This document shows positions 1-64,000 of a stretch of DNA of 64,000 nt, one piece after another (the stretch's first letter is position 1; each line of letters begins with the position of its first letter). The DNA is taken from positions 1 to 64,000 of the forward strand of contig CAITIQ010000063.1 in NCBI GenBank assembly GCA_903892415.1, given 5' to 3'. The position numbers were made by a program, and so were the translations under genes. Under the pieces are notes generated by a model. It did not search any database. It was given only the letters and a program-made list of their open reading frames with translations, and was not told the DNA's origin. This DNA comes from an uncultured delta proteobacterium. GTDB lineage: Bacteria > Myxococcota_A > Polyangia > Polyangiales > Polyangiaceae.

Positions 1-3492
<3,492 letters not shown>

Positions 3493-3512
3493 GGCAATCC
3501 TTCAGCTGCAAT

Positions 3513-3537
3513 ACGCCGCGCCTAGCGCGGCGTTTTT
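3513..3537 (+). terminator. Rho-independent terminator after rpoC
   Basis: A perfect 9-bp stem (ACGCCGCGC / GCGCGGCGT) with a CTA loop is followed directly by a run of T. It lies 20 bases after the rpoC stop and just before the 3' end of a convergent gene. Confidence 0.9.
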
Positions 3538-3555
3538 GCTTTGTGCGTTCTGCGC

Positions 3556-4710
3556 TCAAGGCTCGAGCGTTACACGCAGTGTGTAAGTCCCAACGCCAAA
3601 CTCGTCGTCATTCCAGCCGTCTGCAAAGATGAAGTAGTCCTCGGCGTCTGAGGCTGGGAAGGCGACCTCTTCACTCAGGTGCCATCCCATCGGGTTGTCG
3701 GAGCAAGCTACCTCCGCATCCGCATCTGCACAGGTTCCTGCGCGAACATGCAGTACGCGGTCGTAGCAGCCGTTGGGGTAGGGGTATTCCGGTTCTGTCG
3801 TGCCGCAGAAGGCATCCCCGTTGAGATCGTCACCGAGCCTCACGCGAAGTGTTCCCGGTTGCAGGGGACGAACACGAACAACGTGGTCCGGTGCCGCGAA
3901 TAGGTTGATGCCGTCGGGCTGCAAGCCGCAGCTGCCAGTGCCACTATCGTCGGCTCCCAACGTCGTTGCGAGCGGCGCACTCGCGGGAAATTGCATCGTC
4001 TGCCCCATTGCGATCTTGGTCGTTGGGCCAACGCTTGCGCCTGCACAGCTATCGAGCGAGGGGTCCGCGGGCTCGGCCAGACACTGTGCGTCGCAGCCGT
4101 CGCCGGCCGTCGTGTTGCCGTCATCACAAACTTCGCCGCTACTCACAACTCCATCTCCGCAGGCCGGCGCCGTACAGCGTGCGGTGAGTGCGTACGTCGA
4201 GCTACCGCTGCCTGCGTCGGACAACACCACCCAGTGCACGCCTGCGTCTAGCGGGAGGACTAGCTCTTGAAGAGCGCCAGATTTGTACGAGCATCCGCTG
4301 TCGATCTCGCAGCCATCCGAGCGAATAGAGACGACGGTCTCGAGCCCCGCGTCGCCGTCAACCAGCAGGTCGATGACGCAATCATCGATCAACGTCAGTT
4401 GATGCACCACATCGGGATAGGAATAGGGCGCGCCGTAGTCCGCACACCACGTGGTGTAGTCGTCGACCGCCCCTTGGAAGGTTCCGTGGCGAAAGGCGAT
4501 ATCACCTGGGGCGAGGTCGATGACGCCAGCATCTTCACAGGTGTCGTTGTTGACTCCAGCAAACGGAGTCCCGTCCAGAGGGGATTCCGGCGCTGGAATC
4601 GGCGCAAATCCAGAGTCAGCCGAACTTGAGTCGTCTTGCGGATCGTCGAGTGTGATGGTGCATCCGGACACGATCGCAAAGCTTAAGAATCCAACCTGTG
4701 CTGAACGCAT
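3556..4710 (-). CDS. Cys-rich repeat surface lipoprotein
   Basis: Predicted exported lipoprotein of 384 residues, function unknown. The start is set at the ATG ending at 4710 because a strong GAGGAGG ribosome site precedes it and the protein then opens with a lipoprotein signal (MRSAQVGFLSFAIVSGC). A low-complexity acidic and Ser-rich linker follows. The middle holds one copy of the CGDGVVSSGEVCDDGN...GDGCDAQC repeat found in many myxobacterial surface proteins. Flanking regions are beta-rich with paired cysteines and resemble pre-peptidase C-terminal style domains (GVHWVVLSDAG, EDYFIFADGW). It converges on rpoC and is divergent from the TetR gene, with 219 bases between. Neither domain shows catalytic residues. 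Confidence 0.8.
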   Translation of the reverse strand: MRSAQVGFLSFAIVSGCTITLDDPQDDSSSADSGFAPIPAPESPLDGTPFAGVNNDTCEDAGVIDLAPGDIAFRHGTFQGAVDDYTTWCADYGAPYSYPDVVHQLTLIDDCVIDLLVDGDAGLETVVSIRSDGCEIDSGCSYKSGALQELVLPLDAGVHWVVLSDAGSGSSTYALTARCTAPACGDGVVSSGEVCDDGNTTAGDGCDAQCLAEPADPSLDSCAGASVGPTTKIAMGQTMQFPASAPLATTLGADDSGTGSCGLQPDGINLFAAPDHVVRVRPLQPGTLRVRLGDDLNGDAFCGTTEPEYPYPNGCYDRVLHVRAGTCADADAEVACSDNPMGWHLSEEVAFPASDAEDYFIFADGWNDDEFGVGTYTLRVTLEP

Positions 4711-4929
4711 CGAGGCCTCCTCTGGGTTCATTCGGACGAATGCGTGCCCCGCCTGCCACAGGCCGCACTCTTCCAACGGTTCACCGCGGGCCTGACTCAA
4801 GTTTGACCGACACTTTTTTGACGCACCCACACCGAGCGCGAGTCATGGCCCGTGAAGCGTTGTGCCACGCCGTCCCATTGGCCTCTCGTGCGTCGATCCC
4901 AGGTGCCCCAGGCCTGTGTATGAACTAGC

Positions 4930-5694
4930 GTGCGAGCTGTGACGGCTGCATCGCGTAGGCCCAAATCGCCTGAAGACCCGTCCGTTGAACCCGAAGAGCC
5001 CAGCGACGTTGAGCTGCCTCGGCAGAAACGGAAGCGGCCTGTCGACAGCGAGCGGCCACCATCGCCTCGAAGAAACCCAAGCGATCTGCTCGGCAGTTTT
5101 TTCTCGCAGAACCATATCCTTGCGGGTGCCGCGGAAGCGTTTCGCTCACACGGCATTGAAGGCGCCACGGTCGAAGACATCCTTCGCGCTTCAGGGGTTT
5201 CAAGACGAACTTTCTACAAGGCGTTCAAAAGCAAAGAAGACGTGCTTGACGCCCTTCACCGCGGACTAGCAGACCTGTTTATGCAAGCGATTCGACTAGC
5301 CTCGGTCTCGTCGAAGCAGGAGGAGCGCATTCACAGCTGTATTGATGTCTTTCTATTGGCCGCGCAACGATCCTCCGGATTGATGCTGCAGCTGCAAGCC
5401 GAAGCACAGCGGCGGGAGCGATTGGGTTTGCGGCGCCAGGCGATGTTTCGCGAACTCACCGCGATGATTGAAGATGGGTTTCGCGAAGCGGGGCGTGAGC
5501 CACCGCCTAGCTTGTTGGTTCATGGGTTGCTGATCGGACTCGAGGGCATCGTTCGCCATCAGCTTGAGAGCGGGAGGCTGGCAGACTCCGATCTTGCGCA
5601 AGCGAGAAGCGCAATGCTCATGTTGGCACGCGGCGCGCTGGACATCGCTACCCCCCAAACGCTTACAAACTCCCGAAATGACACACTGACGTAA
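4930..5694 (+). CDS. TetR/AcrR family transcriptional regulator
   Basis: DNA-binding repressor-type protein of 254 residues. After a charged, probably disordered N-terminus of about 60 residues comes a typical TetR helix-turn-helix (HGIEGATVEDILRASGVSRR, then TFYKAFKSKEDVL, about residues 74-107), followed by an all-helical ligand or dimer domain. The GTG start at 4930 is the first available; a later start near the LLGSFFSQN segment would also give an intact DNA-binding domain. TetR regulators commonly control a divergent or adjacent gene, so the lipoprotein gene upstream and hppA downstream (133 bases away) are the natural target candidates. I do not see a clear operator palindrome. Confidence 0.88.
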   Translation: MRAVTAASRRPKSPEDPSVEPEEPSDVELPRQKRKRPVDSERPPSPRRNPSDLLGSFFSQNHILAGAAEAFRSHGIEGATVEDILRASGVSRRTFYKAFKSKEDVLDALHRGLADLFMQAIRLASVSSKQEERIHSCIDVFLLAAQRSSGLMLQLQAEAQRRERLGLRRQAMFRELTAMIEDGFREAGREPPPSLLVHGLLIGLEGIVRHQLESGRLADSDLAQARSAMLMLARGALDIATPQTLTNSRNDTLT

Positions 5695-5827
5695 GGCAAG
5701 CCTTGCGAAATCCAAGCAGCCGGGGTACTCGGGCGCCCCCCTGGCGGCCCAGGCATTGACAGGCCGGTCGTTCAAACGGCTCGTCCAGGGTGAGCCCGGT
5801 CCCCCGGGCGCGAGGAGATCCTTGGAC

Positions 5828-8368
5828 ATGACCATTGCCCGATTAGCCGGTCTCGCGGTACGCGCGCGGCGCCATTTGCTTCTGTTGATGACCCTTGCGG
5901 TCGTTGCAGTCTTCCTGCCGAATCTTGCGTTCGGAAGTGGAGACTCCGGACACCAGATGGGCGGCGAAGCCAACCTTCAACTGCCGAATCTCTCCGACGC
6001 CAAGATGTTGGGCACCGATGGCCGGACGTTGATGTTCGGCGGCATCGTGGTGTGTTTCCTGGGTCTTGGTTTCGGCTTGGTGATTTTCTCGCAGCTCCGC
6101 AACCTCCCGGTTCATCGGGCAATGCGAGAGATCAGCGAGCTGATCTACGAAACCTGCAAGACCTACCTGATCACCCAGATGAAGTTCATCGGGTATCTGT
6201 GGGTCTTCATCAGCGTGATCATGGTTGCCTACTACGGGTACTTCGCCAAGTTCCCGATCACGAAGGTCGCCTTGATCCTTGTCTTCTCGCTGGTGGGAAT
6301 CGCCGGCAGCTGCTTCGTGGCTTGGTTCGGCATCCGGGTGAATACCTTCGCCAACTCGCGCACGGCCTTTGCGAGCCTCGAAGGCAAAGGTTACCCCGTT
6401 TATTCTATCCCTCTGCGCGCCGGCATGAGCATCGGCATGCTGCTGATCTCGGTCGAGCTTCTGCTCATGCTCGGCATCATGCTGTTCTTCCCGGACGTTG
6501 CTGGTCCCTGCTTCATGGGCTTCGCCATCGGTGAATCGCTTGGTGCTTCGGCGCTCCGCATCGCTGGCGGTATCTTCACCAAAATCGCTGACATCGGCTC
6601 CGACCTCATGAAGATCGTCTTCAAGATCAAAGAGGACGATGCTCGTAACCCGGGCGTTATTGCTGACTGCACCGGCGACAACGCTGGTGACTCGGTTGGT
6701 CCCAGCGCAGACGGGTTCGAGACCTACGGCGTCACCGGCGTCGCGCTCATCACCTTCATCCTGCTCGCTGTCGAGAAGCAGTATCAGGTTCAGCTGTTGG
6801 TCTGGATATTCGTTATCCGCATCGTGATGGTCGTGGCCAGTGCGGTGTCGTACCTCATCAACGAGACCGTGGCGAAGAGCCGCTACAAGGACGCCTTCAA
6901 GTTCAACTTTGAGGCGCCCCTCACGAGCTTGGTCTGGCTGACCTCGATCGTCAGCGTGATCGCAACCTTCGCTGTTTCGTACTTGCTCATCCCCACGCTC
7001 GGCAACGGAGCCTACTGGTGGAAGTTCTCCATCATCATTAGCTGCGGAACTCTCGCTGGCGCCATCATCCCCGAGGTGATCAAGATCTTCACTTCGACTG
7101 AGTCGGGTCACGTTCGCGAAGTTGTCACGAGCTCAAAAGAAGGTGGAGCTTCGCTCAATATCCTCGCCGGTCTCACGGCCGGTAACTTCAGCGCCTACTG
7201 GATGGGCGTCATTCTCTGTACCTTGATGGGCGTTGCGTACTACGTCGCTCACCTCGGCAGCCCCGGTATCGTCGGCGAGCAGCCGCCGGTCGAGGCGCTC
7301 GGTAACATCATGTTCCTCAACAAGCAGGACGTGTCGGCCGTGTTCGCCTTCGGTCTCGTGGCGTTCGGCTTCTTGGGCATGGGCCCGGTGACCATCGCGG
7401 TTGACTCATACGGACCCGTTACGGACAACGCCCAGAGCGTTTACGAACTGTCGCTGATCGAGTCTGTGCCCAACGTCAAGGAGGAGCTCAAGAAGGACTT
7501 CGGCATCGACGCTCAGTTCGAGAAGGCGAAAGAACTCCTCGAGGAGAACGACGGCGCAGGCAACACCTTCAAGGCGACGGCGAAGCCGGTGCTCATCGGT
7601 ACGGCTGTGGTTGGAGCGACGACGATGATCTTCTCGATCATCGTGATCTTGACCGGCCTTGACGCTGCGAAGCTCCAGCTGCTCTCGATTCTCCACCCGC
7701 CCTTCCTGCTCGGCCTTATCGCCGGCGGTTCGATAATCTACTGGTTCACCGGCGCTTCCACGCAGGCTGTGTCCACGGGCGCATACCGCGCCGTTGAGTT
7801 CATCAAGGCGAACATCAAGCTCGAGGGCGTTGAGAAGGCGAGCGTCGAGGACTCCAAGAAGGTCGTTGAGATCTGCACGATCTACGCGCAGAAGGGCATG
7901 TTCAACATCTTCCTCACGGTGTTCTTCGGCACGCTGGCCTTCGCCTTCTTCGACAGCTACTTCTTCATTGGCTACCTAATCTCGATCGCGCTGTTCGGCC
8001 TGTTCCAAGCCATCTTCATGGCGAACGCAGGCGGCGCTTGGGACAATGCCAAGAAGGTTGTCGAGACGGAGCTCAAGGCCAAAGGTACCGCGCTACACGA
8101 CGCCTGCGTTGTTGGCGATACGGTCGGCGACCCATTCAAGGACACCTCCAGCGTGGCCATGAACCCGGTCATCAAGTTCACCACGCTCTTCGGTCTGCTG
8201 GCTGTTGAGCTGGCTGAGGTGCTCGGCAAGCAGAACCCGAGCATCCGCATCGTGGTCGGTTTGGTGTTTTTCGCTCTGACCAACTTCTTCGTCTACCGAT
8301 CGTTCTACGGGATGCGCATCGAGAACGGCCCCTCGAGTCACGGGAAGACCGCAGACGCGGCCAGCTGA
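5828..8368 (+). CDS. hppA: Membrane-bound proton-translocating pyrophosphatase
   Basis: Integral membrane pyrophosphatase coupling PPi hydrolysis to cation export. The ATG at 5828 is preferred over upstream in-frame starts because of the GAGGAGA site and the hydrophobic N-terminus it yields; 846 residues, longer than the usual 660-800. Catalytic features: DIGSDL loop, DDARNPGVIAD, the substrate motif GDNAGDSVGPSADGFETY, AVDSYGPVTDNA, and the C-terminal GAWDNAKK and GDTVGDPFKDTS motifs. The family potassium switch reads GNTFKATAK, with Lys where potassium-dependent enzymes have Ala, so this should be a potassium-independent H+ pump. About 30 extra residues sit between the SYGP and GNT motifs. 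Monocistronic by spacing. Confidence 0.95.
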   Translation: MTIARLAGLAVRARRHLLLLMTLAVVAVFLPNLAFGSGDSGHQMGGEANLQLPNLSDAKMLGTDGRTLMFGGIVVCFLGLGFGLVIFSQLRNLPVHRAMREISELIYETCKTYLITQMKFIGYLWVFISVIMVAYYGYFAKFPITKVALILVFSLVGIAGSCFVAWFGIRVNTFANSRTAFASLEGKGYPVYSIPLRAGMSIGMLLISVELLLMLGIMLFFPDVAGPCFMGFAIGESLGASALRIAGGIFTKIADIGSDLMKIVFKIKEDDARNPGVIADCTGDNAGDSVGPSADGFETYGVTGVALITFILLAVEKQYQVQLLVWIFVIRIVMVVASAVSYLINETVAKSRYKDAFKFNFEAPLTSLVWLTSIVSVIATFAVSYLLIPTLGNGAYWWKFSIIISCGTLAGAIIPEVIKIFTSTESGHVREVVTSSKEGGASLNILAGLTAGNFSAYWMGVILCTLMGVAYYVAHLGSPGIVGEQPPVEALGNIMFLNKQDVSAVFAFGLVAFGFLGMGPVTIAVDSYGPVTDNAQSVYELSLIESVPNVKEELKKDFGIDAQFEKAKELLEENDGAGNTFKATAKPVLIGTAVVGATTMIFSIIVILTGLDAAKLQLLSILHPPFLLGLIAGGSIIYWFTGASTQAVSTGAYRAVEFIKANIKLEGVEKASVEDSKKVVEICTIYAQKGMFNIFLTVFFGTLAFAFFDSYFFIGYLISIALFGLFQAIFMANAGGAWDNAKKVVETELKAKGTALHDACVVGDTVGDPFKDTSSVAMNPVIKFTTLFGLLAVELAEVLGKQNPSIRIVVGLVFFALTNFFVYRSFYGMRIENGPSSHGKTADAAS

Positions 8369-8479
8369 CCCAAAGCAAGCGGCGCGACACTGAACTTGTC
8401 ACGCTAAGCAGGACTCGCCCGGGCTATGCTGGAAACAGCAGCTCGGGCGATTGCCTTTTGTCCGACGTCCCACGCTCCA

Positions 8480-10609
8480 ATGCAGAACACGAACAACGCT
8501 TCCAATCAGCGGCTCGCCAACCGGATGATGTCGGATGGAGTTCTCGCCGCCGACATGCACGCGACCGTGATGGCCTACATAGGGCTGCACGGCGGCCGCG
8601 TAGAAGACGCGATTCTCGAGAACCAACTGCTGAGTGAGGCCGAGCTTCTTCGCTACATCTCGACTCTGCACAACACGCGATTTGTTTCCACAGAGAAGCT
8701 CTACAAGGCTGGATTTGATTCCAAGCTGCTGACCCTGGTGCCGCGCAAGCTGGCGGATCAGCACTGTGTTTTTCCGGTGATGGCGGACGAGGTCGCGCGC
8801 ACGTTGACCGTCGTTACCGCTGATCCACAAGACCTCAGTGCGCTGCACGAGGTCAAGATTGCCAGCGGAGTACGTGACGTCTTGACGATCGTCGCGAGAC
8901 CAGCGGCGATTCGAGCCGCGATTGCACGCGGCTATTACAACGACACCAATCCGTTCGCCGAGCTCATGCGCGGTGGCAGTGGGCTCGTGCTCACCGTCCA
9001 TCGCTTCAGTGGCACCGTAACCAACTCAGGCCCAATCGAGGAGGCGGCCCAGCCCATTGCGGGAATCGTCCATCAGCTTCCATCGAGAGCACGTCAGGAC
9101 CTGAGAGCGCCGTCGGCGCCTGAACTGGCGCCGCCACCACCGCCACCGCCGCCGCCACCGCCGCCGCCACCGCCGCCACCGCCACCGCCACCGCCACCGC
9201 CACCGCCACCAGCGCCGGACACTGCGCCTCCCCGACTCGACCCGCGCAGAGCGGGTAGACGAACGAGCGATGGAGCTGACCTTCTCGCTTCACCGCCCGT
9301 CACCCTGACCATCGACTACGTCGAGACGCTCAATGTACTGGTTACGTTGCTCGAGAACAGTCGGCCTGAGCTGCGTGGTCACTCCGCGCAGTGCGCGCGG
9401 CTGATCAAGCGCGTTTGTGATCGTATGAGCCTTCCGGCTCCCCAGACGGTGGCGTACGTCGTCGCGGCCTATCTTCACGATCTCGGCAAGGCGGGGACCT
9501 ATCACCTAACCGCGCTCAACGTCGCCGAGTACGACGGCCACCGCGCCGCTGCGCAAAAGGTCTTCAACGTACCCGACCGCTTCCTGCAGGCGGTCGGTTT
9601 GCACGCGGATTCAAAGAGCGCACTTAACTCGATGTATGAACGCTTCGATGGGCGCGGCTTCCCGCTTGGGGTCGGTAACAAGGACATCCCGCTCGGTGGC
9701 CGTATCCTTGCGGTGGTGGATTCCTACGCCGACCTGACGATGAACCCGCGCAATCCAGCGCGGCGGATCTTGAACGCGGTCGAGGCTGTCGAGTTTCTCG
9801 GCCGGTACCGCGGGACGGTATTTGACCCCACCGTGCTTGACCTGGTGAAGACCGAGGTAGCTGGTGAAGATCTGCGAGCGAAGATCCTAGCGGAGCGGAA
9901 CAACGTACTGCTTGTGGATCCAGACCCTGAGGAGTCGATCATTCTCGAGCTGCGCTTGATCGAGGCTGGCTTCGACGTACGTATCGCGCGGACGTATCAG
10001 CAGGCCATTCACGAGCTGAAGAGTCGCGACGTCACGGTGGTGATCAGCGAGGTCGATCTCGACTCCGACGATGCAGGGCTTAGCCTTCGCACCGCGGCGG
10101 CGTCGGAGCCTTGGGGCCAACGCGTGATCGCTTGGATCGTCCACACCCGCAAGACCGATCGTCAGCTCGCCGAGATCGTCTTTGAACTTGGCGTCGACGA
10201 TCTCGTATCGAAGCCGACGCCAGCAGAGGTGCTCGTTACCAAACTTCGGCAGCTCATCGAGCGAAAGCGCGCCCGGGCGCCTACCGCCCCGCGCGGCGTG
10301 AGCGGCAGCCTCGCCGAGATGGGCATTCCCGACGTCGTGCAAATCCTCTGGCATGGCCGTAAGACCTGTACGATTCGGCTCAAAACCCGTTCAGCGTCTG
10401 GGGACATCGGCTTCTCGGAGGGGCAGATCGTTGATGCTCGCTACGGGACGAAGCGCGGTGAAGAGGCGTTCTACGCGATGCTCGCAATCAAAGAAGGCGA
10501 CTTTCACATCGACGCGGACGTTGTTCCCACCGACCGCACCATCGACGTTTCCCCCGAGGGCTTGTTGCTCGAAGGCATGCGTCGTTTGGATGAAGGTCTT
10601 TTGGGCTAG
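8480..10609 (+). CDS. MshEN-like / degenerate HD-GYP / receiver / DUF4388 signalling protein
   Basis: Multidomain cytoplasmic signalling protein (709 residues from ATG 8480; an in-frame ATG at 8426 would add 18). Order: GspE/MshE N-terminal-like domain (about 10-155), linker with 27 consecutive prolines (218-244), HD-GYP-like domain (about 285-465), response-regulator receiver (474-600), DUF4388/PATAN domain (608-705). The HD pair is present (HDLGK, H333-D334), but the HHExxDGxGYP signature is reduced to YERFDGRGFP, so part of the metal site is lost. In the receiver the phospho-acceptor position reads ISE (E524) instead of Asp. This suggests a nucleotide-sensing or scaffold role rather than active c-di-GMP hydrolysis; that is inference. 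DUF4388 proteins are frequent in myxobacterial two-component networks. Confidence 0.85.
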   Translation: MQNTNNASNQRLANRMMSDGVLAADMHATVMAYIGLHGGRVEDAILENQLLSEAELLRYISTLHNTRFVSTEKLYKAGFDSKLLTLVPRKLADQHCVFPVMADEVARTLTVVTADPQDLSALHEVKIASGVRDVLTIVARPAAIRAAIARGYYNDTNPFAELMRGGSGLVLTVHRFSGTVTNSGPIEEAAQPIAGIVHQLPSRARQDLRAPSAPELAPPPPPPPPPPPPPPPPPPPPPPPPPPPAPDTAPPRLDPRRAGRRTSDGADLLASPPVTLTIDYVETLNVLVTLLENSRPELRGHSAQCARLIKRVCDRMSLPAPQTVAYVVAAYLHDLGKAGTYHLTALNVAEYDGHRAAAQKVFNVPDRFLQAVGLHADSKSALNSMYERFDGRGFPLGVGNKDIPLGGRILAVVDSYADLTMNPRNPARRILNAVEAVEFLGRYRGTVFDPTVLDLVKTEVAGEDLRAKILAERNNVLLVDPDPEESIILELRLIEAGFDVRIARTYQQAIHELKSRDVTVVISEVDLDSDDAGLSLRTAAASEPWGQRVIAWIVHTRKTDRQLAEIVFELGVDDLVSKPTPAEVLVTKLRQLIERKRARAPTAPRGVSGSLAEMGIPDVVQILWHGRKTCTIRLKTRSASGDIGFSEGQIVDARYGTKRGEEAFYAMLAIKEGDFHIDADVVPTDRTIDVSPEGLLLEGMRRLDEGLLG
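9131..9211 (+). repeat. 27-codon polyproline tract
   Basis: An uninterrupted run of CCG/CCA codons encoding 27 prolines in the linker of the HD-GYP-like protein. It is a low-complexity stretch, prone to length change, and would need EF-P to be translated efficiently. Confidence 0.95.
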
Positions 10610-10780
10610 TCGAAGCAGCGCTTGTCAGGCTCGGAGCGGTTACTTGGCACCCTTTGGCACCCGACGGCGAGAGCTCAGCATCTCATCGACTTGTTTCCTC
10701 GGCTCGCGAGCTGTGTTGCATCGGAGATAGGCCTGGTACGAACGTTGCTCCATCGCGTCGATCGTCGATATGGAGGGTTC

Positions 10781-12139
10781 ATGAAGAAGGCTTTGCTTTG
10801 CGGGTCGATGATGATGGGTGCGTTGGCTGCGGTCACGCTTTGGTCGCCCAGTGAGGCGGAAGCATGTGGGGGGTGCTTTGTCTCCCAGACCGAAAACACC
10901 CAAGTCACTGGCCACCGAATGGCGTTGAGTATCTCGACCACGCAGTCAACGCTCTACGACCAGATCACCTACTCGGGAGCGCCCGAGAGTTTTGCTTGGA
11001 TCCTGCCCATTCGGGGTCAGGTTGATATTGGTCTGTCTTCGGATGCGCTGTTTGCGGCGCTGGAGGGGGCTTCCCAGGTCTCCATCAACTCGCCGGTGAT
11101 CAACTGCAATAGCGGTGGAAGTTGCGGCTCCGGCGGAGGCTTTCCAGGCTCGAATGGCGCTGGTGGTGGTGGGGGTGGCGACGGCGGCGTCGAGGTGATT
11201 GCTCAGGAGGTCGTGGGTCCCTACGAGACAGTACAACTGTCTGCCACAGACCCCGAAGCGCTGGTCACGTGGTTGACGAGCCACGGCTACACCATCCCGG
11301 CCGACATCGAGCCGGTGATCGATTCGTACGTCGCTGAGAAGTTCGACTTCCTCGCCATGCGTTTGGTGCCTGGTCAGGGGATCGATTCGATGCGTCCCGT
11401 TCGCATCACCACTCCAGGCGTCGGCGCAAGTCTGCCGCTGCGCATGGTCGCGGCGGGAACTGGCGCCAACACCGCAATTACTTTGTGGGTCGTGAGCGAG
11501 GGCCGCTACGAGCCGCAGAACTTCCCCACGTTCCAGATCTTGCAGCAGGAGTTGGTTTGGGATTGGGATGCTGGAAAGAGCAACTACTCAACGATTCGTG
11601 CCAATCGCTTTGCGGAGAGCAACGGCTTTGCATGGCACCTCGAATCGGGCGAGCCGATGTATGACACCTATACCTTCGACTCGCTGGTGAGCCTTGCCTC
11701 ATACGATCCGGCCGCCAGTGGCTACGGTGATGCGCAAGGCGCAGGCGCTGTGGAGGAGGCACAAGCCGATATCGACACGCTGCTTGCCGGTATCAACCCG
11801 CAGAACCTTTGGGTCTCACGCATGGGAGCAGAGCTCTCGCGCGCCGCATTGGGCGAGGACCTCGCACTGCATGCTTCTGAGCAACAGCGCCCGATCAACC
11901 GTTGGTTCAACGTAGAGAACGCCATCGGTACGCCGCCCCCGTGTCCACCCCCTCCTCCTCCCTGTGGTGAAGACGGCTTCGGTGACGATGGGGGTGGCGG
12001 AGCAAGTGTTGGCGGCGGTGGAGGTGGTGCTGGCTGCGCTGTTTCTCCAAGCACGAGTTCCCGCTGGCTATTGGTCGGTCTCTCAGCGGTCGCAGCTTTG
12101 GCCGTCTCTCGTCGGCGTCGAGCTGTGCGCACCAACTAG
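10781..12139 (+). CDS. DUF2330 protein with MYXO-CTERM-like anchor
   Basis: Exported protein of 452 residues, DUF2330 family, function unknown. The ATG at 10781 has a GGAGGG site just upstream and gives a clean signal peptide ending near SEAEA, followed by the family hallmark ACGGCF. A Gly/Ser-rich loop with cysteines lies near residues 107-130. The C-terminus has a Pro/Cys/Gly-rich stretch, then Gly-Cys, a hydrophobic helix (WLLVGLSAVAALAV) and RRRR, which is the layout of the MYXO-CTERM sorting signal, so the protein is probably processed and surface-anchored. It is followed by a shared terminator with panB. Confidence 0.88.
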   Translation: MKKALLCGSMMMGALAAVTLWSPSEAEACGGCFVSQTENTQVTGHRMALSISTTQSTLYDQITYSGAPESFAWILPIRGQVDIGLSSDALFAALEGASQVSINSPVINCNSGGSCGSGGGFPGSNGAGGGGGGDGGVEVIAQEVVGPYETVQLSATDPEALVTWLTSHGYTIPADIEPVIDSYVAEKFDFLAMRLVPGQGIDSMRPVRITTPGVGASLPLRMVAAGTGANTAITLWVVSEGRYEPQNFPTFQILQQELVWDWDAGKSNYSTIRANRFAESNGFAWHLESGEPMYDTYTFDSLVSLASYDPAASGYGDAQGAGAVEEAQADIDTLLAGINPQNLWVSRMGAELSRAALGEDLALHASEQQRPINRWFNVENAIGTPPPCPPPPPPCGEDGFGDDGGGGASVGGGGGGAGCAVSPSTSSRWLLVGLSAVAALAVSRRRRAVRTN

Positions 12140-12172
12140 CAGCCGTCACTATCCGAACGTGGCGAAAGCCAA

Positions 12173-12203
12173 GAGGGCCGTCAGGTACACCCCGACGGCC
12201 CTC
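12173..12203. terminator. Bidirectional terminator between DUF2330 gene and panB
   Basis: Perfect 10-bp stem (GAGGGCCGTC / GACGGCCCTC) with an 11-base loop, flanked by AAAGC and GCTTT that can extend it. It lies between two convergent genes, so it can serve both. Confidence 0.7.
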
Positions 12204-12223
12204 CGCTTTCCGCCCTTCCTGAC

Positions 12224-13147
12224 TCAGTGAACGTGCGCGTCTGCGAGCGGATCGAGCTCGGGCTCTTCACCGACACGAAAGCCGTTGGGCTTGAAGGTGT
12301 GAGCAGCCGCTGGGAACGTCCCCTCACTTACCTCGCGAACGTAGTCCCGGGTTGCGGCCACGATGGTGTCACCAACTTCAGCGAACTTCTTCGCGAACTT
12401 GGGTGACAAGCTTCGGTACATCCCGAGCAAGTCGTAACAGACCAGCACCTGACCATCACATTGAGCACCCGCTCCGATGCCAATGGTTGGAACGCCTACG
12501 CTCTGGGTGATTTGCGAGGCGAGGTCCGGCGGGATCGCCTCGAGCACGATGGCGTAGGCGCCAGCCTCTTCCATCGCCTTTGCGTCTCGAAGTACCCGCT
12601 CGGCGTCATCCTCACGCTTGCCTTGCACTTTGAAACCACCCATCGCGTGAACGCTCTGCGGCAAGAGACCGACGTGGCCCATCACCGGAATTCCTGCGCA
12701 CACGATGCGTCGCACGTGTTCGGCAAATTCCACGCCCCCTTCCAACTTCACGCTTTCAAACGCCCCTTCCTTCATCATCTTGCCGGCGTTTTCGAGCGCG
12801 GCGATGGGAGACGTTTGAAAGCTCATGAAGGGCATATCCCCAACCACATGCGCCCGCTCGGCTCCCCGGGCGACTGCACGTCCGTGGTAACAAATCTCGT
12901 CGACGGTGACGGGCAGGGTCGTCTTGTGCCCCTGCACCACCATCCCGAGCGAGTCCCCAACGAGCAGCAGGTCAGCGCCTCCTTCATCCAGCAGGCGCGC
13001 CATCGTGTAGTCGTAGGCCGTGATCATCGCGATGGCTGGCCCTGCGGCCGGTCCACCTGCTGGGCCCACGCGCTTGCGAGCGCGAATTTGCGGAACGGTA
13101 ACCTTTGAACGAGGCACACTCGTGCCGTCACGAACGGGTCCGTACAT
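12224..13147 (-). CDS. panB: 3-methyl-2-oxobutanoate hydroxymethyltransferase
   Basis: First committed enzyme of pantothenate synthesis: transfers a hydroxymethyl group from methylene-tetrahydrofolate to 2-oxoisovalerate to give ketopantoate. 307 residues from the ATG ending at 13147, chosen because GGAGG precedes it; a GTG 21 bases upstream is an alternative. Family motifs: AMITAYDYTMARLLDEGG, LLLVGDSLGMVVQGH (Mg-binding Asp), KLEGG, GHVGLLPQSVHAMGGFKVQG, the catalytic Glu region VLEAIP, and IGIGAG followed by GQVLVCYDLLG. Length is slightly above the usual 265-280 because of an N-terminal extension. No panC is adjacent in this window. Confidence 0.96.
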   Translation of the reverse strand: MYGPVRDGTSVPRSKVTVPQIRARKRVGPAGGPAAGPAIAMITAYDYTMARLLDEGGADLLLVGDSLGMVVQGHKTTLPVTVDEICYHGRAVARGAERAHVVGDMPFMSFQTSPIAALENAGKMMKEGAFESVKLEGGVEFAEHVRRIVCAGIPVMGHVGLLPQSVHAMGGFKVQGKREDDAERVLRDAKAMEEAGAYAIVLEAIPPDLASQITQSVGVPTIGIGAGAQCDGQVLVCYDLLGMYRSLSPKFAKKFAEVGDTIVAATRDYVREVSEGTFPAAAHTFKPNGFRVGEEPELDPLADAHVH

Positions 13148-13210
13148 TTTCCTCCGGGTCGCGGCCACGAGTGGTCCACGCCTTCCACCTTTATAGTGTC
13201 GCGCTAGCGC

Positions 13211-15187
13211 TCACACAACTGGGCTTTTGTCAGCTTGGCTTGCCGGCGGAGTGAAGGTGCGGACCGCGGACTCAACCAGCAGCAGCGCCAAAAGCAGAAA
13301 CGCTACAAAAGCTGAGATGTCGCGATTCCGGGCGCGCCCGCCAAGAGCCGCATCATTGGTGCCCTCAACCAGCGGACGGGCTCGGAAGTCGAGCTCCACG
13401 TCAGCGACCAGGGCGATTCTCTGGCTTGATTTGTCGGCCGTTACGAACGTGTAGCGTCCAATCAGCGCCGTTGGCAGCGCCGTTCCCGGCGCTGCGCGAG
13501 GCAACTCCGACTTCAGGCCCGTCGCGGTCGCTACGAGCTGGCCCGGACCATCCGAGGGGGCTTTGAAGGTGAGCAACTGGCCCACCGTCAGCACGCCCAT
13601 GCCGTGGCTTTCCTTCGCCGTCGCAACAAAACCATCGAGCAGCGATAGAAACGCGGGCCGGAGTGGGAGCTCGCTCTCCTCCAACCGGAAGCTCGTGGTG
13701 ACCACGGTCACGCCTCCGCGTCCGAGTGCTCGCCGCAATACGAGCGGCGCGCCGTCGCTCCACTCACAGAGCGTCTCGGCATCACGAAAGAGCGGTAGCT
13801 CGAGTCGGACGCGAGAAGTTGGACGCAGATCGTCGAGGCTCTGGGCGCTCTCGCCGAACACGCTGCAGCGGGCAACATTGGCTCCTTTGGGAGGCGCGTT
13901 GTCCAAACGAAGCACCCCGGGAACCAGAGCGCCGAAGGTCGCTGCAAGCGAGGCTGACTCAGCATCGCGGCTGAGCGTGACCAACAAGAAGCCTCCTGCT
14001 TCGACCCATTCGATCAGGGCTGCCCGGTCCTCTGGCGCGAGCCCCGCTGGATCATCGAGCACCAACCCTTTCAAGCTCGCCAGCTCTTCTTGCGAAGGGA
14101 TGGCACTGAGTGCGCGAATCGAAGCTCCCGAGTCGAGCGCCGCCAGCGCTTGTTCCACAGGGGATGGCCCGCCCGTTTCGATCTTCGAGCCTTCGGTGTC
14201 GACCATCACCCCGAGTCGGAACTCGTTGTTCTCGAACAGCACCGGGGCTGCGTCGTCTGCGCCAATGATGTCGGTGGGAACGAGGCGGACGTCGAGCTCA
14301 GTCGAAATCTGAGCGGACGGTAGTTTGAGCGATACGGTGTTGCCGTCTTTGGGTAAGGGCGCTCGTGCGACCACGGCGTCGGGCTTGCCCGCCTCGTGAA
14401 CGACGACCTCACGTTGTTGCTCCGAGCTACCAACACAGCGTGTGTTCACCTCGACAGCCGCGCCGTGCTGCTCCGCCGAAATCAAAGCGCAGTCGTAGCT
14501 TGCTTCATCCGCCCGCAGCTCCGGGACTGGGTACCAAAGGACGGCTCCTTCGCTCGCGAGTCGATCACTGCTCGTTCCATCCGCGAGATCCGAGAGCAAC
14601 ACGATGCGCTTGTCAGCCTGGGGTTGCCGCTCGAGCAAAGCGCGCGCCGATTCGAGCGCAAAGCTCAGGTCGGTGGCGCGGTCCGAAGGCTCGAGCGCTG
14701 CAAGCGCGCTGGCGGCGCTGGCCTTGTCGAGCGTGGGCGCAAGCTCCACGCGCACCGGCCGGCCAGCGAGCACGATCGCGAAGGAGTCTCCTTCCGTACT
14801 CGCATCCACAAGCTCGAGTGCGGCCTTGCGAGCTGCTTCCAAACGCGTCTCACCCCCGGGCATGGGAGCACGCATCGAAAGCGAATCATCGATCACGAAC
14901 ACGAGCGCGATCGACGCGCCGTCCTTGCGATTGAGCGCCAAGTGGGAGCATTGAACAAAGGGCGTTGCGCCCAGCATCACCAGCGCAGCAATCGCGAGCA
15001 CCCTCAACGACAAGAGCAACCTGTCTTCGAGCGCGCTGCGTTTGCGCGCCTCCGGCAGACTTGCAGCGAGCAGCTTGGCCGTCGGCAGGACAACTTCGCG
15101 CGCGCGCTGACGTCGCAGCAAATGCGCGAACAGTGGTATTGCCGCTAGAACGAGCGCGAACAGCGCAAAGGACGAGAGAAAGCTCAT
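13211..15187 (-). CDS. BatA-like membrane protein with von Willebrand A domain
   Basis: Membrane protein of 658 residues. It has the N-terminal BatA-type double-helix segment (helices about 5-22 and 58-75), a vWA domain starting near residue 92 with a complete MIDAS DxSxS motif (D100, S102, S104), a long beta-rich region with a glutamine-amidotransferase-like fold expected from homologues (LKGLVLDDPAGL, GGFLLVTLSR), and a C-terminal transmembrane helix. The start overlaps the stop of the upstream DUF58 gene by 4 bases, so the two are translationally coupled. In the well-known moxR-DUF58-bat clusters such proteins work with a MoxR AAA ATPase; none is encoded next to them here. Precise role unknown. 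Confidence 0.85.
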   Translation of the reverse strand: MSFLSSFALFALVLAAIPLFAHLLRRQRAREVVLPTAKLLAASLPEARKRSALEDRLLLSLRVLAIAALVMLGATPFVQCSHLALNRKDGASIALVFVIDDSLSMRAPMPGGETRLEAARKAALELVDASTEGDSFAIVLAGRPVRVELAPTLDKASAASALAALEPSDRATDLSFALESARALLERQPQADKRIVLLSDLADGTSSDRLASEGAVLWYPVPELRADEASYDCALISAEQHGAAVEVNTRCVGSSEQQREVVVHEAGKPDAVVARAPLPKDGNTVSLKLPSAQISTELDVRLVPTDIIGADDAAPVLFENNEFRLGVMVDTEGSKIETGGPSPVEQALAALDSGASIRALSAIPSQEELASLKGLVLDDPAGLAPEDRAALIEWVEAGGFLLVTLSRDAESASLAATFGALVPGVLRLDNAPPKGANVARCSVFGESAQSLDDLRPTSRVRLELPLFRDAETLCEWSDGAPLVLRRALGRGGVTVVTTSFRLEESELPLRPAFLSLLDGFVATAKESHGMGVLTVGQLLTFKAPSDGPGQLVATATGLKSELPRAAPGTALPTALIGRYTFVTADKSSQRIALVADVELDFRARPLVEGTNDAALGGRARNRDISAFVAFLLLALLLVESAVRTFTPPASQADKSPVV

Positions 15188-16143
15188 TGCCTCCGCTCCA
15201 CGAGAGAGGCCTCGCTCAGGCCTCGAACACGATGCAACAACTGAACAGTGACCTGCACCGGGTCATCGCTGGTGAGCGCGCGAGTTATGGTCCCACCTGT
15301 GCGTGAAAGCGCGTCTCTCCAGCGGGTCTCGAGCGCGGCGAGCTCTTTGAGATAGAGCTCCCTGGCCGCGACCGGGTTGGCTTCCACGACGAAGTTTCCC
15401 TCCAAGCTAGTCCAGCGCGCCTGTTCTTTGAACGGCAGGGTTGCTTCCTCCGGAGAGAGCACCCGCACAACATGAACTCGACGATTCCGGGTCGCCAACT
15501 CCGTCACGCGTTGCAACCCTTTCTCCGGCAAGTCGACCAGATCGCTGAGGAGCACGATGGTTGAGCCTCGTCGCGCTTTGTCGTGAAGCGGCGCGAGAGC
15601 ATGCTCGAAATCAGCGCCGCGGTCCGACCAGTCTCCTGCGGGAGTCAGCTGCGAAAGGGCATCGCTGATGCGATGAAACATCTCTCGAGCTCCTGAGGCT
15701 TGGAGCAAGGTCGGGGCTTTGCCTCCGATGATCAGCAAGCCGACCGGATCACCGCCTTGCAATGCCACGCGGCAAAGCACCGCGGCGAGCAGCGCTGCAA
15801 ACGGGTACTTCGACGCGGGGCCGCCACCACGAAAGCTCATCGACAGCGTGGCATCGACCACGAGCCATAAAGCCCGGTCGGTCTCGGTCTCGAACTCGCG
15901 CAGCATCAGTTTGTCGTGTCGGAGCAGCGCTCGTTTATCCACGAAGCGTAGGTCGTCGCCGCGTACGTACGGGCGCTGGCCCGCAAATTCTACGCCGCTG
16001 CCCTTCAACACGCTGCGGTGCATACCCGCATAAAGGCCCTCAGCGATGGTCGCTGCCCGCAACCGCAGCGGCAGGATGCTGCCCCAGTCCACGGCGTAGG
16101 GATCGAACGGCCCCTTCCTTGATGCCACGGCTTTCTGTAGCAC
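15184..16143 (-). CDS. DUF58 domain protein
   Basis: Cytoplasmic DUF58 protein of 319 residues. The signature GSGVEFAGQRPYVRGDDLRF is the conserved RxYxxGDDxRxIxW-type motif (final residues FVDKRA), followed by a vWA-like fold starting at LWLVVDATLSM. The C-terminal half continues the vWA domain (STIVLLSDLVDL). DUF58 proteins are partners of MoxR ATPases and membrane vWA proteins; the 4-base overlap with the BatA-like gene downstream supports a common complex. It is the first gene of the pair, transcribed from the 100-base divergent region that holds two adjacent inverted repeats. Confidence 0.88.
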   Translation of the reverse strand: MLQKAVASRKGPFDPYAVDWGSILPLRLRAATIAEGLYAGMHRSVLKGSGVEFAGQRPYVRGDDLRFVDKRALLRHDKLMLREFETETDRALWLVVDATLSMSFRGGGPASKYPFAALLAAVLCRVALQGGDPVGLLIIGGKAPTLLQASGAREMFHRISDALSQLTPAGDWSDRGADFEHALAPLHDKARRGSTIVLLSDLVDLPEKGLQRVTELATRNRRVHVVRVLSPEEATLPFKEQARWTSLEGNFVVEANPVAARELYLKELAALETRWRDALSRTGGTITRALTSDDPVQVTVQLLHRVRGLSEASLVERRQ

Positions 16144-16155
16144 GGTGGGCCGCTA

Positions 16156-16185
16156 AGCAATCGTCGATTGCTAGCTTCGCGAAGC
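16156..16185. promoter_or_regulatory. Two adjacent inverted repeats in a divergent intergenic region
   Basis: AGCAATC-GTC-GATTGCT (perfect 7-bp arms, 16156-16172) is followed one base later by the 12-bp perfect palindrome GCTTCGCGAAGC (16174-16185). They lie in the 100 bases between the divergent DUF58 gene and the membrane protein gene, where promoters for both are expected. Operator function is inferred from position only. Confidence 0.4.
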
Positions 16186-16243
16186 TTCGCTTGAATGGGC
16201 GGGTGCAACGTTCCGAAGAGGTCGTGCTCCTCCCGGACCGCGA

Positions 16244-16783
16244 GTGGGTTACCGAGCTTTGGCGCGTCAACCAAGGCCGCAAGCTTGGCGCGCCATCGTT
16301 CGACGCGCGCTGATCTTTCTGTTCGCGATCGGGCTTGCGGTCTCTTGCTCCGTGACGCGAGAGCCGCGACTCGAACACGTCTTGCTTTCGGCCGCGGCGT
16401 GGGCGTTCGTGCCGATCATTCAGCTCGCGTCCACTTGCGTCGTGGGCTTGGTGCTGCGACGGCGTGACTTGGCCACGCTTTGCGATCTCAGCTTCGCGGG
16501 CAATGCACCTCACGTGGTGAGCGCCACGCTGATTGCCTTGCTCTCGTGTTTCGAGTTGGATGGCGCGCTGCTTCGCTATGGGCCCGTCGTTGGCTTCGCC
16601 ATGCTTGGACAGCTGTACGGCGGCTTGCTCGCTTGGGCCTTTGCTCGCGAGGTGCTGAAGCTGACCCCCGCGAGAGCGCTTTTGGCTTTGCTCGCCGAAT
16701 GGACCTTACGACTGCTGCTGCTGATTGGTTGGTACGGGCTGATGAACAACCTCTTGCCGCAGGCGCTGGGGATTCGCTCATGA
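16244..16783 (+). CDS. Small polytopic membrane protein
   Basis: Unrecognised inner-membrane protein of 179 residues with four or five hydrophobic segments (for example ALIFLFAIGLAVSC, AFVPIIQLASTCVVGLVL, FAMLGQLYGGLLAWAFA, LLLLIGWYGLMNN). The GTG start at 16244 is a guess; the next possible starts lie inside the first helix. Its stop overlaps the start of the PHP gene (ATGA, 16780-16783), so the two are translationally coupled and probably act together at the membrane. Confidence 0.6.
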   Translation: MGYRALARQPRPQAWRAIVRRALIFLFAIGLAVSCSVTREPRLEHVLLSAAAWAFVPIIQLASTCVVGLVLRRRDLATLCDLSFAGNAPHVVSATLIALLSCFELDGALLRYGPVVGFAMLGQLYGGLLAWAFAREVLKLTPARALLALLAEWTLRLLLLIGWYGLMNNLLPQALGIRS

Positions 16784-17658
16784 GCCGAGTCAGAGGCCTT
16801 GCTTGGCTTGTGCTGCCGCTGTTGCTCGGAGGCCTATCGTGGTCCCGCGAGCGCCCAGTCCGACAGAGGACAACGCACGATGGTCTGCTGCTCGTGGAGG
16901 GGGACTTCCACGTGCACACGCGCTTCTCCGATGGCATCGTATCTCCGGCTGACGTGGTGCTGCTTGCAGAGGACCGTCAGCTCGATGTGGTCGCAGTGAC
17001 CGAGCATAACGTCACCTTTCCAGCGAAGATCGCCCGCTTGTTCGCCGAACTGACGCACTCGCGAGTGTTGGTGCTGGTCGGTGAAGAGGTTACCTCGCGA
17101 GATGCACACCTGCTCGCGCTGGGCATCGAGGAAACGGTCGATCCGCGACAGTCGGTGCGTGCAGTTGCGACTGAGGTTCACGCACAGGGCGGGTTGATCG
17201 CCGCGGCCCACCCGGTGAAGAGGTACTGGCCGGCGCTCGAGCCGGCTTGTGATCAACTCGATGCGGTGGAGCGCATCCACCCACTGGCCTTTCGTGAACC
17301 GCAGGCTTGGGGGGCGTGGAGCGAGGTGGTCGAGTTTCAGCGACGCTGTGGGAACCCGCCCTCCCTCGGGAACTCCGACTTTCATTTCGGACCGGACTTC
17401 GCACAGCCGCGCACGTATCTCTTCGTCGAGAGCCTGACGCGCGAGGGCGTTCTCGATTCGATTCGATCGGGGCGCACAGTGGTAAGAGACCCCGATGGAA
17501 GCCTGTTCGGCGACGAGCCTTGGGTGCGCGCAGTGGCGGTCGCTCCCGAGCCACCTGCGCGCGCTCCGCGGAGTTGGGCGAGGCGGATCGTCGGGGTCGT
17601 CGCGCTCTTGCTGTTCGTGGGGCTGTTTGCGACCCGCTCGCGCAAACGCGCTACTTGA
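16780..17658 (+). CDS. PHP-domain metal-dependent phosphoesterase, membrane-anchored
   Basis: Probable metal-dependent phosphoesterase of the PHP family, 292 residues. An N-terminal hydrophobic segment (LAWLVLPLLLGGLSW) and a C-terminal helix (VGVVALLLFVGLFA) with a basic tail suggest membrane attachment with the catalytic domain outside the cytoplasm. Metal-site motifs are intact: DFHVHTRFSDG, TEHNV, GEEVTS, AAHPVKR and GNSDFH. Substrate unknown. Its 3' end overlaps the convergent kinase gene by 8 bases. Translation is coupled to the membrane protein upstream. Confidence 0.82.
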   Translation: MSRVRGLAWLVLPLLLGGLSWSRERPVRQRTTHDGLLLVEGDFHVHTRFSDGIVSPADVVLLAEDRQLDVVAVTEHNVTFPAKIARLFAELTHSRVLVLVGEEVTSRDAHLLALGIEETVDPRQSVRAVATEVHAQGGLIAAAHPVKRYWPALEPACDQLDAVERIHPLAFREPQAWGAWSEVVEFQRRCGNPPSLGNSDFHFGPDFAQPRTYLFVESLTREGVLDSIRSGRTVVRDPDGSLFGDEPWVRAVAVAPEPPARAPRSWARRIVGVVALLLFVGLFATRSRKRAT

Positions 17659-18817
17659 GGGCCAGCAATACCCCGAGCACGATGCAAGTAACGATGGCTG
17701 CTGCCGCCACGAGCTTCCATCGTTGCTCCAAGGCTCCCGGCTCGGTACCTGGGTTGGTTGGAGGCGGCGCAAGTTCAGTCGGCCGATCGCCCTCGGCTGC
17801 CAGCCGCGCCTTGGCGTCGGCCAGGGCCTCGGCGGCGCGCAGCGCTTCTGTGGCGCTGCGGATCTGCGAGCGGCGCAGGCTCAACTCGGTATCGCTCTCG
17901 TGAAGATCACTTCGCGGTGTCGGCTGCACGCTGATGACGCGTCTTTCGCTGGCTGCCTCAATCGCAGCTCGCAGCTCTCTCACCGAGGTGTAACGGTTCT
18001 CCGACGACTTCTCCAAACAGCGCAAAAGCACCGTCTCCAAGACTGACGGAATGGCGCGATCTTTGGCGCGGACGCGAGGTGGTTCGAGTGGTTGGCTGAG
18101 CACCGCGGTCATGGTCGCGAGCGGCGTCTTCCCGCGAAAGGGCACGCTGCCCGTGAGCATCTCGTAGAGGATGACGCCGCAGGCGTACACGTCACTGCGC
18201 ACGTCGGCTTCATCCCCGCGGGCTTGTTCAGGCGCCATGTACTCCGGCGTGCCGAAGATCATGTCGCGCTCGGTCAGGCCGGTGCTGAGGTGTCCGCCGT
18301 GAACGACCTTGGCCAGGCCAAAGTCGAGAATCCTCGCCGTTTCTCTCCCGTTCGCGGCCGTCTCGACCATCCCGTTTCCGGGCTTCAGGTCGCGGTGCAC
18401 GACGCCTGCCTGATGCGCGGTTTCGAGTCCGAGACAGAGCTGGGTGGCGATCTCGAGGGCTGCTTCGATCTCGACTGGGCCTTGGTGCAGTCGGTGTTCC
18501 AGCGACTCTCCGCGCACCAGCTCGAGCACGATCACGAGCAGTCCGTCGTACTCGATGAAGTCCAAGAAGCGGACGATGTGCTCTCCGCCGATCTGTCGAA
18601 GGATCGCCGCTTCGCGTTTGTAGCGAGCGAAGATTTGCCTGGTGTGGCAGTGCTCCCGATGAATCACTTTGAGCGCGACTTCCTCGCTGCTCTCCGCATC
18701 GAGCGCCCTGTACACGACCCCCGATGCGCCGCGCCCCAACACGGTCTTGAGCTCATAGCGCGACGCGACCAACGCACCGAGCTGCAAAGGATCTGCAGGC
18801 AATGAAGCGAGGCTCAC
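17651..18817 (-). CDS. Ser/Thr protein kinase, C-terminal membrane anchor
   Basis: Hanks-type protein kinase of 388 residues. Motifs: glycine loop GRGASGVV (28-35), catalytic Lys K50, catalytic loop HRDLKPGN (141-148), DFG at 165-167, activation segment with GTPEYMAPEQ. All are intact, so it should be active. A charged, coiled-coil-prone juxtamembrane region (about 305-345) leads to a single C-terminal transmembrane helix (LVAAAAIVTCIVLGVLLAL) with only one Lys after it, so the kinase is cytoplasmic and tail-anchored without an external sensor domain. The GTG start overlaps the stop of the LysM gene (GTGA), placing it last in the FlhG-like/LysM/kinase operon. Confidence 0.93.
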   Translation of the reverse strand: MSLASLPADPLQLGALVASRYELKTVLGRGASGVVYRALDAESSEEVALKVIHREHCHTRQIFARYKREAAILRQIGGEHIVRFLDFIEYDGLLVIVLELVRGESLEHRLHQGPVEIEAALEIATQLCLGLETAHQAGVVHRDLKPGNGMVETAANGRETARILDFGLAKVVHGGHLSTGLTERDMIFGTPEYMAPEQARGDEADVRSDVYACGVILYEMLTGSVPFRGKTPLATMTAVLSQPLEPPRVRAKDRAIPSVLETVLLRCLEKSSENRYTSVRELRAAIEAASERRVISVQPTPRSDLHESDTELSLRRSQIRSATEALRAAEALADAKARLAAEGDRPTELAPPPTNPGTEPGALEQRWKLVAAAAIVTCIVLGVLLALK

Positions 18818-19827
18818 GGCGTTGGGTCTCGCGGGGTTGGAGCTGGCGGTGTCCTCGGTTTGGCACTCGCGGGAGGGGGGACCTTGGCAGCGGACGCAGA
18901 GCTGGATGCCTCAGGCTTGGGCGCTGGCGAGTTCGCACAAGCGGTCAGCACTTTGGGACTCACCCAGACTGGATCGAGCACGACCTCGACAGCGTGTCTG
19001 CGCCACTCGACGCAGGTTTCACTTGCGAGCGTGCTCTCTCCAAGCGCGACATACGACTTGACCAACTCAAACAGCACCGCGGCCGTGACCTCGTCGGACA
19101 TGTCCTCGGTGAAGCCGAGCTGGTTCGCCAAGGCGACGGCCTCGACGTATTGGCCCTGCCGTACTGCAAGCTTGAGGCGCGGTAGTTCACGCTGAGCGCG
19201 CTCCTCGTGGTCCCGACCTTCCCCGCGCGTCTCACCGAGCACCCGCTGAACAGCGTCGAAGGCGGCTTCGCGCCCTTCGTCGGTCAGCGCCAAATCGGTC
19301 ACCGGCACGAGCACTACATCCCCCGGCTCGAGCGCTGCTCCGCGCAAATCATTGAAGCGGTCGATCACGTATGAATGGTCCCGCTTACCCAGGAAGCGAT
19401 ACGCGATACTCGCGGTGCTATCTCCTCGGGCCGCGACATAGCGAAGCGGGTAGGGGACCACGATCTCTTGGCCGGGCTTCGGTGGAATCCACGGCATCGT
19501 TTCGTTGGACAGCGCCAAAGCCTCCGCGCGTGCGGCGTTGCCCAGCAGTGATTCGGCCAGACCAGCCCAGGAATCGGTCTTTCCCGCGCGCACGAAGCTG
19601 ACCGCGGGCACCTCGATACGCATGCCGGGCAGCAGCGGAACTTGGTTCTCAAAGCCGTTGGCAGCGACGATCACCTTCTCCAGCTCGACCTTGCCGTAGA
19701 AGCGCTCGGACAAAGAAGCGAGGGTATCACCTGGTTCTGCCGTGTACGGGAAGGCCACTGCTTGCTTCTCGTGTAGCGAACACAAGAACCAAGCGAGGCA
19801 AGGAGCGAGCAACCGATACCGACGCAT
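18814..19827 (-). CDS. LysM-repeat envelope protein
   Basis: Exported protein of 337 residues. An N-terminal signal (LLAPCLAWFLCSL) is followed by three LysM-like modules: YTAEPGDTLASLSERFYG (from about residue 28), FVRAGKTDSWAGLAESLLG, and YVAARGDSTASIAYRFLG, each ending in a PG..I.VP-type strand. LysM modules bind peptidoglycan. The C-terminal half is helical and TPR-like, ending in a Pro/Ala/Ser-rich tail. It is the middle gene of a minus-strand operon: 39 bases after the FlhG-like fusion gene and overlapping the kinase start, so a cell-wall input to that signalling pair is plausible but inferred. Confidence 0.82.
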   Translation of the reverse strand: MRRYRLLAPCLAWFLCSLHEKQAVAFPYTAEPGDTLASLSERFYGKVELEKVIVAANGFENQVPLLPGMRIEVPAVSFVRAGKTDSWAGLAESLLGNAARAEALALSNETMPWIPPKPGQEIVVPYPLRYVAARGDSTASIAYRFLGKRDHSYVIDRFNDLRGAALEPGDVVLVPVTDLALTDEGREAAFDAVQRVLGETRGEGRDHEERAQRELPRLKLAVRQGQYVEAVALANQLGFTEDMSDEVTAAVLFELVKSYVALGESTLASETCVEWRRHAVEVVLDPVWVSPKVLTACANSPAPKPEASSSASAAKVPPPASAKPRTPPAPTPRDPTP

Positions 19828-19866
19828 CGTGGGTCAGATTACGCGGCCCGGGCGCCCGCTACAGCG

Positions 19867-21525
19867 CTATTCGCGCGTGGCGCGCTCACGAACACGGCGC
19901 AAGTAGGTGCGCGCCACTTGGGTTGGATCAAGCTTGAGGAACTTCGCGTACTCCTGGAGAAAGCCCTGGACGTAGACCAATGCAGGGAGGTCTCCGGTTC
20001 GCTCTTCTTCGATCGCCGAGAGATGCATCGAGGAAATCTTGGTGCGCTGGGCGATCTCAACCAGTTCGACATTCTGGACTTCGCGCACCTTGCGCAAGAG
20101 CGCTCCCGACCACTCCGTTTCCGCGTGGACTTCTCGCGACACTTCGTGCGCGAGCTGCAACAATTCATCCGCGCGACGTGGGTCGATCGTCTTGGGCGGA
20201 GCGGCTCCCTCCGGCTGCTCCAGCGGGAAGGTCGACAGGTCGTAGCTGCGGCGCCGATTGGGATCGAGCAGGGTGTCATACGCCTCTTCGATGCGAGCCT
20301 GTTCATCGCGCAACGCTTTTTCAGTCACGATCGAGACCACCGGAAAGCTGCCGTCGCGGAATACTTCGCGTTGGCGCTTGTAAGCTCTACGGATCTCATC
20401 GTCCGCGGCCGTACGCGCGACGCCGAGAACTTCGTACAGGTTCTTGGGGCCAGGGCGACGGTATTCGCCCGCGAAGTCACGGGAGATCGCTGCCTCGGGT
20501 TTGGCTTCACGCGGCGCGTCCCCCGACATGATGATGGCCAGGATCCGTCGCGCGATACGCTCGATGTTTCGGGCGCTCTTCGAGGTCGGACTCTCGATCA
20601 GCAGCGGCACACGTTTGCGCACTGAGAGCCAGGCAGCATCGTCATATTCGACGTGGCCGACGTAGTCGATGTCGACCCCGAGGAAGCGGCCGCTGATCGC
20701 GCTCATGGCTGGACCAAGTTCCAAGTCGGAGCGCAGGCGCGTGTGCCCGACGACCAGCCGCGGCGCGAGGCGAGCGAGCTCACGCGAGGCCGTGTTGCCG
20801 AGCGCGTGATCGTAGCGATGAATGGCCTCCACGATATCGATCGGCGTCGCCATCGGCGGTAAGGCCTCGATCGCGCGTTCAACCAGCTTGAGTTTAAGCC
20901 GCTCCTTCATCAATCGACGACGCAGCGCCCTCGCGAAGAGCGCGCGCAGAAAACCATACGTCGTCTCGATCGCGATGGGCTCCGGCGCCGTCACCGCAAT
21001 CGCGACATCGGCCATGGTGAACAGGTCGAGACCAACCAGCGACATGTTCGACCCGATGTGGATCAGTACGTAGTCCGCCTCGATTTGCGAGAAGACCTTC
21101 TGCCAAGAGAGCGACCGCGTCGGCTTGACCGGGGCCATCGCCAGGAGATCGAAGGGGGAGGGCAAGAGCTGGAGGCCCGGCACCAAGGTCGTGACCGGCT
21201 TGATCGGCGCTGCATCGTCCGGATCGAACGAGACCAGCGGCGCTGCCGTGAGGCCAACCATCGCGTGGAGGTTGGCGAAGCCGCTGTCGGCGTCGCAAAC
21301 GACGACGCTCCGACCAAGCTGCGCGAAGTAGACCCCCAGGTTCAAGGTGAGCGTCGACTTGCCTACGCCTCCCCGTCCGCCCCCAACGACGATGATGCGC
21401 TTGCCGCGCAGGGTCTTCAGTGGCGGCAGCGTTGGTGGCGCAGGCAGTAGGCTGGGGGCCAACTCGTCGTCATCGTCATCGTCCGTCACCGGGGCACTAT
21501 ACTCACGGCCTGACGGCTCGGTCAT
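19867..21525 (-). CDS. FlhG/MinD-like ATPase fused to J-like and RodZ-type HTH domains
   Basis: 552-residue fusion. The ATG ending at 21525 follows a GAGGA site. An acidic/proline-rich start (1-38) precedes a SIMIBI P-loop domain (42-335) most like FlhG/MinD (CDADSGFANLHAMVG, APEPIAIETTYGF). The Walker A reads GGRGGVGKST with Arg51 in place of the family signature Lys, and the Walker B strand reads YVLIHIG with His156 where Asp is expected. Residues 361-435 form a J-like domain (NLYEVLGVARTAADDEIRRAY) whose HPD motif is replaced by RDG. Residues 472-545 match the RodZ-type HTH_25 (IAQRTKISSMHLSAIEE, VYVQGFLQEYAKFL). No transmembrane helix is present. First gene of an operon with the LysM and kinase genes. 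It may position a polar or envelope structure; function unknown. Confidence 0.85.
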   Translation of the reverse strand: MTEPSGREYSAPVTDDDDDDELAPSLLPAPPTLPPLKTLRGKRIIVVGGGRGGVGKSTLTLNLGVYFAQLGRSVVVCDADSGFANLHAMVGLTAAPLVSFDPDDAAPIKPVTTLVPGLQLLPSPFDLLAMAPVKPTRSLSWQKVFSQIEADYVLIHIGSNMSLVGLDLFTMADVAIAVTAPEPIAIETTYGFLRALFARALRRRLMKERLKLKLVERAIEALPPMATPIDIVEAIHRYDHALGNTASRELARLAPRLVVGHTRLRSDLELGPAMSAISGRFLGVDIDYVGHVEYDDAAWLSVRKRVPLLIESPTSKSARNIERIARRILAIIMSGDAPREAKPEAAISRDFAGEYRRPGPKNLYEVLGVARTAADDEIRRAYKRQREVFRDGSFPVVSIVTEKALRDEQARIEEAYDTLLDPNRRRSYDLSTFPLEQPEGAAPPKTIDPRRADELLQLAHEVSREVHAETEWSGALLRKVREVQNVELVEIAQRTKISSMHLSAIEEERTGDLPALVYVQGFLQEYAKFLKLDPTQVARTYLRRVRERATRE

Positions 21526-21597
21526 CGATCCTCGACGCTGGCGCTGTGCTGAGGCATAAGCGAGTGCCTTTCGATCCCACCCCCTTCGAGAACTACC

Positions 21598-22836
21598 ATG
21601 GCAGATATTCGGCCTTTTGCTGCGTACCGACCGCGTCCTGAACTCGCTGTGCGCGTCGCCAGCCCTCCCTATGACGTTGTGTCTTCGGCTGAGGCGGCCG
21701 TGCTCGCTGAAGGTAACCCCTACAGCTTCCTGCATGTCGCGCGCCCCGAGATCGATCTCCCCGCGGGAGTGGATGAGCACGACGAGGCTGTTTACCTCAA
21801 AGGCCGTGAGAATCTGGAGGCCTTCATTACGGAGGGCACATTGCGACAAGATGCGGCCCCGCGCCTCTATGTCTATGCCCAACAGATGGGCAGCCATCAT
21901 CAGGTTGGAATCGTCGCTTGCGCGTCGGTTGCGGACTACGAAGCCGACATCATCAAGAAGCACGAGAAGACTCGCGCCGACAAAGAGGATGACCGCACCA
22001 AGCACATCGACGTGCTCTCAGCTCATGACGAGCCCGTGTTCCTCACGTATCGCGCAGAGCCCGAGATCGATGCTGTCGTGCTGGGCATCACGCAGGGTGA
22101 ACCGGCCTTCGATTTCACCACCCAGGATGGCGTGTCCCATCGGCTTTGGGCTGCGGATACCGAGCTGAGCCAACAGCTCGCGGATCGCTTCTCTGCGGTG
22201 CCTGCGCTCTACGTCGCGGACGGGCATCATCGCTCCGCAGCTGCGGCGCGCGTACACAAGCTGCGACGCGGGGATGGTGGGGAGCACGGCTTCTTTCTCG
22301 CTGTGATCTTCCCCCACAATCAGATGAACATCATGGCGTACAACCGCGTGGTTCGCGACCCGCAGGGAAGAAGTCCGGCGGCGTTGCTCGAGGAGTTGAA
22401 GAAGCGCTTCGATCTGGTTGCGGCTTCGGAGTTGGGGCGGGCGAAGGGCACCGAAGCGATGCCCTCGGGGCCGAAGAAGTTCGGCGTTTACGTCGGTGGG
22501 GCTTGGTATGAAGCCTCCGTCCGAGCCGGTACTTTCGACGCGAAAGATCCAGTGGCGGGGCTCGACTGTTCGATCTGTCAGGATCAACTACTTGGACCAG
22601 TGTTCGACGTTACCGACCCGCGCCGTGACAAGCACGTGGACTTCGTTGGTGGCATCCGCGGTCAAGCAGAGCTCGAACGCCGCGTTGATTCCGGGGAAAT
22701 GTCGATGGCCATTCATTTGTATCCCACGCAGATGCTCGAACTGATGGCCGTCAGCGATGCAGGTTTGTTGATGCCGCCCAAGAGCACCTGGTTTGAACCC
22801 AAGCTGCGCAGCGGCCTTTTTGTCCACGTCTTTTGA
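21598..22836 (+). CDS. DUF1015 family protein
   Basis: Cytoplasmic protein of 412 residues covering the whole DUF1015 (COG4198) family. Characteristic stretches are the opening IRPFAAYRPRPELAVRVASPPYDV, the central KHEKTRADKEDDR and the conserved VADGHHRSAAAARVH motif near residue 205. No signal peptide or membrane helix. Biochemical role of the family is not established to my knowledge. The rhodanese gene follows after 15 bases in the same direction, so the two form a small operon. It diverges from the FlhG-like fusion gene across 72 bases. Confidence 0.9.
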   Translation: MADIRPFAAYRPRPELAVRVASPPYDVVSSAEAAVLAEGNPYSFLHVARPEIDLPAGVDEHDEAVYLKGRENLEAFITEGTLRQDAAPRLYVYAQQMGSHHQVGIVACASVADYEADIIKKHEKTRADKEDDRTKHIDVLSAHDEPVFLTYRAEPEIDAVVLGITQGEPAFDFTTQDGVSHRLWAADTELSQQLADRFSAVPALYVADGHHRSAAAARVHKLRRGDGGEHGFFLAVIFPHNQMNIMAYNRVVRDPQGRSPAALLEELKKRFDLVAASELGRAKGTEAMPSGPKKFGVYVGGAWYEASVRAGTFDAKDPVAGLDCSICQDQLLGPVFDVTDPRRDKHVDFVGGIRGQAELERRVDSGEMSMAIHLYPTQMLELMAVSDAGLLMPPKSTWFEPKLRSGLFVHVF

Positions 22837-22851
22837 CTCACGGAGGCGCCG

Positions 22852-23283
22852 ATGTTGAAGCGAGTCTCACCGAGCGAAGCCCTGACACTGATCAGCGAAG
22901 AGGGCTTTCAATACTTGGATGTTCGCACCGAGGCCGAGTGGAATGCAGGCCATCCTACGGGCTCACACAACGTGCCGTTCATGGTCTCTGGCCCAACGGG
23001 CTTGGTACCGAACGCCGAATTTCTGAGCGTGGTGAAGAGCCTCTACACGGCCGATCATCGCCTGGTGCTCGGCTGCAAAGCCGGCGGGCGTTCGCTCAAG
23101 GCGGCCAACCTGCTCCTCTCCGAGGGCTTCACCAACATCGTAGACCAGCGCGCGGGCTGGGATGGCCTGCGAGACAGCTTTGGTCGCGTGACCGAGCCGG
23201 GGTGGACCGCTGCCGGACTACCGAGCGAGACCGCGACGCCGGGCGCCTCGTATCAGGAGCTCAAGTCTCGTTCGAGCGGCTGA
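22852..23283 (+). CDS. Rhodanese-like sulfurtransferase domain protein
   Basis: Single-domain rhodanese of 143 residues. The fold markers YLDVRTEAEWNAGHPTGSHNVPF and the active-site loop CKAGGRS (Cys at about residue 82) are intact, so sulfur transfer is possible; donor and acceptor are not evident. A GGAGG site lies 6 bases before the ATG. It is paired with the DUF1015 gene. Its last 31 bases overlap the 3' end of the convergent glycosyltransferase gene. Confidence 0.92.
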   Translation: MLKRVSPSEALTLISEEGFQYLDVRTEAEWNAGHPTGSHNVPFMVSGPTGLVPNAEFLSVVKSLYTADHRLVLGCKAGGRSLKAANLLLSEGFTNIVDQRAGWDGLRDSFGRVTEPGWTAAGLPSETATPGASYQELKSRSSG

Positions 23284-24002
23284 CCACGCGATCGGAGGCC
23301 GAGGCGTTGCTCGAGTCGAAGCACGCCGCTGCGGGTGATGATCCCGACGATGACCGCCACATGCCACGGGCGTAGCCCACTCTTTTCGCCGCGGTAGACC
23401 GGCCGCACCACAACCTCGCAGACCCGCTGCCCGTGCCGAGCGAGGATCCCGATCAGATCGTTGGGGTACCCGTAACCAACCCACATCGGACAAGCCTCGA
23501 TCGCGACGAGTGCCTGCCGCGTGATCGCGGTGTAACCACACTGGGTGTCGGAAACAGCGGCGCCAGTCGCGACTCTCGTCATCAGCGACAGCGCCCGACC
23601 AACGTGGAAGCGCGCGCGCGGCATGGTGTTATCGATGGTCGGGTGGCGGAAGCGGTTGCCCTTCACGTAGTCCGCTCGGCCCTGGAGGATGGGCTCGAGC
23701 AGCGCCGATAGATCGAGCGGGTCCATTTGCCCGTCGCCAGCCATCACCACCGCGATGTCGAATTGATGGCTGCGCGCATAGTCGTAGCCGGTGCTGATGG
23801 CAGCTCCGACTCCGCGCCGAACGTCATGCTGAAGTACAACTGCTCCGGCCGCTCGAGCGACACTTGCCGTGCTGTCAGTGCTGGCGTCGTCAATCACCAG
23901 CGCCAGATCAACGAACCTGGGCAAGGTGGTGACGACTTCCGCCACGCGTTCTTCTTCACTACGCGCAGGGATGACGACGGCGATTCTTTGACCAGCTAGC
24001 AA
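23253..24002 (-). CDS. Family 2 glycosyltransferase (polyprenol-phosphate sugar transferase type)
   Basis: GT-A glycosyltransferase of about 250 residues resembling dolichyl/undecaprenyl-phosphate mannosyl or glucosyl transferases. Motifs: AVVIPARSEEERVAEVV, IDDASTDST, GVGAAISTGYDYA, the metal-binding DGQMDP, and the acceptor-side motif DTQCGYTAITRQAL. No C-terminal membrane helices are obvious. The start is uncertain: I favour the TTG one base after the stop of the crotonase gene because an upstream ATG at 24122 would overlap that gene by 119 bases. Last gene of a rimK-crotonase-glycosyltransferase run. Confidence 0.82.
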   Translation of the reverse strand: MLAGQRIAVVIPARSEEERVAEVVTTLPRFVDLALVIDDASTDSTASVARAAGAVVLQHDVRRGVGAAISTGYDYARSHQFDIAVVMAGDGQMDPLDLSALLEPILQGRADYVKGNRFRHPTIDNTMPRARFHVGRALSLMTRVATGAAVSDTQCGYTAITRQALVAIEACPMWVGYGYPNDLIGILARHGQRVCEVVVRPVYRGEKSGLRPWHVAVIVGIITRSGVLRLEQRLGLRSRGQPLERDLSS

Positions 24003-24003
24003 C

Positions 24004-24780
24004 TCAGCCTCGCTTTTGAGCCCGCCGCTCAAGGTGGCTTTTGAGTACGCGCCTGTTCTCTCCGTGGCCAAAGAGCTTGTGAAGAGTGGCCCGCTCGACC
24101 TCGCCTGCGGCACCTTCTGCAAGCCGCGCTAGCTGGCGCAGCAAGTCCTTCTGCTCGGCGATCACACCGCGCTCATGTTTCGCGATGCGTTCGATGTAAT
24201 CGATCGCAGCAAGCTCCGCGTCTTCCACGACAGCGTTGACCAGGCCCAGCGTCATGGCCCGCTGTGCATCGACGCGTGCGGCGGTGAAGAGCAACTCGCG
24301 CGCTGCTAGCGGTCCAACTCGATGGAGCAGTCGCTCGGCGCCTCCCCAGGCTGGCGAAAGCCCCATCGCCGCGTGGCGAAAGGTCAGACCAGCGGAAGGC
24401 TCGGCGAAAACCGCATCACAGAGAAGAAGCAACTCGCAGCCGCCACCGAAGGCCTCTCCCGAAAGCGCCGCAACCACTGGCAGCGGGCTGGTCTCGAGCG
24501 CGCGCAGGTGTTCACCCATCGAGAGCACCGCGTCTGCGCCGTCATCACGGTCGAGCAGTCCCGCTAGTTCGTCGAGGTCCCCGCCCGAGACGAATACGTT
24601 GAGCTGACCCTCCGCTCTTCGGTGGCTCAGCACGATGCCGCGCACTTCAGCATCGGCTTCGGCCTCTCGCAGGTTCGACAGCAAGCTCTCGATGGTTGCG
24701 AGCGCGAGTGCGTTGCGCTTCTCGGGCCGGTCGAATGAGAAGATCCGCACGCAACCGCGTTGCTCGACAGCGATGCTCAC
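24004..24780 (-). CDS. Enoyl-CoA hydratase/isomerase (crotonase) family protein
   Basis: Crotonase-fold protein of 258 residues. The oxyanion-hole segments are present (GGDLDELAG and GEAFGGGCELLLLCD), including the first acidic residue in GGGCE. At the second catalytic position the usual PEV/PEI segment reads RHAAMGLSPAWGGAERLL, so the second Glu of classical hydratases is missing; hydration activity is doubtful and another crotonase reaction is possible. Its GTG start overlaps the rimK stop by 4 bases and its own stop is one base from the likely glycosyltransferase start, so translation of the three genes is coupled. Confidence 0.88.
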   Translation of the reverse strand: MSIAVEQRGCVRIFSFDRPEKRNALALATIESLLSNLREAEADAEVRGIVLSHRRAEGQLNVFVSGGDLDELAGLLDRDDGADAVLSMGEHLRALETSPLPVVAALSGEAFGGGCELLLLCDAVFAEPSAGLTFRHAAMGLSPAWGGAERLLHRVGPLAARELLFTAARVDAQRAMTLGLVNAVVEDAELAAIDYIERIAKHERGVIAEQKDLLRQLARLAEGAAGEVERATLHKLFGHGENRRVLKSHLERRAQKRG

Positions 24781-25712
24781 CCGTCCGCTCCGATGATTTG
24801 TGCGACGGTGGCTTTACCCATTCGGCGCCGCTTGTTCTTACGAGCGAACTTCTCGATGTGCGCCACGATCGCTCCTGCCACGTCCACCCCGGTGGCGCGC
24901 TCGATTCCCTCGATGCCGGGTGAACTATTGATCTCGAGAATGCGTGGGCCGGCTTTGCCCTCGAGCAGATCGACCCCGGAGACCTCGAGGCCCATGACCT
25001 CCGCCGCCTTGACCGCAATGCGCTTGTAAGCCGCAGGCAAAGTCACGTTGGTCCCGTGACCGCCGCGGTGAAGGTTTGCTCGGAACTCCCCCTTCTTCGC
25101 CTGCCTCCGCATGGCAGCCACCACCTTGCCGCCGACAACGATGATGCGCACGTCGCGACCTTTGCTCTCGCGAACGTACTCTTGCAGCACAATGTCCTGG
25201 CCCATCGCCCAGAACGTCTCGAGCAGCGCGTGCACCGCTTGCTCGGTGTCGGCGATCATCGTTCCAATGCCTTGGGTTCCTTGTTGCAGCTTGACGATGG
25301 CAGGCGAACCACCGACCAGATCGAGAGCTGCTGCGAGGCCTGCGGGCGTACGCGCACAAACGGTCGTCGGGATATCGAGGCCTGCGCGTGAAAGCAGTTG
25401 CAGGGCGCGGAGTTTGTCGCGGCTGCGCGCGATCGAGGCAGCGTTGTTCAGCACCGGTACCCCCATCAGATCGAACTGCCGAACGACCGCGAGCCCGTAG
25501 TTGGTGATGCTCGCTCCAATGCGCGGAACCACCACGTCGAACCGCGGCACACGTGCACCGCCAACAAAAAGCGTCGGTCTCCCCCTCAACACCACGATCT
25601 GAAAATCGAGTGGATCGATCACGCTCACTTCGTGTCCGCGTGAGCGCGCCGAAAGCACGACTCGACTCGTCGAATAGAGGGAGGGGTTCCGAGACAATAA
25701 GAGGATGTGCAT
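24777..25712 (-). CDS. rimK: RimK-type ATP-grasp ligase
   Basis: ATP-grasp enzyme that adds Glu residues to a protein or peptide C-terminus; the E. coli homologue modifies ribosomal protein S6. 311 residues from the ATG ending at 25712, which aligns with the E. coli start (ILLLSRNPSLYS); a GTG 30 bases upstream is possible. Family features: VVPRIGASITNYGLAVVRQF, the ATP loop VKLQQGTQGIGTM, LQEYVRESKGRDVRIIVVG, FRANLHRGG and the metal ligands in ILEINSSPGIEGIE. rpsF, encoding S6 with a Glu-rich tail, lies 14 kb away in this window. Upstream gene of a coupled operon with a crotonase and a glycosyltransferase. Confidence 0.9.
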   Translation of the reverse strand: MHILLLSRNPSLYSTSRVVLSARSRGHEVSVIDPLDFQIVVLRGRPTLFVGGARVPRFDVVVPRIGASITNYGLAVVRQFDLMGVPVLNNAASIARSRDKLRALQLLSRAGLDIPTTVCARTPAGLAAALDLVGGSPAIVKLQQGTQGIGTMIADTEQAVHALLETFWAMGQDIVLQEYVRESKGRDVRIIVVGGKVVAAMRRQAKKGEFRANLHRGGHGTNVTLPAAYKRIAVKAAEVMGLEVSGVDLLEGKAGPRILEINSSPGIEGIERATGVDVAGAIVAHIEKFARKNKRRRMGKATVAQIIGADG

Positions 25713-25832
25713 GCGCGGCGCTGAGGCTAGTTCCGCAGACACCCTGAGTCATTCAGCGAGTCATCCGACTGCGCTTTGACGATGCTCAAAGAAATCAATT
25801 GAGCAAAGACAAATTTAGTGTACGAAAGAATT

Positions 25833-27002
25833 ATGTTCCAGCCCTTCACCGAAGAAAACGACCAGTTTCGCAAAACCGTCCGAGCCTTCGCCGAGAAGGA
25901 GCTCGCTCCGCACGTTGACGAGTGGGAGGAAAGCGGCTGCTTCCCCAACTCGGTTTTCAAACGAGCCGGTGAACTGGGGATCTTGGGGGCGCACTTTCCC
26001 GAGGAGCACGGCGGCGGCGGGCAAGACTACTGGTTCTCGGTCGCAAAGGCGGAGGAGCTACCTCGGTCACGCGCTGCAGGCGTAGGAATGGGCTTGCTGG
26101 TGCAGAGCGACATGGCGACGCCGGTGATCAGCGACATCGGAACGCCGGAACAAATCGAAGAGTTCCTCAAGCCGGCGTTGGCCGGAGACAAGATCGTCTC
26201 GCTCGGCGTGTCGGAGCCCGCTGCCGGGAGTGATGTCGCGGGCATCAAGACGGTCGCGAAGCGAGACGGTGATGACTACGTCATCCGCGGTCAGAAGACC
26301 TTCATCACCAACGGTACGCGTGCAGACTTCGTCACTCTGTTGGCGAAGACCAACCCAGACGCCGGAGCGCACGGCTGCACCTTCTTCCTCGTGCCAACCA
26401 ACACCAAGGGCTTCGTGGTTTCGAAGGCGCTGAAGAAGATTGGCAACAAGTCGAGCGATACCGCCGAGCTCTTCTTCGAGGACATGCGCATCCCTGCGCG
26501 CTACCGCTTGGGCGAAGAAAACATGGGGTTCATGTATTTGATGCAGAACTTCCAGACCGAGCGTTTGATCGCCGCGGTCAGCGCGGTCGCGGGAAGTTTT
26601 CTCATGGTTGAAGAGGCCATGGCCTACGGCCGAGAGCGCACTGCGTTCGGCAAACCGATCATCAAGCGTGAAGTTTGGCAGCACAAGTTCGTGGATCTGC
26701 TCACGCGACTCGAGTCAGCGCGGGCCTACGTTTACCTGACCGTCGATCGCTATAATGACGAACGCTACGTACGGAAGGTCCCGCTGAGCATGGACACCGT
26801 GAAGCACATCAGCATGTGCAAGATCTTGGTCGGCGATCTCGCGAGTGAGTTGGCTGACACCTGTCTGCAGTTCCATGGCGGTTGGGGCTACATCGAGGAC
26901 TACCGCATTGCTCGGGCTTGGCGTGACCAACGCTTGTTGCGCATTGGCGGCGGAACGACTGAAACGATGCGCTACTACCTCGCGAAGATCTTGGGCATGT
27001 AA
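25833..27002 (+). CDS. Acyl-CoA dehydrogenase, long-chain/isovaleryl type
   Basis: FAD-dependent alpha,beta-dehydrogenase of acyl-CoA, 389 residues from ATG 25833 (a GTG at 25818 adds five). Segments: GAHFPEEHGGGGQDYW, the flavin-binding VSEPAAGSDVAGIKT and KTFITNGTRADF, ERTAFGKPI, and the C-terminal CLQFHGGWGYIEDY...RIGGGTTETM. The usual medium/short-chain catalytic Glu near the C-terminus is Gly here (GGGT); instead a Glu lies in the helix-G motif NFQTERL (E243), the position used by long-chain and isovaleryl-CoA dehydrogenases. No electron-transfer flavoprotein genes are nearby. Confidence 0.95.
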   Translation: MFQPFTEENDQFRKTVRAFAEKELAPHVDEWEESGCFPNSVFKRAGELGILGAHFPEEHGGGGQDYWFSVAKAEELPRSRAAGVGMGLLVQSDMATPVISDIGTPEQIEEFLKPALAGDKIVSLGVSEPAAGSDVAGIKTVAKRDGDDYVIRGQKTFITNGTRADFVTLLAKTNPDAGAHGCTFFLVPTNTKGFVVSKALKKIGNKSSDTAELFFEDMRIPARYRLGEENMGFMYLMQNFQTERLIAAVSAVAGSFLMVEEAMAYGRERTAFGKPIIKREVWQHKFVDLLTRLESARAYVYLTVDRYNDERYVRKVPLSMDTVKHISMCKILVGDLASELADTCLQFHGGWGYIEDYRIARAWRDQRLLRIGGGTTETMRYYLAKILGM

Positions 27003-27028
27003 GCGCCTTTGGCGCAGCGCAAAGCATG

Positions 27029-27052
27029 GTCGGACCAAAAATCGTCCGACCG
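27029..27052. other. Perfect hairpin between acyl-CoA dehydrogenase and tRNA genes
   Basis: GGTCGGAC and GTCCGACC form a perfect 8-bp stem around an 8-base A-rich loop, 26 bases after the dehydrogenase stop. There is no T run, so it is a weak terminator candidate or a transcript-end stabiliser. Confidence 0.45.
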
Positions 27053-27118
27053 TTGCTGGCGATGAACGATTTTCAGGGACAGGCAGGAATGGTTTGGCTA
27101 TAGAAACCCGACCTGTCC

Positions 27119-27191
27119 GGGGCTGTAGCTCAGTTGGGAGAGCGCCTGCATGGCATGCAGGAGGTCATGGGTTCGATTCCCTTCAGCTCCA
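27119..27191 (+). tRNA. tRNA-Ala(GGC)
   Basis: 73-base cloverleaf ending at the discriminator A. The acceptor stem GGGGCTG / CAGCTCC contains the G3-U70 wobble pair that defines alanine tRNAs. The anticodon arm CCTGC-ATGGCAT-GCAGG gives anticodon GGC. The T arm is ATGGG-TTCGATT-CCCTT with one U-U mismatch at 50-64. CCA is not encoded (ACCG follows). A TATAGA box at 27099-27104 lies 14 bases before the mature end and is a plausible -10 element. Confidence 0.97.
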
Positions 27192-27198
27192 CCGGAAA

Positions 27199-27229
27199 CA
27201 CTGCCTCTGAAAAGAGGCGGTGTCGTTTT
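27199..27229 (+). terminator. Rho-independent terminator of the tRNA-Ala gene
   Basis: CACTGCCTCT and AGAGGCGGTG form a 10-bp stem (one G-T pair) closed by a GAAA tetraloop and followed by TCGTTTTG, 7 bases after the tRNA. Confidence 0.88.
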
Positions 27230-27330
27230 GTGGCTGTTGACGGCCCAGAACCTGAACTCGGCACCATCCGCCGGCCAGTCGCCCAACCGTTGAGGTACAG
27301 CCAACGTTGGAGGTACAGCCGCCAGCGTTG

Positions 27331-28470
27331 CTACTTCTTGATGCCTGGCTCGAGATCCTCGGCCAGGTAGCCAAGGATCACTTCGTCCAGACTCTTTTCG
27401 CTGATCAGATCCTCGCCAAAGATGCTGCTGCCTTCCAACGGGCGGGTAGGTCCAAAGATGCTGGCGGGGCGCGAGTGCGAGTAACGGTGGTCTTTCTCAG
27501 CGCGGCTGGTCAGCTCGGGCGCGGCAGGTGCTTCTTTACTCGGCGCTTGCCGAGGCGGCTCTTTGATCAATTGAGGAGCTTGCGGCGTTACCGAGCGGTA
27601 GCTCGTGTTCCTTGAGGCGCTGGGTCGAAGCAAAGTTGCCGGTGGCGGCGGTAGATCACGCAGCTGCTGATAGACCGGCGAGTTGGTTTGCTCGGCAGCG
27701 CGTTCAAGTGCCTCGAGATCGAGCTCGAGACTCTCGGAGAGCGGAGGCCTTTGTGGCGCGGCAGGACGGAAGGATGGGTGCCGTGCTGGTTTGGCGGCGG
27801 CGGTTGACCGCGGTGGCTCCTCCGTACGCACGGGCCTCAGCGCTTCAAGGCCCGGCATGATCGGCGCGAACGGCTCAACACCGCGATTGGAGCTTCCCTT
27901 GGGCGGAGCAGCCGCGAGTTGGGAAAGTGCCTCGCCCTTCTTCGGTGGAGGAGGGGTAAGCCGAGAGCGAGATGAGGGCGGTTGCGACGCCAAGGCAGAT
28001 AGCAGTGGTCGTCGGCCGCTGTCGGAGGGCGGAGGCTCGGGGACAGGAGGCTTTGGCGGCTCGATCGGAACCTCAACCTCGACCTCCTCGACAGTGATGC
28101 TGGGCGCAGCAACAGCCGCCTCCACGGGTGGCGCGGCAGGCGGTGCCTCCTCTGCAGTCTTCGCTGCGGCGGGCTCCGGCGCTGCTTCCGTATCCGGAAA
28201 CATGTGGTCGAACTTGCCGCCGCGCAGGGCGATGAACATCGCCTTGTGTTGCTCCTGCATCAGCCCGCGGACCTTCTTCGCAAGGTCCTCCTCGCCGAGG
28301 AATTCAGCGTAGGAAGTCTTGGTCGACTTCAGGATCCGACCGCCATCCGCGAACAGATGCGTGATGACGTGGGGGTGTTTGACCCCCGAGTCCTCCGTCT
28401 GAATGTGGAAGACCCGCCCCTTGTGCCGGACGTTGTTGTTGAATCCGAGCTGCGGAGAGATGTGCTTCAT
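27331..28470 (-). CDS. Myxobacterial protein with conserved N-terminal domain and proline-rich linker
   Basis: 379-residue cytoplasmic protein of unknown function. A compact conserved N-terminal domain (about 1-95: NNNVRHKGRVFHIQTEDSG, THLFADGGRIL) is followed by a Pro/Ala/Glu-rich disordered linker of about 230 residues and a short conserved tail (GEDLISEKSLDEVILGYLAEDLE). I recall this head-and-tail layout from myxobacterial genomes only. The linker has no repeats of fixed period. It faces the tRNA gene at its 3' end and is preceded by 145 bases without a recognisable gene. Confidence 0.75.
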   Translation of the reverse strand: MKHISPQLGFNNNVRHKGRVFHIQTEDSGVKHPHVITHLFADGGRILKSTKTSYAEFLGEEDLAKKVRGLMQEQHKAMFIALRGGKFDHMFPDTEAAPEPAAAKTAEEAPPAAPPVEAAVAAPSITVEEVEVEVPIEPPKPPVPEPPPSDSGRRPLLSALASQPPSSRSRLTPPPPKKGEALSQLAAAPPKGSSNRGVEPFAPIMPGLEALRPVRTEEPPRSTAAAKPARHPSFRPAAPQRPPLSESLELDLEALERAAEQTNSPVYQQLRDLPPPPATLLRPSASRNTSYRSVTPQAPQLIKEPPRQAPSKEAPAAPELTSRAEKDHRYSHSRPASIFGPTRPLEGSSIFGEDLISEKSLDEVILGYLAEDLEPGIKK

Positions 28471-28615
28471 CGCTAGCCCGGCTCCAATAGCTCCACGTTA
28501 ACACAAGACCTCCGAACGAAACCCCCCTCTTCAACCGAACAGTGCGGGCGCGAACAGATTGGTCGTCCCCGGGCCGTCTCGGCAGAAACGGCCGCACGCC
28601 CGTTGTTCGTTCGAT

Positions 28616-28909
28616 TCAGAAGAAACACTGCTCGTAGCCGTCGAGCGTTTTTGCGTTTTGGGCGCAGATCGCTTGGCTGCCCGTCAGGCTTTCCGCACAA
28701 CCGCGCAAATCCAGCAAAGCGATGGGGGGGCTTGTCCCCGTGTCGCTTTGCTTCGCCAGGGCTTGGCGATGCGCCAGCGTCTTGTTGCACAATGCCTCGG
28801 TGTCTGTCGGAACCCCCTCACAGGCGTGCAACGCGGGAAGCAGTAGCCCAGCGACTAAGACACCAACGATCTGTAGGCCTGCTCGCTCGTCGTCAGCGTA
28901 GGCAGTCAT
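28616..28909 (-). CDS. Small exported four-cysteine protein, paralogue of its neighbour
   Basis: 97-residue protein with a hydrophobic segment (GLQIVGVLVAGLLLPALHAC) whose Cys at residue 30 could be a lipidation site. After processing it carries cysteines spaced C-x11-or-so...GCAESLTGSQAIC-x12-C, ending EQCFF. The pattern matches that of the upstream gene, suggesting a tandem duplication. The initiating codon is uncertain; the annotated start overlaps the upstream gene by 17 bases. Function unknown. Confidence 0.55.
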   Translation of the reverse strand: MTAYADDERAGLQIVGVLVAGLLLPALHACEGVPTDTEALCNKTLAHRQALAKQSDTGTSPPIALLDLRGCAESLTGSQAICAQNAKTLDGYEQCFF

Positions 28910-29180
28910 TCACTTTAGCTTCGGAGTCCGCCTTCTGAATGCACGCCAACGCATTCTTCGACAAAGCTCTGCCCAAGCATTGGCCGATTACCTTCTCACC
29001 GTGCGTGCGCCGGTAGGCCTCGATTCGCTCCTCGATCACAGCAGCATCCTGCGTTCGTTCACGCAGCGTCAGCTCAGCCGTCTTACGAAAAATGATCTCG
29101 CACTCGGCTTCGGTCGCGGGGTGACTGCAACCTGTCGAGAGCAAAACTCCGAACGCTACGCCCAGCTTCGCCAAAGCCAT
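28893..29180 (-). CDS. Small four-cysteine lipoprotein
   Basis: 95-residue predicted lipoprotein: signal MALAKLGVAFGVLL with lipobox STGC at residues 15-18. The mature part is charged and helical with cysteines at CEII, GQCLGRALSKNALAC and a final C-x12-C (VNDCLR). The last three cysteines have nearly the same spacing as in the adjacent downstream gene. The ATG shares a CATG with the first ATG of the divergent TPR gene. Function unknown. Confidence 0.68.
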   Translation of the reverse strand: MALAKLGVAFGVLLSTGCSHPATEAECEIIFRKTAELTLRERTQDAAVIEERIEAYRRTHGEKVIGQCLGRALSKNALACIQKADSEAKVNDCLR

Positions 29181-29295
29181 GTCTGAACGAACCGTCGCTC
29201 AAGCTCGTTCCCCGCGCAAGCCCGCGTTCAGCCAGACTGCAAGGTTTCGATGTAAGATTCTGGACGCACGTATAGTCCCTGCTAGATTAGGGCTT

Positions 29296-30189
29296 GTGAC
29301 GCGCGCCAAGTCTCCAGGTGCCGTGACGCCGGCACCAACCAAGGCTGTCCGGCTCAAGACGCCACGCCCGGAGTCGCACCGCGCCTCCCGGCCACCGCCC
29401 AAACGAGGGGCGAGGCCTTCGGTGCGCCCCGCGCCGCCTGAAGCGCTCGAGCGCAGGTCAACTGCTTCGTCACCCGAGGAGTGTTTGGCGCGCGCGATGT
29501 CCGCTGCGACCGCACGAGCGCGGGGAATCTGGTCCAGGCGGGGGCTCGCAGCCCGCTCAAGAATCGACAAGACCACCCACGCAATGTTGCTACGCCAACT
29601 TTATTTGGCGCACTTTGAGCAGCGTCAGTTTCAGGAAGCGGTACAAGCTGTAGAGCAGTCGCTGCCGCTGGGAATCTTGGCCGACGTACTGCACCAAGAT
29701 GCGGCACGTGCCGCGTTTGCGCTCGGCGATATCGACCGTGCTGCCCGCCACTTACGGACTGCGGCCCGCGTAGGGCCGGCGAGCCGCCGGGCCTTCCATT
29801 GGTGGACGTTGGGCAGTCTCTTTTACCTCTCCGGCCGCTACCGAGATGCAGTGGGAGCACTATCGCGGGCTGCTCGTTGGGGTGTGCGCGACAAGCCGCT
29901 GTACGAGGCGCATTTGGCGGTCGCGCGCTGTGCAAACGGTGAGCGAGTCACAGGGCTCGGCCGTATGATGCGCAAGCTCGCCGAAGTCCCTGCTGGCCAA
30001 GGCTACGGGCGGTTCGTGTTGGGCCTGCTGGCCTACCACCACAACCGTTCGGTGGACGCCCGTACACATTTGGAGGCCTTCCTGCTGCGTACCTCGGAGC
30101 GGCCCGCGGTGGCTTTGATTGCGTTAGACGGTGAGTGTCGGCACGCAGAATCGCTGCTCGCGACATTGTCGCGTGTCGACGCACACTGA
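29296..30189 (+). CDS. TPR-like helical repeat protein
   Basis: About 297 residues. A basic, proline-rich N-terminus (PRPESHRASRPPPKRG) precedes tetratricopeptide-like helices (LAHFEQRQFQEAVQAVEQSL, AAFALGDIDRAARHLRTA, LGSLFYLSGRYRDAVGALSRA). No signal peptide. I place the start at the GTG 29296 because the first in-frame ATG (29179) lies within the start codon of the divergent lipoprotein gene and would leave no room for promoters; a TATAGT box near 29273 fits a promoter for the later start. Likely a protein-interaction scaffold; partner unknown. Confidence 0.65.
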   Translation: MTRAKSPGAVTPAPTKAVRLKTPRPESHRASRPPPKRGARPSVRPAPPEALERRSTASSPEECLARAMSAATARARGIWSRRGLAARSRIDKTTHAMLLRQLYLAHFEQRQFQEAVQAVEQSLPLGILADVLHQDAARAAFALGDIDRAARHLRTAARVGPASRRAFHWWTLGSLFYLSGRYRDAVGALSRAARWGVRDKPLYEAHLAVARCANGERVTGLGRMMRKLAEVPAGQGYGRFVLGLLAYHHNRSVDARTHLEAFLLRTSERPAVALIALDGECRHAESLLATLSRVDAH

Positions 30190-30311
30190 GTTGTCTGCTG
30201 AAAAAAACGGTTATCCGGGCCATTCGAAACAAGCGCCTTCCTGCAACGTAGGAAAGCGGCTGCATCGCTTCGCGCGCCAACGTAAACTGCTCGTACCCAA
30301 CCCCTGCCAAG

Positions 30312-31700
30312 ATGGTCACCATGGGAAGCCAACGAAATCACCGCTCTCCGATTCCGCTTTGGACAGCTTTGATGCTGTTCGCCGTTCTGCTCATTCCGTC
30401 CGCATCCTTCGCTCAAGACAGCGAGTTCAGCGCGGCTTTGGAGGTCGGCGTCGGGAAGGCCGCTCTCGTATCCTTCGTCGCTGGGTTTCTGACGAGCCTC
30501 ACGCCTTGCGTCTACCCGATGATCGCCATCACGGTCAGCGTATTTGGCGCCAAGCAAGCCAAGTCGCGCGCGGAAGCGATGATGCTCTCGACGGCCTTCG
30601 TCATGGGTATGGTGGTGCTGTTCACGGCGATGTTCGTGATTGTCTCGCTCACCGGCGGCGTGTTCGGCTCGATCCTTCAGAACAAGTGGGTCATCGTCGG
30701 AATCGCGGTGGTGTTCATCGCGATGGCCGCGTCGATGTTCGGCGCCTTCGAACTGACGTTGCCTGACTCGATGATGCAGCGGCTCTCGGGCATGGGCGGT
30801 GTCGGTTACGGCGGTGCCTTCACGCTGGGGCTCGTCAGCGGGCTCGTGGCCGCGCCCTGCTCGGGCCCGGTCCTGATCTCGATGATGGCTGCCGTCGCGT
30901 CGAAGCAGAGCGCTGCGCTCGGAATCACGTTCGGTCTCTCCTATGCAGTCGGCCTCGGTATGCTGTTCTGGTTCGTAGGCACCTTCGCTGCGGCGCTTCC
31001 GAAGGGTGGCAAGTGGATGGTGTGGGTGAAGTCCTTCTTCGGCATCGTCATGCTGGTGCTCGCCTTCTACTATTTGAAGAACGCATTTCCCGTCTTGGCG
31101 GACTCGGCCAAACACGAAACCGCTTTCCTCGCGATCGCAGGCGGTATTGCGGTCTTCGGTCTGGCGCTCGGTGCGGTGCACAAAAACTGGGACGAGGGAG
31201 CTGTTGCCCGCGTTCGTAAAGGGGTTGGCATTCTAGCCGCAGTCACCGGCAGCTTTCTTTTCCTAGCGGCGATTGAAAAGCCGAAGGCGGCAACCGCTGA
31301 GGAGATCAAGGCCGAGCAAGACAAGCTTGCCGCCAAGGGCGAGAAGGTTTGGCCGGCGCTCGAGTTTGGTCACGACGAGGAGAAGGGCGTTGCTGCAGCA
31401 ACCAGCGAGAAGCGTCCGATGATCGTGGACTTCGGTGCTGATTGGTGTGGCGCCTGCAAAGAACTTGAGAAGCACACCTTCAGTGACGCCAAGGTCAAAG
31501 CCAACGCTGGGCGGTTTGTCGGCGTGAAGGTGGATGCCACCAACGAAGAAGATCCGAAGGTCGTTGCGCTGACGAAGAAGTACAACGTGAAGGGGCTTCC
31601 CACGGTGGTGATCCTGGATTCACAGGGTAAGGAAGTGAAGCGCTTCACCGAGTTCGTCGACGCCGAGAAGTTCTTGGCGGCACTCGAGCCGGTCCAATAA
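30312..31700 (+). CDS. dsbD: DsbD-type thiol:disulfide interchange protein
   Basis: Inner-membrane electron carrier passing reducing power from cytoplasmic thioredoxin to the periplasm. 462 residues: signal or first helix (LMLFAVLLIPSASFA), the eight-helix DsbD beta domain with the redox cysteines in LTPCVYPM (C66) and APCSGP, then a C-terminal thioredoxin-like gamma domain with WCGACK (C379, C382) and the cis-Pro loop GLPTVV. The N-terminal immunoglobulin-like alpha domain of E. coli DsbD is absent, so another periplasmic acceptor must take its place. No ccm or dsb genes adjoin. A single copy of the 95-bp repeat follows the stop. Confidence 0.92.
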   Translation: MVTMGSQRNHRSPIPLWTALMLFAVLLIPSASFAQDSEFSAALEVGVGKAALVSFVAGFLTSLTPCVYPMIAITVSVFGAKQAKSRAEAMMLSTAFVMGMVVLFTAMFVIVSLTGGVFGSILQNKWVIVGIAVVFIAMAASMFGAFELTLPDSMMQRLSGMGGVGYGGAFTLGLVSGLVAAPCSGPVLISMMAAVASKQSAALGITFGLSYAVGLGMLFWFVGTFAAALPKGGKWMVWVKSFFGIVMLVLAFYYLKNAFPVLADSAKHETAFLAIAGGIAVFGLALGAVHKNWDEGAVARVRKGVGILAAVTGSFLFLAAIEKPKAATAEEIKAEQDKLAAKGEKVWPALEFGHDEEKGVAAATSEKRPMIVDFGADWCGACKELEKHTFSDAKVKANAGRFVGVKVDATNEEDPKVVALTKKYNVKGLPTVVILDSQGKEVKRFTEFVDAEKFLAALEPVQ

Positions 31701-31712
31701 ACCAGCGCGGCA

Positions 31713-31811
31713 TTCCGCCGAAGGCGTATGCAGCAACAAGAATGACTCGTGCCCTCCTCGAGAGAAACGGCCGAAGGCGCCGTTGGACCTTCGATTAGGC
31801 ACGAGACATTC
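31713..31811. repeat. Diverged single copy of the structured 95-bp repeat
   Basis: This stretch matches the tandem unit at 62847-63404: TTCCGCCGAAGGCG, ATGCAGCA, AATGACTCGTGCC, a GGCCGAAGG core, CCTTCGA and a closing GGCACGAGACATT. The outer arms GAATGACTCGTGCC and GGCACGAGACATTC pair at 13 of 14 positions, and the pairs gained relative to the array copies are on both arms. The core pairs as AACGGC / GCCGTT, again differing from the array but still a stem. It sits 13 bases after the DsbD gene stop and about 50 bases before the next start. Confidence 0.85.
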
Positions 31812-31860
31812 GTGCTGAACACGCCGGGCTCTGCTCGGCGTGTTAGCTTTGTGCATCCTT

Positions 31861-32778
31861 ATGGCTCGACGACGTGCTGCAGCGGCTGGGGCGAGGGTTG
31901 TAGTTGGCGGCTCACTTTGGCTTGCGGCGTTCGCAGCGGCCAGCTGCGGTGGCGCCGAAGGCAGCGTGGTGTTCGGGGTCAAGAGCGAGTTGGATGCAGG
32001 CTCGGATATCACCTCCCTCGCGGTGCGCATGGAGTTTGACGGCGAGGCCATCTTGGAGCGGACCTTCACTGAGGACCTCGCCTTCCCCTTGGAGCTGGAC
32101 TCAGGGGCGCTCGAGCCCGGCGGCACGCTGTCGGTCACGCTTTCCGCGATGCAGGGGGAGCGAGTGCTTCTTACCAAGTCGGCGATCACCGATGTTGTTG
32201 ATGGCAAGCGCTCGCTCTACCGCCTCTCGCTCGAGACCGATTGTGTTGATGTCACCTGCAGCGAGAGCACGACCTGCACGGACGGTGAATGTGTTTCCGC
32301 GACGCAGAGCGGAAGTTCGCTCCCCGACTACTTTGAGGGCTGGGTAGGCGGCAACGCCACCGATCGCTGCAAGCCGGGTGGCCCGCCGGAGGTTGTGCTG
32401 GGGGAAGGCCAGGCTGACTATCTCGCCGTTGATGAGGGGCAGGTCTTGCAAGTGGAGCAAGGCCCGCAAGGCGGCTACCACGTGTGGGTCGCGGCACGTC
32501 TGAAGAACCTTCGGCAGGGAGGGTCGATCACCGAGGTCTCCGGCTCCTTCGTCGACATCGACTACGACCCAGCGCCCTTCTCGATCGTCTTCTCCTTCGA
32601 TCCTGATGAAGGCGACTACTGCAAGATTTTCGGCCTGCGCTTTCGACTCGATGACGAGGCTCACCCGATCGAAACGCTACTCGGCGAGCGGCTCGACCTT
32701 CGCATCAAGATCACCGATAGCGACGGGGACTCCGAGAGCGACACGGTCAGGGTCACTCTGTCGGACGACTTTATCTAA
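31861..32778 (+). CDS. Lipoprotein of unknown function
   Basis: 305-residue exported protein. The ATG at 31861 gives a basic N-terminus, a hydrophobic stretch and a lipobox AAASC. The mature part has two beta-rich portions separated by a short Cys-rich knot (TDCVDVTCSESTTCTDGECV), and an acidic C-terminus (DSDGDSESDTVRV). No catalytic motif. The last 102 bases overlap the 3' end of a convergent gene, which is long for unrelated neighbours. Confidence 0.72.
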   Translation: MARRRAAAAGARVVVGGSLWLAAFAAASCGGAEGSVVFGVKSELDAGSDITSLAVRMEFDGEAILERTFTEDLAFPLELDSGALEPGGTLSVTLSAMQGERVLLTKSAITDVVDGKRSLYRLSLETDCVDVTCSESTTCTDGECVSATQSGSSLPDYFEGWVGGNATDRCKPGGPPEVVLGEGQADYLAVDEGQVLQVEQGPQGGYHVWVAARLKNLRQGGSITEVSGSFVDIDYDPAPFSIVFSFDPDEGDYCKIFGLRFRLDDEAHPIETLLGERLDLRIKITDSDGDSESDTVRVTLSDDFI

Positions 32779-33621
32779 GCGAGGTGGCGTTGGTTTTCGC
32801 CGTGACGTGGACGGAGGCCGCTCCGCGGGAACGCGCAGGGATTGCCGAGAGAACCAACCGGCGGTGAGCGCGTCGAGCTTGGCTTCTGCAACAATGACGT
32901 CCAGCCAGGCGTTGCCCTCCGTCAGTGGATCCAACTGCGCGGCCTTTGCTTTTTGCCAGGCCGTGAACGACGCCAACAAATCGCTCAGTAGCTCGCGCTC
33001 GAACTTTGCGCGATCGAGCGAGAGTTTGAGCAAGTTGGGCTCCTCCGCAGAAAACACCAGGTGGTCGAGGTTGAAACTCGCACGAGCCTCAAGCCAGGTG
33101 GAAACGCCACCCCGCAGCGTCAATCGGTCTGGATCGTACTCGGTTGGTGCGAGCGACTGATCTTCGGCGACCTCGCGAGCCAAGCGTAGCTTCAGCTCGG
33201 GGACGAGGCCGGTCAACCGTGCTCGCAGCGCCAGCGACTCAAGGCTGCTCGCGAAGTCTGCGCTTTGATGCGCCGCGAGCGCCGCGTTCACCAGCTCTTC
33301 GACAAACAGGCCGTCGGCGTGAAGCGCCGCTCGAAGCTCCGCCTCTTGCCCATGCACTTCTGTTGCGGGGGGCGGTGCGCCCGCGACCGCATCGTCGAAG
33401 GTGCCACCGATAAGTAGAAAGCCGGCGGCTTCAAAGCCCGCTGCTTCACGGAATCGCAAGGAGACGGCCGGTGATACTTCGAGCTTTGGTGGCGGCGTAA
33501 GGGCCCCATCTTCGCTCTCCCAGCCAAAGAGCGCACTCGGCGCTGCGTCAAGCTCCTGAGCGAGCGCCTGGTTGGTGGAGAGGATGAGCCAGCTGGCGAT
33601 GAGCGTTGAGCATCGTTTCAT
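32677..33621 (-). CDS. Exported helical protein conserved in myxobacteria
   Basis: 314 residues with a signal peptide (LIASWLILSTNQALAQ, cleavage after AQA/ALA). The mature protein is helical; the segments LTGLVPELKLRLARE, TLRGGVSTWLEARASFNLDHLVF and LDVIVAEAKLDALTAGWFS are familiar from myxobacterial secreted proteins of unknown function. The last 45 residues are basic and lie antisense to the convergent lipoprotein gene; they look less protein-like than the rest, so the true end could be affected by a frameshift. An inverted repeat (33651-33669) lies 30 bases upstream of the start. Confidence 0.7.
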   Translation of the reverse strand: MKRCSTLIASWLILSTNQALAQELDAAPSALFGWESEDGALTPPPKLEVSPAVSLRFREAAGFEAAGFLLIGGTFDDAVAGAPPPATEVHGQEAELRAALHADGLFVEELVNAALAAHQSADFASSLESLALRARLTGLVPELKLRLAREVAEDQSLAPTEYDPDRLTLRGGVSTWLEARASFNLDHLVFSAEEPNLLKLSLDRAKFERELLSDLLASFTAWQKAKAAQLDPLTEGNAWLDVIVAEAKLDALTAGWFSRQSLRVPAERPPSTSRRKPTPPRLDKVVRQSDPDRVALGVPVAIGDLDAKVEPLAE

Positions 33622-33650
33622 GATGCTCTTTCACCCACTGCAGGGCGCGG

Positions 33651-33669
33651 TTGTGTGCAGCGCACACAA
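33651..33669. promoter_or_regulatory. Inverted repeat upstream of the exported helical protein gene
   Basis: TTGTGTGC-AGC-GCACACAA has perfect 8-bp arms. It lies between the stop of the DUF4912 gene and the start of the next minus-strand gene, with no T run, so an operator or a transcript-end hairpin are both possible. Confidence 0.4.
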
Positions 33670-33698
33670 ATCTCGTTCTAGCTGGAACGCTGAACGCT

Positions 33699-35045
33699 TT
33701 AGCGCGGCATGGCGTGAACGAACGATGAGGCCTCGGTCAAGTTAGAGGCCCACACGATGTCCGTGCGTGAGAGCTCCGAGGCGCCGTTGGACCAACTCGT
33801 CACACTGGTTTGGGGTGAAGCATCACGCAGATTGGCGACGTGCACGACTCGCAACGAAGGGTCCACCCAAACGCCAGCGGGGAAGCGAGCCGTGAGTCCG
33901 CCTTCGCCCTCGGTCTCTGCCCACTCGAACGTGTCCCCAACAAGCGGGCGTTGCGGCGCTTGGGCTTCACTCCAGCTGCGGTTGACCCGCGCAACGTCTG
34001 AGGATGGTGCGGCTCGGGGGGTCGTGATCGAGCTGCCGATGGCAAACGGAGCAAACTCGTCCGCCGACTGCGTGAGTACGGCTTCCCCGGTGGTAACCGC
34101 AGCTCCAACGGCGATGGTCTTCGTTCGTTCGTGGGACTTGTAGCCGATGGAAACGCGCACGTTGGCTTGGGCCGGAACGCCATACAGGAATAGCTCGCCA
34201 AACAGCGCTTCGACCTCGATGTCTCGCACGGTGGTTTCGGGTGCTGGCTCGCCCGGAACGACTGTTACGACGCGAACGGTGAGCGCGCCAGGCGCCTCGC
34301 CGCTGCGAGCGGCAGCGAAGGTCGCGGGGCGAACTTCCCAGTACAGGTAGACGGTGTGTGGATCGATCGCGAGCGCAACGACCTCATCCACCTCGAAGGT
34401 CGGGAGCTCGGCCTCAGCTGCTGCCTCGTCATCCATTGCTAGCTCAGCGGCAGCAGCTTGGTCGCTGGTCTCGTCGCTAGTCGCCGGGCTTTCGGAGGCG
34501 CCCTCGAGGTCGGCTGCTTTCTCAGGTTCAGACGCCGATTGTGCCTCTAGCGGCGGTTCCGCTGCAGCGTCTGCGCTCGGCTCCGCGATGGGAGCTGGGA
34601 CGGCCTCCAAAACCGGGGGAGGCGACGAAGGCTTGGTCTTCTGTACCTGGGCGACGAAGCGCTCGCGCAGCGCCGCTGCCTCTTGGTGATTCGGGTCTTT
34701 GAGCAGCACTTCGTCGAGCGTGGTGATCGCACGCTCGAGGTGACCTTGCGCTGCGTAGATCTCGGCCAGCGTGACTGTGGGCAGAGGTGGCGGCGCACTT
34801 GCGATGGGCCGGCCTTCGTTGGGGCGCTTCGTATCCGTCGCGAGTCCGCGATCGATCACGCTCGTAAGCAGGTCACGCGCACGGCCGAACCACCCTCGGG
34901 GGGTGCGGGCTCCGCGTTGGTCTGCGCGTACAATCTCATCGATCAGCTCAGGAACGGTAAGTGCGCGGGGACGCACGACTCCGAGTGCAGTTGCCTTTTC
35001 GATCAGGGCTTCACGCGACAGCGTTTCGAGCTCTTTCCGGTCCAT
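33699..35045 (-). CDS. DUF4912 protein with Rho-N-like head
   Basis: 448-residue cytoplasmic protein. The N-terminus (LSREALIEKATALGVVRPRALTVPELIDEI, about 8-38) resembles the Rho N-terminal/SAP-type helical domain. A TPR-like pair of helices follows (VTLAEIYAAQGHLERAITTLDEVL), then an acidic Ala/Glu-rich linker (about 135-215) and a DUF4912 domain beginning VVALAIDPHTVYLYWEV. DUF4912 is an uncharacterised beta-rich domain. No membrane helix or signal. Transcribed toward the exported protein gene and just downstream of ribF, 75 bases apart. Confidence 0.8.
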   Translation of the reverse strand: MDRKELETLSREALIEKATALGVVRPRALTVPELIDEIVRADQRGARTPRGWFGRARDLLTSVIDRGLATDTKRPNEGRPIASAPPPLPTVTLAEIYAAQGHLERAITTLDEVLLKDPNHQEAAALRERFVAQVQKTKPSSPPPVLEAVPAPIAEPSADAAAEPPLEAQSASEPEKAADLEGASESPATSDETSDQAAAAELAMDDEAAAEAELPTFEVDEVVALAIDPHTVYLYWEVRPATFAAARSGEAPGALTVRVVTVVPGEPAPETTVRDIEVEALFGELFLYGVPAQANVRVSIGYKSHERTKTIAVGAAVTTGEAVLTQSADEFAPFAIGSSITTPRAAPSSDVARVNRSWSEAQAPQRPLVGDTFEWAETEGEGGLTARFPAGVWVDPSLRVVHVANLRDASPQTSVTSWSNGASELSRTDIVWASNLTEASSFVHAMPR

Positions 35046-35120
35046 GGCCGGACCCTACCACAGCCGTGCCGGGCGGGAACCGAGCTCAGACTTCTGCCAG
35101 CTGACCAAGAGTCCAGCGAT

Positions 35121-36020
35121 CTACTTTGACTCGGCCTCAAGCAGCCGCCGCGACTCTGCGACGTCGAGGTTCATTTGTGACACGAGGGCCTGCAGCGAAT
35201 CGAACTTGCGCTCTTCGCGCAGCCGATGCTTCACCTGGATTCGTAGCCGTTTGCCGTACAAATCCGCATCGAAGTCGAGCAAGAACACCTCGACCTTCAC
35301 TCCGTCATCCGCGTCGGTGGTTGGGTTGGTCCCAACGTTCATCGCTCCGTTGGCGAGCAGCGTTCCGCTCTCTTCGTCCTCGACGAGTACGGCATAGATA
35401 CCGAACGGAGGAAGTACCTCAGGTACCTCTACGAGATTGGCCGTCGGGAAACCGATGGTCCGGCCGAGTTGTTTACCGCGCCCAACGACGCCGCTGAGCA
35501 TGTGCGGCCGGCCTAAAACGTTGCGCGCTTCCTCGAGGTCTCCCGCTTGGATCGCCTTGCGCGCGCGCGTGGACGAGAAAGGCCCATGCGAGTCTCCCAG
35601 CAGCGAGAGCGTCTTGGTCTCGAAACCACGACTGACTCCGAGGTCTCGCAAGGTGTCGAAGTTGCCAGCACGTTCTTTGCCGAAGCGAAAGTTCTGCCCG
35701 ACGACCACGACCTGCGCATCAAACTCCGCCCGCAGCCGATCTGCGAACTGACTTGGCGACTGCGCCGCATAGGTGCGGTCGAAAGGATGCAACACCACCT
35801 GCGCCTTGGCATCGATCGCTGCGACCAACTCGCGCTTGCGCTGGGGAGAGGTAAGCAGAGGCGGCGCACTTCCGCCGAGCACTGCTCGCGGGTGCGGCTT
35901 GAACGAAAGGAGTACGAGCTCGAGCCCGCGAGACGTCGCTTCGGCCCTGGCCTCGACGAGCACGTGTGCGTGCCCACGGTGTACGCCGTCGAAGTTTCCG
36001 ATCACGACGATGGCTGACAT
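35121..36020 (-). CDS. ribF: Bifunctional riboflavin kinase / FMN adenylyltransferase
   Basis: Converts riboflavin to FMN and FMN to FAD. 299 residues from the ATG ending at 36020; an in-frame TTG at 36059 would give an N-terminus of the usual length but a poorer codon. FAD-synthetase half: [15 protein letters not shown] (nucleotidyltransferase HxGH-type motif), [16 protein letters not shown], and SSTRARKAI. Kinase half: [39 protein letters not shown] and [15 protein letters not shown]. Diverges from prs. No FMN riboswitch is seen upstream. Confidence 0.95.
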
Positions 36021-36203
36021 GGCGAGCTGCTCGTTCCCCCATCTTTCGACCTGGTGCAAGCTTGCTCAATCTCGTCGAGCGTTTCGCTCAATCTGCGTCA
36101 CGTCCGTTCTTTGCGCGGCATGCTTGTCGCGACCGTGGTGTACACGCCGCTTGACGGCGCTCACTGCGGCTGGTACGCGCCCCGCAGTCTTTCGAGGTGC
36201 GGC

Positions 36204-37151
36204 ATGTTTAAGCGGGTCAGCATCTTCTCCGGCAACGCGAATCCCCAACTGTCGTCGGAGATCTGCCAGCATCTCGAGTTGCCTGTAGGCAAGGCGAAGG
36301 TGTCGCGTTTTAGTGACGGGGAGACCTTCTGTGAAATTCAGGAGAACGTTCGTGGCGTCGACACCTACGTGGTCCAGTCGACGAGCGCTCCGGTCAACGA
36401 CCATGTGATGGAACTGCTGATCATGGTGGACGCTTTGCGGCGGGCATCGGCAGGGTCCATCACGGCGGTCATCCCCTATTACGGATATGCCCGGCAAGAT
36501 CGCAAGGTCGCGCCCCGCACGCCCATCACGTCGAAGTTGGTGGCGGATCTGATTGTCGCGGCTGGCGTGAATCGCATCGTCGCGTTGGATCTCCACGCGG
36601 CCCAGATTCAGGGGTTCTTCAACATCCCGTTCGACCATTTGTTCGCCATGCCGGCGCTCTTGGATCAACACCTGAAGGCGAACTATTCGGCCAATGACGT
36701 CGTGGTGGTCTCTCCGGATGCCGGAGGCGTCGAACGCGCTCGTGCTTATTCCAAGCGACTGCACGGCGCTCTCGCGATCATCGACAAGCGACGTGAGAAA
36801 GCCAACGTCAGCGAGGTGATGCACATCATCGGTGACGTCGAGGGCCGCCGGTGTCTCATCTTGGACGACATGATCGACACGGCCGGAACGCTGGTGAACG
36901 CCGCGCAGGCGCTGATGAAGGCCGGCGCGAAGGAAGTTGCCGCGTGTGCAACCCACGCTGTGCTCTCCGGCCCAGCTGTCAAGCGCATCATCGATTCGCC
37001 GCTGTCCGAGGTGATCATCACAAACTCGATCGCTCAGTCGGAGGAAGCCAAGGCGAGCGGCAAGTTCAAGGTCGTCAGCATCGCCAGGTTGATGGCCGAG
37101 GCCATCCGTCGGATCCACAATTCCGACTCGGTGAGTTCGCTGTTCGTTTGA
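36204..37151 (+). CDS. prs: Ribose-phosphate pyrophosphokinase (PRPP synthase)
   Basis: Makes phosphoribosyl pyrophosphate from ribose 5-phosphate and ATP for nucleotide, His and Trp synthesis. 315 residues from ATG 36204, the standard family length; a GAGGT site precedes it and upstream in-frame ATGs are dismissed. Motifs: [65 protein letters not shown], the flexible loop [10 protein letters not shown] and the PRPP-binding [10 protein letters not shown]. It normally opens a prs-rplY-pth operon; here an inverted lipoprotein gene separates it from rplY. Confidence 0.97.
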
Positions 37152-37157
37152 GCCACG

Positions 37158-37180
37158 GCGCCGCGCTTGTCACGCGGCGC
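37158..37180. terminator. Hairpin between prs and a convergent lipoprotein gene
   Basis: GCGCCGCG and CGCGGCGC pair perfectly (8 bp, 7-base loop) 6 bases after the prs stop. No T run follows, so it is a probable but not classical terminator. Confidence 0.5.
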
Positions 37181-37195
37181 GCTCAGCAGAGCGGA

Positions 37196-38239
37196 CTAGA
37201 GGTTGACCGGCTCACACGCGCCGGTGTCGATGGGGAAGCCCAGCACCTCCATCTCGCACGGCGCGCAATTCTCGTAGTCCTCGCTGCAGTCCCCTTGGCT
37301 GACGAGGAAGGAGTCAGCGGAAGGGACGCACTTGGGAACGCAAACGCCCTCTGCGCCGCCGCCAATGAATCCACCGGTGGTACAGCTGGGCCAGATGATC
37401 TGCGTTGCCCCAGCTTGTTGCGCATCGAAGATCACGTTCGGTACGCAGGCTGAATCAGGCTGACCCAGGCTTGCGCACTCCTCTTTGTCGAGCTGGTCGG
37501 CCGCCGCACCAACGATTGAGAGCGGGATGCACTTGCCACCGCCCTTGTCGGCGCAACATTCCTTGAACGCAGCGGGCGGCTCTTGCGGTGCGTCGCAGCC
37601 AGGGTTGCCAACGGTGCAAGCCCCGGTGTCGGAGCCGTCGATGGGACTGTAGCAGGGCACGCAGTAGTGTCCGGCGTCGCAGCCAGCGGTGGGCAAGCCG
37701 TTGGCGATGCCCTGCTCCTTTACTTGCGGGATGCACTCGGAGAGGCAGCGGCCTTCAGCTCCGAACAACGATTCGCAAACGATGGGCTCCGGGCTGCCTT
37801 TGGTCTCGATCAAACGATCCGGCACACACTTGTTGTCGGCGTCGCATGCGGCGAGGAGGTCCGCTTGGCTCCCCGGAACGCTGCCATTGCCAACGCAATG
37901 TCCACCGGAGGCACAGATATCGGTTGGGCAGGGCGGAAAGACGTCGGCAGGGAGGAAGGGCTTACCCATGTCCAAACAGGCCTGGTCATAACAAGGCGTT
38001 GCGGGGTCATCACAGGTGACAGGTCCACCGCTTGAACTCGAGCCAGCCTCGCCACTCGAACTCGAGTCACCGCTCGACGAGCTGGTCTCTCCCGCCGAGC
38101 CGCTGCTGGGGCGATTCTCGCCATCGCTGCTGCCCCCACTGCCGTCAAGGTCCGAGCCGTTTACACAGCCGGTGAACATGGCGCCCAAAAGCGTCAGTGC
38201 GGTCAAACCAAAGAACTGCGCGTTGCCCGTGTTGCCCAT
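37196..38239 (-). CDS. Cys-rich surface lipoprotein with Ser/Gly linker
   Basis: 347-residue lipoprotein. The ATG ending at 38239 has a G-rich ribosome site. Signal and lipobox: LTALTLLGAMFTGC. A Ser/Gly-rich linker of about 50 residues (SSSSGEAGSSSSGG) is followed by about 270 residues with 30-odd cysteines in repeated C-x-P-x-C and CVP-x-C style groups (CVPKCVP, ECIPQ, CVPCYSP, CAPCE). This looks like a disulfide-stabilised surface protein; such proteins are common in myxobacteria and their ligands are unknown. Inserted in reverse orientation inside an otherwise conserved prs-rplY gene order. Confidence 0.8.
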   Translation of the reverse strand: MGNTGNAQFFGLTALTLLGAMFTGCVNGSDLDGSGGSSDGENRPSSGSAGETSSSSGDSSSSGEAGSSSSGGPVTCDDPATPCYDQACLDMGKPFLPADVFPPCPTDICASGGHCVGNGSVPGSQADLLAACDADNKCVPDRLIETKGSPEPIVCESLFGAEGRCLSECIPQVKEQGIANGLPTAGCDAGHYCVPCYSPIDGSDTGACTVGNPGCDAPQEPPAAFKECCADKGGGKCIPLSIVGAAADQLDKEECASLGQPDSACVPNVIFDAQQAGATQIIWPSCTTGGFIGGGAEGVCVPKCVPSADSFLVSQGDCSEDYENCAPCEMEVLGFPIDTGACEPVNL

Positions 38240-38528
38240 GAACCCCCCTTCGCACACAGCGTGCCGAAGCCTCGCTCACGCAACTCACGACACAGTTGCC
38301 GCTGTTCCTACGGGCTTTTTGCAGAGCGACTGGACGAGCGAAGCTCCGGCGGGGTCATTGATTGACGGTCGGTCGATCCATGCATGGATCATTCGATGCC
38401 CATTAAGACAGACCTGCAGTCAACCTCACGGGAGGTGCACGGCCAACGCCAGCCGACTATCTTCTGTACGATTCCGAAAAGCTCTGCTAGGAAGCCCACC
38501 CGTTTTTGGATCGTTCGGAGATTGCACC
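38240..38528. promoter_or_regulatory. Divergent region upstream of rplY with a 16-bp palindrome
   Basis: 289 bases without a gene. It contains a TTGACG box (38362-38367) and, overlapping where the promoter spacer and -10 would be, the perfect palindrome GATCCATGCATGGATC (38375-38390). This region must hold the promoter for rplY-pth-rpsF-rpsR-rplI now that prs is separated from them. No convincing -10 element is seen at the ideal distance from TTGACG. Confidence 0.45.
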
Positions 38529-39185
38529 ATGGAAATTGTGAAGCTCGCAGCAGAGAAGCGCGTCAACCAAGGCAAAGGCCCTTCGCGTCGTTTGCGCGTT
38601 GACGGGAAGATCCCGGCGATCGCCTACGGCAAGAAGCTCGCCGCTACCGCATTGGCGGTTGATCCCAAGGCGCTGCGCGTCGCGATCACCGGTGCCCACG
38701 GTACGAACAACGTGCTCGAACTCGACGTCAAAGACGGTGAGCGCATCATGGCGATGGTTCGTGACTACGCACACCACCCGGTGTCGCGCGCTTACCTCCA
38801 CGTTGACTTCCTCCAGGTCGACATGAACGAGCCCGTGGACGTGTCCGTGCCGTTCAAGCTGATCGGCAAAGCCAAGGGCATCGTCGTTGGCGGCTTGTTG
38901 CAGCAGGTTTTCCGCGTGCTCCCCATCCGCAGCCTGCCCGGGAAAATCCCGACCCACCTCGAGCTCGACGTGACGGAGCTTGGTCTCGGTGACTCCACCA
39001 AGGTGCACCAGCTGAACCTGCCGGAAGGCGTCAGCGTTCGCCTGCCCGCCGAGCAGACGGTTGCATCCGTCGTTGCTCCCGAGAAGGCCACTGAGGAAGA
39101 GACGAAGGCTGCTGCTGCCCCGGCCGGCAAAGACGCAAAGGCTGCTCCTGCCGCCGCTGCGAAGCCCGCCGCCAAGAAGAAGTAG
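38529..39185 (+). CDS. rplY: 50S ribosomal protein bL25 (CTC/TL5 type)
   Basis: 5S rRNA-binding ribosomal protein, 218 residues. It has the long two-domain CTC form: the N-terminal bL25 domain (LAAEKRVNQGKGPSRRLRVDGKIPAIAYGKK) and the C-terminal beta domain (VDVSVPFKLIGKAKGIVVGGLL, RSLPGKIPTHLELDVTEL), ending in an Ala/Lys-rich tail. A GGAG site precedes the ATG. First gene of rplY-pth-rpsF-rpsR-rplI. Confidence 0.96.
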   Translation: MEIVKLAAEKRVNQGKGPSRRLRVDGKIPAIAYGKKLAATALAVDPKALRVAITGAHGTNNVLELDVKDGERIMAMVRDYAHHPVSRAYLHVDFLQVDMNEPVDVSVPFKLIGKAKGIVVGGLLQQVFRVLPIRSLPGKIPTHLELDVTELGLGDSTKVHQLNLPEGVSVRLPAEQTVASVVAPEKATEEETKAAAAPAGKDAKAAPAAAAKPAAKKK

Positions 39186-39284
39186 TCAAGGTTGGCGACT
39201 CGGCCTCGAGGCTGAAGCGCGCTTGCTTCGTGTTGGGCTCGCCTCACTCGTGTGGGGTGAGTCCATTTCGTTTGTGGCTTGCTT

Positions 39285-39875
39285 ATGTGGTTGATCGTTG
39301 GTTTGGGTAACCCCGGCGCGGAGTACGCGTCGCATCGGCACAACGTGGGCTTCATGCTCGTGGATGAGCTTGCGCGCGAATTGGGCGCTGACCCTTTCCG
39401 CACGAAGTTCTCCGGCGAGATCGCGAAAGCTCGCGCTGGTGCTGAGGAGATTCTGCTGCTCAAGCCACAGACCTTCATGAACCGCTCGGGCCAATCGGTA
39501 CAGCCTGCTGCCGCCTTTCTGAAGGTCCCAGTCGGCAACGTGCTGGTGATTCACGATGAGCTCGATGTGCCGTTCGCTGAGCTTCGGCTGAAGGTTGGTG
39601 GTGGCCACGCAGGACACAACGGCCTGCGCTCGATCATTCAGTCCCTCGGCTCGCCAGAGTTCGTGCGACTGCGCATGGGTATCGGTCGACCGCCAGCCGG
39701 CTTTCGAGGCGACGTCGCCGACTTCGTCTTGTCCGGTTTTTCGACAGATGAACGCATTTCCTTGAGTGATGTCTTGTCTCGCGCGCGGACTTCTGTGCTA
39801 GAGGTCCTCGCCCGCGGGGTGACCCCCGCAATGAACAAACTCAACACGAAGCCTTCGCCAAAGTCGCAGGCCTAG
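39285..39875 (+). CDS. pth: Peptidyl-tRNA hydrolase
   Basis: Releases peptide from prematurely dropped peptidyl-tRNA. 196 residues from ATG 39285. Catalytic features: LIVGLGNPGAEYASHRHNVGF with the catalytic His, KPQTFMNRSG (Asn), VIHDELDVPFAELRLKVGGGHAGHNGLRSI (Asp and second His/Asn), and RMGIGRPP. A 99-base gap separates it from rplY. The order rplY-pth-rpsF is widely conserved. Confidence 0.97.
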   Translation: MWLIVGLGNPGAEYASHRHNVGFMLVDELARELGADPFRTKFSGEIAKARAGAEEILLLKPQTFMNRSGQSVQPAAAFLKVPVGNVLVIHDELDVPFAELRLKVGGGHAGHNGLRSIIQSLGSPEFVRLRMGIGRPPAGFRGDVADFVLSGFSTDERISLSDVLSRARTSVLEVLARGVTPAMNKLNTKPSPKSQA

Positions 39876-39933
39876 TCGAGAGTTCCTCCTCGCTCCTCGG
39901 TTCGCCCGAGGGGCCTTGTCCAAGGGGAATCCC

Positions 39934-40452
39934 ATGAGTCGAATGGTTACGGCGCCCGGTAGGGCCCGAGAGTACGAAACGATCTATATCCTGCGTCCCG
40001 ACATCGACGGCGAAGCCGCTGAGAAGCTCGGTCTGCGCGTGCAAGAGGTCGTTCTAAAAGAGAAGGGCACCCTCACCAAGGTTGAGCTCTGGGGTCGTCG
40101 TCGCCTCGCGTACGACATCGCCAAGCACAAGCGTGGTGTGTACGTGTACCTCAAGTACCTGGGAGACGGCCGCGTCGTTTCCGAGGTTGAGCGCAGCCTT
40201 CGTCTCAGTGACGGCGTGCTCAAGTACCAGACGGTACTCACCGCGAACGACGTTGAGGTGGCTGCTGTCGCCGTCAACGCTGAAGAGGTGAAGTTCGAGC
40301 GCGTTGAGCTTCCGCCCCTCGAGGAGGATCGTGAGGATTCTCGCGAGCGTCAGCTTGGCTTGATTGAGCCGGAGCGCGCACCGCGTCCCGAGGGTGACTA
40401 TGTTGAAGAGCCCGAAGGCGAGCTCGAACTTGGTGAAGAGGAAGGAGCCTGA
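39934..40452 (+). CDS. rpsF: 30S ribosomal protein bS6
   Basis: Small-subunit ribosomal protein that binds with bS18. 172 residues from ATG 39934. The bS6 fold covers about 10-105 ([43 protein letters not shown]). About 65 extra C-terminal residues are strongly acidic and end in a run rich in Glu ([10 protein letters not shown]), reminiscent of the tails extended by RimK; a rimK homologue is encoded at 24777-25712. The start codon of rpsR lies 2 bases after its stop. Confidence 0.96.
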
Positions 40453-40454
40453 AC

Positions 40455-40766
40455 ATGAGCCGTGACATTCAGGAGTACAAGGGAGCATTCGACGACGACC
40501 GTGAGTTCGGTCGCACGCCGGACCTCAACTCGGATGCCCCCGGGCGTCGCCGTCTCGGTCGCAAGCGCGTTTGCCGCTTCTGCGCCGACAAGGCCCTCGT
40601 CATCGATTACAAAGACCCGCAGTCGCTGAAGTACTTCGTCTCCGAGCGAGGCAAAGTGGTTCCGCGCCGCATCAGCGGCAACTGCGCCCTTCACCAGCGC
40701 AAGGTCACTCTGTCGATCAAGCGCGCCCGTAACATCGCTCTTCTACCGTTTACGGTAGGGGCCTGA
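40455..40766 (+). CDS. rpsR: 30S ribosomal protein bS18, zinc-binding form
   Basis: 103 residues. Typical core [52 protein letters not shown]. The CxxC and the CxxH cluster indicate the zinc-binding (C+) version. An N-terminal extension of about 30 acidic residues is present. Overlapping operon position between rpsF and rplI. Confidence 0.97.
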
Positions 40767-40778
40767 CGGAGGCGAGAC

Positions 40779-41234
40779 ATGGCTTCGCATATTCACGTCG
40801 TCCTTACTCAAGATCTGGCGAACGTCGGCAAAGGCGGCGAGCTCGTCAAGGTTCGTCCTGGCTTTGCTCGCAACTACCTAGTTCCGCGCGGTCTGGCCAT
40901 CGGTGCAACCGAGGGCAACATCAAGCGCATCGAGCATCAGAAGAAAGTCGCCGAAGCGAAGGCTCAGAAGGTCCTCGCGGAAGCGAAGACGCTCGCCGAG
41001 AAGCTCTCCCAGGTCAAGCTGACGGTCACCCGTCAGGTGGGCGAGGGGGACAAGCTGTACGGCTCCGTCACTCATCGCGACATCGAGGAGGCCCTTTCGC
41101 AGGCTGGCTTCGTGGTCGATCGTCGTCGCATCCTCAGTGAGCCGCTCAAGGCCCTCGGGACGCACGAAGTTCAGATCCGTCTCGCGCCCACGGTCACGGC
41201 GACCATCAAGGTCGACGTTACCGCCAAGGCCTGA
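40779..41234 (+). CDS. rplI: 50S ribosomal protein bL9
   Basis: 23S rRNA-binding protein, 151 residues. N-terminal domain VVLTQDLANVGKGGELVKVRPGFARNYLVPRGLA, a long connecting helix rich in Lys/Ala, and a C-terminal domain (LYGSVTHRDIEEAL). It ends the rplY operon, with a strong terminator 19 bases after the stop. Confidence 0.97.
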   Translation: MASHIHVVLTQDLANVGKGGELVKVRPGFARNYLVPRGLAIGATEGNIKRIEHQKKVAEAKAQKVLAEAKTLAEKLSQVKLTVTRQVGEGDKLYGSVTHRDIEEALSQAGFVVDRRRILSEPLKALGTHEVQIRLAPTVTATIKVDVTAKA

Positions 41235-41253
41235 GCCAGACGCACTGAGCGTT

Positions 41254-41290
41254 GAAACCCCGCTTCTCCTTTCGGAGAGGTGGGGTTTTC
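41254..41290 (+). terminator. Rho-independent terminator after rplI
   Basis: GAAACCCCGCTTCTCC and GGAGAGGTGGGGTTTTC form a long stem with a TTTC loop and minor mismatches, followed by CGCTTTCC. The A/T ends allow function on both strands, which suits the convergent neighbour at 41326. Confidence 0.85.
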
Positions 41291-41325
41291 GCTTTCCATC
41301 GTTGTTGTCCCGTTTGTTTCGGCGC

Positions 41326-42282
41326 TCACTCAGCGCGAAGACGAAAGCCCGTCGGCCGTTCTCGCAGCAGCTCGAGCAGCTCGACCGAGGCTCGCAAAAG
41401 CTCCTTCTCTGGCCCGTAATGCCAGCGGACGAGGGCAACTCCGCTCTCCACCACCAAGCTCGGGTTGCGGGCAGGCAGAAGCTCCAGCAGCGCCTCGAGC
41501 GCCTTCGCTTCCTGTGGCTCTTCGCCCTTTGTGCGCAGCACATAGGATGAATCGAAGTCTTCGTGTCCTGTCCTCTGTTCGACACCGAATCGCGTGCGAT
41601 TCGCGAATAGGCGTTTTTTCCAAGCTCCCCGGCTCAACACCAAGAGCGGCGGCGCAGCTACCGGCACTGCGGTCGTGATCGAGGTCATGGCGATGGTTGC
41701 ACCCATCTCGAGCATGATCTCGAACAAGCACGCAATGGGCGTATTGCGCAGTCTGGCCCGAGCACGACACACCCACGGTAGTGCGCCAACGCCGAACGAA
41801 GGCTCAACCTCCCAATCGAACACAACGTCCTCACAGCCGGCGAGGCGGAGTGCCGATCCGACCTGCTTGGGTAGCTCGCGAGCTTCGCGAAACACACCGC
41901 CTTCGAGGTCGAGGGGCACGGCGATCGGACCCAATAGCGCGTGAAAGGTCCTCGGTGGGGTAGGGGCCTCGGGGGCCGGAACGGTTACAGCCGCCTCGAG
42001 TTGATCCGCATTCGTGGCGAGCAATTGCCAGTGAGCCAACAAAGCTTCGGCGTCGTTTATCGCGGACTCCAGCGCTTGATCAGAAAGCTTGCTCGTGTGC
42101 TCGTGCTGCTCAATCACGCGCTCTCGAAGTTGCTTCCAGCTCGCGAGCTCGTGTGGCGCGCGAGCGTGAGCGATCTCAAGCGCGGCAAGCAGCTTGAAGC
42201 GTCGCTCGAGATCTTCGACTTGGTGATGGAGGCTTGTGAGGCGCGCGGCCTTTGCATCGCGATCGCTGCGGTAGGCCGTCAT
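41326..42282 (-). CDS. Protein of unknown function, coupled to SGNH hydrolase gene
   Basis: 318 residues from the ATG ending at 42282, whose codon overlaps the SGNH hydrolase stop (ATGA). The first half is a helical coiled-coil-like region (HHQVEDLERRFKLLAALEI, SAINDAEALLAHWQLLA). The second half is mixed, with a hydrophobic segment (ATIAMTSITTAVPVAAPPLLVL) that may be one membrane helix. No known motif. Translational coupling suggests a role in the same process as the hydrolase. Confidence 0.6.
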   Translation of the reverse strand: MTAYRSDRDAKAARLTSLHHQVEDLERRFKLLAALEIAHARAPHELASWKQLRERVIEQHEHTSKLSDQALESAINDAEALLAHWQLLATNADQLEAAVTVPAPEAPTPPRTFHALLGPIAVPLDLEGGVFREARELPKQVGSALRLAGCEDVVFDWEVEPSFGVGALPWVCRARARLRNTPIACLFEIMLEMGATIAMTSITTAVPVAAPPLLVLSRGAWKKRLFANRTRFGVEQRTGHEDFDSSYVLRTKGEEPQEAKALEALLELLPARNPSLVVESGVALVRWHYGPEKELLRASVELLELLRERPTGFRLRAE

Positions 42283-43607
42283 GGTTGCGTGCTTGTGGGC
42301 TGAAAGCCTCGCAACAGCTCCTCGACCATCGGCTGGCCTAGCTCTTGGTAGCCGCGAATCGTCAGGTGGATACCGTCCTTTTGGACTTTGGGTGTCGGCT
42401 CCTCGCGTAGTCGAGCAAACGCGCCTTTGCCGCCCAACAGCGTCCACACGTCGAGGTAAGCACAGCCGGCCGCTTCGGCACCCTTACGTGTAGCTTCCCG
42501 AACCTGCGCAACGCCCTCCTCTGCATCGGCCCGATCGGTTGGTGAGACCACGAGGCAATCCACCTCTGGGTTGGCCTTGCGCACGCGCGCTACGAGTTCG
42601 GAGACCTGCTTTTCGATCTTGGTCACTGGTGGATTGAGGTCGCCGGCTTCGTTGGTCCCAAGTTCGAGCACTACCAACTGCGGCTCGCGACGCGCAGCTT
42701 CACTCACCCAGGCTTCCTCATCCCAAGCGAGCATGGTGCCGTAACGGGCTCCGTTGATGGCCAGCGTATCGAGCACGATACCCGGCTTTGCTTCGTCCAC
42801 CGCCTCTACGACGAGACCGCAAAGTTCGGCTTTCCCAAACGGCGTGACACGAAGCAGAGCTGGCTCCTTCACTCCGTCCTGAAGAGTCCAATCGATGCTG
42901 GTGCGCCAGGTATGGTGCAACACCGTGTCGCTCTTTCCCTTCGGTACGGTCTGCGCCTTCGAATCGGGAGTCGCGAGATCTTGCACGTCGACGCGATCCG
43001 CCGCGTCATGAAGGCGATAACAAAGGTCGAAGGACACCGCTCGAGGTCGCCAGCGCGCGCCCAGCTTTAGATCGACGCGCGGCGAATCTTTGTACCCGCC
43101 CATCATCAACCCACCGAGTCCAAAAACTCCGTCGGCTTGTCGCTTCACCCCCACGGGCTTCTTAGGTCGCATTCGCCATTTTCCCTCGATCTCGAAGCGA
43201 ACATCGTCGTGGCGGTAGTTCTTGTAGCCGAGGTGCAGAAACCCCGGTCCGCCATCGCCGAACGTGTCGCTCAAGAGTCTGCGCACTCGTCCGGACCAGA
43301 AGTCCGCTTGTCCGTGTGAATCTCCGAGCCACAGAATTCGACTGGGCGTCTTGCGTTGGCCGATCGAGAGATCGTAGAGCGACTTTTGGAAGTGTTGCAG
43401 CTTGGTGTTGCTCGTAACGAACGCCGGTACGGCGGCCGGCTCAACCGCAGGCGCTTTCGTCTCGGGCTCTTGCGTAACGGCTGGTGCGGTCTCCAAAACC
43501 GGTGCTACCGCAGCTGCGGAAGGCGAAGGCGCACTGACGGGCTGGGGTGCTGCCCCGCAGCCTGCGGAGAACACCAAACTCAATGCAAGTCGCACTCGAT
43601 GCGCCAT
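42279..43607 (-). CDS. SGNH/GDSL-family hydrolase lipoprotein
   Basis: 442-residue predicted esterase or acetylesterase exported as a lipoprotein (LALSLVFSAGC). An Ala/Pro/Val-rich linker (about 18-65) precedes the SGNH domain: block I ILWLGDSHGQADFW (nucleophile Ser), block III ELGTNEAGD and block V KDGIHLTIRGYQE (catalytic Asp and His). A long insertion of about 180 residues between blocks I and III forms a beta-rich module. SGNH proteins of this type often act on acetylated wall or capsule polysaccharide; substrate here is not evident. Divergent from the next lipoprotein gene. Confidence 0.85.
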   Translation of the reverse strand: MAHRVRLALSLVFSAGCGAAPQPVSAPSPSAAAVAPVLETAPAVTQEPETKAPAVEPAAVPAFVTSNTKLQHFQKSLYDLSIGQRKTPSRILWLGDSHGQADFWSGRVRRLLSDTFGDGGPGFLHLGYKNYRHDDVRFEIEGKWRMRPKKPVGVKRQADGVFGLGGLMMGGYKDSPRVDLKLGARWRPRAVSFDLCYRLHDAADRVDVQDLATPDSKAQTVPKGKSDTVLHHTWRTSIDWTLQDGVKEPALLRVTPFGKAELCGLVVEAVDEAKPGIVLDTLAINGARYGTMLAWDEEAWVSEAARREPQLVVLELGTNEAGDLNPPVTKIEKQVSELVARVRKANPEVDCLVVSPTDRADAEEGVAQVREATRKGAEAAGCAYLDVWTLLGGKGAFARLREEPTPKVQKDGIHLTIRGYQELGQPMVEELLRGFQPTSTQP

Positions 43608-43710
43608 CGCTCGGCTTTATGTCGAAGCCTGGGGCGAGTCCAGCGCTTGGCATGCGAAACCATGGGCCTTATCTCTTGCGCGGAGCGAAGCTTCTGACTC
43701 AACTCGCAGC

Positions 43711-45222
43711 GTGCAACGAAGAACTTGGCTCGCAAACAACGCAGCGTGGCTCACGCTCACGGCTTGTGGGGATCGCGGAGTGACCGCTCAAGCGTCTGCT
43801 TCGACCAACACGACCGTCGTGCCTCCGGCCGCAGCTGAAGCACCTCCCGGCGTGGAGGCTGTCGCTACCGTTGGAAAGCTCGTCGCCCTCCACGAGCTAC
43901 TCAAGAATCACTACGATACCGGTTTTGTCGGCTCGCGTTCCTGGCCTGGTACGGCTGTTGGGCTGCTAGGGCTGCCGCTGCAGGCGGCTCAGACTGTCGA
44001 TGAGGCGGCGCCGATTCGTGCGATGTCATTGGCTTCGGGCGAGCGGTTGGTCGCGATTCCCTTGCGCAACGCCGATGAACTCTTGGCGTTCGCGACAGCG
44101 GGCCTCGGGGCCCGATTTCGGCGCGTGACGAAAGGCCCACTCGACTTTTTGGAGCCGCTCACCGGCGCTGTCAGCGCCGAGCTCTGTGTCGTGCGTAACT
44201 CATTGGTTGCCGCGCGTTCGCGTGAAGGTCTCGAGCAATGCGCGCTCCACTTGGCGACGCCCGAGGCTACGTCATTCACCGCGCTTCAGGCTTTGGACAC
44301 TCCTCACGATGATGCGCCGCTTCGTGCTCGGGTCCTGGGCGCGGCCGTGTTGCGTGCGGCTAGCACGCGCGTTGCCGCGATGCCGATGCTTGCTCGTGAG
44401 GTCGTCGCTACGAGCTTGCAGCAGCTCTTGGCTCCAAGCGCCGACGCGGAGCTTCAAGCGTTTTGCCGCATCTCGCGCGAGGTGCTTGCGCTGGAGTTCA
44501 CGCTTGCCGAGGGCGCAGCGCTCGCCGGCTTGAGCGCAGTCTCCAAGCAATCGCTGTTCGACATGCCCGCCGGGCCAGCTGTCTCGCTCGTGCTCGGTGA
44601 GGCAGACGGCGGTGCTAATGCGCTAGGGGCAGCGCAGTCGCTGATTCCTGCTGAGCTGAGACCGCTCGTGGACGCTCTGCAACGAACCAAGGGCGGAGCG
44701 GTCAAGGTCTCTGTTTCAATAGGGCGCACGGGCCGAATGGCACTCGGTAGCTTCTCGCTCGAACGGCCTGGCGAATTGGTCGCAGGACTCGAGCGTGCCC
44801 TCAAAGCGCAAGCCGAGCTTGAGGCTCTACCCGAGCTCGCACTCGAGAAGGTGGTGCTCACTCGCATTGGTGACTGCTATCGGCTGCGCTCTTCCGTAAA
44901 GGGGATCGAAGGGGCGATCGCGCTTCGAGTGGAGGGCTCGCAGCTTTGGTTGGGAGGCGGGCAAGACCCGCTCTTGGCTCTATCGCAAGGCTTCGAGCGG
45001 GCCGACCGCACGCTGCAAACGCTCGTTCCTCAAGAGCTTCAGGCTGCAATCCCCGACCACGTGCTGCTGCTGGGCGCTCTCGATCTAGGCCCGTTGCTCG
45101 ACCGCAAGGCCGAGCTGCCGTCGAGTGCCTGGGGTTTGGTTGCGCTCTTTCAGCAACAGGACCAGCTTCACTTGCGGATCGTTGCTTCTCCGCGGGCCAT
45201 CTCGCTCTTGGCTAGGTCGTAG
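43711..45222 (+). CDS. Large lipoprotein of unknown function
   Basis: About 503 residues. The GTG at 43711 is chosen because the following residues form a lipoprotein signal (WLANNAAWLTLTAC) and because longer starts would run into the divergent SGNH gene. The mature part is Ala/Leu-rich and alternates strands and helices in a way suggesting a repeated module (FATAGLGARFRRVTKGPLDF, LERALKAQAELEALPEL). It resembles DUF3352-type or surface solute-binding proteins loosely; I do not assign it. Its stop abuts the stop of the convergent small membrane protein. Confidence 0.68.
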   Translation: MQRRTWLANNAAWLTLTACGDRGVTAQASASTNTTVVPPAAAEAPPGVEAVATVGKLVALHELLKNHYDTGFVGSRSWPGTAVGLLGLPLQAAQTVDEAAPIRAMSLASGERLVAIPLRNADELLAFATAGLGARFRRVTKGPLDFLEPLTGAVSAELCVVRNSLVAARSREGLEQCALHLATPEATSFTALQALDTPHDDAPLRARVLGAAVLRAASTRVAAMPMLAREVVATSLQQLLAPSADAELQAFCRISREVLALEFTLAEGAALAGLSAVSKQSLFDMPAGPAVSLVLGEADGGANALGAAQSLIPAELRPLVDALQRTKGGAVKVSVSIGRTGRMALGSFSLERPGELVAGLERALKAQAELEALPELALEKVVLTRIGDCYRLRSSVKGIEGAIALRVEGSQLWLGGGQDPLLALSQGFERADRTLQTLVPQELQAAIPDHVLLLGALDLGPLLDRKAELPSSAWGLVALFQQQDQLHLRIVASPRAISLLARS

Positions 45223-45447
45223 CTAGGCAAACATCGCGACAATGGTCGACGCGAAGAACGGTACGACCCCACCGAAGACCAGCGCCATCGTGAAGCGAGC
45301 AGGCGCTTCCCCAGGCAGGAAATAGAGAAACGTTGGCGGTCGAAAATAGTGGGAAACGGACGACGGGGGCTGGACGAAGGTGAAGATGAGCCAGGCGAGG
45401 CCATACAGGCCGGAGATCGCGGAGAGCAGATACACGAAGATCGTCAT
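45223..45447 (-). CDS. Small two-helix membrane protein
   Basis: 74 residues from the ATG ending at 45447, which follows a good GAGGGG site. Two hydrophobic helices (IFVYLLSAISGLYGLAWLIFTFV and MALVFGGVVPFFASTIVAM) flank a short loop. Unrecognised. It lies just downstream of the SDR gene on the same strand. Confidence 0.65.
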   Translation of the reverse strand: MTIFVYLLSAISGLYGLAWLIFTFVQPPSSVSHYFRPPTFLYFLPGEAPARFTMALVFGGVVPFFASTIVAMFA

Positions 45448-45535
45448 GGGAACCCCTCGGCGAGCCAGACTACAGCGTCGACTCAACGGGGTCGAGCGCT
45501 CGAAGTGGTACAACGCTTCGCAACAAACCTTACGC

Positions 45536-46300
45536 TCAGCTTTGCGACTTGAGCGGTGGAGCAAAGCGCAACGAGAACCAGCGTGAGAGGTTTGGGAACC
45601 AGCGCGAGATGGCGTAAGCCCGCGGGTAGATGATGCTGGCCTCACGTAGTTCCACCCCTCTCACGACCAGTGAAGCCAGCTCCTCCGCGGTCCCCCACGG
45701 AGCCATCTCGGCGACCGAAGTAGCTTCGTACTTCTCGATGCCGCTATCTCCCATCGCAGTGTGCACCGGCCCTGGATAGACGGTGAGCACGTTGACCCCC
45801 GTCCCGGCGAGTTCACCGCGCAAAGCCTCTGAGGCGTTACCGAGCCCGCCCTTCGACGCGTTGTAATAGAGCATGTTCGGGACGGGAGAGAGGCCAGCCA
45901 TTGAGGCCATGTTCACGATGGTTCCCTGCTTGCGCTCCAACATCGACGGCAGCACGTCGTGAATGAGCCGCAACGGTGTTGCGACGTTGAGCGCCAGTAG
46001 GCGCTCGCCTTCATCTGGATCCGTATCTTGGGCGGCTGCGATGATCTGAACGCCAGCGTTGTTGACGAGTACGTCGACCGGGCCTTGAGCCCGAGCACAC
46101 TCCGCCAAGGTTGCGGCAGCCGCCTTGGGATCCGCGAGGTCCGCCGAGTAGATGTAGCTGCGCGACCCGAGCTCCTTCGCCAGCTGCTCGAGCTTCTGTT
46201 TGCGCCGGGCGAGAAGCGAAAGCGTGGCTCCGCGCTTGTGAAACTCTCGCGCCAACGCTTCCCCTATGCCGGCGGAAGCTCCGGTAATCACCACATGCAT
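45536..46300 (-). CDS. Short-chain dehydrogenase/reductase
   Basis: Classical SDR of 254 residues. Cofactor motif TGASAGIG (6-13), NNAG (80-83), catalytic Ser in NMASMAG (S133) and YxxxK (Y146, K150), followed by VYPGPVHTAM. The ARR after the second strand favours NADP(H). A membrane-proximal amphipathic tail (SRWFPNLSRWFSLRF) is seen in SDRs associated with lipid membranes. Substrate unknown. Confidence 0.93.
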   Translation of the reverse strand: MHVVITGASAGIGEALAREFHKRGATLSLLARRKQKLEQLAKELGSRSYIYSADLADPKAAAATLAECARAQGPVDVLVNNAGVQIIAAAQDTDPDEGERLLALNVATPLRLIHDVLPSMLERKQGTIVNMASMAGLSPVPNMLYYNASKGGLGNASEALRGELAGTGVNVLTVYPGPVHTAMGDSGIEKYEATSVAEMAPWGTAEELASLVVRGVELREASIIYPRAYAISRWFPNLSRWFSLRFAPPLKSQS

Positions 46301-46335
46301 CGAGCGGTGCTACCACTGCCGCGTCAGCGCGTGGA

Positions 46336-46959
46336 CTACAGCGTACGTCCCTTGAGCACGGTCTCACTCTCTTGCACCTCTTCCAACGATTCGGTGCTGA
46401 TCACCAAGTGAGAGAGGTCCGATTCGCCCACCGCATCCCAGGTCTTTCCTTGGAACTCCACCGTGCGACCGCGCGGGGTCAGGTAGTAGTTACCAAAGCC
46501 TGTGGACAGCGCTGGTTCCGGGTCGGGCCGATTGATCCGGTTGCCCGGAAAGGGGTCAGGCGGCTCCGCGAAACGCCGATCCATCACCACCGGCTCTGAC
46601 AGCGGCTCTGGCCCGCGCAGCGAAAAAATCATCGAAGAGCCTTCCGCGAAGCTAACCTCCAAGCTCGATCCAGAAGCTCCCACCACGATCCCTGGCGTGT
46701 GTTTCTCGATCACGACCTCCTCGATCTGTTTGCCCGCGATCAACAGCAGCTTGTGGCCGGGCGTGATCTCCCGACCTCCGCGCTCGGCCTCACGTCGCAG
46801 CGTGATCGTGTGGGAGGTGTAAAACTGCAGGTTCTTCAAGTCCTTCGTTTCGAGCCGATGTTCGTCTCGTAACTCCTGTGAGAACGGAAGATAGGAGGCG
46901 CAGCCCGAGCTAAAAGCGAGAGCTAGGAAGGCGATTGTCGAGCGAAGAAGCGGTCCCAT
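46336..46959 (-). CDS. Lipoprotein of unknown function
   Basis: 207 residues from the ATG ending at 46959. Signal and lipobox IAFLALAFSSGC. The mature part is beta-rich with segments QFYTSHTITLRREAE, LLLIAGKQIEEVVIEKHTPGIVV and FAEGSSMIFSL; no known motif or repeat. Lies between the esterase and SDR genes on the same strand with short gaps. Confidence 0.7.
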   Translation of the reverse strand: MGPLLRSTIAFLALAFSSGCASYLPFSQELRDEHRLETKDLKNLQFYTSHTITLRREAERGGREITPGHKLLLIAGKQIEEVVIEKHTPGIVVGASGSSLEVSFAEGSSMIFSLRGPEPLSEPVVMDRRFAEPPDPFPGNRINRPDPEPALSTGFGNYYLTPRGRTVEFQGKTWDAVGESDLSHLVISTESLEEVQESETVLKGRTL

Positions 46960-46988
46960 GGCAGCTAAACGGACTTGTACGACGTTCC

Positions 46989-47813
46989 TTACAGGTTGAG
47001 CGCGCGATCGATGTCGGCGAGGGCTTGCAGGCAGACCGCGGACCTTCTGTCGTTGAAAAAGGCGTGCGGCGCTCCTGCGTAGTCGAATCTCTGCGACGCG
47101 ACGCCAGCGCGTCGGAGCGCCGCTGCCATTTGTTCGGCTTGCTCGCATGGGACGAGCAGGTCCGCCGTACCGTGAAGCAATAGCGTTCGTGGGACGCGCT
47201 TACCGCGGTGAGCCGGAGAGGCCTCGAGTGCCGCAGACTGCGACCCCGACCCAAGTACCAAGCCGCGAAAGACCCTGAGCAGTGGAGCCTCCAGCGCACT
47301 GAAATCGTAGAGGCCAAAACAAGAGACTACCGTCTCGATGCGGTCGAACTCGTTTTCGCTCGCGAGCAACGCTAGGGTCGCTCCGGCCGATGAGCCGACA
47401 AGCACGCCTTTGCTTTCGACGCCGTGCTTCTCGCGGGCGTGCTGAGCAGCGCCTCGAATGGCGCTCTCAACCGATGCGCGTTGCTCTGGCAGCTTGACCC
47501 CACCAACGCGGGCGAGAGGATAGTCAGCCGAATAGACCTGCCAGCCGCGCGCCAAGAAGTACGCTGCGATGGTTCGCGACGGCTTCATGTTGCGCGAGCC
47601 AGTGGTGAAGCCGCCTCCGTGAATCAACAACATCCAACGTTGGTTGCTCTGGCGCGGCTCGTATACGTCCATGCGCGCCGGCCGTGCACGCTGCCTGCGC
47701 GGCTCGTACTCGAAGGTCAGCGAAGGCAGCGGGAGAATGTCCGTCTCGCTGAGCCCCAGCGTTCGAACGGCCTCGATAGAGCCCGCGAGTGCGGAGAGTG
47801 TTGGGGACCTCAC
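46989..47813 (-). CDS. Alpha/beta hydrolase fold-3 esterase
   Basis: Carboxylesterase of the hormone-sensitive-lipase family, about 274 residues. Oxyanion motif HGGG (MLLIHGGGFTTGS), nucleophile elbow GSSAG, likely catalytic Asp in HGTADLLVPCEQ and His in GAPHAFFND. The start is set at the GTG ending at 47813 because the frame upstream runs through the divergent crotonase gene; a later start is possible. No signal peptide. Confidence 0.82.
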   Translation of the reverse strand: MRSPTLSALAGSIEAVRTLGLSETDILPLPSLTFEYEPRRQRARPARMDVYEPRQSNQRWMLLIHGGGFTTGSRNMKPSRTIAAYFLARGWQVYSADYPLARVGGVKLPEQRASVESAIRGAAQHAREKHGVESKGVLVGSSAGATLALLASENEFDRIETVVSCFGLYDFSALEAPLLRVFRGLVLGSGSQSAALEASPAHRGKRVPRTLLLHGTADLLVPCEQAEQMAAALRRAGVASQRFDYAGAPHAFFNDRRSAVCLQALADIDRALNL

Positions 47814-47870
47814 GGCGCCATTATGGCAGCAGACCTGGATTCCGAACGACCTTCGTGCTGTGCTTTCGCC

Positions 47871-48683
47871 ATGAGCGTCTTTCGCATCGAGCAAGATGGG
47901 CACGTCGCCACTCTTTTCCTGGCCAATCCTTCGAGACGGAATGCGATGGGACCTGCGTTCTTCGAGGAGCTGCCGAAGGTGGTTGCAGAGCTCGACGCCG
48001 ACGATGCGGTGCGAGCCGTGGTGCTCGCCGCTGATGGACCTCAGTTCTCGACGGGGCTGGATCTCGTGCAGATGGCTCCGGCGTTGGGCAGCGCCTTGTT
48101 GGATGGTGGGCTGGCCAAAGAGCGGCTCGAGCTCCTTCGGCTCGTCGGACGCTTGCGAGCTGGGTTCGACGCCATCGCTGCCAGCAACAAACCCTTCATC
48201 GCAGCTATTCACGGCCTGTGCATCGGCGGCGGCTTGGACCTTGTGGCGGCGTGTGACGTGCGCTTGGCCGCAAAGTCCGCGCGCTTCGGTATCCGTGAAA
48301 CCAAGATCGCGATCGTCGCCGACATGGGCTCCTTGCAGCGCCTTCAGTCGGTCGTTCCGCGCGGCCACCTGCGCGAGATGGCTCTGACCGGGAAGGACAT
48401 CAGCTCCGAACGGGCGCTGCGCATCGGTTTGGTGAACGACCTATTCGAGAATGAGGCTGAGGTGCTGCAAGCAGCTCGGGAGGTTGCTCGTGAAGCTGCT
48501 GGCAATGCGCCCCTCGTAGTGCAGGGCACCAAGGCGGTGCTGCGCGTGACCGAAGAACAAGGTGAGCGCGCAGGGCTGGAGTACGTAGCGCTCTGGAATG
48601 CCGCGCATCTCGCAAGTAACGACCTGAAGGAAGCCATGAGCGCCTTCATTGAAAAGCGAGAGCCGCGCTTCACGGGCAGCTGA
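47871..48683 (+). CDS. Enoyl-CoA hydratase/isomerase family protein
   Basis: Crotonase-fold enzyme of 270 residues (ATG 47871; an in-frame ATG at 47823 would add 16). Segments: NPSRRNAMGPAFFEELP, GPQFSTGLDL (first oxyanion part), HGLCIGGGLDLVAACDVRLA, and IRETKIAIVADMGSLQRL. At the usual two Glu sites it has Asp (GGGLD) and the acid in VADMG, the pattern of delta3,5-delta2,4-dienoyl-CoA isomerases (ECH1 type), so double-bond isomerisation in unsaturated fatty-acid oxidation is the best guess. Confidence 0.88.
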   Translation: MSVFRIEQDGHVATLFLANPSRRNAMGPAFFEELPKVVAELDADDAVRAVVLAADGPQFSTGLDLVQMAPALGSALLDGGLAKERLELLRLVGRLRAGFDAIAASNKPFIAAIHGLCIGGGLDLVAACDVRLAAKSARFGIRETKIAIVADMGSLQRLQSVVPRGHLREMALTGKDISSERALRIGLVNDLFENEAEVLQAAREVAREAAGNAPLVVQGTKAVLRVTEEQGERAGLEYVALWNAAHLASNDLKEAMSAFIEKREPRFTGS

Positions 48684-48752
48684 GGCTGCAGCCGCCAGAA
48701 CCACAAATTCGAGGGTGTTTTCTGGCGCCCGCCTGGATACAGTGCTCGCCCT

Positions 48753-50321
48753 ATGGCAGCCAAAAATGGCAGCACCGCTAAGGTGAACAAGAAGTCCGAG
48801 AGGGCGATCGTGCGCGCAGTCGAACCGCACGTAGCCTCGACCTCCCACGGCTCGGATGGTGAGTCCTTCGGGCTGCAATTCGGGTCGAAGTGGTCGTACG
48901 CCCCAGCACCCGAGTCAGCCGACCACGTCGTGATCGAAAAGCGGTACGAGCTTTTCATCAACGGACGATGGCAAAAGCCCTTGTCCGGGCGCTACTTCGA
49001 TACGGTCAGTCCCTCCACGGAGGAGAAGCTGGCCGAAGTGGCAGAAGCGGATGAACGCGACGTGGATAAGGCTGTGGCCGCCGCACGTAACGCCTACGAA
49101 AAGTATTGGCGTCCCATGCGACCGATCGATCGCGCCAAGTACATCTTTCGCATCGCTCGTGCATTGCAGGAAAAAGCGCGCGAGTTTGCGATCGTCGAAT
49201 CGATGGACGGTGGCAAGCCGATCAAGGAGGCGCGTGATTTCGACGTGCCAACCGCTGCCAACCACTTCTTCTACTACGCTGGTTGGGCTGACAAGCTGAA
49301 GTACGCGTTCCCAGGTGCAATCCCCCGGCCCCTCGGCGTTGCTGGGCAAGTCATCCCTTGGAACTTCCCGTTGTTGATGGCGGCTTGGAAGCTCGCTCCC
49401 GCGCTCGCGTGCGGAAATACCTGCGTACTCAAGCCTGCCGAAACAACGCCGCTCACGGCGCTTTTGCTGGCCAAGATCATTGAGGAAGCGGATTTGCCGC
49501 CAGGCGTCGTGAACATCGTGACCGGCGCTGGAAAGACCGGCGCTGCGTTGGTCTCCCACCAGGACGTCAACAAGGTCGCCTTCACCGGCTCCACGGCGAT
49601 CGGCAAGCGAATCCAAAGAGCGCTCGCTGGTACCAAAAAGCGGCTCACGCTCGAACTCGGCGGCAAGGCCGCTAACATCGTCTTTGATGATGCTCCGCTC
49701 GACCAAGCGATTGAAGGCATCGTCGGGGCGATCTTCTTCAACCAGGGTCACGTTTGCTGCGCTGGCTCACGGCTGTTGGTGCAAGAGGGTGTTCACGACC
49801 TCGTGCTGCGCAAGCTCCAGGACCGCATGAAGACGCTGCGCGTTGGTGATCCGCTCGACAAGAACACCGACGTCGGGGCTATTAACAGCCGCATGCAGCT
49901 CGACAAAATTCGTGAGCTCGTTGCCAGCGGGGAAGAGGAGGGCGGCGTTCGCTTCAGCACTCCGTGCGAGCTGCCGAAGCGCGGTTTCTGGTTCGCTCCG
50001 ACCGTGTTCTCCAATGTCTCTCAATCCCATCGCATTGCTCGCGAGGAGATCTTTGGGCCGGTGCTGAGCGTGCTCTCCTTCCGTACCCCTGATGAGGCGG
50101 TGGAGAAAGCTAACAACACGGCTTACGGGCTTTCAGCAGGCGTGTGGACGGACAAGGGATCGAAGAGCTTCGAGATTGCTCAGAAGCTGCGTGCGGGCGT
50201 GGTCTGGGCCAACACCTTCAACAAGTTCGATCCCAGCTCCCCCTTCGGTGGCTACAAGGAAAGCGGCTTTGGCCGTGAGGGCGGGCGCCAGGGGCTTCTC
50301 GCGTATCTGGAGGTCGAGTGA
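48753..50321 (+). CDS. NAD(P)-dependent aldehyde dehydrogenase
   Basis: 522 residues with an extra basic and acidic N-terminus of about 60. Motifs: VIPWNFPLLMAAWKLAPAL, NTCVLKPAETTPLTAL, FTGSTAIGKRIQ, the general base in LELGGK (E301) and the nucleophile in NQGHVCCAGSR (C335), and EEIFGPVLSV. The spacing of E301 to C335 equals that of mammalian ALDH2. It is followed directly by a truncated second aldehyde dehydrogenase, an arrangement I recall from other bacteria where the pair sits near deoC; deoC is not present here. Confidence 0.95.
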   Translation: MAAKNGSTAKVNKKSERAIVRAVEPHVASTSHGSDGESFGLQFGSKWSYAPAPESADHVVIEKRYELFINGRWQKPLSGRYFDTVSPSTEEKLAEVAEADERDVDKAVAAARNAYEKYWRPMRPIDRAKYIFRIARALQEKAREFAIVESMDGGKPIKEARDFDVPTAANHFFYYAGWADKLKYAFPGAIPRPLGVAGQVIPWNFPLLMAAWKLAPALACGNTCVLKPAETTPLTALLLAKIIEEADLPPGVVNIVTGAGKTGAALVSHQDVNKVAFTGSTAIGKRIQRALAGTKKRLTLELGGKAANIVFDDAPLDQAIEGIVGAIFFNQGHVCCAGSRLLVQEGVHDLVLRKLQDRMKTLRVGDPLDKNTDVGAINSRMQLDKIRELVASGEEEGGVRFSTPCELPKRGFWFAPTVFSNVSQSHRIAREEIFGPVLSVLSFRTPDEAVEKANNTAYGLSAGVWTDKGSKSFEIAQKLRAGVVWANTFNKFDPSSPFGGYKESGFGREGGRQGLLAYLEVE

Positions 50322-51291
50322 TGGCTCGGGTTCGAACCAAGGCAGCTAGCACTGCCGTGCGCACGTCAGCAGTTGAGAAGGTCGCTACGGACGGTCCGGC
50401 TGAGTGGCCCCGGGCGTCGTTGGCAATTCGCAAAGCGTACAAAATGTACGTTGGCGGAGCCTTCATCCGCTCCGAATCAGGGCGCTACACACAGGTGGTT
50501 GAGTCGATGGATCCTCGAGAAAAAGGCACGCGCGAGAACGTCCCGCGAGGCTCGCGCAAGGACGCTCGAGACGCTGTGCTTGCAGCGCATTCAGCCTTCT
50601 CAGGCTGGTCAAAGCGAGCCGCCTTCAACCGCGGTCAGATCCTCTACCGTCTCGCCAGATGATGGAAGCTCGCAGCGGTGAGCTCGCAAAGTCGTTAGTC
50701 CGGTCCGGTGTCCCGGAGGCTCTTGCCGAGGAGGAGGTCGCCGAGTCCATTCATCGTGTGATCTCGTTCGCCGGCTGGACCGACAAGTATCAGAGCCTTT
50801 TTGCGAGCCTCAACCCTGTGGGCGGTCCGCACTTCGACTTCACGTTGCCAGAGCCTGTGGGAGTCGTCGCGGCGGCTGCCCCCGCTCGGCCGAGTCTGCT
50901 GGGGCTCGTCGGTACTATCGTGCCGATCATCGCGGGCGGTAACACGGTGGTGGTGCTCGCCAGCGAAAGGGATCCGCGTACGGCTCTCATCTTTGGCGAG
51001 CTTTTAGCCACGAGTGATCTTCCCGGTGGCGTCGTGAACATTCTGACCGGCAAGGTCAAAGAAATGCTCGTGCCGATGGCTCGCCACATGGAGGTCGGCG
51101 CGCTCGACCTACACGACGTTGACGCAGAGTTGGTGCGTGAGGTCAGTGATTTCGCAGCAGAGAGCGTGAAGCGCGTGCGCGTTCGAAGTCTGAGTGAGAA
51201 GGCTTGGTACGATCACGAAGCCTGCACGTCGCCGATGTGGATCGAGAAATTCCTCGAACACAAGACGATCTGGCACCCGTCTGGCAGCTGA
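50321..51291 (+). pseudogene. Catalytically dead aldehyde dehydrogenase paralogue, interrupted by a frameshift
   Basis: Two pieces (50321-50662 and 50659-51291) together make one protein of about 320 residues. Piece one carries the ALDH N-terminus (MYVGGAFIRSESGRYTQVV, KDARDAVLAAHSAFSGWSKR, RGQILYRLA); piece two continues without a gap in the alignment (MMEARSGELAKSLV, RVISFAGWTDKYQSLF, PEPVGVVAAAAP, DLPGGVVNILTG). At the junction the expected LAEMMEAR reads CTCGCC-AGATGATGGAA, one base short of CTCGCCGAGATGATGGAA, giving a TGA that overlaps an ATG. The protein ends WIEKFLEHKTIWHP before the domain holding the catalytic Cys, so it never was an active enzyme. The overlapping ATGA could still let both halves be made. 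Confidence 0.72.
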
Positions 51292-51294
51292 GCG

Positions 51295-51867
51295 TCATCG
51301 TGCTAGCGGCGTATCGCCGCTGCTCAACACTTCCTGGAGCGCCTCGTCGTACCAGCGGTTGACGCTTTTCGGGAAGGGCCACATCCAGCCGTAAGCAGCG
51401 CTCGTGAACTGCGAAACAACGCGTTCACGTAGCGCGGCCGCCATAACAGCATCTCGCCCGCGCAGCTCGAGCGTCGCTCGCAGCGTCTCGGTGTAGGCCT
51501 CCCACTCGAGGCGAGCGCGGAAGTAGGCCATCCCAAGGGGAAACGGTAAAAGCAGGTACAGCAGCGTCATTCCGGGGAGGGTGAGGCGCCGTCGTTGTCG
51601 GAGGTGGACCCGTTCATGCCGCAAGGTGATGACGACGTTGATTGGGTCCAGTTCGTCGAAGCCCTTTGGCACATACAACGTGTCGCCAATCACCGTGAAG
51701 TAGCGGCTCATGAACTCGCGCTGCCCGCCGAGCGTCAGCAGTTTCAGCCCAAGATCGATGGCCTTGGCAAAGGCGCTCTGCTCCTTCTTGATGATTCTGA
51801 AGTTGGGGAACTCAGCTTGGATCTCGGCGATGAAACGGTTCCTAATCGCAAGCCCGTCCTCAGACAT
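51295..51867 (-). CDS. Putative HExxH metalloprotein
   Basis: 190 residues of unknown function. The motif RHERVHLRQ gives HExxH (HERVH), and a downstream EWEAYTE could supply the third ligand, as in gluzincin-type metallopeptidases. A hydrophobic segment (LPGMTLLYLLLPFPLGMAYF) between them may anchor it. Similar proteins occur in phage-rich and myxobacterial genomes as hypotheticals. Convergent with the ALDH pair (4-base gap). Confidence 0.68.
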   Translation of the reverse strand: MSEDGLAIRNRFIAEIQAEFPNFRIIKKEQSAFAKAIDLGLKLLTLGGQREFMSRYFTVIGDTLYVPKGFDELDPINVVITLRHERVHLRQRRRLTLPGMTLLYLLLPFPLGMAYFRARLEWEAYTETLRATLELRGRDAVMAAALRERVVSQFTSAAYGWMWPFPKSVNRWYDEALQEVLSSGDTPLAR

Positions 51868-51942
51868 TGCCTGATGCTAGCAACAGACCTCGACCATTTC
51901 TCCGTCGTGCTTCCGTTTGCATTCTTGTACGTTTCGCCGGCT

Positions 51943-53298
51943 ATGGGGGCGTTTCGGTTTGGGGTAGGCGTTCTCGCTGTCGCGATGGTGTTGGTCTTGC
52001 CAGCACAGGCACAGCCAGCTGGTCCGCGGCCTCCAGGCGTTCCGGCCAAACCTTGGGCGCCACCCGCGCCAGAGAAGCCCGCGCAACCGGCGGAACAAGC
52101 GCCAACTCAGCCGGCTTCTGCTGTGCCAGTGGCACCCAAAGATCCTCCGCCCGCCGACATAGCGAAGGCCAAGACACTGTTTGCTGCGGGAGGGAAGTCC
52201 TACGAGAAGGGCGACTATGCCGCCGCTATTCAGGCGTTTGAGCGCTCCTACACACTAAGCGGGCGTCCGAGCGTCCTGTTCTCGCTTGGCCAGGCCTACA
52301 AGAAGCGATTTGCTGAGTCTCAAGATCCGCGGCATCGCTCTGCTTCGGTCGATAACCTGCGGGCGTACCTGGCGGCTGTTCCCTCCGGTGGTCGGCGAGC
52401 TGACGCGATTCGCGCATTGGAGGATCTCGGACAAAGAGATCCAAGTCCCGGTGGGACGGGCTCCGCACAACCGGCGGTTGAGCGCAAAACGATCCTCTCC
52501 ATCGATTCGCCCACGCCCGGCGCGCTCATTTCGATCGACGGTGCTGAAGGAGCTCCGCCCCAAGTCGATGCCGAGGTGACGCCTGGCCGGCACACGATCA
52601 AGGTCACGGCCCCGGGTTTCATCGAACAGGAGTTCGTGATGCAGGCCTTGCCAGGCCAAACAGAGGCAGAGACATACGCACTCGAGGAAGCGCCAGTCTC
52701 CCTCGTCCTCACGATTCCAGGTGGTGCGACTGTGCACATTGACGGTCGTGATCAGGGAGAGTCCTCCAAGTTGAGCGTCGCGCCTGGTCGCCACTTTCTA
52801 TCGATCTCGAAGTCTGGTTATCAAAGCTTCGGCAAGCTGATTGAGGCGCAGGGCGGTGAGACACGAGCATTTACAGTCGACCTGACAACCACGGTTCAAC
52901 GTGATGCTTCACTCGGGCTGATGATCGCAGGCGGCGCAACGATGATTGGAGGCGGTGCGGTCCTGGCGCTCGCCTTCCTCGCTCAGACCGATGCGCAAGA
53001 GATCGATGAGCAGCGCCTGTCGACCGGTATCACTCCGAGCCAGAATACCCAGTACAACGATTACGTTGCCAAGCGTGACCTCCTTCGCGTGGCAGGCGTG
53101 CTCGTGGGCGGAGTTGGGTCAGTCGCCTTCTTGGCCGGTGGCGCGATGTTCCTGCTCGATCGTCAGGGGCCCCTGCCGGTACCGATCGATGAGGGCAAGC
53201 GTCAAGTTCCCGCAGCTGCTCCGAGCGTGGAGCAATTGACGGTCGCTCCGATGGTCACTCCAGATGAAGTGGGGCTAATGATGGGCGGACGCTTTTAG
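51943..53298 (+). CDS. TPR/PEGA-domain exported protein
   Basis: 451 residues. ATG 51943 gives a signal peptide (FGVGVLAVAMVLVLPAQAQ), followed by a Pro/Ala-rich stretch, TPR-like helices (AKTLFAAGGKSYEKGDYAAAIQAFERSY), two PEGA modules (SIDSPTPGALISIDG...VTPGRHTIKVTAPGF and LTIPGGATVHIDGRD...VAPGRHFLSISKSGY), and two hydrophobic helices (MIAGGATMIGGGAVLALAFLAQ, VAGVLVGGVGSVAFLAGGAMFLL). PEGA modules are typical of myxobacterial envelope proteins, often paired with Ser/Thr kinases. Its stop overlaps the fmt stop by 4 bases. Confidence 0.82.
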   Translation: MGAFRFGVGVLAVAMVLVLPAQAQPAGPRPPGVPAKPWAPPAPEKPAQPAEQAPTQPASAVPVAPKDPPPADIAKAKTLFAAGGKSYEKGDYAAAIQAFERSYTLSGRPSVLFSLGQAYKKRFAESQDPRHRSASVDNLRAYLAAVPSGGRRADAIRALEDLGQRDPSPGGTGSAQPAVERKTILSIDSPTPGALISIDGAEGAPPQVDAEVTPGRHTIKVTAPGFIEQEFVMQALPGQTEAETYALEEAPVSLVLTIPGGATVHIDGRDQGESSKLSVAPGRHFLSISKSGYQSFGKLIEAQGGETRAFTVDLTTTVQRDASLGLMIAGGATMIGGGAVLALAFLAQTDAQEIDEQRLSTGITPSQNTQYNDYVAKRDLLRVAGVLVGGVGSVAFLAGGAMFLLDRQGPLPVPIDEGKRQVPAAAPSVEQLTVAPMVTPDEVGLMMGGRF

Positions 53299-54230
53299 CT
53301 CCCGCTGAACCGTTGTCCGCGCACGATGGCGCGTCCGCTGAGGAGCTCGGTGGCTGGCAAAGCCTTCTTGCCCTCGAGCTGTGCGATCAAGATTTCGATT
53401 CGACCCGAGCTGCAAGTCAGCTCGATGCGGCCTCTCTCCGCTGTTACCACCGTTCCAGGAGGCGCATCAGCAGCTGCCTCGGGAACGGCCTTGGCGCGAA
53501 TGATCTTGAGCGTCTTGTCGCCGAGGCTAGTGGTTGCGCCGGGCCAAGGGTTCATCCCACGTATGTGGTTGTGCACGGCCTCGCAGGGCTGATTGAAGTT
53601 GATGCGCCCATCTTCCTTCGTCAGCAAGCGGGCGTGGGTTGCGTGCTCATGTTCTTGGGGCGTAGGCGAGAGTTCACCACGAAAGAACCTCGGCAGCTCC
53701 TCGCTGACCACCGTTGCTGCGCATGCAGCGAGCGCCTCACTCAGCTCCTCGGCGTTGGCGTGCTGAGGGATCGGGAGCTTCCGCATCGAAAGTACCTTGC
53801 CTGTATCCATCCCCTCATCCATTTGCATGAGTGAGATGCCCGTCTCGGTTTGCCCATCGACGATGGCCCAGGTGATCGGGGCAGCACCTCGATAGAGCGG
53901 CAAGAGTGACGCGTGCAAATTCACGCAACCAAGTCGGGGCGCGTCCAGCACCGCTTTGGTCAAGATGCGTCCGTAGGCCATCACCACAGCCACGTCAGCC
54001 GCTTGGTCACGGATCAGCTGTGCGAACTCGACCGTCCGAACTTTGGTCGGTTGGTGAACTGGAATTCCCAACGCGAGCGCTCGCTGCTTTACGGGCGGCG
54101 CGGCCAGCGCGAGACCCCGACCCTTTGGCCTATCAGGTTGACAGAGTACCAACGTCACCTCTGCCACCCCGCAGAGCGCGTCGAGAGCCGGCACTGCGAT
54201 CGCTGGCGTACCAAAAAAGATCGCCTTCAT
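53295..54230 (-). CDS. fmt: Methionyl-tRNA formyltransferase
   Basis: Formylates initiator Met-tRNA. 311 residues. Motifs: FFGTPAIAVPALDAL, HASLLPLYRGAAPITWAIVDG with the catalytic His/Asn environment, ETGISLMQMDEGMDTG, and the C-terminal domain HNHIRGMNPWPGAT. Its ATG overlaps the stop of the FGE-like gene (ATGA, 54227-54230), so it is translated from the same message as a kinase and an FGE-like protein. def is not adjacent. Confidence 0.96.
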   Translation of the reverse strand: MKAIFFGTPAIAVPALDALCGVAEVTLVLCQPDRPKGRGLALAAPPVKQRALALGIPVHQPTKVRTVEFAQLIRDQAADVAVVMAYGRILTKAVLDAPRLGCVNLHASLLPLYRGAAPITWAIVDGQTETGISLMQMDEGMDTGKVLSMRKLPIPQHANAEELSEALAACAATVVSEELPRFFRGELSPTPQEHEHATHARLLTKEDGRINFNQPCEAVHNHIRGMNPWPGATTSLGDKTLKIIRAKAVPEAAADAPPGTVVTAERGRIELTCSSGRIEILIAQLEGKKALPATELLSGRAIVRGQRFSGS

Positions 54231-55039
54231 TGGGATTGCTTGTCCTCGTTGCGCGGGAGCTTCTTACCATCAGCATCCAGCGTCCCGGGCACTGCGCAGC
54301 AGCGGAACCCGGTTTCATAGAAGACAAAGCCTGGCTCATGGGCGTCATTCGTCCCGCGGCATCCCGTCCAAGGCTTCGCCCAAAATCCCCCCATCAATGC
54401 GCCGGGGAATCGGCGTGACTTCCGTGTGGTGACCCACTCCTCGACGTTGCCCATCATGTCGTAGATGCCAAAGGTCGAGACGCAGGATTCAAAGCGTCCG
54501 CTGGGCGTTCCTTGCCAAAGCCGCTCAGCCTCTTTGCGTGTGTCTTCGTCGTCCACCTTGAACTTGTCCCAGTCCACCGCCATCCACTTTTTGTCGCTGT
54601 TGCAGCGCTTCTTGTCGACCGCCCAACCGTATGCGAGCGGCCGGAACTCCGGGCCTTCACAAGCCAATTCCCACTCTTGTTCGGTGCACATACGTCTATT
54701 GCGCGCCTCACAATACGACTTTGCCGTCTTGTAGGACTTCATCACAAAGGGCTTGGCCCCTCGCTTATTGGGCGCCTCGAACTGGTCCATGCACACGCGA
54801 ATTTCGCTGGTTGCTCCCTCCATCGCGGTCACGCCGTCGAAGTACTTGAAGCAGTGGGTGTCCTTCGTGTCCTTTTGCGGGTCGACGCACAGATGCTGCA
54901 CTTCATCGTAGTGGGTCCCAACGACGAGCCGCATATCGTTGGGGCACGCCGGATCAGGGCCAGGATCCAGGGATTGCGTAGGCGCAGCATCGGCGAGATA
55001 CAGCGAAAGGGCGATAAATGCCGCCAACGGATCGAGCAT
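54227..55039 (-). CDS. Formylglycine-generating-enzyme-like (SUMF1) exported protein
   Basis: 270 residues from the ATG ending at 55039. A short hydrophobic signal (LAAFIALSLYLADAAP) precedes a FGE-sulfatase fold: VCMDQFEAPNKRG, YCEARNRRMCTEQEWELACEGPE, FGIYDMMGNVEEWV, GGFWAKPWTGCRGTND and ETGFRCC. The two active-site Cys of true formylglycine enzymes are not clearly aligned, so a binding or non-catalytic role is likelier. It starts 2 bases after the kinase stop; FGE-like proteins are common partners of bacterial Ser/Thr kinases. Confidence 0.85.
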   Translation of the reverse strand: MLDPLAAFIALSLYLADAAPTQSLDPGPDPACPNDMRLVVGTHYDEVQHLCVDPQKDTKDTHCFKYFDGVTAMEGATSEIRVCMDQFEAPNKRGAKPFVMKSYKTAKSYCEARNRRMCTEQEWELACEGPEFRPLAYGWAVDKKRCNSDKKWMAVDWDKFKVDDEDTRKEAERLWQGTPSGRFESCVSTFGIYDMMGNVEEWVTTRKSRRFPGALMGGFWAKPWTGCRGTNDAHEPGFVFYETGFRCCAVPGTLDADGKKLPRNEDKQSQ

Positions 55040-55041
55040 GC

Positions 55042-56574
55042 TCACGGCGGTGGCGACAGGAAGAAGTAGACGACGCCGAAGCTGACGGCCGCCAAGATGA
55101 GCGCGACGATGATCGAAAGCAACACCGTGCGCAGCCCACTTTGCGGTCGTGGCAGTTGCTGAGGTGGCGGTGGGGCAGGCAAGGGGGGAGGCGGGTAGCC
55201 TGCTGTTGGTAGGAAGTTCGCAGGCACGTCCATTTGCTCGGTAGCCGCAAGGAAGTGACCACTTCCGATGCCAGTCGCCGCAGGAGGTCCGGCGTTGTTC
55301 CCTGCGCCTCTTTGTTCTGCAGCGGCTCGGCCTGCCACAAAGGCCCGCGCCGCCTCGCCATCGTGCATGGCCAACGTTCCGTTGAACGCGTTTCGTGAAG
55401 GCGACATGGGCGAGGCATCCTTTTGCGGCATGAACTTGGTCTGCGCGTTGTCGTCGATCTCCTCGAGTTCTCCGCCGCGGGCTGCCGCAGACAACTCCGG
55501 GAGTCGGGGCGCCGAGAGTTCTCGCGGCTGCACGGTGGGGGCGGCCTTTCTTCGCTGGTCGATCTTCGCCTCGAGGTCCATGAAGGTCACACCACCCTTC
55601 GACAGCTCGCCTGAAAGCGCCTGGCCGAACCATGCCATCTGTTGCGGTGTGTTGCGTTGAACGAACGCAGAGAGGGACGCCTGGTCATCATCACCGAAGC
55701 CACGCTCGTTTCTCCATTGCATCAAAAGCTGGCCGATCTCCCGGGCCGAGTTGAATCGCTCGTCGGGATTCTTGCGCAGACAGCGCTCCACGATTTCGAC
55801 AAATATCGGGCTTGTCCGTCGGATCTCGCGCAGGTCGGGCGGATCTTTGGTGGCTACGGCAACCAGCATCTCGAGGTCGTTCACCCCGGACCACGGACGA
55901 CGATCCGTGAGCAGCTCGAACATCACGACTCCGAGCGCGAACAGGTCCGCCCTCGCATCGATGGTGCCGCCTCGCGCTTGTTCAGGCGCCATGTACGCAG
56001 GCTTGCCCTTCATCATGCCGATGCGGGTGCTCGTTAGCCTCTCTTCCGCCTTGGCGATGCCGAAGTCTGCAATCTTCACCATGCCATCGAAACCGCACAG
56101 AACGTTGCCCGGTGTCAGATCGCGGTGCACGAGTCCCAGCGGGGTGCCGTTCTCGCCACGAAGCTCATGAGCCGCCGTTAGCCCGGCACAGATCTGCGAA
56201 GTTATGTTTGCGACGGTCCGCTCGGCAAAAGGCTCCTTCTTCTCTTTCGACTCCTTCATGAGCCGCGACAGGCTGACGCCCTGAACCAACTCGACCGCCA
56301 AGAACATACCGGAGTCGTCTCGTCCCCACGCTTCAACCTTGACGACGTGAGGACTGGCGATCGTGGAAGTGATCCACGTCTCGTCCAGAAACATGTTCAC
56401 GAACTCCGGCTCTTGTTCAATCGCGGGATTGAGCCGTTTGACCGCGAGAGCTCGTCCACCGAGCCGACCCCCAGCCACACGACAAAGCTGTACGATGCCC
56501 ATCCCGCCCCGCGCAATATCCGCTAGCGGAACGAGTTTGAGTTCTTCCGCCGGAGGCAGGGCGGAGTGCAGCAT
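55042..56574 (-). CDS. Ser/Thr protein kinase, tail-anchored
   Basis: 510 residues. Glycine-rich loop ARGGMGIVQL (21-30), K46, HRDLTPGN (150-157), DFG (170-172), KGKPAYMAPEQ activation segment. Intact and probably active; the catalytic loop has Thr where Lys/Lys is usual, a common bacterial variant. A Pro/Ala/Gly-rich linker (about 370-480) leads to a single C-terminal transmembrane helix (VLLSIIVALILAAVSFGVVYFFL). First gene of a coupled kinase-FGE-like-fmt operon, divergent from lon. Confidence 0.93.
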   Translation of the reverse strand: MLHSALPPAEELKLVPLADIARGGMGIVQLCRVAGGRLGGRALAVKRLNPAIEQEPEFVNMFLDETWITSTIASPHVVKVEAWGRDDSGMFLAVELVQGVSLSRLMKESKEKKEPFAERTVANITSQICAGLTAAHELRGENGTPLGLVHRDLTPGNVLCGFDGMVKIADFGIAKAEERLTSTRIGMMKGKPAYMAPEQARGGTIDARADLFALGVVMFELLTDRRPWSGVNDLEMLVAVATKDPPDLREIRRTSPIFVEIVERCLRKNPDERFNSAREIGQLLMQWRNERGFGDDDQASLSAFVQRNTPQQMAWFGQALSGELSKGGVTFMDLEAKIDQRRKAAPTVQPRELSAPRLPELSAAARGGELEEIDDNAQTKFMPQKDASPMSPSRNAFNGTLAMHDGEAARAFVAGRAAAEQRGAGNNAGPPAATGIGSGHFLAATEQMDVPANFLPTAGYPPPPLPAPPPPQQLPRPQSGLRTVLLSIIVALILAAVSFGVVYFFLSPPP

Positions 56575-56622
56575 GCGCGAATCCTACACGCACACCCCCC
56601 TTCCGGGCGAAACTCCACAACA

Positions 56623-56681
56623 CTTTTCGACGCGAAAAGGATTTGACGGGGACAAAAGGGGGCCTAACGTCCGAATATTCG
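56623..56681 (+). promoter_or_regulatory. Probable lon promoter with two inverted repeats
   Basis: In the 146 bases between the divergent kinase and lon genes: inverted repeat CTTTTCG-ACG-CGAAAAG (56623-56639), TTGACG (56643-56648), a 16-base spacer, TAACGT (56665-56670) and the palindrome CGAATATTCG (56672-56681) near the expected transcription start. The boxes fit a sigma-70 type promoter; the repeats are operator candidates. No CIRCE element is present. Confidence 0.5.
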
Positions 56682-56720
56682 GGTTCGACGCCCACACGGG
56701 TCGCTCCCTCCGAGGAAACC

Positions 56721-59150
<2,430 letters not shown>

Positions 59151-59239
59151 CTCTATTCCAGGACTGTGCGGTTCATGGGTGAGCCGCACAATCCGACTTG
59201 CTTACCCAACCCCAGTCCCGATACCTTCGGAAGTCCTCG

Positions 59240-60382
59240 ATGAGGCCCTGCCCTAGCTGCGGATGGATGCTGCAAGACTCGGATCCGTCTTGCAACATGT
59301 GCGGCAACGCGATGCCTGGCGCTGCCCCAGGGCCTGCTGCGCCCGCGCCACCACCACCACCCGCGGCATTCGCGCCGCCTCCTGTTCCCGGTCCAGCGGC
59401 TGGCGCCTACGCGCAACCAGCGGGAGGTGGGTACCCGGCTCCACCAGGTGGAGGTGGTTTTGGCGGAGCGCCTGGCGCCTTTTCTGCTGGCGGAGCAGGC
59501 GGCGAGATCCCGCTTTCTCCGTGGGCTGCCATGGCGCCGGTTGGGCGGGCGCCGCCTGCAGCGCCAAGCCAGCAACAGGCTGCTCCTCCGCTCCCACAGC
59601 CCCCAATGCCATCGGTAGGTTTGGCGGGACCGCCGGCGGTCGTCGGTTTCGGCGCGCCGCCTGGTATGCCCGGCATGCCAGCCCCAGTGCCCCAAGGGTA
59701 CCCGCAAGCTCCTCCTGGCTTCGCACAACAGCCGCAAGGCTACCCGCAGCAGGGTGGGTATCCCCAAGCTCCGGCTTTTGCTCCGCCGCCGAACGTCTCC
59801 GGTCAGATGCTCTCCCCGCAGCTTCAGGGGCCTCCCCCGATGAGCGGAGGCGGACCTGTCGCTCCGCCTCCAATCGTCGGCTTTGTTGGTGGAGTTGGAC
59901 TCGCTTCGCCAGCACCGCCGATGGTCGCTCAAGGTCCGGGTTTTGGTCCTCCTCCTCCCGTTGCGCCGCCCCCTCCTGTGCCCCCTGCCGCTTTGCAGGA
60001 GGGCCCTGGTGCGCTCTCAGGGCCTGCTCGCGCACCGATGGCGCCCTCCACTGGCTCGGGCATTCTCGTTGGCTTCCTGGTGACCTTTCAGAACGAACCC
60101 AACGGGATCTTCTGGTCGATTCGTTCCGGGCGTACCCAGCTCGGGCGTGCAGGTTCAGACCGTGTCGATATTGGCATCAACGACGCCAGCTCGTCGTCGC
60201 GCCATGCGTCGATCAACGCCGACCCGGCGACCGGGCAGGCCTACGTTCAAGACGACGGCTCGCGGAATGGAACCTTCTTGAACGAACAAAAGCTTGGTTC
60301 TGGCGAGCAGCGGCAGCTGCACGACAACGACCGGCTGCGCTTGGGCAGCACGACACTCGTCGTTAAGCTTCTGGTCTCGTAG
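59240..60382 (+). CDS. Zinc-ribbon / FHA-domain protein
   Basis: 380 residues. An N-terminal zinc ribbon (CPSCGWMLQDSDPSCNMC, residues 4-21), a Pro/Gly/Ala-rich disordered linker of about 250 residues, and a C-terminal FHA domain (TQLGRAGSDRVDIGIND, SSSRHASIN, DGSRNGTFLN). FHA domains bind phosphothreonine, so it is a candidate reader for one of the two Ser/Thr kinases encoded in this window, or part of a post-translational control of type VI secretion, whose tssG lies 3 kb away; both are inference. Located 90 bases after lon. Confidence 0.85.
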   Translation: MRPCPSCGWMLQDSDPSCNMCGNAMPGAAPGPAAPAPPPPPAAFAPPPVPGPAAGAYAQPAGGGYPAPPGGGGFGGAPGAFSAGGAGGEIPLSPWAAMAPVGRAPPAAPSQQQAAPPLPQPPMPSVGLAGPPAVVGFGAPPGMPGMPAPVPQGYPQAPPGFAQQPQGYPQQGGYPQAPAFAPPPNVSGQMLSPQLQGPPPMSGGGPVAPPPIVGFVGGVGLASPAPPMVAQGPGFGPPPPVAPPPPVPPAALQEGPGALSGPARAPMAPSTGSGILVGFLVTFQNEPNGIFWSIRSGRTQLGRAGSDRVDIGINDASSSSRHASINADPATGQAYVQDDGSRNGTFLNEQKLGSGEQRQLHDNDRLRLGSTTLVVKLLVS

Positions 60383-60415
60383 AACGGCGGGGACTGCGCA
60401 AAGTACGTCCGCGGC

Positions 60416-60453
60416 GATGGTTTGGCGCCGCATGAAGCGGCGCCAAAACCATC
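60416..60453. terminator. Long hairpin between convergent FHA and lipoprotein genes
   Basis: GATGGTTTGGCGCCGC and GCGGCGCCAAAACCATC form a 16-bp stem with one extra base and a 5-base loop. It lies between two convergent genes and can act as a bidirectional terminator; no long T run follows. Confidence 0.65.
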
Positions 60454-60459
60454 AGCACG

Positions 60460-61452
60460 TCACGGGCCAGCGCACTTCTTCAGTCCCTCTTGCAGCGAGC
60501 AAACCTTACTCAAACAGTCGTCGTTGCCGATGCACGCCTGCGAGTCCTCGCAGCGCTTTGCGCAGAAGCTACCGCCGCAATCGACGTCGGTCTCAGCACC
60601 ATCCTGAATACCGTTCTCGCAAAACGGCGGAGCGGCTGGAATGATGCATTCGTAATAGTTGATGGGAACGGGACTAGCGTCCTCAAGCTCACCTTCGATT
60701 GGTGGATAGTAGATGAAGAGCCGAACCACTCCGGCCGTTTCCACTCCACCCGAATTGAATTGGAGTTCTGCCTGCGGAGCGATGGCCTGGACACCAGGAC
60801 AGTCGGCGAGCTGAAGCCGATTGAAGTTGAACGAACTCGCCGTGATTCCTTGTGTGGGGCAGGTCACGGAGAGCGTATCGGTGTCCTTGCCGCCGGCGAT
60901 GTTGAACGTTCCACCAACGATGAACTCGTCACCAAGATCGGCTAGGTCGGTCCCCGGCGGTATCGGATCACCTTCGATCGTGATCGAGAAATCGTACTTG
61001 GCTCGGAACTCGATCTCGCCGCATTTGGTGGCGTCGGCGTTGATCATTTTGACCTTGATCGGCGCCAGGTTGTCCGGCGGCGGACTGGCGAGGTCAATTG
61101 GCGGGTCGAACAGTACCTGGCCCCCACCCGTCAGAACGCAAAGGTCCAACTTGTCGCGTGTCAGGAACTGCCCGGCCTGGGTTGTGGGCGTAGCCCCACA
61201 CTTGGTTTCAACGTCGATGAAGAACTCGCGGTAGCAATTCTCCTCATCGCGGATCCAACCGCAGAAGTCGTCGAACTGGGTTGGCGAATCACAACCGCCG
61301 CCAGCGAGAAGAGCGACCGGCAACAGACTGGCTGTTGCGAGTAGCACACGCATCACCAACCGCGTGCTCTGCTGTCCGGTGATCGGCGCAGCCGACCCCT
61401 GTGGAGTCTGCCCTGCGCGGCTTTGAACTGACGACCTCGGTAAGGATTTCAT
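60460..61452 (-). CDS. Lipoprotein with ETDVDCGG-type Cys module
   Basis: 330 residues from the ATG ending at 61452, preceded by GGAGAT; an in-frame ATG at 61353 would give a shorter, more typical signal. Signal and lipobox VLLATASLLPVALLAGGGC. A beta-rich middle (FSITIEGDPIPPGTDLADL) is followed by the C-terminal module CENGIQDGAETDVDCGGSFCAKRC...CIGNDDCLSKVC, a Cys-rich repeat widespread in myxobacterial surface proteins. The coding region starts 18 bases after the upstream lipoprotein gene stop, so the two are co-transcribed. Confidence 0.75.
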   Translation of the reverse strand: MKSLPRSSVQSRAGQTPQGSAAPITGQQSTRLVMRVLLATASLLPVALLAGGGCDSPTQFDDFCGWIRDEENCYREFFIDVETKCGATPTTQAGQFLTRDKLDLCVLTGGGQVLFDPPIDLASPPPDNLAPIKVKMINADATKCGEIEFRAKYDFSITIEGDPIPPGTDLADLGDEFIVGGTFNIAGGKDTDTLSVTCPTQGITASSFNFNRLQLADCPGVQAIAPQAELQFNSGGVETAGVVRLFIYYPPIEGELEDASPVPINYYECIIPAAPPFCENGIQDGAETDVDCGGSFCAKRCEDSQACIGNDDCLSKVCSLQEGLKKCAGP

Positions 61453-61469
61453 CGCAAGATCTCCGAAGC

Positions 61470-62081
61470 TCAAAACTCAGTGTATCCGCCAGAAACAACG
61501 TAAGCGTCGTCAACCCCAGCGTAGGTGAAAGAGCCCCAACACTGCAGCTTGTACTTCACCGCAAAGCGAACGGCGTTTCCCAGATCGGATTTGGGCGCCA
61601 AGAGAGCAAGGTTCCCGCGGCGCAATCCCCACCAGCCGGGCCCGTGTTGAAGCAGCGAGTCATGGAGGTCCTTGGCCGCCGCGAATCGGTCCTTCAAGAC
61701 CGCCAAACGAAGACGTAAAACCTCGGGCTCCTCACCCTCCTCCTGGCTGGTGATTTCGTACCAGTACAGATCTCCGCGCGCCTTGCGAGGTTTGAGGTTT
61801 AGTCCACGGGCCGCAAAGAAGCGCGTCAGATCTTCTTGATCAAGGTCGGCCAGAGCCATCCTCGTGTCGATGCCTTCGCAGCTCTTCTTCGAGAACTTGA
61901 AGTGGGTTAGGGAAACTGAAGGCTCCTGTGCCCCCTCGGGCGTGAGCAGGTAGTCATCCAACTCGACGTCGGACACGTCTGGGTAATCGATCCCAGAAGT
62001 GAGCCCTGGCTGACACCCTACCGAGAGTAGGAGACCAACCAACGCGGCGCCTCGCGCACGAAAATCCCAAACACCGGACAT
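61470..62081 (-). CDS. Lipoprotein of unknown function
   Basis: 203 residues with signal and lipobox ALVGLLLSVGC. Mature protein mixed alpha/beta; the segment FAAAKDLHDSLLQHGPGWWGLRRGNLALLAPKSDL and the ending VSGGYTEF have no recognised family. First gene of a pair with the Cys-module lipoprotein. Divergent from the next lipoprotein gene across about 130 bases. Confidence 0.7.
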   Translation of the reverse strand: MSGVWDFRARGAALVGLLLSVGCQPGLTSGIDYPDVSDVELDDYLLTPEGAQEPSVSLTHFKFSKKSCEGIDTRMALADLDQEDLTRFFAARGLNLKPRKARGDLYWYEITSQEEGEEPEVLRLRLAVLKDRFAAAKDLHDSLLQHGPGWWGLRRGNLALLAPKSDLGNAVRFAVKYKLQCWGSFTYAGVDDAYVVSGGYTEF

Positions 62082-62212
62082 GGTGCTGACGATATTTCAT
62101 TGCACCCCCCTGGGGCAAACTCCGCGTGACGTCTGCCTTCCGAAGGCACGGCGAGGCCCGGGTGCACGCAGCCAACTTGGCTTTGCCCCTTGCAGTCGCA
62201 TATCGTAGGAGT

Positions 62213-62845
62213 GTGGTTACCCATCGACTATGCGCGCTCGCGTCCCTGAGCCTTGCACTCGCCGCGTGCGGCGGCGCCCCGACTGCCCCGAAGGAAGACG
62301 AGGTCTTCTATCTGCACGGGGGTGGTGTCATCGACAAGAACCGCAGTTACGAAGTCTACTTTCCGAAAATGGACGAGGAAAAGAGCGTCACGGTGCCTCG
62401 TCTCGTTGGCGTCGGCGTGCTTGATGGGGACGTGCGGCTCGCCCGGCCCATCGATTGGTCGATTCGCGATGCAGACTACACCGCCGAAAAGCGCTTCATT
62501 TCGTATCAGTCGCCTCGACAGTTCATCTTCTCGATTCTCGAACGTGTCGACCCTCCGACGGATCCCTGGTCCGAAGTCGAGAAACGCTACGAGAGTGAAA
62601 CTCGCGACCTGCTTGGGAAGTTCCTCGCCTCACGGCACCCCATCGGCACGGCGAACTCACAGGGCCGCTCGTACATCGTGGAGTCCACCGTCAAGTCGAA
62701 ACCGGAGAATCTCAAGTCCTACGCGACCGAGATCCTTGTCCGTTCTGACAAACGCGTCTTGCTGGTACAAGTCGTTCATCGCGGCGACATCGAGACGATC
62801 GGTGATGAAGTAAACGCGGCGATCTCCAGCATGATCGTCTACTGA
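62213..62845 (+). CDS. Lipoprotein of unknown function
   Basis: About 210 residues. The GTG at 62213 gives a compact lipoprotein signal (CALASLSLALAAC). Mature part: beta strands and helices with VEKRYESETRDLLGKFLA and YIVESTVKSKPENL; no known motif. The 95-bp tandem repeat starts immediately after its stop. The start is uncertain; upstream in-frame ATG 62126 would give a long basic leader. Confidence 0.68.
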   Translation: MVTHRLCALASLSLALAACGGAPTAPKEDEVFYLHGGGVIDKNRSYEVYFPKMDEEKSVTVPRLVGVGVLDGDVRLARPIDWSIRDADYTAEKRFISYQSPRQFIFSILERVDPPTDPWSEVEKRYESETRDLLGKFLASRHPIGTANSQGRSYIVESTVKSKPENLKSYATEILVRSDKRVLLVQVVHRGDIETIGDEVNAAISSMIVY

Positions 62846-62846
62846 G

Positions 62847-63404
62847 TTCCACCGAAGGTGGATGCAGCAGACAAATGACTCGTTCCTTCTGGGAGAAGGA
62901 CGGCCGAAGGCCCCGCATGTCCTTCGACTTGGTACGAGTCATTCCGCCGAAGGCGGATGCAGCAAACAGAATGACTCGGGCCCTCTGGGAGAAGGACGGC
63001 CGAAGGCCCCGCATGTCCTTCGACCTGGTACGAGTCATTCCGCCGAAGGTGGATGCAGCAGACAAATGACTCGTTCCTTCTGGGAGAAGGACGGCCGAAG
63101 GCCCCGCATGGTACGAGTCATTCCACCGAAGGTGGATGCAGCAGACAAATGACTCGTTCCTTCTGGGAGAAGGACGGCCGAAGGCCCGCATGTCCTTCTA
63201 CCTGGTACGAGTCATTCCACCGAAGGTGGATGCAGCAGACAAATGACTCGTTCCTTCTGGGAGAAGGACGGCCGAAGGCCCCGCATGTCCTTCGACCTGG
63301 TACGAGTCATTCCACCGAAGGTGGATGCAGCAGACAAATGACTCGTTCCTTCTGGGAGAAGGACGGCCGAAGGCCCCGCATGTCCTTCAACCTGGTACGA
63401 GTCA
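62847..63404. repeat. Six tandem copies of a 95-bp structured repeat
   Basis: Units begin with TTCC at 62847, 62942, 63038, 63121, 63215 and 63310 (lengths 95, 96, 83, 94, 95, 95). Each unit contains, in order: hairpin A (CCACC-GAA-GGTGG), a linker ATGCAGCAGACA, arm AATGACTCGT, then AAGGAC, hairpin B (GGCC-GAA-GGCC), GTCCTT, and closing arm ACGAGTCATT, which is the exact reverse complement of the first arm. Unit 2 has CCGCC-GAA-GGCGG, a paired change, and unit 3 has CCGCC-GAA-GGTGG with a G-T pair. Unit 3 lacks 12 bases, unit 4 lacks one. It fills 561 bases between convergent genes; no gene is supported within it, and a seventh diverged copy is at 31713. Confidence 0.95.
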
Positions 63405-63406
63405 TT

Positions 63407-64000
63407 TCAGCCGAGCGCTTCCACTTCCTCAAACGGGTTCGGCGGTGGTTCCGCACGCTCGATCTCTTCGTCGTTCTCGGGCTCCGGCTTCGGATCGTCG
63501 AGAGGCACAGTCAACACGAACGGCTTCTTGGGTCCGCCCAACCAAGCGGTTCGCTTGAGCGTCGATGCCCGAGGTGATCCGAGCTGGTAGCGCGGTGCGG
63601 CATCCGGCTTAACGTGTAGTTCAAGCAGGACGTCGTAGATGCCACGAGTAAAGACGGCGCAGATGCCACGCAGGAGGGGGCGCTTGTGGCCTCCCGGAAG
63701 GAACGCGAGGTAGTCGTCGTAACCAAGTGGACCGAGAACAATCTTGTAGCGGCTCGACGCATCAAACACGTACCGCCCGATTGTCAGTGATTGACCCAAG
63801 TTAGCGTTCGCCTCGCCAAGCCTGTTTCGATACGGCTTCTCGATTGGGGTCCACGCGCCCACGAATTGCTCGATCTTCACACCCATATTCCCGAACATCT
63901 CGTGCAGCGCCATGTTGAGGCCGCGAGCGCTGCGTGCGCGCCAAGCCAAGAGTGGGGCGTAGCGGAGAAAAAGGAACTTGTGGATCGGCGGACTGTGCGG
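63407..64000 (-). CDS. tssG: Type VI secretion baseplate protein TssG, 5'-truncated
   Basis: C-terminal part of a TssG/ImpH/VasB-family protein, component of the type VI baseplate wedge with TssE, TssF and TssK. The frame stays open to the window edge (IHKFLFLRYAPLLAWRARSARG), so the start lies beyond it; 197 codons are visible. Conserved segments: RSARGLNMALHEMFG, IGRYVFDASSRYKIVLGPLGYDDYLAFLPGGHKR, and the C-terminal LGSPRASTLKRTAWLGG. An unusual acidic/proline-rich tail (DDPKPEPENDEEIERAEPPPN) follows. The rest of the type VI locus should lie to the right. The stop is 3 bases from the repeat array. Confidence 0.85.
   Translation of the reverse strand, partial: PHSPPIHKFLFLRYAPLLAWRARSARGLNMALHEMFGNMGVKIEQFVGAWTPIEKPYRNRLGEANANLGQSLTIGRYVFDASSRYKIVLGPLGYDDYLAFLPGGHKRPLLRGICAVFTRGIYDVLLELHVKPDAAPRYQLGSPRASTLKRTAWLGGPKKPFVLTVPLDDPKPEPENDEEIERAEPPPNPFEEVEALG

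Follow-up and report, generated by a model that had tools for sequence, protein, structure and literature searches.

A dispersed family of short hairpin elements between TT dinucleotides in a myxobacterial genome

REPINs and BIMEs are the nearest bacterial kind to the element family described here. REPs bear GTAG-type tags and have RAYTs, the units of BIMEs face in alternating directions, and in tandem REPIN clusters the flanks are repeated as well (PMC3116915, PMC2817692; see also PMC3733652). The present family resembles them as short extragenic palindromic mobile DNA with more than 100 copies, compensating changes and clusters. It differs in that its genome gave no Y1 match, it carries no GTAG/CGTC tag, its units abut in one orientation, and TT stands on both sides.

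The IS607 family is described as having the overlap dinucleotide at both junctions, little target specificity and a proposed circle with rejoined ends (PMC4058570, PMC6188088). The present element likewise has no terminal inverted repeats and has an overlap dinucleotide at both ends, with one TT/AA in the empty target, and little target specificity; a circle is a proposal in both cases. It differs in having TT instead of GG, a length of about 95 bp, many hairpins, and no transposase gene found. IS607 ends are not known to have such hairpins.

Integron attC sites have the consensus boxes RYYYAAC/GTTRRRY (PMC12901181). The likeness lies in the folded hairpin, the junction before TT, the head-to-tail arrays of diverged units and the dispersed insertion in the genome. 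In contrast, the ends here read GAATGAC/GTCATTC, the boxes and cassette genes are absent, and no attI was seen. A eukaryotic parallel is DINE-1, a Helentron of Drosophila. DINE-1 inserts at TT and has a hairpin near its end that is thought to be kept by compensating changes (PMC2374699), and both features recur here. DINE-1 is longer, however, and it inserts between two Ts without duplication.

The array and its neighbours in the window

The window is the whole 64,000-nucleotide stretch that was analysed. Positions 62847–63404 hold six head-to-tail units of 83–96 bp, spaced by 95, 96, 83, 94 and 95 bp, and the last unit is 95 bp long. The array exactly fills the gap between the stop codon of a lipoprotein-like ORF (62843–62845) and that of tssG on the opposite strand (63407–63409).

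62213..62845, + strand: left neighbour, lipoprotein-like ORF without a Pfam match, stop at 62843–62845
62847..62941, + strand: unit 1, TT plus element, ending in ...GAGTCA
62848–62853/62857–62862, + strand: hairpin A of unit 1, read from the sequence
62902–62905/62909–62912, + strand: central hairpin of unit 1, read from the sequence
62874–62882/62935–62943, + strand: outer arms of unit 1, read from the sequence
62942..63037, + strand: unit 2, hairpin A altered on both sides (CGCC/GGCG), 92% identical to unit 1
63038..63120, + strand: unit 3, 83 bp with an internal deletion, hairpin A CGCC/GGTG with a G-T pair
63121..63214, + strand: unit 4
63215..63309, + strand: unit 5
63310..63404, + strand: unit 6
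63405..63406, no strand: closing TT, second copy of the TT at 62847–62848; the site reads G-TT-[array]-TT-T
63407..64000, − strand: right neighbour, tssG, continuing past the window (PF06996, 260 bits on the full gene L313:408-1517)
31713..31808, + strand: seventh copy of the window, single, closing TT at 31809–31810; the model match extends to 31814 and includes flank

The preliminary description had reported six copies of a 95-bp repeat. The six units stand and the uniform length does not, unit 3 being internally deleted. Its hairpin A, hairpin B and outer arms were all found, as TCCRCC-GAA-GGYGGA, the central CGGCC-GAA-GGCC and AATGACTCG/CGAGTCATT, and its reading of hairpin A in copies 2 and 3 agrees with the changes listed above. 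The GAA triloop given for both hairpins is the usual one but is not fixed genome-wide, where AAA, GTA, GCA and GGA, for example, also occur.

By BLAST, the units of the window array are 94–100% identical to unit 5, and the array probably arose mostly by local copying. The Rfam search of 62400–63700 gave no match at the curated threshold; the best hit scored 19.8 bits where 80 was required. We rejected a coding role. ORFs of about 100–170 codons do cross the array, but not every unit has a length divisible by three, and the paired changes follow the hairpin pattern.

The tssG gene is followed by tssF (PF05947, 510 bits), and the single copy at 31713 begins 13 bp past a DsbD-like gene (30372–31700). 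The closest named relatives of a formyltransferase encoded in the window belong to Polyangiaceae, Minicystis, Polyangium and Sorangium (about 57–61% identity), which indicates that the host is a myxobacterium of that circle. A tandem-repeat scan also listed a CGCCAC hexamer array of 14 copies at 9129–9210.

The genome-wide family, its ends and its empty sites

With a covariance model built on 26 copies, the 10.85-Mb genome of origin yielded 148 matches (E ≤ 0.01; 150 candidates scored). Because the weakest match (31 bits) and a few overlapping ones are uncertain, the family is counted as more than 140 copies. One unit searched by BLAST gave 61 matches at E ≤ 10, with 40 of 131 candidates scored. 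The left-end 22-mer with at most two mismatches gave 167 matches, against 0 for a reversed-pattern control. The assembly is fragmented: it has 673 contigs, with 92.8% completeness and 6.3% contamination. On twenty contigs a copy lies no more than 210 bp from an end, whereas about 3 of 112 places would be expected there by chance; the element is therefore a probable cause of assembly breaks, and its copies are probably undercounted.

The preliminary description had proposed a covariance search of the genome and its relatives, and had named the lack of both further copies and significant covariation as refuting its reading. More than 140 copies were found at home and none in the other genomes searched. 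Among 108 genomes of the family, model R1 matched the genome of origin alone, leaving 107 without the elements. The same held among 59 close genomes, where two genomes of the same genus gave no match. These wide searches scored the best 68 and 37 candidates per genome under stricter filters, so weak relatives could escape; the genome of origin still gave 68 and 37 matches under those settings. No match was obtained by blastn of one copy against plasmids and phages, or by exact patterns against the genome_contigs and viral contigs collections, from which the genome's own records may be absent. In open-licence literature on palindromic repeats and miniature elements in myxobacteria, no title or abstract opening among the papers listed described this family. 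Genome G045 was rejected as a second host: it gave many seed hits, but the matches were short (at most about 36 bases, E 0.04 or worse). In the stretch of G045 that was viewed (L300, contig C705), this genome of the order has its own, different inverted repeat with TTGTCCTTCGACTT inside, which gave many such hits.

The 148 matches in the fetched DNA comprise 141 in 100 loci and 7 in the window; contig C256 and four places with weak model matches lie outside the fetched set. They form 112 places, namely 86 single, 19 double, 6 triple and 1 sixfold, a few antisense overlaps included. By our own gene calls, 52 places lie between co-directional genes, 19 between divergent and 9 between convergent genes, 13 overlap called ORFs and 19 are at contig edges. 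Convergent gaps account for 9 of the 80 clearly intergenic copy places and for 54 of 353 gaps in the same DNA. A general role at transcript ends, which had been suggested, is not supported by so few convergent places. The suggested binding array of a type VI locus was also rejected: the tssG neighbour is real, but the 112 places adjoin many other genes. Copies overlapping called ORFs include L156:2801-4402, L155:2927-3769 (a CBS-domain ORF, PF00571) and L143:3037-4479. Such copies may be in-frame insertions like the Rickettsia palindromic elements.

The ends of the element are sharp. They have the form R-TT-[~93 bp]-TT-Y, and isolated copies read R-TT-CCRCC...GAGTCA-TT-Y. The set for ends and targets consisted of 63 isolated copies found by pattern, less 4 beside a second module, that is, 59. 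TT was present at 58/59 left and 59/59 right ends; the pattern favours TT ends, and both TTs also exceed 90% in 114 aligned model matches. Against background, the base before the target is A in 34 and G in 13 of the 59 copies (p = 5e-14), and the base after it is C in 29 and T in 22 (p = 4e-7). Of the 20 positions tested, −3 (p = 0.01) and +10 (p = 0.02) also gave weak signals.

The doubling of TT rests on two empty sites of this element, one of them imperfect. The filled site in L144 reads ...CTA-TT-[element]-TT-CCATCAGC, and its empty paralogue in L124, which sits within an ORF, reads ...GCGCGC-TTG-TT-TCATCAGC with one TT. In the imperfect case, L141, AA-[element]-AA lies in a tandem repeat whose next unit reads GCGAATAG, which agrees with doubling less cleanly. 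No empty site was recovered when 10 kb of L088 served as the query.

Contig C160 of G001, a genome of the same genus, is syntenic with the contig of the window over about 29 kb (46355–75443). Its gap from the lipoprotein-like gene to tssG is about 30 bases, with TAG and TCA taken as the stops; it has a short GC-rich inverted repeat and no unit. On this pair alone the units could have been lost in G001, but gain in the lineage of the window is the simpler reading, because none of the 107 other family genomes showed the family.

Paired changes, nested modules and array growth

The fold of each unit consists of hairpin A and of a 13-bp outer stem enclosing the central hairpin. Compared with dinucleotide shuffles, RNA folding gave z-scores of −3.1 to −3.8 for three plus-strand stretches and −2.8 for one minus-strand stretch, and DNA folding gave −2.8 to −6.5 for three copies on both strands. 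Covariation was analysed in 114 copies aligned by sequence, with 23 pairs (set A3), in which 95.8% of cells pair. Changes on both sides were found in 77 cells. The shuffled mean was 25.5, with 0 of 500 shuffles as high, and sliding the partners by 1–3 columns gave 9–15. Both-sided change affected 11 of the 23 pairs, against 3.7 in shuffles (0/500 reach it) and 6–10 in the slid controls, so the case rests on the cells and not on the pair count. The covariation claimed earlier is thus supported. The changed cells lie mostly in hairpin A (62), with 15 in the outer stem and 0 in the central hairpin. One pair of hairpin A is A-U in 61 copies, G-C in 49 and G-U in 1; another is C-G in 98, A-U in 11 and G-U in 1. 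In the outer stem, 37 of 113 copies have a mismatch at one pair. That G-U steps are almost missing from hairpin A could reflect joint change on DNA, arm-to-arm correction or recombination.

A second hairpin module of 67–72 bp lies just before the outer stem in 8 loci, between AA and AA, which is TT/TT on the other strand; one of the 8 has AC in place of the first AA. The module also stands at element-element junctions in 3 loci and takes a 53-bp tandem form in L172.

Loci with the second module: L160, L161, L162, L165, L168, L171, L182, L183, L172, L079, L111, L136

L111/L136 and L182/L183 may each be one place counted twice. Element copies without the module are its empty sites. Two unlike hairpin sequences under one flanking rule suggest one machinery. 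L182 and L183 (contigs C218 and C347) are contig ends with a nearly identical module-bearing copy and flank, and may be strain variants.

The association between variable columns fell from a mean z of 4.4 at 1–2 bp to 0.2 at 11–20 bp and 0.0 beyond 60 bp (100 copies). The state of hairpin A was independent of the tree of the outer stem and loop (40 changes vs 42.9 ± 2.7 when shuffled). These results suggest segment exchange among copies. We do not regard complete shuffling of segments as proven: copies that have a right block in common are somewhat more alike elsewhere (0.831 vs 0.757; 10 pairs), and a star-like history in which several bases change together locally could give the same picture.

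Among the 100 left-end matches listed (of 167), 11 lack a model match, and these were searched for an autonomous parent; none was recognised as a gene-bearing element. They comprise hairpin A copies standing alone, copies with internal deletions and copies that bear the module. Hairpin A lacking the outer stem was seen in L184, L185, L188, L190 and L192, where A or G precedes TT. The one in L185 ends in ...GTCA-TT, as full copies do, and lies just upstream of a glutamine-synthetase-like start. In L111:89-213 a single stem carries a hairpin A at each end, the two facing opposite ways; this copy is possibly rearranged or doubly inserted. A third long palindromic repeat (GGGATGGGCGGTCGAATTGGACGTTTTGTT...) lies close to some copies (L127:2780-3000, L095 and L158).

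All 14 adjacent pairs among the 114 aligned copies have the same direction. Six of them, in 5 loci, are 0.76–0.78 identical, which matches the mean of 0.775 over 6,402 pairs of unlinked copies. Close relatives of array units were found elsewhere with different flanks: a unit of L127 is 99% identical to the middle unit of L098, a unit of L105 is 99% identical to the third unit of L098, and the single copy of L082 is 97% identical to a unit of L092. If 148 copies were spread over about 38,500 intergenic RTTY sites, all treated as equal, the extrapolated expectation would be about 0.6 same-site insertions. Diverged neighbours in the same direction, with close relatives elsewhere, indicate that several arrays grew by repeated independent insertion at an existing junction. 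Of the other adjacent pairs, two are 0.84–0.85 and six are 0.91–1.0 alike; these six show that local copying occurs too.

Movement of the element and candidate enzymes

Our reading, of moderate confidence, places the window array in a genome-wide family of short mobile, non-coding hairpin elements between TTs, likely inserted by a candidate trans-acting recombinase that joins the TT of the element to a TT of the target. The family shows past mobility, as distinct from present activity, and the element most likely persists because of its movement, without a host role. Of the earlier proposal of a REP/BIME-like mobile element family, the mobility is borne out by dispersed copies, sharp ends, doubled TT and an empty orthologous gap, and REP/BIME is kept only as a resemblance.

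The element would leave as a circle or a folded strand, with joined ends reading CGAGTCA-TT-CCRCC. An enzyme supplied elsewhere may recognise the hairpins and exchange strands across the two-base TT overlap, as proposed for IS607-type enzymes. Each insertion would restore the same junction, which matches the target rule, so that further copies could dock there in the same direction and form arrays. Local copying may then enlarge an array, as it probably did in the window.

Judged by anatomy, the element best fits the route proposed for IS607-type serine transposases (PMC4058570), since it has no inverted ends, a two-base overlap common to element and target, a polarity, and joined ends that recreate the site; integron-type and Y1-type routes stand beside it. 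The enzyme profiles tried were PF01797, TIGR02249, PF00239 and PF02371. PF00239 found two serine recombinases in the genome, one large and one cut by a contig end. Neither resembles the small IS607 kind, and no IS607-type TnpA was recognised in the genome. There were no element copies in the 1.9 and 2.5 kb fetched around the two genes. The IS110 transposase profile (PF02371) had 0 matches in the genome, and guiding of the bridge-RNA kind was rejected because interiors matched their own flanks no better than in shuffled pairs, 35 of 200 shuffles reaching the observed level.

A wider proposal is that the family is a new class of mobile palindromic DNA. Such a class would be folded and gene-free, with fixed-polarity integration at R-TT-Y across an overlap of two bases, head-to-tail docking like that of integron cassettes but with no cassettes, nested modules of the same kind, and an exchange of short internal segments that would make most copies mosaic. 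We offer this tentatively, as possible but somewhat unlikely.

It is improbable that the elements are REP/REPIN-type palindromes moved in single-stranded form by a Y1 transposase (RAYT or IS200/IS605-like). The compensating hairpin changes, the more than 100 mostly extragenic copies and the polarity suit single-strand transposition, of which REPINs and RAYTs are the best-known case (PMC3116915, PMC2817692). However, the linked RAYT/Y1 gene that the preliminary description had proposed to look for did not appear: PF01797 had 0 matches in the assembly (92.8% complete), whereas 6 of 14 control genomes were positive. The 114-copy consensus ends in TT-CCRCC and GAGTCA-TT, without a GTAG/CGTC tag. 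The units do not alternate, with 0 right-right and 0 left-left contacts by pattern, and they abut directly, whereas tandem clusters of REPINs are described as repeating the flanks too.

Slightly less probable is the insertion of cassette-free attC-type hairpins by an integron integrase at R^TT sites across the chromosome. The genome does have an integron integrase (TIGR02249, 281 bits against a cut-off of 265, positions 1–250 of 315), whose best PDB match is IntI4 (2a3v), and the head-to-tail arrays of diverged units resemble cassette arrays. The sequence need of IntI1 is small (GNT, extendable to GTTRRRY), attC is a folded hairpin, and cassettes also enter genome sites. Against this, RYYYAAC/GTTRRRY boxes are absent from the elements, whose junction is A-TT, and the target TT is mostly preceded by A. 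The integrase gene (L177:46-885, contig C149) departs from its family near residue 254 and lacks the C-terminal part, and the contig ends there. The sequence after the truncated frame resembles the start of an IS66-type gene. Several weaker tyrosine recombinases were found besides. No copies were present in the 2–8 kb fetched around these and the truncated integrase, 8 kb of whose contig was searched. Two tyrosine recombinases lie on contigs that bear copies, at C364:39177-39854 (about 6.5 kb from copies) and C606:69533-70351 (about 14 kb).

MITEs of an ordinary DDE insertion sequence would have the two-base duplication, short non-coding unit and intergenic spread seen here, but we regard them as very unlikely. 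Terminal inverted repeats are absent (left end CCRCC, complement of the right end TGACTCG), and the fixed polarity argues against a symmetric DDE enzyme, with which TT and AA would be expected equally in the frame of the element. The counts of TT given above come from pattern-picked copies, and the model alignment agrees with them. Least probable of all is a structure of benefit to the host (a transcript end, an RNA stabiliser or a protein-binding array) under selection for RNA or DNA folding: the paired changes, the position of the array, which in G001 is taken by a short inverted repeat flanked by convergent genes, and the several copies that begin 0–2 bases past a called stop codon would suit it, but the absence from the 107 family genomes searched, the mixed contexts of the 112 places and the empty paralogous and orthologous sites speak against it.

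Short palindromic repeats are common in bacteria. Here, clean ends, doubled TT, fixed polarity and arrays that include independent insertions make the enzyme question testable, namely what recombines CGAGTCA-TT-CCRCC. Among the genomes searched, the family is confined to one species-level genome, so a sister strain could reveal jumps directly. If the recombinase acts on the hairpin form, it would be a further route for moving folded DNA beside integron integrases and Y1 transposases.
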